Program-made: the position numbers and the translations under genes
Virus record (IMG/VR): IMGVR_UViG_3300009080_000026
Span: 1 to 41,785 of that record
Length of the DNA stretch: 41,785 bases
Source: a virus
Strand: one strand, 5' to 3'
Shown here: piece after piece, positions 1 through 41,785 of the stretch
Layout of the letters: each line of letters opens with the position of its first letter
How positions within the stretch are numbered: position 1 is the first letter of the stretch
The notes under the pieces: model-generated
Database searches by the model: none
The model's input: the letters and a program-made list of their open reading frames with translations, nothing else
What the model was told of the DNA's origin: nothing

Positions 1-371
1 AAGTCTGTCATTGTTCTTAATCTAAGTGTGGGATGTGGTGGCGTTACTAGTCTTGTACAATCACTAAACATACCATCACCTTCATATATTGCAAAATGAA
101 ATCCTACTGGTATATTTTTCCATTCAATAATACCGTTGTCATTTATAGTCCAAGGTAACCATTCCCATGTACTAGTTTTATCCCACAGAAGAATATCACC
201 AACTTTTAGTTTTTTTTGATACCTAGAAAATGTAAATTGATTAAAGTGTTCATGAAATGTTTCATAAGTACAAAAATCAGGCTCTAATCCCATTCGTCTT
301 AAAACATAAGTTAAACAGGTTTCAGTTTTTGTTAATCTCACGGGTTTTAACTCTTCTTTAATTTTACTCAT
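1..371 (-). CDS. NlpC/P60-like protein (partial, runs off window)
   Basis: The frame is open from an ATG at 371 down to base 1, giving about 123 residues and no stop, so the C-terminus lies outside the window. An early Cys in TETCLTYVLRRMGLEPD, then GDILLW, then GFHFAIYEGDG, follows the order seen in NlpC/P60-type papain-fold amidases: catalytic Cys, then the GD-x-hydrophobic turn, then His before a strand. This is family resemblance, not proof of activity; a wall peptidase or a packaging/structural relative are both possible. Its ATG overlaps the TGA of the upstream 56-residue ORF (ATGA), so it is probably translationally coupled to it. Confidence 0.5.
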   Translation of the reverse strand, partial: MSKIKEELKPVRLTKTETCLTYVLRRMGLEPDFCTYETFHEHFNQFTFSRYQKKLKVGDILLWDKTSTWEWLPWTINDNGIIEWKNIPVGFHFAIYEGDGMFSDCTRLVTPPHPTLRLRTMTD

Positions 372-538
372 CTTTGTTTTGTTTTACTTAATCGTTTTAA
401 ATCATCTATACATTCACCCCAACCTTCCCAAAACCACTGAGGTAAATTAGAAAGATGACTAGGATGTCCTGGTTGTTCAGATAGCCATTCTTTAAGTTCA
501 AATAATTGCTTACTTATTTTTTCAATTTCTTTACTCAT
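368..538 (-). CDS. Small hypothetical protein (56 aa)
   Basis: Starts MSKEIEKISK and ends LSKTKQR with a TGA that overlaps the ATG of the next gene. It is rich in Trp in the middle (LPQWFWEGWGE). No family is recognised. The start is chosen because the ATG sits directly behind the repeated AACCAAAACAAAG leader, and the frame is intact between two such leaders. The position inside a chain of overlapping small ORFs supports it being a real gene. Confidence 0.6.
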   Translation of the reverse strand: MSKEIEKISKQLFELKEWLSEQPGHPSHLSNLPQWFWEGWGECIDDLKRLSKTKQR

Positions 539-746
539 CTTTGTTTTGGTTTGTAAATATTTGACCTAGTGCAAACATATTGTGTAATGCCTTAATTCTT
601 TCCTCTTTGTCTTCACTAGTTAAATTGTCTAATTTTTCTGATAAGTTATGTATAAGTTCTTCCTCTATGAGTGAACTTTTAAACCCCTCTAAACTTTTAA
701 TGTCTTTTATTAATTCTAATGATAAGTCTTCTATATTATTTCTCAT
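531..746 (-). CDS. Small hypothetical protein (71 aa)
   Basis: Predicted all-helical, charged protein starting MRNNIEDLSLELIKDIK and ending FTNQNKDE. The last six residues and stop are encoded by the repeated leader of the following gene (AACCAAAACAAAGATGAGTAA), so its terminus is shaped by the downstream start signal. It overlaps the next ORF by 8 bases. Function unknown. Confidence 0.65.
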   Translation of the reverse strand: MRNNIEDLSLELIKDIKSLEGFKSSLIEEELIHNLSEKLDNLTSEDKEERIKALHNMFALGQIFTNQNKDE

Positions 747-761
747 CTTATTTGTTTTGGT

Positions 762-905
762 TTAATATCTTCTACCTTTGAATCCTCCTATTAACATCTG
801 CCACCATTTCAATTTAGGAATAGGATGTGGCATTTGTTTTGGTTTAATCTTTTCTATGTTCTGCTTTTGTCTTTCTTCCGACTTATCTAAATAATCTTTA
901 CTCAT
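762..905 (-). CDS. Small hypothetical protein (47 aa)
   Basis: Starts MSKDYLDKSEERQKQNIEK; the second half is basic and hydrophobic (PKLKWWQMLIGGFKGRRY). Codons for IKPKQM inside it are another copy of the repeated leader followed by an in-frame ATG (about 831-847). The protein is therefore either a fusion of two former small ORFs, or a second product of 24 residues starts at that Met. No family is recognised. The stop lies 15 bases before the next ATG. Confidence 0.55.
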   Translation of the reverse strand: MSKDYLDKSEERQKQNIEKIKPKQMPHPIPKLKWWQMLIGGFKGRRY

Positions 906-1038
906 CTTCTTTGTTTTGTTTTATTATATTTTCTAGCGTTTCTTTAATATACACTATATCAACAAATTCATCCTTTGGTGTTTCATCTATTTCATCTAAT
1001 ATATCGTATAAGGAATCTATAATTTCTTCTTTACTCAT
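898..1038 (-). CDS. Small acidic hypothetical protein (46 aa)
   Basis: Highly acidic and likely helical, MSKEEIIDSLYDILDEIDET at the start and QNKEDE at the end. The final codons are formed by the leader of the next ORF, with an 8-base overlap (ATGAGTAA). Small acidic early proteins of this kind are common in T4-like phages as host-takeover factors, but nothing specific can be assigned. Confidence 0.6.
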   Translation of the reverse strand: MSKEEIIDSLYDILDEIDETPKDEFVDIVYIKETLENIIKQNKEDE

Positions 1039-1291
1039 CTTTGTTTTGGTTTAATTGATTTCTGATTTCCTGCACGATTAAATGGCTGTATTCCATAGCC
1101 CAATCTTCAACTGAAAACATCATCCTTTCTATTGGGTCTATTTCTGGTATTTTGAATTTTATTTTCTTATCATCAACATTCACATCAATACACATACCGA
1201 ATTTACTGTGGATTTCAGTATCAACTTTAATTTTGTTTTGTGGGAATAAACCAACTAATAACATTTCTAAATTATTGTCTTTTTTACTCAT
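1031..1291 (-). CDS. Hypothetical protein (86 aa)
   Basis: Starts MSKKDNNLEMLLVGLFPQNK and ends LNQNKDE, again written by the leader of the next ORF. A beta-rich core (CIDVNVDDKKIKFKIPEIDP) is followed by a helix (MMFSVEDWAMEYSHLIVQEI). No family is recognised. The ATG follows the leader at spacing identical to the neighbouring genes. Confidence 0.65.
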   Translation of the reverse strand: MSKKDNNLEMLLVGLFPQNKIKVDTEIHSKFGMCIDVNVDDKKIKFKIPEIDPIERMMFSVEDWAMEYSHLIVQEIRNQLNQNKDE

Positions 1292-1303
1292 CTTTGTTTT
1301 GGT

Positions 1304-1624
1304 TTAATCTACCCACTTAATGAAGTTAATATCTGATTCAACTTCTTCGACATCATTCCTATTTGGGTTTATTCTAAAGTCTAACTGTTGTATTCTTTTA
1401 TCTTTATTAAAATCTTCCATAAGATTCTCCCACTTTTTTATTTCTGACTGTCTCCATTCGGATAATGTTGTATTTTCATCAAACTTTAATTCTGGTCCCG
1501 CAATTGTCATATTAATACCTGAACCCCAGGTAAACTCTGTCATAGATTCTTTAGGGTGTTTTGGTTCACCATAAGACCATTTTAAAAAACATTTTAGGGG
1601 TTTAAATTCTTTTTTATTCATCAT
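1304..1624 (-). CDS. Hypothetical protein (106 aa)
   Basis: Starts with two Met codons (MMNKKEFKPLKCFLKW). The second (1621) is equally plausible. The composition is mixed, with a WGSGINMTIAGPELKF stretch followed by helices. Its stop TAA is followed directly by ACCAAAACAAAG and the ATG of the next gene. Function unknown; it overlaps the small membrane ORF upstream by 11 bases. Confidence 0.65.
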   Translation of the reverse strand: MMNKKEFKPLKCFLKWSYGEPKHPKESMTEFTWGSGINMTIAGPELKFDENTTLSEWRQSEIKKWENLMEDFNKDKRIQQLDFRINPNRNDVEEVESDINFIKWVD

Positions 1625-1742
1625 CTTTTTGTTTAATTTTATGTTTTATCCAATCTTTAAAGACATCCCCACCCAAAACAGCTGTTACACCCATTAAAAA
1701 TGGCACAAATAGGTATATAATTACAATATCTATATTACTCAT
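1614..1742 (-). CDS. Small single-pass membrane protein (42 aa)
   Basis: MSNIDIVIIYLFVPFLMGV begins a roughly 20-residue hydrophobic segment running to about residue 24. A basic tail follows (DWIKHKIKQKDDE), consistent with a single transmembrane helix and the tail in the cytoplasm. It sits directly downstream of the DNA ligase stop, after one copy of the repeated leader. A lysis or membrane role is possible but not shown. Confidence 0.55.
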   Translation of the reverse strand: MSNIDIVIIYLFVPFLMGVTAVLGGDVFKDWIKHKIKQKDDE

Positions 1743-1754
1743 CGTTGTTTTGGT

Positions 1755-3074
1755 TTATACATAATCAACTCTTCCGTTTTCATAAACTGCTTTAATCACT
1801 GGGAACCTAAGTGATTCTGTACCTTGATTATTTTTTGTAGTTTCAAAGTACTGTACGGTTATGGTCTTACCTAATATTTTATTAGGATTTTTAAAATAAC
1901 TTCTTCTTTCATCAATTGTAAAACCACTTCCAACCTGTACTCTGTTTCCTTTGTGTTCTATGATAACATTCTTTAGCATCATTTCTTCTACTTCAAGCCC
2001 ATTGACAATTACACGGTTTGGGGAGTTCTCTAAGTCTACGACAATATACTCTTCATCATAGAATTTCTTTACTTTTAAGATATCAGTACTGCGTTTTCCC
2101 TGGTACTTATCGTCTTTTCTTAGCATTAGACCTTCCCAACCGCTTTGAACTGCATGGTCCATCTTAGACTCAAACATATCCCAACTGGTTAAGAGGTCCT
2201 GTTCAAGTACTCTGAAGTATGTTGGTGGGACCATTGGGGTATAAACATGGTCGATTGACATTTGAAGGTTATCAAGCCTCTCACTTAATTTTTCCCTAGA
2301 TGCCTTATTCTCAAAGTCTTCTAACGATATCATATCGAAAATTTGAAATAATGGGTTTTCGATGGTGTGGTCTTTTCTTTTAATTTCTTTGATGATTGAT
2401 TGAAAATCTTCATCGCCATTTTCATCAACAATGCAAATCTCTCCATCCATTACAATGTTATAGAGTTTAAGACCTTCAAGTTCTTTGGCCACGTTTCCAA
2501 GTGTATCAAATGGTTTGCCACTTCTACTTTTGAAAGTAACAGTTCCAAAATTGTCGAAGAATGCTAAACATCTGACTCCGTCCAATTTTCTAGAAAGGTA
2601 CCATTCATCAGAATCAAGATTGACTTTCTTTTTGGTTTTCTCATCATAAGTTGCGGCTAATGCTACATCGAATGTTGGAACCAAACCTGGTACAACTTTG
2701 TTAATCATTGAAGTTGTAGAACGGGTCTTAAGATTCCGGTCGAAGATGTTATAAATAAGGTCTTCGTATTGTCTGTTTTCGAGAATAAATCTGTTTACGG
2801 CTGCAATGGCATCATGTCCTGTGATTATTCTATCATTTAACGTATCTAATAGGGTAAAGATGCTACCGTATTGGTTTCCGACTGGACTAACCAGGTCACT
2901 TCTCTTTTTAAGATTTTTTGAAGTAACATAATACTGTTTAAAGGGGGAATATACATACCTAAGGGCTTGAAGGACCTCCTGGTCTGATATATAGTCTCTT
3001 AAGACATTTAATTTATCAGTGTTTGAGTTTGTTGAGTTACTTCTCTCTACGAATTGCTGTAATCTATTAAACAT
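1755..3074 (-). CDS. 30: ATP-dependent DNA ligase (T4 gp30-like)
   Basis: Seals nicks in DNA through a covalent lysyl-AMP intermediate. The active-site motif I is SRKLDGVRC with the adenylated Lys at residue 163. The following FKSRSGKPFDTLGN (motif Ia/III region), VMDGEIC and EGLMLRKDD (motif IV), then DILKVKKFYDEEY (motif V) are all present in the normal order. The C-terminal OB-fold region contains GSGFTIDERR. At 439 residues it is slightly shorter than T4 gp30. GC content in sampled lines (35-45%) is clearly higher than in the glycosylase gene upstream (near 22%). Transcription is probably from an element at 3088-3104. Confidence 0.93.
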   Translation of the reverse strand: MFNRLQQFVERSNSTNSNTDKLNVLRDYISDQEVLQALRYVYSPFKQYYVTSKNLKKRSDLVSPVGNQYGSIFTLLDTLNDRIITGHDAIAAVNRFILENRQYEDLIYNIFDRNLKTRSTTSMINKVVPGLVPTFDVALAATYDEKTKKKVNLDSDEWYLSRKLDGVRCLAFFDNFGTVTFKSRSGKPFDTLGNVAKELEGLKLYNIVMDGEICIVDENGDEDFQSIIKEIKRKDHTIENPLFQIFDMISLEDFENKASREKLSERLDNLQMSIDHVYTPMVPPTYFRVLEQDLLTSWDMFESKMDHAVQSGWEGLMLRKDDKYQGKRSTDILKVKKFYDEEYIVVDLENSPNRVIVNGLEVEEMMLKNVIIEHKGNRVQVGSGFTIDERRSYFKNPNKILGKTITVQYFETTKNNQGTESLRFPVIKAVYENGRVDYV

Positions 3075-3087
3075 TTTTTATTTTTTT

Positions 3088-3104
3088 ATATTATACTAAA
3101 TAAT
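3088..3104 (-). promoter_or_regulatory. Candidate promoter element, copy 1
   Basis: The 17-mer ATTATTTAGTATAATAT (minus strand) ends 14 bases before the ligase ATG and contains TATAAT. An identical copy precedes the small ORF at 4147. Identity and similar placement before two minus-strand genes suggest a promoter, probably early or middle; the AT-rich background makes this tentative. Confidence 0.4.
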
Positions 3105-3105
3105 A

Positions 3106-3927
3106 TTAACTATAGTATTTAGGATTAGGTAAACCTGAATAATGGTCCCACTGATCTTCATCTATTTTTTTCCATTGGTGTTCAGGTCTATACCATATCG
3201 TTCTTCCGGTTCCATCTTTTTCTCTAATCATGTCACTATTACCATAGCATTTCATAAAATTACCTGACTCTTTTAAAAATGGATTTTTCCAATCTTTAAT
3301 GCTTCCTCCGCCCATGATATAAGCTAATTCTGGCATATATTTACAAAGTTTTAATATGTCTGGATATTTTTCTATTGCTTCACTTGCTTTCATAAAAGGA
3401 CTTAGTTCCTCGATTCTATAAATTATTTCAGCTCTTAAATAGTTACCTATACCATTAAAATACTTTTGATTCAAAAGTATTTCACATATAGGTTTATTAA
3501 ATATTTTCTTATGTAAATTAGATTTAACATTACTAACAAATTCCTCAAAATCAAGAGTTGGGTCAGGGCCTCTGTCATTTGACCACTCCTGTCCTGGCCA
3601 CCATTTACCAAATCTTCTCATGTCAATAAATGATAATGACATTCCACAAGTTGATTCAAAAATAATATGCGAATGTTTATGCTCTTCACCTGTCTTAGTT
3701 ATTCTAAAATAACCTGACATACCCATTGTCATTCTTATAGGATAATTGTTCATATATACTATTAACTCCTTACCTCTACTTTTGGCTTTAATAGTAAATG
3801 ATGGATGTTTTTGAAATAAGGGTTTCCATTTATGTTCTGGATTATTCTTAACTTTATTAAAGGTTTTTCCTTTAACTGTTTGATTTATATAATCCGCTGT
3901 TAATCTAAGTTCTGCTAATTCAGGCAT
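3106..3927 (-). CDS. Formamidopyrimidine-DNA glycosylase / endonuclease VIII-like
   Basis: Base-excision repair glycosylase/AP lyase. The N-terminus MPELAELRL gives the catalytic Pro2 and Glu3 exposed after Met removal. The conserved Lys is in KSRGKELIVYM. The helix-2-turn-helix signature is GIGNYLRAEIIYRIEELSPF. The C-terminal beta-hairpin GTGRTIWYRPEHQ aligns with the finger (Arg kept), but only one Cys (KCYG) is seen, so it looks like a zincless-finger member. Length 273 is normal. Sugar and base specificity (Fpg or Nei) cannot be decided here. It lies 5 bases after the small ORF upstream and 31 bases before the ligase start. Confidence 0.88.
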   Translation of the reverse strand: MPELAELRLTADYINQTVKGKTFNKVKNNPEHKWKPLFQKHPSFTIKAKSRGKELIVYMNNYPIRMTMGMSGYFRITKTGEEHKHSHIIFESTCGMSLSFIDMRRFGKWWPGQEWSNDRGPDPTLDFEEFVSNVKSNLHKKIFNKPICEILLNQKYFNGIGNYLRAEIIYRIEELSPFMKASEAIEKYPDILKLCKYMPELAYIMGGGSIKDWKNPFLKESGNFMKCYGNSDMIREKDGTGRTIWYRPEHQWKKIDEDQWDHYSGLPNPKYYS

Positions 3928-3931
3928 AATT

Positions 3932-4147
3932 CTAATCTTTCCAATTTAATAAAATATCATCTAGGTCTTCTAGTATTATTCTAAGGTTTTGCTCGTAAGA
4001 AGCTCCATATGAGCAATTATCTTCTTTATCTATGTGCATTCTTATCTGATTAAGTTTATTGATTACATCAGTCTTAAGTTTAGCTTTAAGTATTTCGCTT
4101 CTATATCCATCTGTTTCAGTAATTGTTTTACGTTTTTTAAAGAACAT
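3932..4147 (-). CDS. Small hypothetical protein (71 aa)
   Basis: A basic N-terminus (MFFKKRKTITETDGYRSEIL) is followed by amphipathic helices ending in ILEDLDDILLNWKD. No family is recognised. It is the first gene of a minus-strand unit (this ORF, glycosylase, ligase, small ORFs) and is preceded at 18 bases by a 17-mer also found before the ligase. Confidence 0.65.
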   Translation of the reverse strand: MFFKKRKTITETDGYRSEILKAKLKTDVINKLNQIRMHIDKEDNCSYGASYEQNLRIILEDLDDILLNWKD

Positions 4148-4164
4148 ATTTGATTTATTTTATA

Positions 4165-4181
4165 ATATTATACTAAATAAT
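4165..4181 (-). promoter_or_regulatory. Candidate promoter element, copy 2, in divergent gap
   Basis: Second exact copy of ATTATTTAGTATAATAT, 18 bases ahead of the ATG at 4147. It lies in the 64-base divergent gap 4148-4211, which must also drive the plus-strand block from 4212; an AT-rich TATATAAAATAAA stretch at about 4188-4200 is the best candidate for that direction. Confidence 0.4.
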
Positions 4182-4211
4182 TCTAAATATATAAAATAAA
4201 CTCCTATTGAT

Positions 4212-4487
4212 ATGAAAAGTTGGAATAAAATATTTGAACATCACGACGAAGAATGGCCACAAGAAATACTATCAATGACCGTAGATCAGTTATTAGATAA
4301 ACTAGAGGAAATGCAACTAGATGCAGAATACAGTACAATTGAAAACATTCTAAAGATGCATCTTATGGAAAATCCAACGGTAGATGTTGAAATATCGAAT
4401 AAAATACCGACATGGGATGAAATAGCAGATAGAGAACCTACTGCGTTTGATTCAATGATGGACAAAGATTCCTGGATGGATTTATAA
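4212..4487 (+). CDS. Hypothetical protein with capsid-targeting-like N-terminus (91 aa)
   Basis: Acidic, helical protein. It begins MKSWNKIFEHHDEE, where residues 7-9 (I-F-E) match the [L/I]-x-E cleavage site of the T4 prohead protease gp21, close behind a short basic/aromatic leader as in T4 internal proteins. The rest (SMTVDQLLDKLEEMQLDAEY) has no recognised family. First gene of a plus-strand block leading to neck and baseplate genes. Packaging into the head is an inference. Confidence 0.65.
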   Translation: MKSWNKIFEHHDEEWPQEILSMTVDQLLDKLEEMQLDAEYSTIENILKMHLMENPTVDVEISNKIPTWDEIADREPTAFDSMMDKDSWMDL

Positions 4488-4497
4488 ATCATTTAAT

Positions 4498-5553
4498 ATG
4501 GTAAAAAGTTACAAAGAATATATCAAAGAGCATTTTGGGGCTATCACAATAGAATATCCTCCTGAGCATATGTTTGTTAGAAACCCTAGTGTACCGACTC
4601 CGCTATCTATAAACACTCATGTAGGAGGAATAGGAAGAATGCCTATGCATTGGAATAATTCTCCTTATTTATCAGGCGGTTTTGGAGGTGCAGGAGGTGG
4701 AAGGTTTGGACAAGACCCAACTGGTGAAGAAGATATCAATAATGATAAACGTAATGAAATATCAGACCTTCAGTCAGATAGAGCTTTAGACTATATGGTA
4801 GAGAAATTTACATCAATAGAAAAAAGCTTAGGTGAAACTGAATATGAAAATATATGCATGTCAATGTTAAACGACATAGATTCAGGTAACCTTAATCTAG
4901 AAGAAGACGATATAGATGGAACTATAAATGATAAAATATTAGAAATAGGAGTAGAGATTTTTTACGATACGATAAACACTCCAACTGAAGGAGACCCCGG
5001 AGATTATTATAATCCTCCAGATGGAGGAGATAGCGGTGAATATACATCAGAAATAGTAGGTCCTATAAACAGTGAAAACTCTAAAACATTTAATACTATT
5101 TTTAGAATAAATTCTACTAACGATCTTCCTTCTTTAGATGAAATTGTAGTTAACTATACTAAAAATAAAATTTCAATATCAGCAGCTATCCTAAAAACTG
5201 GATTATCTAAACATGGAATATTAGACATTTTAGATGCACAAGTTAATTATATTGGAAGAAGACTGGAATCAAAATATGAAAATTTAGATGAAGGTTATTT
5301 TGAAGGAAATGGATATTATGAAGATCATGAAGACATATATGAACAATTCGATGAATTAAATTTAGGTATTTTGCTATATTTAACTATGCTTTGTAAAAAC
5401 TCATTAAACAACAACACAGCTGATACATCTAAGAAAATTCGTGAGATAAATAATAAATATAAAGACGTTTCATATTTTAAAAGAAAAGATAAAATAGAAG
5501 ACGTAAATAGGATATTATCAATGGTGATAAATATTCCAGAAAAATTAAAATAG
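4498..5553 (+). CDS. Hypothetical virion-associated protein (351 aa)
   Basis: Begins MVKSYKEYIKEHFG with I-K-E at residues 9-11, a predicted prohead-protease site. A Gly-rich segment (SGGFGGAGGGRFGQ, about residues 61-74) is followed by an acidic, mostly helical body and a Pro/Gly/Asp stretch near residue 165 (EGDPGDYYNPPDGGDSGEY). No enzymatic motif is seen. It has the same type of N-terminus as neighbours at 5559 and 5773, suggesting co-packaged internal head proteins. Function unknown. Confidence 0.65.
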   Translation: MVKSYKEYIKEHFGAITIEYPPEHMFVRNPSVPTPLSINTHVGGIGRMPMHWNNSPYLSGGFGGAGGGRFGQDPTGEEDINNDKRNEISDLQSDRALDYMVEKFTSIEKSLGETEYENICMSMLNDIDSGNLNLEEDDIDGTINDKILEIGVEIFYDTINTPTEGDPGDYYNPPDGGDSGEYTSEIVGPINSENSKTFNTIFRINSTNDLPSLDEIVVNYTKNKISISAAILKTGLSKHGILDILDAQVNYIGRRLESKYENLDEGYFEGNGYYEDHEDIYEQFDELNLGILLYLTMLCKNSLNNNTADTSKKIREINNKYKDVSYFKRKDKIEDVNRILSMVINIPEKLK

Positions 5554-5558
5554 AGAAC

Positions 5559-5783
5559 ATGAAAAATTATATTAAAAATTTTAAAGGATTTGTATCAGAA
5601 TCTATTGAAACTAATACTAAAGAAATTCAGTTATTAGATCAGAAAAAAGCTTTGCAAGAAAAACTAAAGCAAACTACAGATGACATTCAAAAAACTCAAA
5701 TTGAGTCAGACATTTCTAAATTAGACATAGAAATAGAGCAACTTAGACAAATAGAAGATCAGGAAGAAGCCAATGAAGCATAA
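5559..5783 (+). CDS. Small coiled-coil protein with capsid-targeting-like N-terminus (74 aa)
   Basis: Begins MKNYIKNFKGFVSESIETN, nearly identical in its first eight residues to the protein at 14989 (MKNYIKDF). A V-S-E at residues 12-14 is a near match to the protease site. The remainder is a strongly predicted coiled coil (LQEKLKQTTDDIQKTQIESD). Possible scaffold or core component. It overlaps the next gene by 11 bases. Confidence 0.6.
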   Translation: MKNYIKNFKGFVSESIETNTKEIQLLDQKKALQEKLKQTTDDIQKTQIESDISKLDIEIEQLRQIEDQEEANEA

Positions 5784-6225
5784 AAGCAAACATATAAGCG
5801 ACATAGAATCTTTTCTAAATGAAGAAAAAGATAATGTAGTGTATAATACTAACTATACTGGAATGGTAAACAGCGCAGTAGCTAATATGTACACTAGTAT
5901 AATGGCAATTGCTCAAGAATTAGCTAATGAAAAGTTAGCAAGAGATCCTTATAACAACATAGGAGATATTGAAGAAGTTGATATATCAAGAGCTCTTAAT
6001 TTAATATTTCATAGCGATTGGAAAAGAAATATAAAGGACAGATGTTTACAGGGGGTTCAATCTAACGCGGCTAGCAGAGCATCAAAAAGGGACGAGTTGT
6101 CTAATAAGAAAAATCATAGAGCTTTGGCTAAGCTTAAAAAAGAAGACGGTACTGTTGAGATAGATACCTCAGACATAAGATTTAGCGATAAAACCTCAGG
6201 AAACGGACCCGGTTCTAACCAATAG
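5773..6225 (+). CDS. Hypothetical protein, predicted internal head protein (150 aa)
   Basis: The N-terminus MKHKSKHISDIESFLNEEKD ends in L-N-E (residues 15-17), the expected prohead cleavage sequence. The central part is helical; a basic segment (SRASKRDELSNKKNHRALAK) and a polar Gly/Asn tail follow, which could suit DNA contact inside the head. No known family. Starts inside the 3' end of the preceding gene. Confidence 0.6.
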   Translation: MKHKSKHISDIESFLNEEKDNVVYNTNYTGMVNSAVANMYTSIMAIAQELANEKLARDPYNNIGDIEEVDISRALNLIFHSDWKRNIKDRCLQGVQSNAASRASKRDELSNKKNHRALAKLKKEDGTVEIDTSDIRFSDKTSGNGPGSNQ

Positions 6226-6249
6226 ATTTTTTAAAATAAATAATACCAG

Positions 6250-6984
6250 ATGACTGAAGAAGATTTAATAAAAGACATTAATGAAGAAATAACATTTTCA
6301 GGAATGTTACCATATTCTTTACCCGAGAAAGAGATTAAGAGGCAACTTGACATAGGTGCAAGGTATTTTTGGGATAATTGGAGACATGCCGTTGAGCCCA
6401 GATATTTAAGTCTTCCTAAAGAATTATTTGATTCTAAACAATTTAAGAAAATACGACAGATACAATTACCAGATTGTGTACAATTTGTTACACAATGTAA
6501 AGAACCTACTGGAGGTTCTATTTTCGGAACAATGGATAGAGACTTTTCAGAGTCAAAATTTATAGGTTCAGAAGTGTTTCTAACACCTTTTATTGGAGAG
6601 AGTATAATGTATAGAACAGTAATCTTTAGCTTCTTAGATTTAACCAGAGGACTTGTATTAGACACATTAGCGTATGATTATAACAAAAATACTAAATTAC
6701 TTACAATAGTGGGAAGAACTCCTAAGGTAGATGCAATTGTTCAGTTTTATAAAAAACTAGAAGTAGATAAGTTATATGAAGATGAAATCTTTCAAAGATG
6801 GGTAAGAGCTAAATGTAAAGTTAGACTAGCACATATGTTACAGACTTTTAAATATACTCTACCTGGTAATGTAGCTATTAGTTATGAATCTATAACATCT
6901 ACGGCTGAAGCTGAGATAAAGGCAGTGGAAGACATGATGAGTAAGGAGAATACTCCTGATTGGATTTATCTATATAGACAATAA
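6250..6984 (+). CDS. Probable neck / head-tail connector protein
   Basis: 244 residues. An N-terminal helical part with LPEKEIKRQLDIGARYFWDN and a following YLSLPKELF...IQLPDCVQFV pattern resembles neck or head-closure proteins of large Bacteroidota phages and T4 gp13-like proteins. The C-terminal helices (FQRWVRAKCKVRLAHMLQTF) would pack in a ring. The call rests on this general pattern and on position just before gp25, so treat it as a structural protein with tentative role. The start at 6250 follows an AAATAAATA box. Confidence 0.5.
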   Translation: MTEEDLIKDINEEITFSGMLPYSLPEKEIKRQLDIGARYFWDNWRHAVEPRYLSLPKELFDSKQFKKIRQIQLPDCVQFVTQCKEPTGGSIFGTMDRDFSESKFIGSEVFLTPFIGESIMYRTVIFSFLDLTRGLVLDTLAYDYNKNTKLLTIVGRTPKVDAIVQFYKKLEVDKLYEDEIFQRWVRAKCKVRLAHMLQTFKYTLPGNVAISYESITSTAEAEIKAVEDMMSKENTPDWIYLYRQ

Positions 6985-6998
6985 AATAATGTATTAAA

Positions 6999-7373
6999 AT
7001 GGCATCAACACTTAAAGACTTTTATATGAGAACTGAAACTGATCCAAATTATAAAAAGGGAGTTTTACAAATATCGGATGATACCGAAGAAGCAATATCT
7101 CAAATTAAAATGACTGTTTTAACTGAAAGAGGAAGCGTGTTAGGAGAACCTGAGTTTGGGTTAGATGTAAATAAATATCTTTTTGATTTTGAAACAGACC
7201 CTTTTAATTTATCCAATGAGGCTAATAATCAGATAGAAAGATATGTTGCATCTGCTAAAATTAAAAATATAGACGTGGCTCCTTCTAAATATACAGACGA
7301 AAAAGACAGGGATGTATTTGTATTAAAAATAAATATCGATGGAGATAATCCATTTGGTATATTCTACGGATAA
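6999..7373 (+). CDS. 25: Baseplate wedge protein gp25-like (GPW/gp25 family)
   Basis: 124 residues, typical for the family. The core signature is present: ISQIKMTVLTERGSVLGEPEFGLDV, with the conserved Glu/Gly-Pro-E-F-G segment, followed by YLFDFETDPF, as in phage P2 gpW and T4 gp25. gp25 joins baseplate wedges and helps start the sheath; despite an old lysozyme label the family is structural. The start is supported by an upstream TTAAA immediately before the ATG. It converges with the ORF at 7381. Confidence 0.88.
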   Translation: MASTLKDFYMRTETDPNYKKGVLQISDDTEEAISQIKMTVLTERGSVLGEPEFGLDVNKYLFDFETDPFNLSNEANNQIERYVASAKIKNIDVAPSKYTDEKDRDVFVLKINIDGDNPFGIFYG

Positions 7374-7380
7374 AAACGTA

Positions 7381-7590
7381 TTAAGATTTTAAATATTCTA
7401 TCTTTTCAGTTGGAATAATTACACTTCCGTTAGGTTCAAACCACTCAGCAGTTTTCCCTATAGACTTATCAATTAAATCGTCTACTGGATGCTTATGTAC
7501 TTTATGAGTATTAGGTCCATGTGTAACATTTAATTGCTCAGGATTACTTCCTTTTAAAACTTTGCCTGATATTATCCCTTTCTTTATCAT
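7381..7590 (-). CDS. Small hypothetical protein downstream of portal (69 aa)
   Basis: Begins MIKKGIISGKVLKGSNPEQ and contains a His-rich THGPNTHKVHKHP stretch. No family is recognised. It starts 3 bases after the portal stop and so is surely cotranscribed with it. In T4 the equivalent position holds small prohead-core genes 67 and 68, but no sequence likeness is visible. Confidence 0.6.
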   Translation of the reverse strand: MIKKGIISGKVLKGSNPEQLNVTHGPNTHKVHKHPVDDLIDKSIGKTAEWFEPNGSVIIPTEKIEYLKS

Positions 7591-7592
7591 AT

Positions 7593-9323
7593 TTATAATT
7601 GGCCTTCGCCTTTGGTTTCTCCACCATCCACTACTTCACTTCCTCCTTCAGGAGCCGCAGCTCCGCTACCAGCGGCCGCAGCTCCACCACCACCTACATC
7701 TGGCATAGCACCTCCTGCACTTCCATCAGGCTTAGGGGGTTTGGAATTAGCTTCTTCCTGAGCTTCTTGCTCTTGTATGATGTAATTTTGGTTTGTTGAA
7801 ATTTCATCATCTGACATTTTAAGTTCCTTTCTTATTAAATATTCAGTAGAGAAATATGGAGTACCATCATCGTTCATTACACCTTTCATGGCAGTGAAAC
7901 TAGCTAATCTCTTATTAGCAACTTCTCGTTCTTTCATTTCTTCAAACAAATTATCATTATTAAATTTAACGCCTATTGCGTTTTTAAATTTATGATCTCC
8001 TTTTATCTGAGGTATATCTAATTCCATTTGTAACCAAAGAGGTTTAGTTATAAGTTCCTGTATAGTTGTTCTAATTCTATTTACGAATTTGTTATATCTT
8101 ATTTCTTCTCTAGTAATACCTTCGGCATTGAGAGTAAATGCTCCCATTCCAGATTGACCTTCCCAACGAGAATATGGAATTTTAGAATCCATCTTTAATT
8201 TCTTTAAGAAGTGATTTAATAATTCAGATCCAGATAGATTAGGTCCCGGATACTGTAATGGCTCAATCTTTACTTGTTCGTTTCTATCATTTACTGGTAA
8301 AACATAATTTTTATAAAATAAGATATTAGGTTGTCCGTTTACTTTTATTTCACCTGAATCATTGTCAAAGTTAATATCTTCCTTAAGAATATTTAAAAAC
8401 TCTCTTACGTCTTCTTGTGCTTTTTGAATAGATTTAGAACCAACGGGAACAGTAGTGGTTAGTCTTATTGGAGCATTCATAACGTGCCATATAACCTTGC
8501 TTTGTTCAATAATTCTTAGTAGATTAAACGAACGTATTAGTCTTTCTACAAAGCTAACTCTTTTTGTTCTAAAATGATTCGAATAAGACAAGTATATTAT
8601 TTGAGAATCTGTAAGCGTTCTAGTATGAGTACTATTTGGAGTATATTGGGTCCACTGTAAAAATAATTTACCTGCGTTATCTTTCGATAACTGGGGAACT
8701 ATACTAGTAGGATCAAGTTCTTTATAGCCTATTATTTCCCTAGGGTTTTGAGGATTGTCATATATTATTTCAAACGCTAAATGACCTTCTACTAAATATT
8801 GATATACATATTGCCAGGCAGATATACCTTCACCAAACCCCCATGAATTATATATTTTATGAAAGTTTTCATTGTATTTTCGTATGACATTATCTTGATA
8901 CTTTAATCGCTGTTCCTTTGAGTTTCCTTTGTACATCATTTTACCAATAGGATCAGACGGTTGGCAAAACATATTTTCATCATCATATACTATAACATCA
9001 TCGGTTATAGTTTCTAATACAAATTCTATTTCCCCATTGGATGCAATATCTCTAAGTCTTTCTCTTTTTATAGCATAGTCTAATTGAAAAAAGGCAACTG
9101 CTTTTGTTCTTAATTGAGAAGTAGTGTCAGATATAGCCATCGACATTCTCATCATCTCGTTCTGGCCATATTGTTCATTACTTCTAGCCATTAGTTGACT
9201 TTCTATGAATCCAATTGCCTGTGAATTCTTTAGTAAAAGATCTTCATGCCTAACATTGAATCTGCTTAATGCAGATAGTCTGCTGCTTAATCTATTTACT
9301 GTATTTTCTAAAAATCCTGCCAT
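7593..9323 (-). CDS. 20: Portal vertex protein (T4 gp20-like)
   Basis: 576 residues, close to T4 gp20 (524). It forms the dodecameric ring through which DNA is packaged and to which the neck binds. The gp20-type core includes YKELDPTSIVPQL, DSQIIYLSYSN, RLIRSFNLLRIIEQSKVIWH, APIRLTTTVPVG, KKLKMDSKIPYSRW, then NAEGITREEIRYNKFVNRIR and FNNDNLFEEMKEREV, the last two being highly characteristic. The C-terminus adds a Gly/Ala-rich disordered tail (about residues 528-576) encoded by locally GC-rich DNA near 7630-7745. Followed closely by a 69-residue ORF. Confidence 0.92.
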   Translation of the reverse strand: MAGFLENTVNRLSSRLSALSRFNVRHEDLLLKNSQAIGFIESQLMARSNEQYGQNEMMRMSMAISDTTSQLRTKAVAFFQLDYAIKRERLRDIASNGEIEFVLETITDDVIVYDDENMFCQPSDPIGKMMYKGNSKEQRLKYQDNVIRKYNENFHKIYNSWGFGEGISAWQYVYQYLVEGHLAFEIIYDNPQNPREIIGYKELDPTSIVPQLSKDNAGKLFLQWTQYTPNSTHTRTLTDSQIIYLSYSNHFRTKRVSFVERLIRSFNLLRIIEQSKVIWHVMNAPIRLTTTVPVGSKSIQKAQEDVREFLNILKEDINFDNDSGEIKVNGQPNILFYKNYVLPVNDRNEQVKIEPLQYPGPNLSGSELLNHFLKKLKMDSKIPYSRWEGQSGMGAFTLNAEGITREEIRYNKFVNRIRTTIQELITKPLWLQMELDIPQIKGDHKFKNAIGVKFNNDNLFEEMKEREVANKRLASFTAMKGVMNDDGTPYFSTEYLIRKELKMSDDEISTNQNYIIQEQEAQEEANSKPPKPDGSAGGAMPDVGGGGAAAAGSGAAAPEGGSEVVDGGETKGEGQL

Positions 9324-9349
9324 TGCTTATTATAGTTTTTATTTACGAT

Positions 9350-10027
9350 TTAAAAGAACTTAGATTCGAATCTTTCGAATATTCCTTCTATTCCACCTAT
9401 TCTCTGGTTAAATATTATTCCATCTGAGGCTACTCCCATGTTGTATATATCGGGTAAAGCATTCCAGTCAAGTAATCTAACCTTCTTTATACTATTTATC
9501 TCATAGTTTTTTATTGCAAAATTAACATTTGCATTAACAATCTTAGATATAAACGATTCGTTTACAGCAAAAAAGGGTTGCATATAAGATTGATCTCTTA
9601 TTCTTTTACCAATAGGAGTATCTATGGTTTTTAAATCTTCACTTACATATGGACTTATGAAATTATTTTTAACGTTCATAATAGCATAATATGAATCTAG
9701 TATAAGTCTTCGGTAAACAGGTGACATTAATTTTAAATTTAAAATAGATTGATAGTTTTCATTGTTTATATTTAATGCTATTCCAAATGGCATTGAATCA
9801 TAATATGGTTTTTTCGTAACAAAGAACTTATCGTCTTTATTGTCTACATAATCCTGCTTATCGTATGGAATAGTATCGGGAGATACTTGGGAACCTGTGT
9901 CTATACCGAGCGCGTATAAATGACCTGGTATTAAACTAGGAGGCATGGGTTTTCCATACTCCTCTATTATTTTAAATGGATTATTTACAGGTGCTTTAAT
10001 ACTAATATCTCTAAGTAATTTCTTCAT
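9350..10027 (-). CDS. Phage virion-assembly-region protein, unknown (225 aa)
   Basis: Starts MKKLLRDISIKAPVNNPFK. It holds a PPSLIPGHLYALGIDTG strand and, after an insertion, KKPYYDSMPFGIALNI. This P-G-x-L-Y ... P-Y-Y-D-x-x-P arrangement reminds me of an uncharacterised protein family of T4-like phages encoded near head-completion genes; I cannot name it securely. It is placed between gp4 and the portal, in one operon, so a head or tail assembly role is likely. Confidence 0.55.
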   Translation of the reverse strand: MKKLLRDISIKAPVNNPFKIIEEYGKPMPPSLIPGHLYALGIDTGSQVSPDTIPYDKQDYVDNKDDKFFVTKKPYYDSMPFGIALNINNENYQSILNLKLMSPVYRRLILDSYYAIMNVKNNFISPYVSEDLKTIDTPIGKRIRDQSYMQPFFAVNESFISKIVNANVNFAIKNYEINSIKKVRLLDWNALPDIYNMGVASDGIIFNQRIGGIEGIFERFESKFF

Positions 10028-10036
10028 AGTAATATC

Positions 10037-10549
10037 TTACAAATTCTTAAACAAAAAGTTTTCAGTTATTATTCCAAATTTTATACCTTTTGAATCTGCA
10101 TAATCTTTAGCTGCTTCAAATTTAGCTCTATTTATTAAATACGCCTTTGTATGACTAAGATAATGTTTCATTTGTTTTTCAGTCATTTTTTTTATAGGCT
10201 TAGGAGGTTGAGTGTATTTGAGAGGTTTTATTTCAAGTATCCACTTTTTTATATTTCCATTAGGGTCTCTTGTTACTATATAGGCGTCAACCCAATACTT
10301 ACATGTTTTTTTAGTAACAGGATTCCAATAAGCAATACCAACAGGCTCCGATGAATATTTTAATATTTTTTCATTGTCGTCGCAGAACTTCAAAAATTTA
10401 TATTCCCAACTAGATCTGTATATTATCTGAGAAAGATCTCCATCGTATTTGTCAGGATTCTTAGGAATAAAATAACCCTGTCTTATCTTCCCCCTTCTAG
10501 GTTTTAAAGTATCTTTTATACTTTTAGGTTTATTGTTTTTATTAGTCAT
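10037..10549 (-). CDS. 4: Head completion nuclease (T4 gp4/gp50-like)
   Basis: 170 residues. It carries the conserved gp4 sequence NPDKYDGDLSQIIYRSSWEY, then KYWVDAYIV and WILEIKPLKYTQPPKP, then KAYLINRAKFEAAKDYAD and KFGIITENFLF. Glu49, Asp88, Glu106 and Lys108 form a PD-(D/E)xK-like catalytic set. The T4 protein is needed to finish filled heads before tail joining. The first residues (KNNKPKSIKDTLKPRRGK) are basic and likely DNA-contacting. It overlaps the upstream acidic ORF by 8 bases. Confidence 0.9.
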   Translation of the reverse strand: MTNKNNKPKSIKDTLKPRRGKIRQGYFIPKNPDKYDGDLSQIIYRSSWEYKFLKFCDDNEKILKYSSEPVGIAYWNPVTKKTCKYWVDAYIVTRDPNGNIKKWILEIKPLKYTQPPKPIKKMTEKQMKHYLSHTKAYLINRAKFEAAKDYADSKGIKFGIITENFLFKNL

Positions 10550-10973
10550 CTACGCTATCGCCTATGAATTTATCGGCTTTCTTAGGATCTAATTTTCCTT
10601 GTTCTACTAATTTTACAATAAGTGCAGACATTGCTAAATTTTCAGGAACTCCCTCTTTTTCCATCATTTCTATTTCATCAGACTCATATGCATCCTTTAA
10701 GTCGTTATACGCTTCTTCTGCAGCTTTTTCAACATCTTCTTCTGAACCTACTGCTTCTATCAACTCGTCTAAGATTTCTTCAGCTAGATTTAATTCGGAT
10801 GCTATATCGTCCATATTGTTTGAATCTGGACCTTCTCCCATATTGTTCTCTATTGCTTTTCCTCTCGTTACTTCATAGCTAGATAGTTTATTATCATCAT
10901 TTAAATCAGCTTTTTTAGGATTTTTTAATCCGTGATTTTTGAATTCTGTTAAAGTTTTTACTAATTTTTTCAT
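10542..10973 (-). CDS. Acidic protein with EF-hand/dockerin-like loop and capsid-targeting-like start
   Basis: 143 residues, strongly acidic. The N-terminus MKKLVKTLTEFKNHG contains L-T-E at residues 8-10, matching the prohead protease site. Residues 23-35 (ADLNDDNKLSSYE) fit a Ca-binding D-x-N/D-x-D-x-K-x-x-x-x-E loop as in dockerin/EF-hand proteins. The rest is helical (EEILDELIEAV, EKAAEEAYNDLKDAYESDE). It may be a prohead core or internal protein. A TAAATAAATAAATAA stretch lies upstream of the ATG. Confidence 0.6.
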   Translation of the reverse strand: MKKLVKTLTEFKNHGLKNPKKADLNDDNKLSSYEVTRGKAIENNMGEGPDSNNMDDIASELNLAEEILDELIEAVGSEEDVEKAAEEAYNDLKDAYESDEIEMMEKEGVPENLAMSALIVKLVEQGKLDPKKADKFIGDSVDD

Positions 10974-10999
10974 TTAAAAAGTTATTTTTATTTATTTAT

Positions 11000-12142
11000 T
11001 TACAAATATAGTATGTCAAACAGTGAATTTGTAAAATATGAGTCTAGTGTTTTATTAAACTCTTTTATACTAAAAAATGAAGAGTTTAATTTAATTAAAA
11101 ACATGTAAAGCATATTCACATCAGTTATTTTTTTAATATCTATTAAATGTTTTGGGAAGTCATTCTTTAAATCTTTTATCAACTTAGACCACATGAAGAC
11201 TTCATATCCTTCTTGTAAAAGTTTAATAGATTGTGTTTTTCCAGCTTTGTCATTGTCGAATAATATCCTAACTTTAGCGTCCTCTGAGAGCATTGCTATA
11301 GTCTCCTTTATTTTACCTACACCGGTTGATGCTATACCATTATGTAAAAACATTGAATCAAATTGACCTTCGCATATTGTTATTTTTTTCTTAAAATCTA
11401 TATTCAATATATTAAATATGTTATTGAGAGAATCTATTTCATTTAGCTCTTCTTCGGTCATTCCTAATTTAGAAACTTCTCTATTTATTTCTGAATAGTT
11501 CATCATTTTATATTTAGGGCCCCAATAATTATCGTCTATGGACCTGACGGAATATCCTAATATTTTGTTTGAAACATTATCTTTATTAAAAATAAATATC
11601 TTTTCAGATTTAGAATCTTCATAGCAACATTCTGAAAAGGAATCGCACTTATCTAATTCTCTGCTTATTATGTATTTTGAACATTTTGAATTAGCTGAGT
11701 TAGTATCTATTTTATTTAATGAAAACCTATCTGCAAAGTATTCTAAATCAACCAACTTATGTTTTAAATCTTGATTTATTAAGAAAGTAAGAAGAGATAA
11801 TTTTTTCCTTGATTTAACATTTGTTTTAAGACCGCCTTTAATAAAGAGGTCAGGTGGCATTAAACTATATTCATGACAATATCTAGATATAAATTTATCG
11901 AGATCCATAAATATCATGCATCCATCGTTATAACATTTATAAGTATTGCTTTCCAAATAGATATTACCTCTACGTTTAGATTTCTTTTTTTCAGAATCTC
12001 CACATACTGGACATGCTAAGTTTATTTTTTTAGGATTAGCTTCGTCTATTTTATGCTTAATGGGATCATCAGGAAATCTATTTAGCATAACTTCTTTTAA
12101 GAACTCCGGAAGAGTAGTATTAGTATCTAAATCTATATTCAT
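11000..12142 (-). CDS. 61: DNA primase (T4 gp61-like)
   Basis: Synthesises RNA primers for lagging-strand DNA. The N-terminal zinc-binding domain has Cys44 and Cys47 (ACPVCG) and Cys70 and Cys75 (YKCYNDGC). The TOPRIM domain follows: ITICEGQFDSMFLHNG with the catalytic Glu, and RILFDNDKAG with the DxD metal site. Length 380 is somewhat longer than T4 gp61. It is directly downstream of the polymerase remnant (3-base gap), so a replication operon. Confidence 0.88.
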   Translation of the reverse strand: MNIDLDTNTTLPEFLKEVMLNRFPDDPIKHKIDEANPKKINLACPVCGDSEKKKSKRRGNIYLESNTYKCYNDGCMIFMDLDKFISRYCHEYSLMPPDLFIKGGLKTNVKSRKKLSLLTFLINQDLKHKLVDLEYFADRFSLNKIDTNSANSKCSKYIISRELDKCDSFSECCYEDSKSEKIFIFNKDNVSNKILGYSVRSIDDNYWGPKYKMMNYSEINREVSKLGMTEEELNEIDSLNNIFNILNIDFKKKITICEGQFDSMFLHNGIASTGVGKIKETIAMLSEDAKVRILFDNDKAGKTQSIKLLQEGYEVFMWSKLIKDLKNDFPKHLIDIKKITDVNMLYMFLIKLNSSFFSIKEFNKTLDSYFTNSLFDILYL

Positions 12143-12145
12143 GTT

Positions 12146-12832
12146 TTAAAAATTAAGTTCTACTTGCTGCTGTTCATCTTCATTGGAAGAGTATTCTTTT
12201 AATTCTATGTTTAATCTCTTAGCTGTTCTTTTTCTAAAAGGATGCAGTTTGGAATTAGGAACAACTTTTGTATTTAATCCATATTTAGATATTATACTTA
12301 GGTATTCTGTGAAATCATTACTTTGTATTTCAGCATTAGGATTACCTATTATTTTCCAAAATCTTTCAGGTATCTCTTCGTATTCTAATGTTTTTTCATT
12401 TATTATATAAAGAGGATATTTGTCTTCGTCACTCAATGGCTTTTTAGAACCAGTTTTAACCATGTTTATATTTCTTTTTAAGTGAACATTGAATTCAGTT
12501 AAACCTAATGCAACTAATTGTCTATTAATAGGCTCAACTATCAGTGAAAAAAACTGTTTACTATAATCTAAAGGAAGAGCAACTTCTGTTGGATAATTAC
12601 CAGGTGAATATGCAAACACATCCCATTCCTTATTGTTTTCTTTAGGATAATAATACTTTATTTTTTCACCTTCTTTAACCTTTTGATATTTACCCGTTAA
12701 TTCGTTGATTACTAAAAGGTGATTATAGTAAGCAGCTGCTCTTGCATATATAGGGATTCCTTTAAGTAAAGTTAGCTTAGTTTCATTTTTTACATATTTG
12801 TTATATACCCTACAACTAATGTTTGAGCCAAT
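12146..12832 (-). pseudogene. 43: DNA polymerase gp43, C-terminal part in a shifted frame
   Basis: The frame is open from 12832 (after a TGA at 12833-12835) to the stop at 12146. It contains no ATG before well inside the homologous region; the only reasonable start, GTG at 12617-12619, would drop about 70 conserved residues. Those residues (KGIPIYARAAAYYNHLL, EGEKIKYYYP), then AYSPGNYPTEVALPLDYSKQ and LIVEPINRQLVALG, match the T4 gp43 thumb. The last residues (DEQQQVELNF) look like a sliding-clamp-binding tail. It continues the 12790-13596 ORF after a -1 shift somewhere in 12793-12832. No canonical slippery heptamer is visible; loss of one G in the GGG at about 12808-12810 would explain it. 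Confidence 0.75.
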
Positions 12833-13596
12833 TCATCAGTTGTTTTTAATTTCATTTCTTTTTTTATAGATTCAAATAGAGGAATAAGATCCTCCTCTGG
12901 ATTTATAGACGATCCTTTTTCTAAGATTATTTTTGTTAACTTAGATAAATGATTTCTAGCCCATATTGGATAAGAACCCTTTATCATTTCTAATCCCTTA
13001 AATACATCATACTCTTTACCTTTTTCCTTTAAAAGAGTTTGATCAGAATTGGGTTCATATGAAACTCTAAGGGCGTAGTTTTTCTTTTTCAGCCACATGG
13101 CCTTAGCAGATAAGTTTTCAAGTTCAAAATTTTGTTGATTGACTGTATTAAAATGTTTTCCGTATTTGTCAAAAGCTGTATTAAAATATTCAGCTAACCT
13201 GTATTCATCAATTTTAATACATAACTTTAAATATTGTTCTTCTGTTAATTTAGGTAGCCCTTGTATAGAATTAATAGCTGAACCAAACTCTACATATATA
13301 GAATCGGTATCTGTATAAATAGCTGCTTCTGAATTTATAGGTTTAATATCATATTTGTCTATACCTAGTTTTTTATGAAGCTCGTTATCTAAATGCCACC
13401 TTTCTTTAAAATAAAAGTTAACGGCTTTAATTGTAAATTTAATAAGGTCTTGTCCTTGCAATGTTATACTTTGCGCTAAATCTACATTAAAGAAATAAAA
13501 CCACTTATTTCCAAATGCACCATATATGGAATTAATAAGTAGTTTAATTGCGAGTTGTTCTAAGTCTAATTTTTTGTATAAAGATTCTTTATTCAT
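12790..13596 (-). CDS. 43: DNA polymerase gp43 fragment: palm motifs B and C plus part of thumb
   Basis: Family B DNA polymerase piece of 268 residues. Motif B is LLINSIYGAFGNKWFYFFN (from about residue 19) and motif C is YTDTDSIYVEFG with the two catalytic Asp. KAMWLKKKNYALRV is the conserved Kx(K)Y region. Everything N-terminal is missing here: exonuclease domain and motif A (DxxSLYPS), about 550-600 residues in T4. The ATG at 13596 lies about 17 residues before motif B. Upstream DNA belongs to a divergent gene, so the rest is encoded elsewhere or lost. T4-like Aeromonas phages with polymerase split into 43A and 43B are a known precedent. Confidence 0.85.
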   Translation of the reverse strand: MNKESLYKKLDLEQLAIKLLINSIYGAFGNKWFYFFNVDLAQSITLQGQDLIKFTIKAVNFYFKERWHLDNELHKKLGIDKYDIKPINSEAAIYTDTDSIYVEFGSAINSIQGLPKLTEEQYLKLCIKIDEYRLAEYFNTAFDKYGKHFNTVNQQNFELENLSAKAMWLKKKNYALRVSYEPNSDQTLLKEKGKEYDVFKGLEMIKGSYPIWARNHLSKLTKIILEKGSSINPEEDLIPLFESIKKEMKLKTTDELAQTLVVGYITNM

Positions 13597-13645
13597 TATA
13601 AAATATTTAATATCTTTTATAAATAATTTAAAGAAGGTTTTAAAT
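13597..13645. promoter_or_regulatory. Divergent intergenic gap at the polymerase break
   Basis: A 49-base AT-rich gap separating the polymerase fragment (minus) from the ORF at 13646 (plus). It must hold both start signals. The polymerase frame stays open through it on the minus strand, but the translation beyond has no polymerase likeness. No specific promoter is recognised. Confidence 0.3.
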
Positions 13646-14200
13646 ATGTTATACGAATTATTTCCATTTTTAAAATCTTTTCCATTTGACCAATATATTA
13701 TATCTGGAGGAAAAGGGGAAGAGGAAGAGGAAAATGAACAAAAAGATTCATTTGAAGACGAATTATTTAATTTTAAATATGTATATCGAGATAAAGATAT
13801 AGTTATATCTTTTTACGATACTGATATACTATTTTTAGATGTGATATCTAAAGACATAACCGTATTAGACGGGATTAGAAAAAGCATAGACAAGGGGCTA
13901 GATTCTAATTCAATGACAGTTAAATTCACATCTATACGTAAAGCTAAAACGTTTCTAAAAAAGATAAAATCACCCGCTGAAAACGCTGATACTTTTAAAA
14001 CAGTGTTAAACGGTCTTCAGGAAATGAACGAAGTTGAGCTTTCTGAAGATATTATAAATAAAATAGATGAATTAGATAAGAAGTTAAAAGATGAAAAACT
14101 AAACGTAAATGAATTAATTACAATAGATTCATATTTAGATTTTCAATTACACCATGCTAAGATAATGTTAGGAATTGTCATAGCATCAAAAATACACTAA
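13646..14200 (+). CDS. Hypothetical acidic protein (184 aa)
   Basis: The ATG at 13646 (MLYELFPFLKSFPFDQY) is preferred over earlier in-frame starts because those would overlap the polymerase fragment. An acidic run (GEEEEENEQKDSFEDE) precedes an alpha/beta region (KDIVISFYDTDILFLDVI) and helical C-terminus (KIDELDKKLKDEKLNVNEL). No family is recognised. It is followed 6 bases later by the PhoH-like gene. Confidence 0.6.
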   Translation: MLYELFPFLKSFPFDQYIISGGKGEEEEENEQKDSFEDELFNFKYVYRDKDIVISFYDTDILFLDVISKDITVLDGIRKSIDKGLDSNSMTVKFTSIRKAKTFLKKIKSPAENADTFKTVLNGLQEMNEVELSEDIINKIDELDKKLKDEKLNVNELITIDSYLDFQLHHAKIMLGIVIASKIH

Positions 14201-14206
14201 TTATAC

Positions 14207-14968
14207 ATGAGTAAAAAAAGCAGAAGAAATAAAAGGCTATCTGAAGCCGAAATTCAAGAAGTTGAAGAATTTGTATGGAGCAGAAATGTAGAAGAAGATA
14301 AGTTTCTTCAAACAATGTCTATAAATACTAAATGCAAAACCACAAATCAAAAACTATTAGTTAATTCAATTAAACAAAATATGATAACTATATGTAACGG
14401 TTTTCCTGGATCTGGAAAAACTTTTTTATCATGTTCTGAAGCTTTAAAACTAATTAAATCAAGACCTAAGTACAAAAGGATTGTCTTAATTAAATCAATC
14501 ACTGCTTTAAAAGGCGAAGAAATAGGTCATTTACCAGGTGACTTAAAAGAAAAAATGGCGCCTATTATGGAATCATTTACTGACAATATTAGAAAGCTAA
14601 TAGGTAGAAGTAGAATGGAAAAATTAATAGAATTAGGTGTAATAGAAATAGTACCAATAGCATTTGCTAGAGGTAGAAGCATTGACAATTCTATTATATT
14701 AATAGATGAAGCCCAAAATATATCAATGGATAACATAAGAACACTGATGACGAGAATAGGGGATAACTCTAAAATGGTAATAATGGGCGACGTTAGACAA
14801 AAGGACATTAAAAATAAAAGTGATAGTTCTTTAGAAATAGTATTAGAAAAATTTAAAAATGTAGAAGGATTCGGTTGTGTTGAATTAAGAGATCCTGACG
14901 ATGTAGTTAGAAACCCAATCATTAAAATTGTTGAGCAAATTTTTGACAAGATAGAAACAAATAAATAA
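14207..14968 (+). CDS. phoH: PhoH-like ATPase
   Basis: 253 residues. Walker A is GFPGSGKT (residues 65-72) and Walker B ILIDEAQN (164-171), with the PhoH-typical ALKGEEIGHLPGDLKEKM, IEIVPIAFARGRSI and MVIMGDVRQKD between and after. PhoH proteins are P-loop ATPases related to superfamily 1 helicases and are widespread in marine phages; the role in infection is unclear and phosphate control should not be assumed. The C-terminus (VVRNPIIKIVEQIF) is also normal for the family. Confidence 0.9.
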   Translation: MSKKSRRNKRLSEAEIQEVEEFVWSRNVEEDKFLQTMSINTKCKTTNQKLLVNSIKQNMITICNGFPGSGKTFLSCSEALKLIKSRPKYKRIVLIKSITALKGEEIGHLPGDLKEKMAPIMESFTDNIRKLIGRSRMEKLIELGVIEIVPIAFARGRSIDNSIILIDEAQNISMDNIRTLMTRIGDNSKMVIMGDVRQKDIKNKSDSSLEIVLEKFKNVEGFGCVELRDPDDVVRNPIIKIVEQIFDKIETNK

Positions 14969-14988
14969 TAACATAAAAAAATAAAAGT

Positions 14989-15459
14989 ATGAAAAATTAT
15001 ATAAAAGACTTTATTCAATTTCAGAAGATTAATGAAGCAGTTGCCTCAGAAGACCTTCTTACTAAGGACATGGTTGCACAGGAAATGGTCGGAGAAGTCT
15101 CTTCAGCTGAAAGAGCAGCTGCTTATAAGAAATTTGAAGTTAAAGACAGTAAAGGTAAATCTTTAGGTCCGCCAGATATTATTGTGCTAAATCCTGAAAA
15201 TAATAACATATTTCTAAGATATCAAAAGAACCCTCAGTTATTTGAGTATGCAGAAAAAATATCGCTTAGTTATAACGGAAAACCTTTAAGACTAACCAGT
15301 AAACTGGTAGAAGAACCAAACAAAGTCTCTAGAGATCCAGACGAAACATTATGTGTTGCCAAATTTGCATACCAACCAAAAGGTCTACCAAGTCCTATGA
15401 AAATAACTGTTATTTTCAGCTATAGCAAAATGGAAACTGCTATGCAATCATGGCGGTAG
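14989..15459 (+). CDS. Hypothetical protein with capsid-targeting-like N-terminus (156 aa)
   Basis: Begins MKNYIKDFIQFQKINEAV, with I-N-E at residues 14-16 followed by Ala, an excellent match to the prohead protease consensus. A small beta-rich body follows (PPDIIVLNPENNNIFLRYQ, MKITVIFSYSKME). Upstream lies AAATAAATAATAA and TAAAA near the ATG. It converges with uvsW, separated by a hairpin. No known family; predicted internal head protein. Confidence 0.65.
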   Translation: MKNYIKDFIQFQKINEAVASEDLLTKDMVAQEMVGEVSSAERAAAYKKFEVKDSKGKSLGPPDIIVLNPENNNIFLRYQKNPQLFEYAEKISLSYNGKPLRLTSKLVEEPNKVSRDPDETLCVAKFAYQPKGLPSPMKITVIFSYSKMETAMQSWR

Positions 15460-15464
15460 AGGAA

Positions 15465-15497
15465 CTGGCTACTAAAAATTAATTCAATGGTAGCTAG
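15465..15497. terminator. Weak hairpin between convergent genes
   Basis: CTGGCTAC (15465-15472) can pair with GTAGCTAG (15490-15497), eight pairs with one G-U, and a 17-base A/T loop. It lies exactly between the stop codons of the plus-strand ORF and uvsW. There is no T tract in either direction, so factor-independent termination is uncertain. Confidence 0.35.
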
Positions 15498-17207
15498 TTA
15501 AAGACTAACTTGATGTTTCTTAATAGGAAATGATTGTTCAGTATATATTTTTTCTCTGACTTCAGAGTGACGTACTGAATAACCATCTAATTTATCTACA
15601 AGGTCCCAGATGGTGACCTTGTTTTTGTTTGCAAGCTTTCTCATTCCTCGACCAATCGCTTGTCTAATTGTAATTTCAGCTTTAGTGGTTTCTGAAAAAA
15701 CAATATGATGAACATTCTTAAGGTCAATACCAGTTGCAAAGGTACCAAAACTAGCAACTATAATAACACCTTCATTTTTTTCCATTGCATCTTTATATTC
15801 ATCTCGCTGTTCACTCTCAACACCCCCGTCGATGTAATAGGTGTCCTTGTTCCACTCTTGAAGTTTCTTGCATATATTCTTACCATATTCATTTTTAATG
15901 TCTGAGAAGAGAATTAAAGTATTCTTACCGAATTTTCTTATCATGCCGCTTATTAGGTCTAATCTCTCTTGACTTTCAAATATGATTCCTTTTTCAATAG
16001 TTAACATTTCTCTACCATACTCTTTATTATCTCGATACATTCTTTTAATCTCATCTGGGCTCTTTCTCATTTTAATGTACTCCTGAGCAGCTGTGTTTGA
16101 TTTATTATATGTTAAGTAAACCATGCGAATAGATACATTAGGAGAGTACCCATGATCAATTAAATGCTTTGCTGAAAGAGTCATGACTAAAGGCCCAACC
16201 TTTTCCTGTATCTTATAGAAATCAGAATATTCTTCAGATACCTTTGCCGTTCCAGAAAGTCCCAGTTTATATCTCCAATTATTACAAGCTGATATTATAT
16301 TAGAAATAGAAGATCCTCTTGATTTATGAGTTTCGTCAACATTAACTACACTATATGATTCAAACATTCTAAAAAGCTTTGCATAATCTATTTTTTCTTT
16401 TAAATTGCTTACTTTATTAATTGCTTTTTCAAGTTCTTTTTCTTTAGGTTTTTTAAGTCTCTCTAACTTCATCTTTTTCTTAACTGCTGAAGTTAACTGA
16501 GAATCCAAGCTTTTTTCTTCAAAACTGATAAGGCTTTGATAAGTAGATATTACTAAGTCCGCTTCTCTGAATTCCTCTTCTGAGAACTTATTCCTACCTC
16601 CTATCATTAAAATATTCCAATTAACTAATCCATTAGAGTACATTTTAAATTTTTCTTCAGTTTGGCCAACTAACGAAATATTAGGAACTATCATCAACGC
16701 TTTATTATGTCTACTAATTATACCAGTATGTTTTAAATAAGAATTAAAAATATAAAAAATTAGAGTCTTACCTGCGGATGTCGCTAATTCCTGAGTACAG
16801 TACTTATACTGAAGCGCCTTATACGCTGCTTCAAATTGATAATCCCTAGGATATATGGTATTATTATGTTCATCAACTACACCATTGAAAAGCCTTTTTA
16901 CAAATTCAGTGTAGTTTTCTTTTTGATATTCTAAATTTAAAGTTTCCTTTAGACCTGATATTTCGCATTTAATTTGATTTTTTTCAGAAAAAGAATATAT
17001 TTCTTTCCAAAGTCCTATCGGTATTTCATTTTCCTTAGACATAAAATTGTCCATTCCGTCCCATATACCTCTATCTACTAATACGTTAAAATCTCCATCT
17101 TTTGATTTTTTAGTAAAATGATCTCGCAACCTTCCTTTTTCAGAATCGCTATCCCATTCTACTAACTTTATACAATTTCTAGTTTTGAAGACTTTAAACT
17201 TTAACAT
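15498..17207 (-). CDS. uvsW: UvsW-like ATP-dependent recombination helicase
   Basis: Superfamily 2 helicase that unwinds branched DNA and R-loops and moves T4 from origin to recombination-driven replication. 569 residues: N-terminal DNA-binding region, Walker A LATSAGKT (near residues 141-148), motif II DETH (291-294), motif III LGLSGT, then domain 2 with IIVASFGTFATGIDL and motif VI IRQAIGRGMRK. Compared with T4 UvsW there is an extra charged, coiled-coil-like insertion of about 45 residues (roughly 232-278) just before motif II. Tail-to-tail with the small ORF at 14989; downstream of a UvsY candidate. Confidence 0.92.
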   Translation of the reverse strand: MLKFKVFKTRNCIKLVEWDSDSEKGRLRDHFTKKSKDGDFNVLVDRGIWDGMDNFMSKENEIPIGLWKEIYSFSEKNQIKCEISGLKETLNLEYQKENYTEFVKRLFNGVVDEHNNTIYPRDYQFEAAYKALQYKYCTQELATSAGKTLIFYIFNSYLKHTGIISRHNKALMIVPNISLVGQTEEKFKMYSNGLVNWNILMIGGRNKFSEEEFREADLVISTYQSLISFEEKSLDSQLTSAVKKKMKLERLKKPKEKELEKAINKVSNLKEKIDYAKLFRMFESYSVVNVDETHKSRGSSISNIISACNNWRYKLGLSGTAKVSEEYSDFYKIQEKVGPLVMTLSAKHLIDHGYSPNVSIRMVYLTYNKSNTAAQEYIKMRKSPDEIKRMYRDNKEYGREMLTIEKGIIFESQERLDLISGMIRKFGKNTLILFSDIKNEYGKNICKKLQEWNKDTYYIDGGVESEQRDEYKDAMEKNEGVIIVASFGTFATGIDLKNVHHIVFSETTKAEITIRQAIGRGMRKLANKNKVTIWDLVDKLDGYSVRHSEVREKIYTEQSFPIKKHQVSL

Positions 17208-17213
17208 ATAATA

Positions 17214-17651
17214 TTAGCCTAATAGTTTTTCTAGATCAAGACGAGTTTTTAAACCAAATAAAACATTGTCTACTGTTTTTATAGATCCATCCATGAAGGA
17301 TATTTGATTTTCTATAACCTCAACAGTTTCTTGCATTTCGGTTGTTTTTCCTTCTACAATAACCTTTTTTTCATGAGATTGATATCTCATATTTTGATTA
17401 GAAACATTTTCCCACTCTTTACCTTTCTTCTGTCTATATGATTTCTTTAGCTTAGATAAAGTATCTATTAGCGTATGATTGTCTTCAAGAAGACGCTGTC
17501 TGACGCTTAGAAAAAATATTTGAACTTCTTTAAGGTCTCGTATATTATTTAATTTTTCAACGTTTCTACGAATTTCTAAAGAGTAATGGTCTCTTTCTTT
17601 TTTAAATTTTTCAGATATGTTATCTGTATTACTTTTAACTGTGTTTTCCAT
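17214..17651 (-). CDS. Coiled-coil protein, UvsY-like candidate recombination mediator
   Basis: 145 residues, almost entirely helical (NVEKLNNIRDLKEVQIFFLS, DTLSKLKKSYRQKKGKEW). The middle RYQSHEKKVIVEGKTTEM and the C-terminal helix VDNVLFGLKTRLDLEKLLG recall the layout of T4 UvsY (137 residues), which loads UvsX on ssDNA. In T4 uvsY is next to uvsW, and here it is 6 bases upstream of uvsW. Likeness by eye is weak, so the call relies mostly on size, helicity and position. Confidence 0.42.
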   Translation of the reverse strand: MENTVKSNTDNISEKFKKERDHYSLEIRRNVEKLNNIRDLKEVQIFFLSVRQRLLEDNHTLIDTLSKLKKSYRQKKGKEWENVSNQNMRYQSHEKKVIVEGKTTEMQETVEVIENQISFMDGSIKTVDNVLFGLKTRLDLEKLLG

Positions 17652-17665
17652 TGTATATTTTTTAA

Positions 17666-18514
17666 TTAGACTAGTTTTCTTTGTTCAACTTCTTTTATCA
17701 TTTCAAAATGAATCTTAGCTATTCTATCTCTTCCTTCTTCACTTAGCTGTAATTTAGATTCTTCTCTATTTGTCATAAAGAAATTCTCTGAAAGAATAGA
17801 TGGCATTACAACTTTACGTAAAACCCAAAAGTTAGCTTCTTTATCTGCATCTCCATCTCTAGTATCTCTTCTCATTTTGTGATCTGGAAATTCAACTCTT
17901 GCTTTTTCATATAGAATCTGAGCTATTTTATCTGAAACAGTTTCACCAACTGTTGTATATACAGACCATCCGTGAGCGCTTTCTTTATTAAAGCCATTTG
18001 CATGAACCGAAACGTATATACATTTCTTACCATCCAGTTGTTGACGTTTTCTATAAATATCATTTGCTTCATCAGTTCTCCACCTTAATGAAAGGTCCTT
18101 TTCAGTATCAACTAAGTTAATGCATTCTATACCCTCAACTTTGCATAATTCAATGATCCTTTTTACAACTGCTCTATTAAATTCACCTTCGAATAATTGA
18201 GTGCCATCTTCCCATTTAGGAGACCTTTTACCTGCTGTTTGGTATATTCCATCTATGATTCCTCCGTGACCGTTATCTAATATCCAAACGTACCCTCTGT
18301 TATCTTCTGATTCTACTTCGTTTATAATTAAACTAGATTTTAATTTTTCCCAAGTGTTTGGTCCAACGATACCGTCTGGTTCTAAATTTCTTTGATTTTG
18401 AAATGCCACAACGGCTGTTTCTGTAGCTGGTCCAAAATGCCCATCTACTTTAATTTTTAATAAAGTTTGTAATTCTCTTACTCTAGTGCCGATACTTCCT
18501 TTTTTTAATAACAT
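17666..18514 (-). CDS. Endolysin: N-acetylmuramoyl-L-alanine amidase with peptidoglycan-binding domain
   Basis: 282 residues. Residues 1-60 are a PG_binding_1 domain (LKKGSIGTRVRELQTLL, VDGHFGPATETAVVAFQ, PDGIVGPNTWEKL). Residues 75-280 are an Amidase_3 domain: WILDNGHGG with zinc His83, LFEGEFNRAVV with zinc Glu, YVSVHANGFN with zinc His, and SILSENFF with the catalytic Glu. It cleaves the stem peptide from muramic acid for lysis. There is no signal peptide, so release would need a holin; a two-helix membrane protein at 24673 is a candidate. Confidence 0.9.
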   Translation of the reverse strand: MLLKKGSIGTRVRELQTLLKIKVDGHFGPATETAVVAFQNQRNLEPDGIVGPNTWEKLKSSLIINEVESEDNRGYVWILDNGHGGIIDGIYQTAGKRSPKWEDGTQLFEGEFNRAVVKRIIELCKVEGIECINLVDTEKDLSLRWRTDEANDIYRKRQQLDGKKCIYVSVHANGFNKESAHGWSVYTTVGETVSDKIAQILYEKARVEFPDHKMRRDTRDGDADKEANFWVLRKVVMPSILSENFFMTNREESKLQLSEEGRDRIAKIHFEMIKEVEQRKLV

Positions 18515-18517
18515 ATT

Positions 18518-18823
18518 TTAATGATTATTTTTATAGTCTACTAAAGCAGTTATTACATCTGCGAATTGAGAACTATTTAAGTCTGAATTTAAATGATAAT
18601 GTTCTTTATCTATAAATGATTTTGCTTCTAATCTTAACTCTTCTTGAGAAGCAGTTTTATTTGAGTTAGTGTAAGCATCATCTTTAGTTTGTCTAAGTTC
18701 GTTAAGAGCTTGTTTCTTAGTTGACCTTGATTTATAATCTGGCATTTCATGAAATAATTTTGATTTTTTACCAAAATTCATACCTGAAAAACCCTGTTGT
18801 ATATCTTTATCTTTATTACTCAT
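18518..18823 (-). CDS. Hypothetical protein (101 aa)
   Basis: Polar, helical protein starting MSNKDKDIQQGFSGMNFGKK; the middle is charged (STKKQALNELRQTKDDAY). No family recognised. It lies 3 bases ahead of the endolysin gene and is probably cotranscribed with it. CTAAACTAAAATAAA precedes the ATG. Confidence 0.55.
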   Translation of the reverse strand: MSNKDKDIQQGFSGMNFGKKSKLFHEMPDYKSRSTKKQALNELRQTKDDAYTNSNKTASQEELRLEAKSFIDKEHYHLNSDLNSSQFADVITALVDYKNNH

Positions 18824-18852
18824 TTTATTTTAGTTTAGTATGTTATACCTAG

Positions 18853-19323
18853 TTAGGAGAAAAAGTTTATGAATTTGTAAAATACAGAATCTATTTTAAA
18901 ATGATCTTCAGGATATACTTCATTTTGAGAAAGAGTAGATACTACTTCATTACCTATCACATTAGACTCTTTTTTAGATTTAACTAATATATTAGGCTTA
19001 TTGTCTTTGCCAACTAAATAATTTATTAAATTATATTTTTCAAAATCATCATCGTTTATTTTTAATTTACGATTAATAAACACGGATGGACATTTTTTTA
19101 CACCATTTCCAAAGCCAGTATAATAAGACTGTTTTACAACGTCGTCTTTACAATCAGTTAAAAACTCTAAATAACCTTCTCTATCTTTAAAGTTTATTAT
19201 AGTAAAGCTTTTTAAAGACTGTATGTGATCTCTTATGGAATTCCAATTTCCACTAGAGCCAGCTTTTAGGTCTTTTATCTCTGCTTTTTCAAAATATTCA
19301 AAAACTTTTATGTATTTGTTCAT
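18853..19323 (-). CDS. Hypothetical protein (156 aa)
   Basis: Begins MNKYIKVFEYFEKAEIKD, similar in character to the capsid-targeting leaders elsewhere but without a clean [L/I]-x-E (V-F-E at residues 7-9). The body mixes strands and helices (SFTIINFKDREGYLEFL, KKCPSVFINRKLKIN). No known family. First gene of the minus-strand block that includes endolysin and uvsW. Confidence 0.55.
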   Translation of the reverse strand: MNKYIKVFEYFEKAEIKDLKAGSSGNWNSIRDHIQSLKSFTIINFKDREGYLEFLTDCKDDVVKQSYYTGFGNGVKKCPSVFINRKLKINDDDFEKYNLINYLVGKDNKPNILVKSKKESNVIGNEVVSTLSQNEVYPEDHFKIDSVFYKFINFFS

Positions 19324-19399
19324 AATAAAGTGTAAAACTTTTTTGTTATTTATTTGTAAAACATATAGTGTAATAGTATAGTTGTAAAATAAAACAATA
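19324..19399. promoter_or_regulatory. Divergent promoter region with three TGTAAAA repeats
   Basis: A 76-base AT-rich gap between divergent genes. TGTAAAA occurs at 19331-19337, 19355-19361 and 19383-19389, spaced 24 and 28 bases. The last lies 11 bases before the plus-strand ATG at 19400. TAAAA near a start is the known Flavobacterium ribosome-interaction element; the spacing of the others could suit a regulator. Direct evidence is limited to the repeats. Confidence 0.4.
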
Positions 19400-20008
19400 A
19401 TGATAATAATTATAGAAGGGTCACAGGGCTCTGGTAAAACTCACATGGTAAACTATCTAAAATCTATTAGAAGAGATGGTGACGTAATATTTTACAAATA
19501 TGGACACGTGTCTCATATGAAAAACTTAGATTTTGAAGACATTGAGCCAAAAGAAGCTTTTCATTATTTTACTATATCTAATACTCTTACTATTTTAGAG
19601 TTACATAAAACAGTTTTAAAAGATAAGGTTATAGTATTCGATAGAGGAATTTTTTCAGCATACGTTTGGTCTATTTTAAGAAATAGGTTAAACGTAAATA
19701 AATTAAACAAAGAATTGCATAATTTACTAGATAGTACATTATATGAAAACTGTCATGTAATTAGAGTAACTTCAAATAATAAGGAGGAACGCGATCATAG
19801 CGATTTATTTGATAACTTTACAGATAGTGCAAAAGAAAATTATCTATTTGATAAAGTATTTGAAGATAATATTAAAAACATAGAATGCAACACTAAAAAT
19901 AATTCATATACTCACGTAATTAACAATAAAGACTTTTTAAGCGAGGCTGTTATGATGAAGATGTTTGACAAAATAATATATAAAAATAATATAAATAAAC
20001 TAAAATAG
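19400..20008 (+). CDS. P-loop kinase, thymidylate/deoxynucleotide-kinase-like
   Basis: 202 residues. Walker A GSQGSGKT at residues 7-14 after MIIIIE, then VIVFDRGIFSAYVW, which matches the DR(Y/F)xxS-type substrate motif of dTMP and deoxynucleoside kinases. The C-terminal half is diverged and the lid is not obvious. Likely phosphorylates a nucleotide for phage DNA synthesis. A polynucleotide or other small-molecule kinase cannot be ruled out. Confidence 0.65.
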   Translation: MIIIIEGSQGSGKTHMVNYLKSIRRDGDVIFYKYGHVSHMKNLDFEDIEPKEAFHYFTISNTLTILELHKTVLKDKVIVFDRGIFSAYVWSILRNRLNVNKLNKELHNLLDSTLYENCHVIRVTSNNKEERDHSDLFDNFTDSAKENYLFDKVFEDNIKNIECNTKNNSYTHVINNKDFLSEAVMMKMFDKIIYKNNINKLK

Positions 20009-20018
20009 CATTTATTCG

Positions 20019-20549
20019 ATGAAAAATTTAGTAACTAAGTATAGCCAATTTATATTTGAAAAAAAGGAAATGGCCTTAAAAGGAATTTCTTCTGAAAACA
20101 TTATAAAAAAGATAGAATCTGTTATGGAAGTATTGCCTAACGACATACAGTTTGGTGTTCCATCAGATAACCTAGGACAGTCTACTTCTTATAAAGATGC
20201 ATCTGACGCTATTCAACGAATAAAAGATATATCACATTATTATTCTAAAAGAAAAGAGGATGTAAAATTTTATTGTTGGTCGATTACCTTTAAAGGAGAC
20301 TTTAATGCTTCTCAGGAATTAGAAGATAAGATGATAGAAGCAGATGGACTTTTCCATGAGGATAAAGAAAAATATGGAAAAATAGACATGATAAAAGTTA
20401 AAGATTATGTTCAAACCAATCCAGAAGACGCTGATGAATTTAAAAGTTTTTCCATATCACTAGACAGTAAATCATCTAAAAAGTTTGGAATGAAACTTTC
20501 AAATAAAACATCTGACGATACTGACGAAGAGGAGGAATCAGAAGATTAA
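20019..20549 (+). CDS. Hypothetical protein, predicted internal head protein (176 aa)
   Basis: Begins MKNLVTKYSQFIFEKKEM with I-F-E at residues 12-14, the prohead protease consensus. The body contains ISHYYSKRKEDVKFYCWSIT and an acidic C-terminus (SDDTDEEEESED). No family recognised. It is 30 bases upstream of the ligase/NMNAT fusion and probably in its operon. Confidence 0.6.
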   Translation: MKNLVTKYSQFIFEKKEMALKGISSENIIKKIESVMEVLPNDIQFGVPSDNLGQSTSYKDASDAIQRIKDISHYYSKRKEDVKFYCWSITFKGDFNASQELEDKMIEADGLFHEDKEKYGKIDMIKVKDYVQTNPEDADEFKSFSISLDSKSSKKFGMKLSNKTSDDTDEEEESED

Positions 20550-20578
20550 ATAAATCTATAAACAACCAATAATATATT

Positions 20579-22519
20579 ATGGCAGGACTAAGGCATCTAA
20601 AAGAAGTTTACGATAAAATGGGAAATGACTTCTTAAATAAACTATTTAATGAATATCTTATAGTCAATGAGAAAGTAAACGGTAGCTTCTTAGGATTTAA
20701 AAAGGATCAAGCTACTGATGAACTTAAATTTTTTAATAAGAAAAATGAAATAGGATATATCGATAGGGTTTTATCTAGATTTTATAACGATCCTATATCT
20801 CATATAAGTAACTTGGGAGATAAAACAAATAGGATTCCTTCTAATATGTATTTTGGTATGGAATACATCTCAAACACGTCTGTTAATTTAAACGATTATG
20901 GAAGGCTTCCTAAAAACGGACTTTTACTTAATTTTATTCATGAATTAGATGAAGAAGGAAGAGTAGTAAAGACTATACAGGACAAAGGTATACTTGACGA
21001 ATGGGCAAGTTTTTTAGAAATAGATGGACCAACCATAGTATTTGAAGGAAATTTAAATGATGATCAAAAGGTAGAGATAATGGACTTTATATATTGTCCT
21101 AAAGAAGACTTAATAGAAAAATTTAAAACAAAATCTTTTATAAAGCATATAATATCTATCTTGAATAGCGATTTTCGAGAAAGCTTTTTAGAAAATAGTA
21201 TAATAAGAGATATAAATGGATTAGTATTTAGATTTTACGAAGGCGATAGAGAAAATCCTAGTTCTAAATCATTCTTAGCAAAATTAATAGACCCTATTTT
21301 TCAGAATAAAATGGAAAAAGAAGAAGTTAAGCGTGAAGATAATAAATCTCAAGATTATATATGGTTAATTGTAATAGATCTCATGAATTTTATAGAATTA
21401 TATGATTTAAAGACAATTAGTAAGTGGAAAATAACAGGAGATTCTTTTCAAGAAAGATATGTAAAATTCATAAACAAGGTATATAGAGACTTTATAGAAG
21501 AATATAAAAATAAGTATGAAGGTTTAGAATTGAATAAGCCTGATTTTTTAGACGCTGAAGAATTTGATTTAAACATGGATATGGTAAAAGATCCATACAT
21601 CATAGATTTAATAAAGGAAAGTGATACTTATAAAGAAATTTATAAGATATTATTAAACTTTTTTAGAAAGAAAAGAAAAAAAGTTAACTCTAATTTATTT
21701 GACAGTAATTTAATAAATCAATTAAATTTGCAAGTTGACAAGATAAAAAAGATACTATTAAAGGAAAAGGTATTTGAAGGATTTTTTCCAACATTTAATG
21801 AATATGTAGGGGAATCTGGAGAATTTGAACCAATGACAATACAGGGTTTTTCAAAAGAAAAAAGATCTATTCAAAAACCAAAGAAAGTAAACTTATTAAT
21901 AGGAGATTTTCAACCCATACACTTAGGTCATATCAAAGCAGCTGAAAAATTAAAATCTAAAAATAACTTTCCTGTTATTCTAGTGTCAACTATCAAAAAA
22001 GAAAAAAACAATAACAATCCTTTTTCAGAACAACTTGTTAGGAAAATGCTAAACAACGTAGAACAGGAATATGGAAGTTTTATAGAGAAAGCAATTATCG
22101 TCAAAGGAGGAGGAATAGAAGAAATAATAGGTTCTTTAAAACCTTCGTATATTCCAGTACTATGGGGAACTAACAAAAATAGATTAAATAGGTACGCTAT
22201 ACAACTTGGATATTTAAAGAAAAGAGATGTATCTCTAGATTTAAACAAAGATTTCAAGTTAGTTGAGATACCTAAATACCAATCCTCATCTGAGTTAAGA
22301 GATAGTATAAAAGATGAAAACTATGCTGAGTTTAAGAGGCTTGTTCCAGATTCAGTAGTGTCTGACTTCTATAATTTAAAAAAGGAGATGGATCAACTTA
22401 ACGAATCTAACTTAGACAAATTACCCGATGATTCTGAGATAAATAATATAAACGAAAAATCTAACTCAGAAGATGAACCAGAAAGCAAAGAAACAAAACA
22501 GCAGTCAGAAAAACTATAA
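20579..22519 (+). CDS. Fusion of polynucleotide-ligase-like and NMNAT-like nucleotidyltransferase domains
   Basis: 646 residues with two different nucleotidyltransferase folds. The N-terminal part (about 1-240) has a covalent nucleotidyltransferase set: motif I NEKVNGS (Lys32), MYFGMEYI (motif III), INGLVFRFYEG (motif IV) and SFLAKLID (motif V), as in RNA/DNA ligases. A helical linker (about 250-420) follows. The C-terminal part (about 440-615) is a HxGH nucleotidylyltransferase: LLIGDFQPIHLGHIKAAEKL, then YQSSSELRDSIKD matching ISSTxIR, as in NMN adenylyltransferases and cytidylyltransferases. RNA repair linked to NAD or AMP metabolism is a reasonable guess. The acidic tail overlaps the next gene by 47 bases. 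Confidence 0.75.
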   Translation: MAGLRHLKEVYDKMGNDFLNKLFNEYLIVNEKVNGSFLGFKKDQATDELKFFNKKNEIGYIDRVLSRFYNDPISHISNLGDKTNRIPSNMYFGMEYISNTSVNLNDYGRLPKNGLLLNFIHELDEEGRVVKTIQDKGILDEWASFLEIDGPTIVFEGNLNDDQKVEIMDFIYCPKEDLIEKFKTKSFIKHIISILNSDFRESFLENSIIRDINGLVFRFYEGDRENPSSKSFLAKLIDPIFQNKMEKEEVKREDNKSQDYIWLIVIDLMNFIELYDLKTISKWKITGDSFQERYVKFINKVYRDFIEEYKNKYEGLELNKPDFLDAEEFDLNMDMVKDPYIIDLIKESDTYKEIYKILLNFFRKKRKKVNSNLFDSNLINQLNLQVDKIKKILLKEKVFEGFFPTFNEYVGESGEFEPMTIQGFSKEKRSIQKPKKVNLLIGDFQPIHLGHIKAAEKLKSKNNFPVILVSTIKKEKNNNNPFSEQLVRKMLNNVEQEYGSFIEKAIIVKGGGIEEIIGSLKPSYIPVLWGTNKNRLNRYAIQLGYLKKRDVSLDLNKDFKLVEIPKYQSSSELRDSIKDENYAEFKRLVPDSVVSDFYNLKKEMDQLNESNLDKLPDDSEINNINEKSNSEDEPESKETKQQSEKL

Positions 22520-22982
22520 GAAATATTTTGATTATAGAATGGGTAAAGGAAAACCCGAAAAACTAAAGAACGCTGTTCTTCAACACCCAGACGATACTGA
22601 CGATTCCATATATGGATATATGCAAAAAAATAAATCCAGAAACATGTGGGTCATGAACTTCGAGCAATATGATAAATTAGGAGGTGTTTCAGAATCTTTT
22701 GATAAAAATAATCAAGAAACCATGGTAATAGATTATAACAAGTTCAATGATGTAAATGAAGATGAATGGACAGATGATTTACTCAGTAATATAGAAGCGG
22801 AAGATAAGGGAGAAAATTGGTGGAGTGATGAAAAACCTGAACAATTAAACATGCAATCTTTAGAAAAAGATTTATCCGAATTAGTAAATAAATATTCTGG
22901 TAAAGTTGGAATAGATTCATATGGAGTTTTAGATGCTATCTATCAAATAATGGATCAAATGTTTCCAAGAGTAGAAAAATAA
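22473..22982 (+). CDS. Hypothetical acidic protein (169 aa)
   Basis: The ATG at 22473 overlaps the previous gene by 47 bases; an in-frame ATG at 22539 (MGKGKPEKLKNAVLQHP) is the alternative start and would avoid most of the overlap. The C-terminal part is acidic with Trp (DEWTDDLLSNIEAEDKGENW). No family is recognised. Confidence 0.55.
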   Translation: MNQKAKKQNSSQKNYKKYFDYRMGKGKPEKLKNAVLQHPDDTDDSIYGYMQKNKSRNMWVMNFEQYDKLGGVSESFDKNNQETMVIDYNKFNDVNEDEWTDDLLSNIEAEDKGENWWSDEKPEQLNMQSLEKDLSELVNKYSGKVGIDSYGVLDAIYQIMDQMFPRVEK

Positions 22983-22990
22983 TAAAGAAA

Positions 22991-24670
22991 ATGAATTTCA
23001 TAGATAAAATAAAGGGATTTAATTTTTCAAAAAAGATTTTAGAGTCTACTCAAGAAGATATAGGCACAGATATCAAGTCTATAAGTAAAAGATTAACTGA
23101 TGAAATAGGAGGGGTAGAAGATGAATCTATTATAGATTCTATACTTGATGATATTACATATGAAATATTAAATAGAAAAGAAGAAACAGATGTAGGAGAT
23201 GTAATTAAATTATTTTCAGATTCAGGTAAATTAAAAAGTTTTTCAGATTATAAAAATAAAAAATCAAGCAAAATAAACAATATAAGTAAAAATCTTAATA
23301 AGATATCTAAAAACTTATATTCCAACACAGATAAAGAAAGAGAAAAGTCTAATAATGATTTTATAAGAGCAGCGACTGATTTAAATCTAGAATTAGATAG
23401 AGCTAATAAATTAGTTGAGATTTATAAATTAAATTCCGAGATGAATCCTGAAGAAAAGGATAAAATAAAAGAATTGTCTAAAAGCGACAAAGTTTTTAGT
23501 AAAGTTATAGAATCGTATAAAAAATTAGCAAAAAAGGTAATTGATCATTTAAATAAAAAAGTAGATAAGGACGACGATGCTGATTTAATCATAGACGATA
23601 TCAATAACACTTTTGAAGAAAGTGGAATTTCCATAATTAACATAAATATTGGTGGAAAAGAAACAACTGTAAAAGATCAAATAGAAAAAATAAAGGTAAA
23701 GGAAGATTCAACAAAACCAAAGGAAACAAAAAATCAAAGATTGTTTATAAAAGATACTATAACTAGGTTAAAATCTTCAAACATACCTGAATTAAGAGAT
23801 GGTTTGATTATAAAAACCGGAGGATTTTATAATAATATTTTAAATATACAATCTTCTTATAAAGATGCTTTGCTTAATATAATACAAAGAAGAGCAATAA
23901 ACCTAGGAGAAGACAACATATTTTTAGATAAAGAAAATGCAGATGTTAAGTATCAAATATCATACTTAGAAACAATACGTTATTTTTTAGATTACATGAT
24001 AGATTCTTATATTTCTACAAAAAGAGATAGAGATAAGCTAAAGAGATTGGTAAATAGTCTATATGTAGATAAAGCCGCTTATATTAGAAATAAAAATCTT
24101 TCTAGAAAAATTAACATGACGGACTTTGCAGGTCTAAAAATTAAAAGAGAGATTAAGATTCCATTATATAAAACTGTAAATATTCCTATAACTAATGAAG
24201 ACATTGTTGCTAATTCTAAATTTAGTAAATTTAAAGCGGCTTTAGGTAACTTAGGAGGATTGCTTGGGTGGCAAAAGAGTTACGTAGATCAAGGAATGGC
24301 TAAAGCAAATAAAATGCAAAATAGAGCTATACTTCAAGCTATTACTAATGTTTCTAAATCTATAGCGGGAGCTGTAGGAGGAGATAAGGCTAGGAATAAA
24401 ACAGACTTAGCAGCTAGGAAAGTAGGAAATGCTTTAAATTTAGAATTAAAAGAAGATATGTTAGCACCCATGGATTCAGGAGGAGCTAATCAACCTGGAG
24501 CAATATTTGATACACCACAATCCGTAGCAGGGGGAATGGATACTTTTTCTAAACTTGGCCCAGGTAAAGTTAAAAAGAAAAGTAAGAGAAAAAAGAAAAA
24601 GAAAAAGGCTAATAAGAGGTCTAGTTCAATTATATCATTTAACGATTTTATAAATAAAAATAAATACTAG
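22991..24670 (+). CDS. Large helical protein, predicted internal head protein (559 aa)
   Basis: Begins MNFIDKIKGFNFSKKILEST with I-L-E at residues 16-18, a prohead protease site. Long charged helices dominate (residues 80-350), followed by a more hydrophobic Gly-rich region (LGNLGGLLGWQKSY; AVGGDKARNK) and a very basic patch near the end (KVKKKSKRKKKKKKANKR) ahead of SIISFNDFINKNKY. A basic tail in a packaged protein suggests DNA contact or ejection. No family recognised. Confidence 0.6.
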   Translation: MNFIDKIKGFNFSKKILESTQEDIGTDIKSISKRLTDEIGGVEDESIIDSILDDITYEILNRKEETDVGDVIKLFSDSGKLKSFSDYKNKKSSKINNISKNLNKISKNLYSNTDKEREKSNNDFIRAATDLNLELDRANKLVEIYKLNSEMNPEEKDKIKELSKSDKVFSKVIESYKKLAKKVIDHLNKKVDKDDDADLIIDDINNTFEESGISIININIGGKETTVKDQIEKIKVKEDSTKPKETKNQRLFIKDTITRLKSSNIPELRDGLIIKTGGFYNNILNIQSSYKDALLNIIQRRAINLGEDNIFLDKENADVKYQISYLETIRYFLDYMIDSYISTKRDRDKLKRLVNSLYVDKAAYIRNKNLSRKINMTDFAGLKIKREIKIPLYKTVNIPITNEDIVANSKFSKFKAALGNLGGLLGWQKSYVDQGMAKANKMQNRAILQAITNVSKSIAGAVGGDKARNKTDLAARKVGNALNLELKEDMLAPMDSGGANQPGAIFDTPQSVAGGMDTFSKLGPGKVKKKSKRKKKKKKANKRSSSIISFNDFINKNKY

Positions 24671-24672
24671 AT

Positions 24673-24930
24673 ATGAGATATATTAAAGATATTTTTACAG
24701 AAGACAAAAACGATGGAAAATATTCATCAAAAAAAACATTAGGCATAATTTCAGGAATATTAGTATGCCTTGCATTTGTAGGAGACGGATTTCACTGGTT
24801 TACAGTTAACGAAGCTTTATTTAACACTATGCTGATTTATTCAGGAACAATGCTAGGAGTATCAACAGCCAAGGCTATTTTTAAGAAAAGCGAACCTGTT
24901 AAAGATATAGAAACTGAAGTTAAAAAATAA
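24673..24930 (+). CDS. Two-helix membrane protein, holin-like (85 aa)
   Basis: Two predicted transmembrane segments, about residues 22-40 (LGIISGILVCLAFVGDGF) and 47-66 (ALFNTMLIYSGTMLGVST), with a charged N-terminus MRYIKDIFTEDKNDGK and a basic/acidic tail. Size and topology suit a class II holin that would release the amidase endolysin. However, the N-terminus resembles the capsid-targeting leaders (F-T-E at 8-10), so a virion membrane-active protein is the alternative. Confidence 0.5.
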   Translation: MRYIKDIFTEDKNDGKYSSKKTLGIISGILVCLAFVGDGFHWFTVNEALFNTMLIYSGTMLGVSTAKAIFKKSEPVKDIETEVKK

Positions 24931-24939
24931 TAATTAAAC

Positions 24940-25365
24940 ATGGTTAAAGGTTACACAGATTACTTAAAAGAAAATTGCGGATATAATGGAGAAGAAACAA
25001 AAGCTGAAATAGCACCGTTAGAGATATTTAGCAAAATAGCAAATTCTTTACCTGTAAAACAGGACACTTGCCCTAGTTGTTCTAGATTTCCAGAAGAATG
25101 TGGATGCAAAGGAAATTGTGGAAACTGCAATGAACAAAATGGAAACTGCGATTGTAGCCTTAACCAAGATATTTCTATAGGAGACATGGTTAGAAACGTT
25201 AACCAGAGCTGTCCTCAATTTAAGTCAATGGGTAGAGTAGTAGATATGCCAAATAATAATTCTGTTACATACACAGTAGTTAGACCAGGTGGTGATTCTT
25301 CAATAGGACAACTACTAAATAAAACAAGAGATCAGATAACGATAGACGAAAAATATAGAATGTAA
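24940..25365 (+). CDS. Cys-rich metal-binding-like protein with capsid-targeting-like start (141 aa)
   Basis: Begins MVKGYTDYLKENCG, close to the start at 4498 (MVKSYKEYIKEHFG), with L-K-E at residues 9-11. Residues 44-72 hold eight Cys in CPSC, CGC and CGNC/CDC patterns, typical of zinc or metal-cluster binding. The C-terminal part forms a small beta domain (SMGRVVDMPNNNSVTYTVVR). No exact family known to me. Confidence 0.6.
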   Translation: MVKGYTDYLKENCGYNGEETKAEIAPLEIFSKIANSLPVKQDTCPSCSRFPEECGCKGNCGNCNEQNGNCDCSLNQDISIGDMVRNVNQSCPQFKSMGRVVDMPNNNSVTYTVVRPGGDSSIGQLLNKTRDQITIDEKYRM

Positions 25366-25424
25366 ACTATAAAAACTCTATCTATATTTTTTTGTTAGAT
25401 ATATAATAAAAAGATACTAGACAC

Positions 25425-27440
25425 ATGGCAAAATTTCCAGGTTTAAATATAGGAAAAGACTCAGATATAGGCAATCTAATGTCTAAGAATATTTTAGGAG
25501 GGAAATCTTTTGATAAATTTAGAACCGGAGGAAACGGAACAGCCGGTGATAGTTTACTCTTAATGCAAGAAGAAGAGTTATCTACAGAAAGTGCAGGTGT
25601 AATAGGCAATACTGAGGGAGAATCAATAAAAGCAGCGCCTTCAAGATTTAATCCGTTTAATGTTTTTAGATATAGACAATTTGGACTAGCGCAAGGCGCA
25701 TATGACTTAAAAAAGCATTCTGATACTAACCTTTACGGAGCAAGTGAAGGATTAACTAAGGCCAAGGAGGGAAATATATTTAATCAGGCCTTTAATTACA
25801 TTAGCAATGTACCTATTAATAAAGAAGATGATCTACAGCCTATTTCAGCTGGGGAATATCAAAAAACAGTAAGAAACCCAACAGCTGCTCAAATAATAGA
25901 ACATTCTAGGAATATAGATAATTCCAATATTCTTGGACCCACTCCTTTTGCGTATAACGACTTTATATTTTGTACACATTACGGTAAAATACCTAATAAC
26001 AGATTAGTTGCTCTTAGGAGATATCCACAGCCTGTGGAAGATAGTTTAATAAATCCAAACGGGACAAGTGATGAGATTAAAGTTCCATTAGCACAAGCTC
26101 TTGCATATTACGGAGAAGGTACCGGTAACGACATAAATACTATTTTACCTATGGGATGGGATATGAAATGGATAGAAAAAGAAGCTAATGTACAAGACAT
26201 TACGGGAAATGAAATCCTAGTAGATGATGTAATAGCAGGAGCCGGAGTAGAAGACGAAACTATTCAAAAAAGTATTAGAGCAGGGGTTGCTAGTCAAAGG
26301 GGAAATCTAGGAGCTCTTGAAGTTGCTGGATATGATAAGAAATTACAAGATTATATTAAAGGCGCGTATAAAAGCGACGGTCCTTATTGGAACAGGGTAC
26401 TTGGACCAGTTAACGTTATCAATAAAAATAGAATGAGAGACAGGGGAATGGGAAGTAGTATGTTTAACACAACCATAAAGGTTAAATTTAGTTATACTCT
26501 TAGATCTTTTAATTTTATTAATCCCAGGATAGCATTTCTTGATATGTTAAGTAATATATTGACTCTTACATATAATACTGCTCCTTTTTGGGGAGGTGGA
26601 TATCGTTACTTTAAAAATCCAGGTGTAACTATTTCCAGTGCAGGTAGTGAATTAATAGAACAAGGTAGGGTAATTGAGGGTATAGCATTGACTTTAAATG
26701 AATGGCTAAAAACAGCAACCGGAGCAACTAAACAATTACTAAATCAAGTAGCAAATGTTTTTGAAGCAGAAACTGGTGGAACAAAAAGTGAAGCAGATGA
26801 CGCTGATCTTAAATTAAGAGACGCAAGTGGAAAAATTACAAAACAAGGAAAAGCAATTTTCAACGTACTTGCAGCTGGAAGGGCCTCTGCGCTAATGCAA
26901 GCTCCTTTGAGTTATAGGTCTTTGTTAGAAGGACGACCTGTTGGGGAATGGCATATGACTATAGGAAATCCATTAGATCCAATGGCAGTAATGGGTAATC
27001 TAGTATGTACTAATTGTGATATGAAGTTTAGTAATGAACTTGGAGCTGATGATTTTCCAAAATCAGTTGATTTTACAGTAACCCTTCAACACGGAAGACC
27101 TAGAGCAAAACAAGACATAGAAAGTATGTTTAATTTAGGCGGAGGCCCAATGTCATTTAGTAAACTTAAACCTCCTTCTTCTACTAAAAATACATTTGCA
27201 ACAGAACCCAAAGACTTGGGTAAAGGTAAAAGACAAGCCGGAGGGGTTTCCGGTGAATCAGGAGCAGGTAATATAGCAAACATGGATGAAATTAACACAA
27301 CTGCTAAGCAATCGGATGTAGATGATTCAGTAGCAGGAGATGGAATAAACATATATAGAGGCAGGGTTACTACACATTATGGTAAAGTATATGGAGCTTC
27401 GTCTATGTTAGAAGACTACATATCAAAAACAGCAACTTAA
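25425..27440 (+). CDS. Large tail/baseplate structural protein with C-x2-C motif (671 aa)
   Basis: Long structural-type protein just upstream of gp53. Regions such as TPFAYNDFIFCTHYGKIPNN, KVKFSYTLRSFNFINPRIAF and SYRSLLEGRPVGEWHMTIGN suggest a tail-tube-like or tube-initiator fold. At residue 528 the segment VCTNCDMKFSNELG matches the pattern in the protein at 29498 (KCRQCEFDFSDSFPG), and both continue into a strand pair. Position suggests a baseplate-tube junction role like T4 gp48/gp54. Function is inferred. Confidence 0.55.
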   Translation: MAKFPGLNIGKDSDIGNLMSKNILGGKSFDKFRTGGNGTAGDSLLLMQEEELSTESAGVIGNTEGESIKAAPSRFNPFNVFRYRQFGLAQGAYDLKKHSDTNLYGASEGLTKAKEGNIFNQAFNYISNVPINKEDDLQPISAGEYQKTVRNPTAAQIIEHSRNIDNSNILGPTPFAYNDFIFCTHYGKIPNNRLVALRRYPQPVEDSLINPNGTSDEIKVPLAQALAYYGEGTGNDINTILPMGWDMKWIEKEANVQDITGNEILVDDVIAGAGVEDETIQKSIRAGVASQRGNLGALEVAGYDKKLQDYIKGAYKSDGPYWNRVLGPVNVINKNRMRDRGMGSSMFNTTIKVKFSYTLRSFNFINPRIAFLDMLSNILTLTYNTAPFWGGGYRYFKNPGVTISSAGSELIEQGRVIEGIALTLNEWLKTATGATKQLLNQVANVFEAETGGTKSEADDADLKLRDASGKITKQGKAIFNVLAAGRASALMQAPLSYRSLLEGRPVGEWHMTIGNPLDPMAVMGNLVCTNCDMKFSNELGADDFPKSVDFTVTLQHGRPRAKQDIESMFNLGGGPMSFSKLKPPSSTKNTFATEPKDLGKGKRQAGGVSGESGAGNIANMDEINTTAKQSDVDDSVAGDGINIYRGRVTTHYGKVYGASSMLEDYISKTAT

Positions 27441-27442
27441 TA

Positions 27443-28042
27443 ATGATAATATTACGGACCTTAATAAACAAATACAGCAGCAAAAAGAAAAACGGAGACG
27501 TTTTCCCAGACTTGACTAGAAGCTCAATAGATGCTAATAAAAAAAGTGCGCTTAGATCATCTAGAACCTTTATAGTAGATAAAGATACTGTGATGAGACC
27601 TGACCTCGCCGCTGTTGCTTTATATAATGATCAAGGTATGTTAGATGTACTCTTAAAATATAATAGCGTATCTAACCCTTTTTCTTTATATGAAGGTCAG
27701 ATATTATATGTACCTGCAATTGATGATTTAAACGATATAATAAAGGCACCTAGTAGGATAGAAGATATAGGTAATGTAGAAATAACAGAAGTAGAATCTA
27801 TTTTTATAAATCCAAAAAATAATCAGGATAAGAAAAGACTTGAACTACTTAAAAAGCAAAATAGAGGTGGAGAAGTATTACCGAGTAATGTAAACAGAAA
27901 AGGTGATAAAAATATAAAGATAAAAGATGGAAAAATAATATTTGGAGAAGACGTAACTTCTATAAATAGAAATGAATGTCCAGAACCAATATCCAGAGCA
28001 AATCTTAAAAAAGCACTAATTAAAAATAACCTATTTGGATAA
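27443..28042 (+). CDS. 53: Baseplate wedge protein gp53-like (LysM-like)
   Basis: 199 residues, against 196 in T4 gp53. The LysM-like core is visible: MRPDLAAVALYNDQGMLDVL, then LKYNSVSNPFSLYEGQILYV and P, equivalent to the T4 RPDL...NNIRNPF...L..P pattern. T4 gp53 joins neighbouring wedges around the hub. The C-terminal part (DKKRLELLKKQNRGGEVLP) is variable. Overlaps the next gene by one base (TAATG). Confidence 0.78.
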   Translation: MIILRTLINKYSSKKKNGDVFPDLTRSSIDANKKSALRSSRTFIVDKDTVMRPDLAAVALYNDQGMLDVLLKYNSVSNPFSLYEGQILYVPAIDDLNDIIKAPSRIEDIGNVEITEVESIFINPKNNQDKKRLELLKKQNRGGEVLPSNVNRKGDKNIKIKDGKIIFGEDVTSINRNECPEPISRANLKKALIKNNLFG

Positions 28043-29487
28043 TGGGGTTTAAACACGTTTTAAAATCTGCACTTAGTCCAAATATTCCATTAAAAGAAAT
28101 GGCGATGTGGAACGACAGCGATGAAGGAAGCGCTCCTAGTGGAAAACACATCAAACGAAACAAAAATGACACTACAGCAAGTAACAAGGAATCAACTGGT
28201 AATAATAAACCGTTTATTCAAATAAACGACTTTAACGTAGATTCTGAAGACATAGATACTCTTGTAATAGACGAAACTGGTTTTTTACCAAAAATAACTT
28301 TAGTGTATGAAGATAGTAAAGGTTGGTTTTCCCCTGTTCAATTTCCTAATAAAAACCCAATACTAAGTTTATATGTAAAGTCTACTCATGAAAAAATGAA
28401 GCCTATTAGAAATGACTACATTATAACTAGTATTAAAGGTAATGAAACTAAGATAATAAAAGGTGAATTATTTATACCTGAAATATATACAAACGTATCT
28501 AGAAGTTATAGCAACCTTACTTCAAAAGATTGTCTATATCAAGTATGTGAAGAATTAGGATTAGGCTTTCAATCTAACGAAACAACTCCTAATGATGTTA
28601 TGAATTGGATCAATCCAAATTGGAACTCTGAAAAATTTATTAAACATGTAGCAAAACATTCTTACCAGAATGATCAATCCTTTTTTCACGTATTTATAGA
28701 TAAGTATTATCATTTAAATTATGTAGAAGCAAACATACAACTAGAACAGGATGGAGAATTTGATAACACTATATTTGCCGGTGGCCAGAGTTATAACATA
28801 TCTCAAAAATTACAAGCTGAAGCGGAAAAACAAGTAGAAGCTGTTCCCATGGGACTTATAGAAAATCCTAGAATAACAGAAGGTATTAATAATATAAAGG
28901 AAAGACATTTGATTACTGAAAATGGGGAAATATTAGTAAACGAAGGTTTTAAAAAAAGAGTATATTATTACGATACTACATTACAAGAGGAGGATCCTAT
29001 GGATAAGTTAGTTGATTTTTATGTTAAACCTATAGAATCTAACATAACAAAGGGTAGAAAAAGAGACCTTTCTCCAATTAATGAAAGTTTAAAAAATACA
29101 GAATCTAGAGAATGGATTAATATACAATATCCAAATACTCACAAAAATTTTGTAGCCGCAGACGCTATTAATTCTCACAACATATCAGAATTAAATAAAA
29201 TAAAATTAAAGACGATAACCGACGGTGTAAATTATAATACCACCAGAGGAATGCGAGTTCCCGTAGGTATATATGAAACAGACGTAGATCAAGAATATTC
29301 AAAATCATGGGATCCTACGCAAAATGAACAAGAACCTACGCAAACTATGAAAGGCTCATTATACAATGAGTTTTTATCAGGTATATATTACTCAATAGGA
29401 AATAAACATACTTATGAAAAAGGTGGAAGTTTTAAAACAGAGTTGTTGCTATCTAAAAGAGATTGGATTCCAAATCCTACGAAATAA
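28042..29487 (+). CDS. Baseplate hub protein, gp27 / late-control-D-like
   Basis: 481 residues. The N-terminal half has strands like FIQINDFNVDSEDIDTLVID and ITLVYEDSKGWFS, then SKDCLYQVCEELGLGFQSNE, MNWINPNWNSEKFIKHVAKH and FFHVFIDKYYHLNYVEANI. That helix-strand sequence is characteristic of hub proteins of the T4 gp27/P2 gpD fold, to which the spike binds. It lies two genes before the gp5-like spike, as expected. The C-terminal 200 residues are phage-specific. Confidence 0.7.
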   Translation: MGFKHVLKSALSPNIPLKEMAMWNDSDEGSAPSGKHIKRNKNDTTASNKESTGNNKPFIQINDFNVDSEDIDTLVIDETGFLPKITLVYEDSKGWFSPVQFPNKNPILSLYVKSTHEKMKPIRNDYIITSIKGNETKIIKGELFIPEIYTNVSRSYSNLTSKDCLYQVCEELGLGFQSNETTPNDVMNWINPNWNSEKFIKHVAKHSYQNDQSFFHVFIDKYYHLNYVEANIQLEQDGEFDNTIFAGGQSYNISQKLQAEAEKQVEAVPMGLIENPRITEGINNIKERHLITENGEILVNEGFKKRVYYYDTTLQEEDPMDKLVDFYVKPIESNITKGRKRDLSPINESLKNTESREWINIQYPNTHKNFVAADAINSHNISELNKIKLKTITDGVNYNTTRGMRVPVGIYETDVDQEYSKSWDPTQNEQEPTQTMKGSLYNEFLSGIYYSIGNKHTYEKGGSFKTELLLSKRDWIPNPTK

Positions 29488-29497
29488 ATATTAATAT

Positions 29498-30625
29498 ATG
29501 CCAGTAAATTTTTTAAATACAGAAAGACACCTTAGTAATTTCAGAAAGGGAATAGTTAGAGATCAATTTGATGAACCTACTTACTTAACTTTTTCTTTAG
29601 ACTTTACCTTTGATGATATGTATAGAAACGATGACTTTTTAGCGATAAGTCCACTATTCAATGTTGCTGAGGGTAAAAGTCAAAGCGCAATAAATTATTT
29701 GATACAGAGAGGTCATACTGACAAAGCTAATCAACTATCTATTTTTTCTAAATTATTAAAGTATTTAAGGGACGATACTCCATGGTATTTTCAAGAAGTG
29801 GTAGGTTTAAATGTACTTTGGCAAAAAGCTACTAATATGGCAGAACCTATGAAAGGAGGTGAAATAACTGTAAAAACACTAGAAGCAGTTGATTTAAGAA
29901 TGACAGAATTAGCTGATTTATATAGAAATGCAGTATATGATAAACAATATATGAGAGAACGAGTTCCAGATAATCTAAGATGGTTCTCAATGGATATATG
30001 GGTAGCTGAATTTAGAAACTTAAGAAACGTATTACCTTCTTTAGTTAACCTAGGAGCCGGAATAAATATCGGAGGCCCTAATTTAGCGGGAGCACTAGGA
30101 GCAGGTAATAACCTAGGAAATGTATTAGATAACTTTGGTTATGTTAAAATGAAATGTAGACAATGTGAATTTGATTTTTCAGATTCATTTCCGGGAGGAC
30201 CTTCAATGTCTATTGGCGGAAATAAGCAACCGGAAGCAAATCAATTTAAGATAAAAATAGGATGGATGGAAGAAGAAAACCACTACTCATCAGGAAGTGC
30301 TACTTATGATGACGCAACATCGGCTAAAACAAGAGGAAGCAACACATGGGATAAAGCGGGTCTTGGAGCAAATTTAGATTCATTAGGAGGATTTTTAACA
30401 GGATTACCTATAATTGGAAATAAAGCAAGCACTATTGGTGGAAAAGCATCTGAAGGAATTTCATCAGTTTTAAACACTCCAAATAAACTAATCAGTCAAG
30501 GTATAAGTGAATTAAGCCAATTAGTAGATCAAGGTAATTTAGGAATAACAAATGTAGTAGGTTATGAATCGCAAGAAGGAAGAACTGCGCCTAGAAATAC
30601 TGCAGTTCCTAAAAAACCTCTTTAA
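29498..30625 (+). CDS. Tail/baseplate tube-associated protein with C-x2-C motif (375 aa)
   Basis: Begins MPVNFLNTERHLSNFRKG. FTFDDMYRNDDFLAISPLF and RWFSMDIWVAEFRNLRNVLP resemble tube-initiator/hub-adaptor proteins. A C-x2-C (KCRQCEFDFSDSFPG from residue 219) matches the 671-residue protein at 25425. The C-terminal 90 residues are Gly/Ser-rich and probably flexible. Function inferred from context between hub and spike. Confidence 0.55.
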   Translation: MPVNFLNTERHLSNFRKGIVRDQFDEPTYLTFSLDFTFDDMYRNDDFLAISPLFNVAEGKSQSAINYLIQRGHTDKANQLSIFSKLLKYLRDDTPWYFQEVVGLNVLWQKATNMAEPMKGGEITVKTLEAVDLRMTELADLYRNAVYDKQYMRERVPDNLRWFSMDIWVAEFRNLRNVLPSLVNLGAGINIGGPNLAGALGAGNNLGNVLDNFGYVKMKCRQCEFDFSDSFPGGPSMSIGGNKQPEANQFKIKIGWMEEENHYSSGSATYDDATSAKTRGSNTWDKAGLGANLDSLGGFLTGLPIIGNKASTIGGKASEGISSVLNTPNKLISQGISELSQLVDQGNLGITNVVGYESQEGRTAPRNTAVPKKPL

Positions 30626-30646
30626 AAGAAATTGTAAAATATAAAC

Positions 30647-31417
30647 ATGGAAAGTAACTTAATAGATAAACAATTTCTAGGAACGGTTGAAGATTCAAGA
30701 GACCCTAATTTTGAAGGTAGATGTAAAGTTAGAGTATTTGGAATACATGGAGAAGCAATACCTATAGAAGATTTACCATGGTCATATCCAAAACAAAAAC
30801 CACTGTATTTTGGAAAAGATGGAAAAGCAGGATCGGTATCTATACCTAAGGACGGCTCTGTTGTAGCGATTAGGTTCGATAATGGAAATATATATTCACC
30901 TGAATATTATGCAATACAGGAGCTCGCAGATGATATTAAGGAAGAGCTTCAAAAAGAAGGAGAATATCACGGTTCTCACTTTTTACTTTTTGATGGAGAT
31001 GAAGAATTGAAATTTTGGTTTACTAAAGAGAAAGGTATAACCATGCAACTAAAGGGTTCTAGGTTAAATATTGGCCAAGATAAAACAATTACCATAGAAC
31101 ACGCTGAAACACAGTCAGTGATAGAACTAAAAGGAACTGAAATAAACATAACAGCTGATAGTAAGATAATAGCTACATCTACTAGTAAAATAGAACTTAA
31201 CTCTAACGACATACATGTAAATGGAAATAACGTGGTTGTTGGTCCAAATAAACCGCTAGCTCAACCTGCTGTTTTAGGAACTTCCCTATCTACTGCATTA
31301 ACTACTTTAGCCGGCGTAATAGATTCAAAATGGCCTCCAACTCCTGGAGCAACAGTTGCTTCAATAACACAGCTGCAACAAACTTTTTTATCTAAATCTA
31401 CTAAGATAACTCCTTAA
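30647..31417 (+). CDS. Baseplate central spike, gp5-like, without lysozyme domain
   Basis: 256 residues. The N-terminal OB-fold region carries FLGTVEDSRDPNFEGRCKVR and VFGIHG, PWSYPKQKP and GSVSIPKDGSVVAIRFDNGN, as in T4 gp5 and VgrG. The C-terminal part has alternating hydrophobic repeats (LNIGQDKTITIEH, INITADSKIIAT, IELNSNDIHVNG) that fit the triple beta-helix. The lysozyme domain of T4 gp5 is absent. Its stop overlaps the convergent gene's stop. Confidence 0.75.
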   Translation: MESNLIDKQFLGTVEDSRDPNFEGRCKVRVFGIHGEAIPIEDLPWSYPKQKPLYFGKDGKAGSVSIPKDGSVVAIRFDNGNIYSPEYYAIQELADDIKEELQKEGEYHGSHFLLFDGDEELKFWFTKEKGITMQLKGSRLNIGQDKTITIEHAETQSVIELKGTEINITADSKIIATSTSKIELNSNDIHVNGNNVVVGPNKPLAQPAVLGTSLSTALTTLAGVIDSKWPPTPGATVASITQLQQTFLSKSTKITP

Positions 31418-32022
31418 TTATATAGATTTTCTATATGTTCATATCTAAATAAGCTATTTATTTTAGAACAAGGAGTACTTGATACAATATCAAATCCCCT
31501 ATCTTTAAGATGTTTAAAATTTTCTAAAGTTAACTTAAATCTTTTTTCATGCCATTTTTTGTCATTGGAATTACCAATACCGTCTATTGGATTTTTTTTC
31601 CAAAAATGACTAGGATTCTTCCAAATTAAACTAACACCTGCTATATAGAATGTAGTATTTCTTTTATTTAAAATATGCCTATCTAATATGTCTATAGCGG
31701 TAGTTACGCAGTCTACGTATTTCTTTTTATTAGGACGACTGTATATAGTAGTGTATCCGGGAGGTTTTATATTTATTTTACTACAACCCGTCTGCAGCCA
31801 GTCACTTGAAATAATATGAGTATGCTTTTTTAATTCAGACAACCTGTCTTGATTATTATCTAATTCCAGGAATATTTTAGGATCATGAAAAAAAAGATAA
31901 TTAGGTATTAATTTAAGCCATGCTCTGTTTGTTCCAACTTTTATAATGTTAGGTTGTATTTTTGAAAAATCAATGCTATTTACATTTGAATCATTTCCTA
32001 TTAGTAATACTTTATTTTTCAT
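31414..32022 (-). CDS. DUF115/GT42-like protein, possible sialyltransferase-type enzyme
   Basis: 202 residues. VLLIGNDSNVNSIDFSKIQP, then VGTNRAWLKLIPNYLFFHDP, CVTTAIDIL, FYIAGVSLIW and HLKDRGFDIVSSTPCSKINS. This N-terminal GN-x-x-(S/N)...ID, the mid N-R and the C-terminal strand-S-x-x-S follow the scheme of GT42 sialyltransferases and DUF115 proteins. The presence of NeuB 4 kb away gives context. The donor and acceptor are not known; a non-glycan role is possible. Confidence 0.5.
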   Translation of the reverse strand: MKNKVLLIGNDSNVNSIDFSKIQPNIIKVGTNRAWLKLIPNYLFFHDPKIFLELDNNQDRLSELKKHTHIISSDWLQTGCSKINIKPPGYTTIYSRPNKKKYVDCVTTAIDILDRHILNKRNTTFYIAGVSLIWKNPSHFWKKNPIDGIGNSNDKKWHEKRFKLTLENFKHLKDRGFDIVSSTPCSKINSLFRYEHIENLYN

Positions 32023-32314
32023 TTAACCAATCATAAGAATTAATATTTTTATCATCTATAAAGAGATCATATGCAGGTTTCCCCATTTTTAATTCATGGA
32101 ATTTTACACCCCATTCGTTTAATTGACACATTGTTAATATCTTGTGATCAATACCTGTTACAGTTCCTCGAGCAGTCCAAAATATTATAGTATGACCTTT
32201 TTCATATAAGGCGTTGACTTTTTCAACTGCTTCTGGAATAGGATAAGCTGTGTCATATTCCATAGGCTTTTTTAATCTACATATAGTATCATCAATATCA
32301 ACGTATATTGTCAT
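32012..32314 (-). CDS. HAD-superfamily phosphatase (small)
   Basis: 100 residues. Motif I YVDIDDTICRL (Asp6, Asp8, Thr10), motif II IIFWTARG (Thr), the Lys of KMGKPAYDLFIDD and the acidic motif IV DLFIDDKN are present. This short cap-less form is common beside polysaccharide genes, where it removes phosphate from a sugar or intermediate. Overlaps the next ORF by 11 bases. Confidence 0.8.
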   Translation of the reverse strand: MTIYVDIDDTICRLKKPMEYDTAYPIPEAVEKVNALYEKGHTIIFWTARGTVTGIDHKILTMCQLNEWGVKFHELKMGKPAYDLFIDDKNINSYDWLNEK

Positions 32315-32347
32315 AGGTTTAGGATTTTTTATAATTATTATTTGTCA

Positions 32348-33052
32348 TTAATCTCCATAATATTCAGAATATCTAAAGTTTTTACATATCATAGTTGAAA
32401 CAACTGTTTTATTTTCAGGTATATTATGTTCTTTCTTAATACTATTATTTATAACTACATTCATTGTTTTGTCATTTAATTGAGACAATATATTTTCATC
32501 TAATATTTCTCTAACTAGTTTATTATCGAAATATATAAATATTCCATGAGGGAACCATTCTACACTATATGTATGAAAATCTTTGCTTGGACATTTCCAG
32601 CCCAGCCAATGTTCTTTTGCTCCAATCATGTAATTATCAGGAGATTTTCCTAGATGAACATTCGTTTGCACTTTCCAGAAATCTCCTAGTAAAGCATTTA
32701 TATTCCAATTAAAATAGCTTCCTTTATGATTTGAATATGCTTCGAAAACATCTATCTCAGGGGGCCATGACTCAAAGGCCCACATCCAAAAAGCTGGCCA
32801 TAAACTAGGTCCCTTTGGAAGTTTAATATCTATGTCAAATCTACCATGTTTAAATTTAGTTGTACAGTTTATCAAACCTACTCCGAATGGTGAAATTACT
32901 CCATCTATTTTTTTAGGGTTATAGTGTGTCTTTAAGTATAATTCATCATCTATTATTTTAACTGCGCTTTTATCATACCAACATTCTGTTTTTTCAGGGT
33001 GCATTAATCCCCATCTTTCACCCACTTGCCAATCATAGCCTTGCCATTTCAT
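32348..33052 (-). CDS. Glycoside hydrolase family 16-like protein
   Basis: 234 residues. The catalytic signature E-x-D-x-x-E is present as PPEIDVFEAYS (Glu99 nucleophile, Asp101, Glu104 acid/base), preceded by FKHGRFDIDIKLPKGPSLWP and AFWMWAF, the family-typical beta strands, and followed by FHTYSVEWFPHGIFIYFDNK. GH16 enzymes cut beta-1,3/1,4 glucans, laminarin, agar and carrageenan. No signal peptide is seen. It could be a virion depolymerase or act inside the cell on a glycan made by neighbours. Confidence 0.85.
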   Translation of the reverse strand: MKWQGYDWQVGERWGLMHPEKTECWYDKSAVKIIDDELYLKTHYNPKKIDGVISPFGVGLINCTTKFKHGRFDIDIKLPKGPSLWPAFWMWAFESWPPEIDVFEAYSNHKGSYFNWNINALLGDFWKVQTNVHLGKSPDNYMIGAKEHWLGWKCPSKDFHTYSVEWFPHGIFIYFDNKLVREILDENILSQLNDKTMNVVINNSIKKEHNIPENKTVVSTMICKNFRYSEYYGD

Positions 33053-33143
33053 AAATTATATTTTTTATATAGTACTGATGTATATTCAATAGGTTTTGTG
33101 CACACGCTGATTATGTAAAAAATAAGAAGGAATAAATAATAAT
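33053..33143. promoter_or_regulatory. Divergent promoter gap
   Basis: 91 bases between the GH16 gene (minus) and the methyltransferase (plus). AT-rich, with AATAAATAATAAT just before the plus-strand ATG, one of several AAATAAATA-type boxes in the window, and TATATAAAAAATATAA toward the minus gene. No firm promoter assignment is possible. Confidence 0.3.
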
Positions 33144-33716
33144 ATGAAAAACTTAAATATATTAAAAGACTTAGAAGATTATATTAAAAATATGAGAAGC
33201 GAGGATAAGAGACATATTGAACATATGATTTCTTCAAATAATGCACTTTCCTATAAAGATTTTACATATGGGACTACTCCATATGAAACAGCTATAACGC
33301 TAATAGATTCAGTTAGTAAAAAGTACGATAGATTCGTAGTTGTTGGCGCAAGCATAGGGTGGATGAATTTTTACTTTAATGACAAATATCCAGATATAGA
33401 AACTTTAGGAATAGATATACATAGAGGTAGAATAAGATTTGGAAAATCTCTAATAAAAAAATATAATTTATCTAATATATCATTAGATGTAGATGATTTA
33501 TATAAATTTGAATTTAAATCAACTGACTTAATATGGATGAGTAATTGCTGTTTTGATAAAAATAGTTTTGAAGATATTTTTAATAAGATCATAGGTGAAC
33601 ACCCTGAAATATCTATAATATCATATAAACCCTTCAGTGGAGCTAAATATAAGCGTTACAAGTTACCTGTTAGTTGGATGGAAAATCAACCGTTCTGGGT
33701 GTATGATGAGAAATGA
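33144..33716 (+). CDS. SAM-dependent methyltransferase-fold protein (DOT1-like layout)
   Basis: 190 residues. After YGTTPYETAITLIDSV comes motif I VVVGASIGWMNFYF and motif II LGIDIHRGRIRFG with an acidic D-x-H, then DLIWMSNCCF. The TPYETA followed by GxS/G motif resembles DOT1-type lysine methyltransferases, but this is weak. It overlaps the SET-like gene by 4 bases, and the two with the ATP-grasp gene form a tightly overlapping operon. Confidence 0.6.
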   Translation: MKNLNILKDLEDYIKNMRSEDKRHIEHMISSNNALSYKDFTYGTTPYETAITLIDSVSKKYDRFVVVGASIGWMNFYFNDKYPDIETLGIDIHRGRIRFGKSLIKKYNLSNISLDVDDLYKFEFKSTDLIWMSNCCFDKNSFEDIFNKIIGEHPEISIISYKPFSGAKYKRYKLPVSWMENQPFWVYDEK

Positions 33717-34345
33717 ATATTAAAAAAGGAAATATCATACCGGAGGGTTTAGAACTAAAAGAATCACCTTTGCATGGACTTGGGGTTTTTGCAACAAAAT
33801 TTATTCCAAAGGGTAGTAATCTAGGCATCTGTCATTACTATGACTATAACGAAAGACCAGTTAAACATTTAAGAAACCCCTTAGTTGGTTTTTTTAATTA
33901 CTCGGTCAATAAAAACGCATGGTTACCTATAGTAAAAAAAGAATTTACAAATGGAATAGGTTCGGTTACTGAATTAATAACAACTAAAGATATAGAAAAA
34001 GGTGAAGAAATTTTATTAAGGTATAGTTGGTATGACCCTACAAAACCAGATACTAAAAAAAATAAACATTACGTTCCTTTACCGGATTGTGTTTCTATAG
34101 AGGAAAGAGATGGGGCCTATACTCTTTATGCAACTAAAGATATTGTAAAAGATTTTGATTTTGGGTATTCTCATAGCTATTATAGTAAATCTGATTTATA
34201 CGAACCTAATCCAGTAGGAGGATATTTAATAGAATCTGCTACGCCTAATTGTAATATCTTTAAAAAAGATAAAGAGTTACGTTTAAAATCAAAAAGAAAA
34301 ATAAAAAAGGGAGAATCGATAAGTGTAAGTTATGAAATATTATAA
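33713..34345 (+). CDS. Tandem SET-like domain protein
   Basis: 210 residues containing two SET-type units of about 100 residues. Unit 1 (about 10-112): SPLHGLGVFATKFIPKGSNL, GFFNYSVNKNAWLP and ITTKDIEKGEEILLRYSW. Unit 2 (about 122-210): GAYTLYATKDIVKD, PVGGYLIESATPNCNIFKK and KRKIKKGESISVSYEI. In typical SET lysine methyltransferases the key motif is NHSxxPNC; unit 1 has NYS but lost PNC, unit 2 has PNC but IES for NHS. So the two might complement one another, or one may be inactive. Confidence 0.75.
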   Translation: MNIKKGNIIPEGLELKESPLHGLGVFATKFIPKGSNLGICHYYDYNERPVKHLRNPLVGFFNYSVNKNAWLPIVKKEFTNGIGSVTELITTKDIEKGEEILLRYSWYDPTKPDTKKNKHYVPLPDCVSIEERDGAYTLYATKDIVKDFDFGYSHSYYSKSDLYEPNPVGGYLIESATPNCNIFKKDKELRLKSKRKIKKGESISVSYEIL

Positions 34346-35090
34346 TTATTTACCGTCTAGCTTAACTCAATGGTCGCCTGAATTTGACTGTTCGTACATT
34401 CACACTAGGTATAAAACTCATATTGAAGATAATTATATGTTAACGCTAAGGCGTAAAAACAAAATAGAATGTATAAATATGAAAAAACTTTATAATAAGT
34501 ATGAAGTTAAAAAATTTTTTGAAAAACATGGTTTAAACGTACCTACATTATATTGTTATTCTACTAAAGATTCTGATATTTCACATGCATTAAGGGAACG
34601 GTATGTTGCTAAACCTGCTCATATGTCAGAAAACGATGGAGTTTTTATTAATGATAAAGACTTTAAAAAAGTAGATAGAAAACTTAGGGAATGTTTAAAG
34701 TCTTCATCAAGAGCAACTGAACCTGAGATGATGAAACAAACTGAAAAAGGAATAATAGTAGAAGAATATATCGAATACGATTATGAATTTAAAGTATTTG
34801 TTCTATATGGATGTCCAATAGTTGGTGATTTAAGAAAAGGATCAAAAGAATGGCATAGAGTAGATATGATAGACAAAAGCAATACTTATTTTAATTGGGA
34901 TAAAGAATATGACATTTGTAAAGCCATAGCAAAAGAATTAAAGATAGATTTCTTTAGAATAGATTTCTTTTACAATAAAAAAGAGGACAAACTTTACGCA
35001 GGTGAAATGGCTTTTAGACCTTCTACACTACTTGGTAAAGAAATAGAAAAATATGTACTTTCTAAGTGGAAAGAAATGGCTAAATATTAA
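34332..35090 (+). CDS. ATP-grasp ligase (TupA/ATPgrasp-like)
   Basis: 252 residues. NKYEVKKFFEKHGLNVPTLY and RERYVAKPAHMSENDGV (ATP-binding Lys), IVEEYIEYDYEFKVFVLYG, then FFRIDFFYNKKEDKLYAGEM with the acidic metal ligands and the final Glu/Arg (FRPSTLLG). This matches the ATP-grasp fold, closest in style to TupA-like teichuronopeptide or sugar-associated ligases that form amide bonds. Overlaps the SET-like gene by 14 bases. Confidence 0.78.
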   Translation: MKYYNYLPSSLTQWSPEFDCSYIHTRYKTHIEDNYMLTLRRKNKIECINMKKLYNKYEVKKFFEKHGLNVPTLYCYSTKDSDISHALRERYVAKPAHMSENDGVFINDKDFKKVDRKLRECLKSSSRATEPEMMKQTEKGIIVEEYIEYDYEFKVFVLYGCPIVGDLRKGSKEWHRVDMIDKSNTYFNWDKEYDICKAIAKELKIDFFRIDFFYNKKEDKLYAGEMAFRPSTLLGKEIEKYVLSKWKEMAKY

Positions 35091-35109
35091 GAAATTATAA
35101 GTTTTCCGC

Positions 35110-35142
35110 AAGCATTCACTTTACCTGACTTAATAAATGCTT
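35110..35142 (+). terminator. Weak hairpin between convergent genes
   Basis: AAGCATT (35110-35116) can pair with AATGCTT (35136-35142), with a 19-base loop, followed by TT and then ACTATT. It lies between the ATP-grasp stop and the NeuB stop. The T run is short, so this is a tentative terminator. Confidence 0.35.
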
Positions 35143-35145
35143 TTA

Positions 35146-35997
35146 CTATTTCCTAAGAGATTTCATTTTAGCCAGTTCTGAACCAATTACTGATCTTGGA
35201 CCGTATCCTCCCATTGCTCTTTCAATATCGCGTATTCCTTTAACCAACTTCATTAGTCCGCTAGGTTCAACTGAGGACTCTTGATCGCTTCCCCAATTAG
35301 TTCTGTCTAAAGTAATATGTCTTTCAACCCACGTTGCTCCAAGAGTCACTGCAGCCATTGTGGTTGTTAAACCATATTCATGTCCAGAATAACCGATATC
35401 AGTATTATGTCCATATTTGTCTTTTAGCCACGTTATGTATTCTAACCTGAGTTCACCTACATTGGATGGGTAACTGGAATTAGTGTGCATTACAATATCA
35501 GGTTGGATTGCGTCCATGCATCTAACCACTTCTTCTTCAGTACTCATTCCGGTACTTACTATCATATGATCAAATTTATGATCTGCATATAAACATAAAT
35601 CGATATCAGTGATTAAAGCAGACGGTATCTTAGCTATCTGTGGACACATGCGCATCATAAAATCAACAGAAGGCTTATCCCATACTGATGCGAATAACCC
35701 AATCGGTTTATCTTCGCAATATGCATATAATTCTTGCCACTGTTCCTCATTGAACTCGATGTCATGTTTGTATTGAATATAGGTGGTTTCTTCAGTTCTC
35801 CATGGAACTCTCTTAGGTTTAGTTTTTTGTTCTTCTGGAACACAGTGATCTGGTGATCTCTTTTGGAATTTAACCCAGTCACAACCTGCAACAACGGCTA
35901 CGTCGATTAGTCTTTTTGCATTGTCTAAGAATTTAGACCGGTCGTTACCATATGCAAAATTGATTCCTATTTCTGCTATTATTTTTGTGTGTTGCAT
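35146..35997 (-). CDS. neuB: NeuB-type N-acetylneuraminate (sialic acid) synthase
   Basis: Condenses phosphoenolpyruvate with an N-acylmannosamine-type sugar. 283 residues carry the NeuB TIM barrel: IIAEIGINFAYGNDRSKFLD, DWVKFQKRSPDHCV, IGLFASVWD, AKIPSALITD, MIVSTGMSTEEEV, MHTNSSYPSN, DIGYSGHEYGLTTTMAAVTL and WVERHITLDRTNWGSDQESS. The usual C-terminal antifreeze-like (SAF) domain is absent. GC content in a sampled line is about 42%, far above neighbours near 22-30%, suggesting more recent transfer. NeuA (CMP-sialate synthetase) is not in the window. Confidence 0.92.
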   Translation of the reverse strand: MQHTKIIAEIGINFAYGNDRSKFLDNAKRLIDVAVVAGCDWVKFQKRSPDHCVPEEQKTKPKRVPWRTEETTYIQYKHDIEFNEEQWQELYAYCEDKPIGLFASVWDKPSVDFMMRMCPQIAKIPSALITDIDLCLYADHKFDHMIVSTGMSTEEEVVRCMDAIQPDIVMHTNSSYPSNVGELRLEYITWLKDKYGHNTDIGYSGHEYGLTTTMAAVTLGATWVERHITLDRTNWGSDQESSVEPSGLMKLVKGIRDIERAMGGYGPRSVIGSELAKMKSLRK

Positions 35998-36006
35998 GCG
36001 TTTATG

Positions 36007-36837
36007 TTATTGCCAAGTTGCATATGGAATTTTAAATATGTTATCTACAGTTTTAAGAGATACATTAGGGGTTTTTGGAAATATAATTTTATTAAATCCA
36101 AAAGTCTTGGTATCTTCATTCACTAGTTTTATACTGTTTACCAATTCACTAGTTCTAGCTCTATTGAACACGGCTCTTGTAGTAGATGTGTATTTTTTAT
36201 TGAGATCCTTTCTAATAGTTTCCATGTGGTGCATAGTTATATTTGATATAGGTAGCCTCACATCACCGCCTTTAGCAATTGCGTTTATTCCCCTAGTAGG
36301 GTCGCATCTAGTAAAGAACGATTTGCTCATCCTAGAGGAAGCATTGACTTTGCATATAAAAGGAACTGACGAACTATCATATCCTCTATGATATATTGGG
36401 AGATTAACATAATTTATAAATGAACATGAACTTCTTGTGATATTACGTTCTATGATGATATCTTTGGCATTTTTAAACTCATCGGCTTTATAAAATTCAT
36501 CAACGTCCATTGATATAAAATGAGTACAACCCTGCTTAACACATGCGTCTAATCCAAATTGTCTTTTACGCATTTCAAAAGCCTTAGATGTTTGTATATT
36601 AGATGCACATGCTCTATTTAGATTTTTGAAATCAGAGAATTTATCTAATGAGTTGATTAGTTTTTTTCTATGGAGCCTACTTAGTATGTCTTTATCACTC
36701 TGTGACATCTGTGATCCAAACCATGAAATATCCTGATATGCTACGTGTATAAAATCAACGTGTTCTCTTATTTGCTTTATAGAATATTCCAATAGTTCTA
36801 TTCCATCAAATACAGTATATGATACTCCTAATTTCAT
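36007..36837 (-). CDS. Glycosyltransferase (GT-A, family 2-like)
   Basis: 276 residues. It starts MKLGVSYTVFDGIELLEYSI; the metal/nucleotide-sugar site is HFISMDVDEFYKADEF (DxD). Upstream, MRKRQFGLDACVKQGCTHF and downstream SINYV-type strands fit a GT-A fold. The acceptor is unknown. It ends 9 bases before the neuB start and begins at the last base of the dehydrogenase gene, so both neighbours are in the same operon. Confidence 0.72.
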   Translation of the reverse strand: MKLGVSYTVFDGIELLEYSIKQIREHVDFIHVAYQDISWFGSQMSQSDKDILSRLHRKKLINSLDKFSDFKNLNRACASNIQTSKAFEMRKRQFGLDACVKQGCTHFISMDVDEFYKADEFKNAKDIIIERNITRSSCSFINYVNLPIYHRGYDSSSVPFICKVNASSRMSKSFFTRCDPTRGINAIAKGGDVRLPISNITMHHMETIRKDLNKKYTSTTRAVFNRARTSELVNSIKLVNEDTKTFGFNKIIFPKTPNVSLKTVDNIFKIPYATWQ

Positions 36838-37748
36838 TACTTATTATTTCTTATTTTGTAAGCTAATTCAACACTTGGAATAGCGTCTCTTAATTTAAAT
36901 CCTTCTCCTATTAGTATTTTTTCATACGATTTAGTGTGCAGATCAGTAAATCCTGTGCTGAATTCAAATGAACTATCATCTATGCAAATTGAACGGTATA
37001 CTGGCAACCCCTTTTGTTTATATTCTAAGGGTAAATCATCAGAATCAATGCTCAATTTCCATGTCACGTTAGCCCGATCTAGTTCTAGATATCCGCTAGC
37101 ACTCGTTTCAGAATGATTAGAAGTAGAATTTTTAACATTTCCAAATATCCAAATGAGCATGTCAAAGAAATGAATTCCTATATTAGTAGCAATTCCTCCC
37201 GATTTTGACATTTTATTTTTCCAGGATCTCAAATACCAATTACCTCGACTTGTAATATAATCTAAAGTAACTTCATACGTTTTATCAGAAGGCCCATTAT
37301 CTATCTTTTCTTTTAATTCAATAACCGATGGATGCAAACGTAGCTGTAGAATATTGTTAATTTGCTTACCAGTTTCAATTTCTAATTTCATTAGTTCATC
37401 TATATTCCAAGGGTTCAATACTAGAGGTTTTTCACAAATAACATCTGCGTCATTTCTTAGCGCAAGTCTAATATGAGCATCGTGTAGATAATTAGGAGAA
37501 CATATTGATATGTAATCTATTTTACGATCAGTATCTTTTAACTTATACATATGACGATCAAACATTTCAGATTCTAAGAAAAGTTCTGCTTTTGGAAAAT
37601 ACGTATCAATTATTCCAACGCTATCATTTTTATCTAATATTGCAACTAGATTGTTTCCAGTTTCTTCTATAGCTTTCATGTGGCGAGGAGCAATATATCC
37701 AGATGCTCCAATTATTGCAAAATTTTTCGTTTGTTTGTTATTTTTCAT
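36837..37748 (-). CDS. wlbA: UDP-N-acetylglucosaminuronate 3-dehydrogenase, WlbA/WbpB-like
   Basis: Gfo/Idh/MocA oxidoreductase, 303 residues. FAIIGASGYIAPRHMKAIEE (Rossmann), YISICSPNYLHDAHI, DVICEKPLVLN (catalytic Lys), YEVTLDYITSRGNWYLRSWK, GIATNIGIHFFDMLIWIFGN (His) and EFSTGFTDLHTKSYEKIL match the WbpB/WlbA subfamily closely. These oxidise C3 of UDP-GlcNAcA for diamino-uronic acid sugars. The partner aminotransferase was not found in the window and may lie beyond it. Confidence 0.88.
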   Translation of the reverse strand: MKNNKQTKNFAIIGASGYIAPRHMKAIEETGNNLVAILDKNDSVGIIDTYFPKAELFLESEMFDRHMYKLKDTDRKIDYISICSPNYLHDAHIRLALRNDADVICEKPLVLNPWNIDELMKLEIETGKQINNILQLRLHPSVIELKEKIDNGPSDKTYEVTLDYITSRGNWYLRSWKNKMSKSGGIATNIGIHFFDMLIWIFGNVKNSTSNHSETSASGYLELDRANVTWKLSIDSDDLPLEYKQKGLPVYRSICIDDSSFEFSTGFTDLHTKSYEKILIGEGFKLRDAIPSVELAYKIRNNK

Positions 37749-38443
37749 GGTGTGAAATCTTTATAGAAGTTATTTTTACTTTTCATTTCCTGATGTTCTC
37801 GTGTGAAACTTGCTACATAATTTTTTCTAAAGGTTCCACCTATTGGAATCCTCTTAGTTAGATTATCATCGTGTAAATAAGCAGTAAGTAAAATTTCATT
37901 TAATGATTCAATACAACTCGGTTTAGCCAATTGAATTCTTCTTTTGTATTCTGTGTCACAACCTGCCCTGAAACTATCAAAATAACCTATTGCGTCGAAT
38001 ATTTCACGTTTCATAACTAGCATCGATTCATTGGTTTTTGTATTAGTAGACATAGTTCTTTTAGTTCTATAATCTACTCTCTTAAACCCACATCCTGTTG
38101 CCATTGTAGATTCATTTGAGTTATTTAGCATATTCAATTGCTTATTAAATCTATCACTATGCGATATATCATCAGCTCCATGTATTGCATAATGAGTCCA
38201 TTCTTTATTATTCTCCATATGTTTAAGTGCTACATTCAAAGAATAGTAAGGTCCTTTATTACTATGATTTTGCAACACTGTTGCTTCGTCAAATGATTTT
38301 GCAATACGATATGTATTATCAGTAGAAGCATCATCTACAATTACCAATTTTAGATCGACGCTTTGATCTAAAATCGATTGTATCGTATTCTTTATAAATT
38401 GACCCGCATTATGTGCTGGAATTATAACTAGTAATTTATCCAT
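37745..38443 (-). CDS. Family 2 glycosyltransferase
   Basis: 232 residues. MDKLLVIIPAHNAGQFIKNT, KLVIVDDASTDNTYRIAKSF, NKGPYYSLNVALKHMEN and YAIHGADDISHSDRFNKQL are the GT2 nucleotide and metal sites. The short C-terminus holds MVMKREIFDAIGYFDSFRAG and CDTEYKRR (catalytic acidic region). It overlaps the dehydrogenase start by 4 bases (ATGA). Acceptor unknown. Confidence 0.88.
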   Translation of the reverse strand: MDKLLVIIPAHNAGQFIKNTIQSILDQSVDLKLVIVDDASTDNTYRIAKSFDEATVLQNHSNKGPYYSLNVALKHMENNKEWTHYAIHGADDISHSDRFNKQLNMLNNSNESTMATGCGFKRVDYRTKRTMSTNTKTNESMLVMKREIFDAIGYFDSFRAGCDTEYKRRIQLAKPSCIESLNEILLTAYLHDDNLTKRIPIGGTFRKNYVASFTREHQEMKSKNNFYKDFTP

Positions 38444-38445
38444 AA

Positions 38446-38973
38446 TTACTTTAGATTTTTAACTCTTGCTGGATTTCCATAAACAACACTATTGTCTTCT
38501 ACATTTTTAGTTACAACTGCTCCCATTCCAATAATTGCGTTTTCTCCAACTGTAATTCTATTTCTAATCAAACATCCTATTTTAAGTTTTGCACCATCCT
38601 TAATAGTAACGTATCCGCCCAGAACAGTGGATGTGCATATTTCAGTATTATTTCCAACATTCACATCGTGCCCAAAGTGAGAATGAGCCATAATTATATT
38701 ATTGTCTCCAAGTTCAGTAGTTTGACCTTCATCAAATGGACATTGTATCGTTACGTGCTCAGAAATAACGTTATTATCTCCAATGATAACCTTTCCTTTA
38801 AATCCCCTAGGATCCTTTCCACGAATTTCACCATTACTTCCAATAACTGTAAATGGTCCAATTGTATTATTTTTTCCTAACGTAACGTTGTCTCCCACTA
38901 TCGCATTGATGTGTATTCTATTGTTACGCTCTAATGTTATCCATTCCATGTTGTATATTTCATCAGGTGTCAT
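38446..38973 (-). CDS. LpxA-like hexapeptide-repeat acyltransferase
   Basis: 175 residues. Left-handed beta-helix repeats of the [LIV]-G-x4 type fill the chain (AIVGDNVTLGKNNTIGPFTV, IIGDNNVISEHVTI, IIMAHSHFGHDVNVGNN, AIIGMGAVVTKNVEDN, VVYGNPARVKNL). The His-containing IMAHSHFGHDV resembles LpxA; N-acetyltransferases such as WlbB are built similarly. It likely acylates a nucleotide sugar in the glycan pathway. Confidence 0.82.
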   Translation of the reverse strand: MTPDEIYNMEWITLERNNRIHINAIVGDNVTLGKNNTIGPFTVIGSNGEIRGKDPRGFKGKVIIGDNNVISEHVTIQCPFDEGQTTELGDNNIIMAHSHFGHDVNVGNNTEICTSTVLGGYVTIKDGAKLKIGCLIRNRITVGENAIIGMGAVVTKNVEDNSVVYGNPARVKNLK

Positions 38974-38988
38974 ATTAATTTATTATTT

Positions 38989-39603
38989 TTAATCATTCTT
39001 TCTAAACAAGTAGAAATCGGATATTGACGTTTCGCCGGCGTTATCTACATCTTTGTTATATGGGTATAAGTTATCAACCTTTTTAATTAATGACCAATCC
39101 GGTGCATTTAATTCAACCCATTTAGTAAATTTTCTATATCTCATATGATTTCCAGTATAATCGGAATCATAATCACTTGAATATATCAATACCAATTTAT
39201 CAGATGCTGCGAATAGATTTCGCATATACTTATCAAATACATCATCTTCAACTAGATGAAATATAACATCAATTGACATACTTATATCTGCGTCTGTTCC
39301 ATGTAATGCAATAAGATTATCAGTGTATTCGTAAAAATCCTTTGACAAATCATTTTTATATAATTCAGAGCATACATCAACAGCTGTAGTAGAAACATCA
39401 AATCCAACATATGAATTAGTGTTCATATCACGAAGTTGATTTCCATCACCACATCCAAATTCAACAATCTTGTTAATTGAGAATTCATCAATGTATGAAT
39501 TTATTATTTTGTTTTTAAACTCTGCGAGTCTACCGTATGAACCCGATCCAGAGTTACCACCGTTACTATATCTGCTTTCCCAGAAATTCTTTGAATTTAT
39601 CAT
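38989..39603 (-). CDS. SAM-dependent methyltransferase
   Basis: 204 residues. Motif I IVEFGCGDGNQLRDM, motif II YVGFDVSTTAVDVC, DISMSIDVIFHLVEDD (motif IV, post-I) and LVLIYSSDYDSDY match class I methyltransferases of the polysaccharide type. It probably methylates a sugar or protein in the same pathway. It begins 4 bases inside the upstream glycosyltransferase gene. Confidence 0.8.
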   Translation of the reverse strand: MINSKNFWESRYSNGGNSGSGSYGRLAEFKNKIINSYIDEFSINKIVEFGCGDGNQLRDMNTNSYVGFDVSTTAVDVCSELYKNDLSKDFYEYTDNLIALHGTDADISMSIDVIFHLVEDDVFDKYMRNLFAASDKLVLIYSSDYDSDYTGNHMRYRKFTKWVELNAPDWSLIKKVDNLYPYNKDVDNAGETSISDFYLFRKND

Positions 39604-40214
39604 ATGTATCTATTTTTTATTTTATCTTTTTCAACTTGACGTTTTGCCTGATATTCAGGACTTGATATTCCTAATGATTTTTGACTAGAATGTCGCCTGT
39701 ACTTATATGTGAATGAATTTAAATATCCCATCTTATAGTTGTTTGATAATAGCCACATATTGAAGTCATATTCCTCACCAGTCCACAGCGTTAGATCCAT
39801 TGCTCGTTTTTCAAAGCACCGTTTTCGATATACAACAGTTCCACCGTGAATTGCATACCGGTTTAGCATACTATCTAATGTTAGAACAATATCGGACGGA
39901 ACCCACATGTCCTCTGTTCCATCTTCAAAAAAGTTGATTGCGTTTGAGTGAATGAAATCAACCTCAGAATTATTTTTAAAATACTCAACCGTATCTGCTA
40001 TACTATTTGTAGTAAGTAGATCATCTTCGCATAAATATCTAACTAATTCACCAGTTGCTTTTTCCAATCCTCTATTAAAATTTTCAGAAGCCAGGCAATC
40101 TCCATGTTCTATTAGAATTTCAATATCATCGTAAGTTTGATTTTCTAAGCTTTCTATAGCTTCTTCTAAATATCCCCTGCTTACGTTGTAAGGAATAATT
40201 ACTGTTACTTTCAT
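39600..40214 (-). CDS. Family 2 glycosyltransferase
   Basis: 204 residues. MKVTVIIPYNVSRGYLEEAI, LENQTYDDIEILIEHGD, NFNRGLEKATGELVRYLCED and FIHSNAINFFEDG give the GT2 pattern, with the DxD-like CEDD; GGTVVYRKRCFEKRA and WTGEEYDFNMWLLS are C-terminal catalytic motifs. Overlaps the methyltransferase gene by 4 bases and follows the large glycosyltransferase by 1 base. Confidence 0.86.
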   Translation of the reverse strand: MKVTVIIPYNVSRGYLEEAIESLENQTYDDIEILIEHGDCLASENFNRGLEKATGELVRYLCEDDLLTTNSIADTVEYFKNNSEVDFIHSNAINFFEDGTEDMWVPSDIVLTLDSMLNRYAIHGGTVVYRKRCFEKRAMDLTLWTGEEYDFNMWLLSNNYKMGYLNSFTYKYRRHSSQKSLGISSPEYQAKRQVEKDKIKNRYI

Positions 40215-40215
40215 A

Positions 40216-41772
40216 TTATTTTGTATTTAATTTCCATTTTACAGATTGTAGTATTCTGATCTGATCATTCCACATCTCGTGGCGTTTCTCAAATAGAGTA
40301 TCTTTATTTCCAATATCAATTGCTTGAATGTGATCAGCTTTATGCTGTCGGCATAATATTGGAATATTATTTAGTTGAGCATATTGACCCAACCATAAAT
40401 CACACATGCCGTGTTTTTTAATTAAGTCCTTTGGTAATTTAATCTTATTGTTATCAAATACCATAACTCCAGTTCCACCTAAATGTACCCAAACATCAGT
40501 TGGATTATCCTTTATACAATGATATGCCGGTTTTAAAGTATCATGGAAATTTTTTGGAGTAACTGGAACTCTTTTTCCATGTATAGTTACTAATATTTCT
40601 CCATTGTATTTATTTAGTGAGTTGATATGCTCAGTAAAGAAATCAGCAGGATAAAATAAATCATCGTCAACTGTGAAATAATATTCGTTCTTGTTAGTGT
40701 ATGCCCAATGAAATTTACCAGAATCTTTTATATTTGGTACGCCAATTAAATATTCTATCCTAGGATCTGTCGGAAAATCGGCAGGAATTTCCTTAAATTC
40801 ATTAAGGTATATTCTAAATTTATCAATGAAATCATGTTCTAACATTTTCTTCATACACGGCTTAAATGAATATTGACGCGCAGGATATGTTGCCATATTT
40901 ACAGTTATTTGTTTTTTATTAGTTTCTACCATTGTAAGTTTATTAAATTCGGGCTTTATATGAAGTTCAGGACGTCTAGCTTTCTCATTTTCATGTATTA
41001 TTTTTATGTACGATTGCCTAAGCTCAGACATACTAGTTATTGTATTAGTAAGTTGTCCATCATGTTCACCACGATCATATAAAATCGGGATTCGTATAAC
41101 TCTTCCAATTTTCTTACGTAATCTAAATATCATATCAGTATCAGCAGCGCATCTCCATGATCTGTACCCTCCGACCGTATTGAATCTATCTTTTCTTATG
41201 AATAATACACCATCATGTTTTGAAATCTTAGCATCATTATTACATGACATCGTTGAGATTAAATTAGAATGCATCACATCATCTGCTCCAAATGTTATAA
41301 AATATTCATCGTTTGGAATCTTTTGAATTAGTGAATTAATCACAAGATATGGACCAGTATTCACGTCAGCATAATATACTTCCAGATTATGATATTTATG
41401 AGATATTGATTTTACCTTCTCTAGTGTTTTCTCACATGCATCGATTCCTAGTAATATACGATGAGCGGGTTTATCTTGACTCATTATAGAATCTAAACAC
41501 TCTTCTATAAAAGCGCTAGCATTATATGCGGGAATTATTATACTTATATTAAAATCAGATTCATTTACGTTATTGTTTATAACTGGTTTATGTGAGTTTA
41601 CTACCTTACTTTTTCTCTCCTTTACGCGCTCTACATATGCATTCGTATTTACTATCCCACTAAGAGTTTTATATGAATTCCAATCTTCCTGTTTATTATA
41701 ACTATTCCAAATAGAATTTATTCGTTTGAACATAAAACGAGCGTCGTTGTTTTTTAATAATTCAATATCCAT
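40216..41772 (-). CDS. Two-domain glycosyltransferase
   Basis: 518 residues. Domain 1 (about 70-250) is GT2: ISIIIPAYNASAFIEECLDS, TGPYLVINSLIQK, YFITFGADDVMHSN and TVGGYRSWRCAADTDMIFRL. Domain 2 (about 290-500) starts TVNMATYPARQYSFK and has EYYFTVDDDLFYPADFF, a second GT-A metal site, with HGMCDLWLGQYAQ. A polymerase-style enzyme adding two sugars is possible, as in KfoC-like synthases. First gene in the visible operon. The ATG is 13 bases from the window edge. Confidence 0.8.
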   Translation of the reverse strand: MDIELLKNNDARFMFKRINSIWNSYNKQEDWNSYKTLSGIVNTNAYVERVKERKSKVVNSHKPVINNNVNESDFNISIIIPAYNASAFIEECLDSIMSQDKPAHRILLGIDACEKTLEKVKSISHKYHNLEVYYADVNTGPYLVINSLIQKIPNDEYFITFGADDVMHSNLISTMSCNNDAKISKHDGVLFIRKDRFNTVGGYRSWRCAADTDMIFRLRKKIGRVIRIPILYDRGEHDGQLTNTITSMSELRQSYIKIIHENEKARRPELHIKPEFNKLTMVETNKKQITVNMATYPARQYSFKPCMKKMLEHDFIDKFRIYLNEFKEIPADFPTDPRIEYLIGVPNIKDSGKFHWAYTNKNEYYFTVDDDLFYPADFFTEHINSLNKYNGEILVTIHGKRVPVTPKNFHDTLKPAYHCIKDNPTDVWVHLGGTGVMVFDNNKIKLPKDLIKKHGMCDLWLGQYAQLNNIPILCRQHKADHIQAIDIGNKDTLFEKRHEMWNDQIRILQSVKWKLNTK

Positions 41773-41785
41773 GTTTATAATACAT

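Follow-up and report, generated by a model that had tools for sequence, protein, structure and literature searches.

What does a marine phage do with a protein of 210 amino acids that consists of two SET domains in tandem, neither of which carries an intact NHSxxPNC motif? The stretch of DNA analysed here (the window) is a linear IMG/VR virus record of 41,785 bases with phage genes, including those for portal, head closure, endolysin, DNA primase, helicase and ligase. On its plus strand, an open reading frame that begins with an ATG at 33713 and whose stop codon ends at 34345 encodes the protein in question; start, stop and length agree exactly with the interval 33713–34345 given in a preliminary description of this DNA. 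The tandem SET-like repeats reported there are real: the Pfam SET family (PF00856) matches the protein in two stretches at 51.4 bits, against a curated cut-off of 22.4 (E = 1.7e-13), and phrog_28741 does so too, again in two stretches (E = 3.9e-21). Against a profile made from single-domain phage SETs alone, residues 10–109 score 71.2 bits and residues 121–209 score 40.2 bits, counted in the stop-to-stop frame, which has one extra residue before the Met; these scores identify each half as a SET domain beyond what chance would give. Unit 1 (residues 1–109, 33713–34039, plus strand) and the degenerate, SET-like unit 2 (residues 119–210, 34067–34342, plus strand) are joined by the linker TKPDTKKNK (residues 110–118, 34040–34066, plus strand) and match each other directly with 26% identity over 96 columns (E = 2e-4). 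In place of NHSxxPNC, direct reading and alignment give NYSVNKNA in unit 1 (residues 62–69, 33896–33919) and IESATPNC in unit 2 (residues 173–180, 34229–34252), both on the plus strand and both as described before. The observation of two SET domains in tandem with altered NHSxxPNC motifs is thus confirmed.

The same architecture recurs in three other viral contigs. Two of them (L001 and L002; loci L015 and L096 belong to the same contigs) show 99.8% and 99.4% identity in DNA over about 10 kb, and the third (L003) encodes a tandem protein that is 85% identical to that of the window and carries LESTIPNC as the motif of unit 2. Since one of the three is only 85% identical in protein, the tandem is not an accident of assembly. 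Comparison of the window with L003 gives a dN/dS of 0.18 in unit 1 and of 0.25 in unit 2; therefore, purifying selection keeps both halves. Among the loci read, we found no other tandem or paired SETs and no locus with two SET reading frames.

Which residues has each unit kept? The search for single-SET relatives, proposed earlier as a check, yielded 128 distinct ones for comparison, drawn from phages, viral contigs and genome records of bacteria; conservation reaches 85% or more in 25 of their columns. Of these, single members keep 20–25, compared with 17 in unit 1 and 12 in unit 2. Across the 128 relatives, the S, GxG, G, R, F, N, H, N, E and Y columns are conserved at 95–100%, with GxG, R, both N, H, E and Y at 97–100%. 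Unit 1 retains S18, GLG22–24, G38, H41, R54, F60, N62, N68, E99 and Y104; its N-terminal PLP is mostly gone, and its one striking loss is H63, which has become Tyr. Of the features of active SETs, unit 1 accordingly has G22, G24, N62, N68 and Y104 and lacks the motif His. By alignment to MLL-type SETs, the conserved Tyr sits in the ELxYDY segment, and we take it to be the catalytic Tyr of SET enzymes. Unit 2 retains YxPLP, G151, H154, GG169–170, N179, Y207 and several structural Gly and Pro, and is without S, GxG, R, F, the first N, H and E. It has AYT at GxG and IE at NH (LE in the variant), so both of these active-SET features are absent. The earlier statement that each unit keeps the SET frame consequently holds for unit 1 only, where GxGxxA reads GLGVFA; unit 2 has AYTLYA there.

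The small single SETs of phrog_28741, which marine phages and bacteria encode (P-SSM7 gp204, P-RSM6 CPXG_00131 and Pelagibacter phage Kolga gp27), comprise about 100 amino acids with a YxPLP start, GxG, RTPLGGFINHSxxPNC and GEELTLKY, and both tandem units align to them along their length with 24–45% identity. Of the hallmarks of this family, YxPLP is kept only in unit 2 and R54 only in unit 1. Within NHSxxPNC, P is often A or S in the single-SET relatives, and C can be A, V, L, S or T. Because these two positions vary freely, the His is the only conserved residue of the motif that is missing from unit 1, and unit 1 needs nothing that unit 2 could offer. The 128 relatives are all single-domain and the motif His is present in 127 of them, whereas the tandem protein has two fused domains and has lost the His in both. 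The one exception (L074, 36–347) is an otherwise ordinary single SET with the motif NYSDEPNC and thus with Tyr in place of His, as in unit 1.

Structure prediction, the other check that had been proposed, yields SET-like models for both units. For the whole protein, AlphaFold2 reaches a pLDDT of 78 and a pTM of 0.55, with high confidence for unit 1 and lower confidence for parts of unit 2; the pLDDT falls below 50 in the linker region (residues 113–115 and 117–120), and at this pTM the packing of unit 1 against unit 2 is not predicted with confidence. Modelled alone with single-SET relatives, unit 2 has a pLDDT of 89.3; this model leans on the single-SET rows in its alignment and so cannot stand as proof by itself, but the 40-bit sequence score is independent of it. 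Three rows from the phage collection were left out of the alignments for the models. In Foldseek, both unit models match SET structures, including vSET of PBCV-1 (3kma; TMq 0.69 for unit 2), and the unit 2 model also matches the PR domains of PRDM2, 4, 5, 10 and FOG1. The models therefore predict a SET fold for unit 1 and for unit 2.

How, then, could such a protein work? Our preferred reading, to which we assign a probability of roughly 0.6, is that the covalently fused SET pair is an asymmetric pseudo-dimer, with unit 1 as the catalytic domain and unit 2 as a pseudo-SET, and that it acts together with the product of an adjacent ATP-grasp gene. This builds on what can be read in the DNA: the two SET domains, the pattern of retained and lost residues, purifying selection on both units and the linkage to the ATP-grasp gene. 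Judging from its near-intact set of conserved residues, unit 1 is probably a mostly workable enzyme; it would bind S-adenosylmethionine and methylate a lysine, with Tyr63 in the place usually taken by His. Unit 2, which is maintained despite the loss of its cofactor residues, as its dN/dS indicates, would not bind the cofactor. It is probably an internal partner and not one half of a divided active site, and could serve the folding of unit 1, the docking of its substrate or its regulation. By analogy, the fusion may replace a homodimer of single-SET relatives: vSET, a minimal SET enzyme, is described as dimeric (Manzur 2003, as cited in PMC7019647). vSET (A612L), an H3K27 methyltransferase, is likewise a minimal viral SET that is matched by both unit models; unlike the tandem protein, it has separate chains, a canonical motif and a eukaryotic histone substrate. 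PRMT7 and PRMT9 combine a conserved N-terminal with a degenerate C-terminal domain and are thought to act as pseudodimers, and the C-terminal domain of PRMT7 is inactive but required (PMC10908127). However, they have the unrelated class I Rossmann fold and an arginine substrate, which makes the likeness an analogy only. The PR domains of PRDM proteins and FOG1 share the SET fold and have changed NHSxxPNC residues, and that of FOG1 has lost its Asn and Cys and shows no AdoHcy binding (PMC4146578); in contrast to the phage protein, they belong to eukaryotic transcription regulators with zinc fingers and are not tandem SETs.

Unit 1 could be inactive as well, because it lacks the motif His that nearly all relatives have. 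With both units catalytically dead, the tandem would resemble many PR domains and serve to bind the ATP-grasp partner or a peptide that is methylated or rich in lysine. The absence of the His from both units, the long branch of unit 1 (1.52 substitutions per site) and the proposal that catalytically inactive PR domains act as readers (PMC4146578) are all consistent with this, but unit 1 retains every other near-invariant column (GxG, R, both N, E and Y) at a dN/dS of 0.18, and the single SET with the same Tyr is otherwise ordinary. Moreover, some PR domains without the canonical residues have been reported to be active (PMC4146578). We consider two dead units unlikely, though the idea deserves some weight. 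The loss of function could also be confined to unit 2, as a decaying duplicate. Many of its conserved residues are lost and its branch is very long (2.55), but the frame is open in four contigs, dN/dS between the variants is 0.25 at a dS of about 0.39, and both variants have nearly the same residues where GxG, R, N and H would stand; simple decay thus has only a slight chance of being right.

The preliminary description had favoured a different idea: complementary loss, by which the catalytic motif was divided and each unit would supply the lost half of the other in a composite or domain-swapped active site. At first glance the letters invite it, with N and S but neither P nor C in unit 1, PNC without NH in unit 2 and the PLP leader kept in unit 2 only. 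Yet the P and C vary in the relatives, and the missing His is absent from both units. The number of columns kept by both units, 8, matches the 8.16 expected under independent loss (P = 0.61), and each unit models as a complete SET-like fold without swapping. A divided motif is therefore very improbable, and the earlier interpretation as a whole is partly supported. We also find it rather improbable that unit 2 gives its PLP leader in trans to the cofactor site of unit 1, in a scheme where the pair and the ATP-grasp ligase would modify one target, of the phage or of its host, in two successive steps, methylation and the ligation of an amino-acyl group or a peptide.

For the asymmetric pseudo-dimer, the linkage to the ATP-grasp gene is a lead to the substrate. 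The ATP-grasp ligase-like gene (34332–35090, plus strand) lies downstream and overlaps the SET gene by 14 bases. Its matches all stay below curated cut-offs: ATPgrasp_ST (sugar-transfer) at 2.3e-4, with a best Pfam score of 20.9 bits against a cut-off of 31.4; grasp-with-spasm peptide maturase, of the ribosomal peptide maturases, at 5e-5 (1.1e-5 in the related contig L097), with an NCBIfam score of 22.7 against 230; and a weak R2K_2 match (E = 0.026). It has been proposed that R2K-clade ATP-grasp ligases from phages modify proteins of the host (PMC4431377, PMC7824862), which fits a protein-modification role here but does not prove it. Upstream, a class I methyltransferase-like gene (33144–33716, plus strand) overlaps the SET gene by 4 bases; Pfam Methyltransf_25 matches it at 1.2e-4, below the cut-off, and the best match of its profile is Rickettsia protein lysine methyltransferase 2 (5doo; E = 3.7e-6). 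Between the window and L097, dS is 0.41 for the SET, 0.45 for the ATP-grasp and 0.64 for the methyltransferase gene, compared to 0.89–1.71 for the flanking genes. This block of low dS (33144–35090 in the window, 4131–7048 in L097) is best explained by a cassette that was exchanged together more recently than its surroundings. Given their low shared dS relative to the flanks, the SET and ATP-grasp genes are suggested to form a co-transferred protein-modification cassette. Within such a small, mobile protein- or peptide-modification cassette, the SET pair and the overlapping ATP-grasp product would probably share one target.

In scans of viral contigs, ATP-grasp and methyltransferase neighbours appear only in the tandem-SET lineage, and BLASTP found none beside single SETs. 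A neighbour census likewise found no partner gene shared by the single SETs in phages, and a defence-system library gave no match for the SET or ATP-grasp protein. In L097, an additional reading frame of 322 amino acids (4713–5681) stands between the methyltransferase and the SET gene; its best Pfam match is DUF4508 at 0.0067, and it belongs to no clear family. Farther out, the window encodes a glycosyl hydrolase family 16 protein (32348–33052, E = 2.4e-18) and, on the minus strand (35146–41772), NeuB, a GFO/IDH/MocA oxidoreductase, glycosyltransferases, a hexapeptide transferase and a methyltransferase. The sugar-gene run of a related phage also has a cytidylyltransferase.

In their tree, unit 1 and unit 2 are not sisters; however, an AU test does not reject one common clade for both (p-AU 0.247). 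Internal duplication, as previously assumed, is therefore one possible origin, and fusion of two different SETs is another. SET proteins had also been called uncommon in phages, and this depends on where one looks: sequenced phage genomes rarely encode the family, as only 12 of 50,697 phage records matched a single-SET query (P-SSM7, P-RSM6, Kolga, AG-345-P14 and Stenotrophomonas phages), but it is common in marine viral contigs, with at least 520 IMG/VR stretches encoding relatives. In a literature search, we found no paper treating SET proteins of bacteriophages. This compact family occurs widely in viral contigs from marine sources, and genome records of marine bacteria have it too; its tandem form lends itself as a natural experiment on whether a minimal SET enzyme requires a partner domain. 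On the bacterial side, large contigs from marine Flavobacteriaceae and SAR86 carry relatives, as do further genome records of bacteria. One close family of single SETs, which has NHH in the motif (L119–L154), may be a resident bacterial gene, because it is found repeatedly on contigs of Flavobacteriaceae, where its neighbours are partly the same.

Follow-up and report, generated by a model that had tools for sequence, protein, structure and literature searches.

A recurrent phage cassette of methyltransferase, tandem SET and ATP-grasp genes as a candidate protein-modification system

Altogether, our analysis favours a model whereby three overlapping genes of a marine phage form the local version of a shared phage protein-modification cassette that would combine protein lysine methylation with ATP-driven amide ligation; we put the probability of this reading at about 0.5. 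The sequence analysed is the virus record IMGVR_UViG_3300009080_000026, and the whole stretch of 41,785 bases is called the window below. In our model, a class-I methyltransferase (MT) and a tandem SET protein (SET) would place methyl groups on lysine side chains, and an ATP-grasp ligase (AG) would use ATP to join an amino acid, or another amine or acid, through an amide bond, probably to the same protein that is methylated, which would most likely be a virion or host-surface protein. Action of the methyltransferases on protein lysines, a target common to all enzymes, and the identities of the ligated group and of the target are what we infer here. The genes and their immediate surroundings are:

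33144..33716, plus strand: MT, class-I methyltransferase, 190 aa (open reading frame and family match)
33713..34345, plus strand: SET, tandem SET protein, 210 aa (open reading frame and PF00856)
34332..35090, plus strand: AG, ATP-grasp carboxylate-amine ligase (ATPgrasp_ST/TupA-like), 252 aa (open reading frame and family match)
33053..33143, no strand: divergent intergenic region between GH16 (minus) and MT (plus), 91 bp, presumed start of the transcription unit
32348..33052, minus strand: GH16 family glycoside hydrolase, catalytic EIDVFE motif intact

The three open reading frames between 33144 and 35090 were confirmed, as were the overlaps described in the initial annotation, of 4 bases between MT and SET (33713-33716) and of 14 bases between SET and AG (34332-34345). 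The families named there also stand, SET with certainty, and MT and AG, each under the cut-offs when taken alone, once firmed by their relatives; all fold assignments derive from sequence profiles. The unit does lie on the opposite strand between two minus-strand blocks, with GH16, a HAD gene and one unknown gene to the left and NeuB and more sugar genes to the right; positions 35146-41772 hold nonulosonic-acid-type sugar genes (NeuB, Gfo/Idh/MocA, GT2, a hexapeptide transferase and another methyltransferase). GC content is 28-29% in the three-gene unit versus 30-37% in the adjoining 1-kb windows, and searches for promoters and terminators around the unit, the 91-bp intergenic region included, gave no clear signal over the shuffled background. 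A portal of T4/Lak type and replication genes are also encoded in the window, and a baseplate protein lies immediately left of the left-hand sugar block, from which we infer that the window is part of a contractile-tail phage.

Support for the idea that these genes belong together comes from their recurrence. Relatives were collected by IMG/VR searches and one GTDB search with short patterns taken from proteins of the cassette itself, an approach that retrieves close relatives, and the counts given are of contigs, not independent events. MT-SET-AG or close variants were found in four phage contexts (A-D), and a fifth (E) contains AG alone:

Group A: the window, L018 and L024 (near identical); also L019, where an extra gene of 322 aa separates MT from SET
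Group B: L022, L023, L026 and L043, in the order MT, 322-aa gene, SET, AG; GH16 follows in L022, L023 and L043, and in L026 a different ATP-grasp-like gene follows SET and runs off the end of the contig
Group C: L020 and L021, with DOT1-like gene, MT and AG, no SET, and a tail sheath gene adjoining; L035 and L036, with a DnaJ-like/DOT1-like fusion, MT and another ATP-grasp gene (YheC/D type)
Group D: L039, L040 and L041, with DOT1-like gene, MT, SET and AG; MT, SET and AG are 35-50% identical to those of the window
Group E: L064 and L065, with AG only

In an all-against-all protein comparison, the loci of different groups had nearly nothing in common beyond the cassette proteins, the exceptions being GH16 (A/B), a DOT1-like protein (B/C), a small ORF (B/D), a weak small-protein match (D/E) and short endolysin-type matches (A/D); whole-record searches were consistent with this pattern. 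The small ORF shared by groups B and D, of 77-112 aa, lies near the cassette at 9575-9808 in L022 and at 2235-2573 in L039. The terminase of L039 resembles those of crAss-like and Flavobacterium phages, the tail sheath on cassette contigs is T4-type, and L043 is a contig in a Prochlorococcus single-cell assembly. Because the same gene group occurs in unrelated phage contigs, its adjacency reflects more than chance. The three genes are a real, recurrent phage cassette that is probably shared horizontally, and since SET is missing in group C and a different ATP-grasp gene is present in L026, L035 and L036, its parts are exchangeable.

The proposal in the initial annotation that the genes act together is well supported by the co-occurrence of MT, tandem SET and ATP-grasp genes across otherwise unrelated phages. 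Frequent separate occurrence beside unrelated neighbours had been named as the observation that would speak against it. For each of the 13 MT relatives, one of the next three genes downstream is an ATP-grasp gene (AG itself in 10 of them, a different one in L026, L035 and L036), and every tandem SET relative found lies inside a cassette; separate occurrence applies in part to AG, which stands alone in L064 and L065, and to single-domain SET genes. Divergence of AG and SET is correlated (r = 0.93, 21 pairs) and that of MT more weakly so (0.69-0.72), a correlation expected in part from shared descent alone. In cultured phage genomes, no matches turned up for MT, AG, the 322-aa protein, the L035 MT or the L039 AG, and the SET search there found single-domain relatives only. 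Of 300 genomes searched in the family to which the Prochlorococcus single-cell genome belongs, that genome alone had AG.

MT consists of a class-I (7-beta-strand) core of 190 aa with the AdoMet motif VVGASIGW and GIDIH, and by itself it matched class-I methyltransferase models only under the curated cut-off (Methyltransf_25, E=1.2e-4). With an MT profile (A6, 11 sequences), the best solved relatives were Rickettsia PKMT2 (2.6e-10) and PKMT1 (3.1e-6), which places the core as homologous to that of PKMT1/2, in an alignment limited to the AdoMet core. Because the middle and C-terminal domains of PKMT are absent, with MT stopping directly after the core, we regard MT as a PKMT-like core and not as a PKMT member. 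Its N-terminal FTYGTTP is like a DOT1-type YGE motif that has lost its E, and YGxTP is found in most phage MTs of the set; the window MT falls outside the DOT1 family (PF08123), scoring 16.1 bits against a cut-off of 23 and having YGT, not YGE. Six further genomes from the cyanobacterial phylum encode remoter MT relatives, and the LTYGE of the five read would, by our own reading, correspond to the DOT1 YGE motif.

The second protein matched PF00856 in two stretches at 1.7e-13 (51.4 bits against a cut-off of 22.4), and all eight SET members match this family at E<=0.01. Aligned to each other, the two repeats score 65, compared with 29.6 +/- 6.0 (maximum 55) in 500 shuffles. Repeat 1 is intact and carries the AdoMet GxG, the N.(S/T)..N motif and the catalytic Tyr, with G22, G24, N62, N68 and Y104 invariant in eight rows; repeat 2 is degenerate, having lost GxG while retaining N179 and Y207, which is why we read it as a putative pseudo-partner, comparable to one subunit of a dimer, of a probably catalytic repeat 1. 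An invariant linker reads WYDPTKPD..N.HY.PLP (first residues W/Y.PTKPD). The best solved match of the SET profile is the algal-virus vSET (1.2e-4), and other lysine methyltransferases also match. Single-domain SET relatives, annotated as hypothetical, lie in cultured cyanophages and a Pelagibacter phage (GU071103.1 164245-164544; HQ634193.1 132178-132477; MT375529.1 23177-23485), with nrdB, a gp25-like gene or an AAA protein nearby.

The window AG matched ATP-grasp models under the Pfam cut-off (ATPgrasp_ST, 2.3e-4). The ATP-grasp catalytic motifs are present, K94, E144/E145, D211, E225 and R229 being invariant in nine rows, and we would ascribe catalytic roles to these residues; the conserved stretches are VAKP, EEYI, DFFRIDF and E.AFRPST. 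The best families are the sugar-transfer-associated ATP-grasp (seven of nine members) and TupA-like (PF14305; two of nine, at E<=0.01, the window AG not being listed); the AG of L041, a 50% identical relative, exceeds the TupA-like cut-off (26.7 versus 25 bits). Matches to R2K_2 (0.026) and to the NCBIfam grasp-with-spasm peptide maturase (5.3e-5, far under its cut-off) are weak. In L064 (about 6000-6726) and L065 (about 5650-6396), which have AG but neither MT nor SET, an open and AG-like frame extends far 5' of the first standard start codon.

Cassettes of relatives often include a DOT1-like lysine methyltransferase or the unclassified 322-aa gene, neither of which is part of the window cassette. 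The DOT1-like gene adjoins MT in groups C and D; against solved chains it matched DOT1-type enzymes at 3.4e-21 and protein-lysine methyltransferases at 2e-13 to 5e-12, and it matched an NCBIfam archaeal protein-lysine methyltransferase at 5e-13, under the cut-off of that model. In L035 (5625-6788) and L036 (6831-7994) it is fused to a weakly matching DnaJ-like domain, and in L020 the two are separate neighbours. A further DOT1-like gene lies far from the cassette at bases 1864-2217 of IMGVR_UViG_3300009024_000013, which is nearly identical to the window phage. The 322-aa gene (L003 5043-6011; L011 4421-5392; L029 8004-8876, there without the rest of the cassette) had no confident match in Pfam, NCBIfam or PDB, and its LGGAW stretch, by eye, hints at a flavin-type Rossmann protein. 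The AG position is taken by a different ATP-grasp-like gene in L035 (7363-8307, YheC/D type) and, weakly and at the contig end, in L026 (9590-10300). Relatives of the window GH16, 48-52% identical, lie beside the cassette in L022, L023 and L043, and because GH16 thus travels with the cassette in group B, it is a possible associated part. L019 encodes NeuB and a GT29 sialyltransferase-like gene at 9308-11439 and another gene that by eye is cytidylyltransferase-like.

Three lysine-methyltransferase types thus converge on the cassette, namely the PKMT-like MT, the tandem SET protein and the DOT1-like protein of groups C and D. SET, DOT1-like and PKMT-like enzymes are known as protein-lysine methyltransferases, and their convergence is our chief reason for proposing that a protein is methylated on lysine; because of these profile resemblances, lysine methylation and amide ligation would be the most likely chemistry. 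That the enzymes share a target is suggested indirectly by the constant gene order, the overlaps and the correlated AG/SET divergence. Against this reading, the sole part of MT that matches PKMT is the AdoMet-binding core, which is not what determines substrate choice; SET matches are at the domain level, and the window AG is under the Pfam cut-offs; moreover, no substrate protein common to all groups was found in these loci. A bolder and rather doubtful extension is that one protein bears a combined mark, for which two or three lysine methyltransferase types (SET, DOT1-like, PKMT-like) add methyl groups and the ATP-grasp enzyme ligates a further group, and that such a mark would be widespread, undescribed and moved as a unit between unrelated phages, analogous to methylation and ligation marks on eukaryotic histones and tubulin.

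The initial annotation had left a choice between modification of a peptide or protein and assembly of a peptide-linked glycan. A TupA-like AG might couple lysine or some other amine to an acidic sugar (uronic or nonulosonic acid) through an amide bond, with the methyltransferases acting on the group so attached; a glycan of the virion or the host surface would thereby be changed. AG is indeed nearest to ATPgrasp_ST and TupA, and the TupA-like domain of Campylobacter Cj1438, which amidates glucuronate, is a precedent (PMC11800379). In the window, NeuB, MocA, GT2 and hexapeptide-transferase genes come after the unit, L019 has NeuB with the GT29-like gene, and GH16 accompanies the cassette in groups A and B. 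However, the neighbours in groups C and D are tail-sheath, endolysin-like or terminase genes, with no glycan genes recognised among the neighbours scanned, and NeuB is confined to group A in these loci. Because glycan-synthesis flanks are clear only in the window's lineage, one of four contexts, with GH16 also in group B, we place glycan decoration second and consider it somewhat unlikely, all the more so as the methyltransferase families are known for acting on protein lysines. The protein side of that choice thus gains support from the affinity of the cassette methyltransferases to protein-lysine methyltransferases, and the family affinities of AG leave room for the glycan side.

Small-molecule and peptide clusters commonly contain ATP-grasp, methyltransferase and oxidoreductase genes, and the cassette might make a small molecule or a graspetide-like ribosomal peptide. 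AG would then be the ligase, the methyltransferases would tailor the product, and the 322-aa gene of relatives would encode an oxidoreductase. The weak AG match to the grasp-with-spasm maturase and an extra L035 ORF that by eye reads as GNAT would fit; the 322-aa gene, however, has no confident family, and no conserved small ORF that could be a precursor gene was found in or adjoining the cassettes outside known genes, the conserved short ORFs being other frames of cassette genes or flanking genes. A graspetide-type cluster, with a precursor gene beside the ligase, was rejected, and we hold this broader alternative to be improbable. Phage accessory regions do mix genes, and AG, single SET genes and the 322-aa gene each occur separately, so that the three genes might be unrelated cargo in a hypervariable region. 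This is highly improbable given the 13 of 13 MT relatives beside an ATP-grasp gene, the unrelated contexts, the overlapping or close genes and the constant order, and chance adjacency was rejected on the recurrence in unrelated contigs. A defence or anti-defence system was also considered and rejected, PADLOC returning weak methyltransferase matches only.

Phage protein modification is known mostly as ADP-ribosylation and acetylation. If protein lysine methylation with amide ligation is the correct reading, the presence of the cassette on contigs with crAss-like terminases and on contigs with contractile-tail genes would suggest strong selection for modifying a virion or host protein, a modification apparently not measured so far in the open-licence literature. 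In agreement with the initial annotation, which knew of no described system, that literature yielded no published combination of MT, SET and AG. The present analysis supplies concrete genes, relatives and a prediction for mass spectrometry.

Several characterised systems share single parts with the cassette. AG, like the R2K ATP-grasp peptide ligases of jumbo phages, which are proposed to modify host proteins (PMC7824862), is a phage ATP-grasp enzyme, but it matches R2K_2 weakly, and the passages of that survey covered here describe no linked methyltransferases; a term search of the survey gave no mention of SET domains. The TupA-like and sugar-transfer-associated ATP-grasp enzymes (PF14305, PF14397; for example the Cj1438 C-terminal domain) share the AG signature and are its best Pfam families, whereas AG stands alone in phages beside lysine methyltransferases, with no fused glycosyltransferase. 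Outer-membrane protein lysine methyltransferases form a class with Rickettsia PKMT1/PKMT2, which methylate the surface protein OmpB (PMC11784438), and Acinetobacter KmtA; MT resembles the Rickettsia enzymes in its AdoMet core but lacks the other domains of their 535-554-aa chains. The companion gene of groups C and D is strongly similar to DOT1 and archaeal aKMT4, and MT has a YG motif at the DOT1 position, although the window cassette contains no DOT1-like gene and its MT lacks the E of YGE. Finally, SET shares the minimal SET domain of PBCV-1 vSET, but it has two repeats per chain, the second degenerate, and belongs to a bacterial, not an algal, virus.
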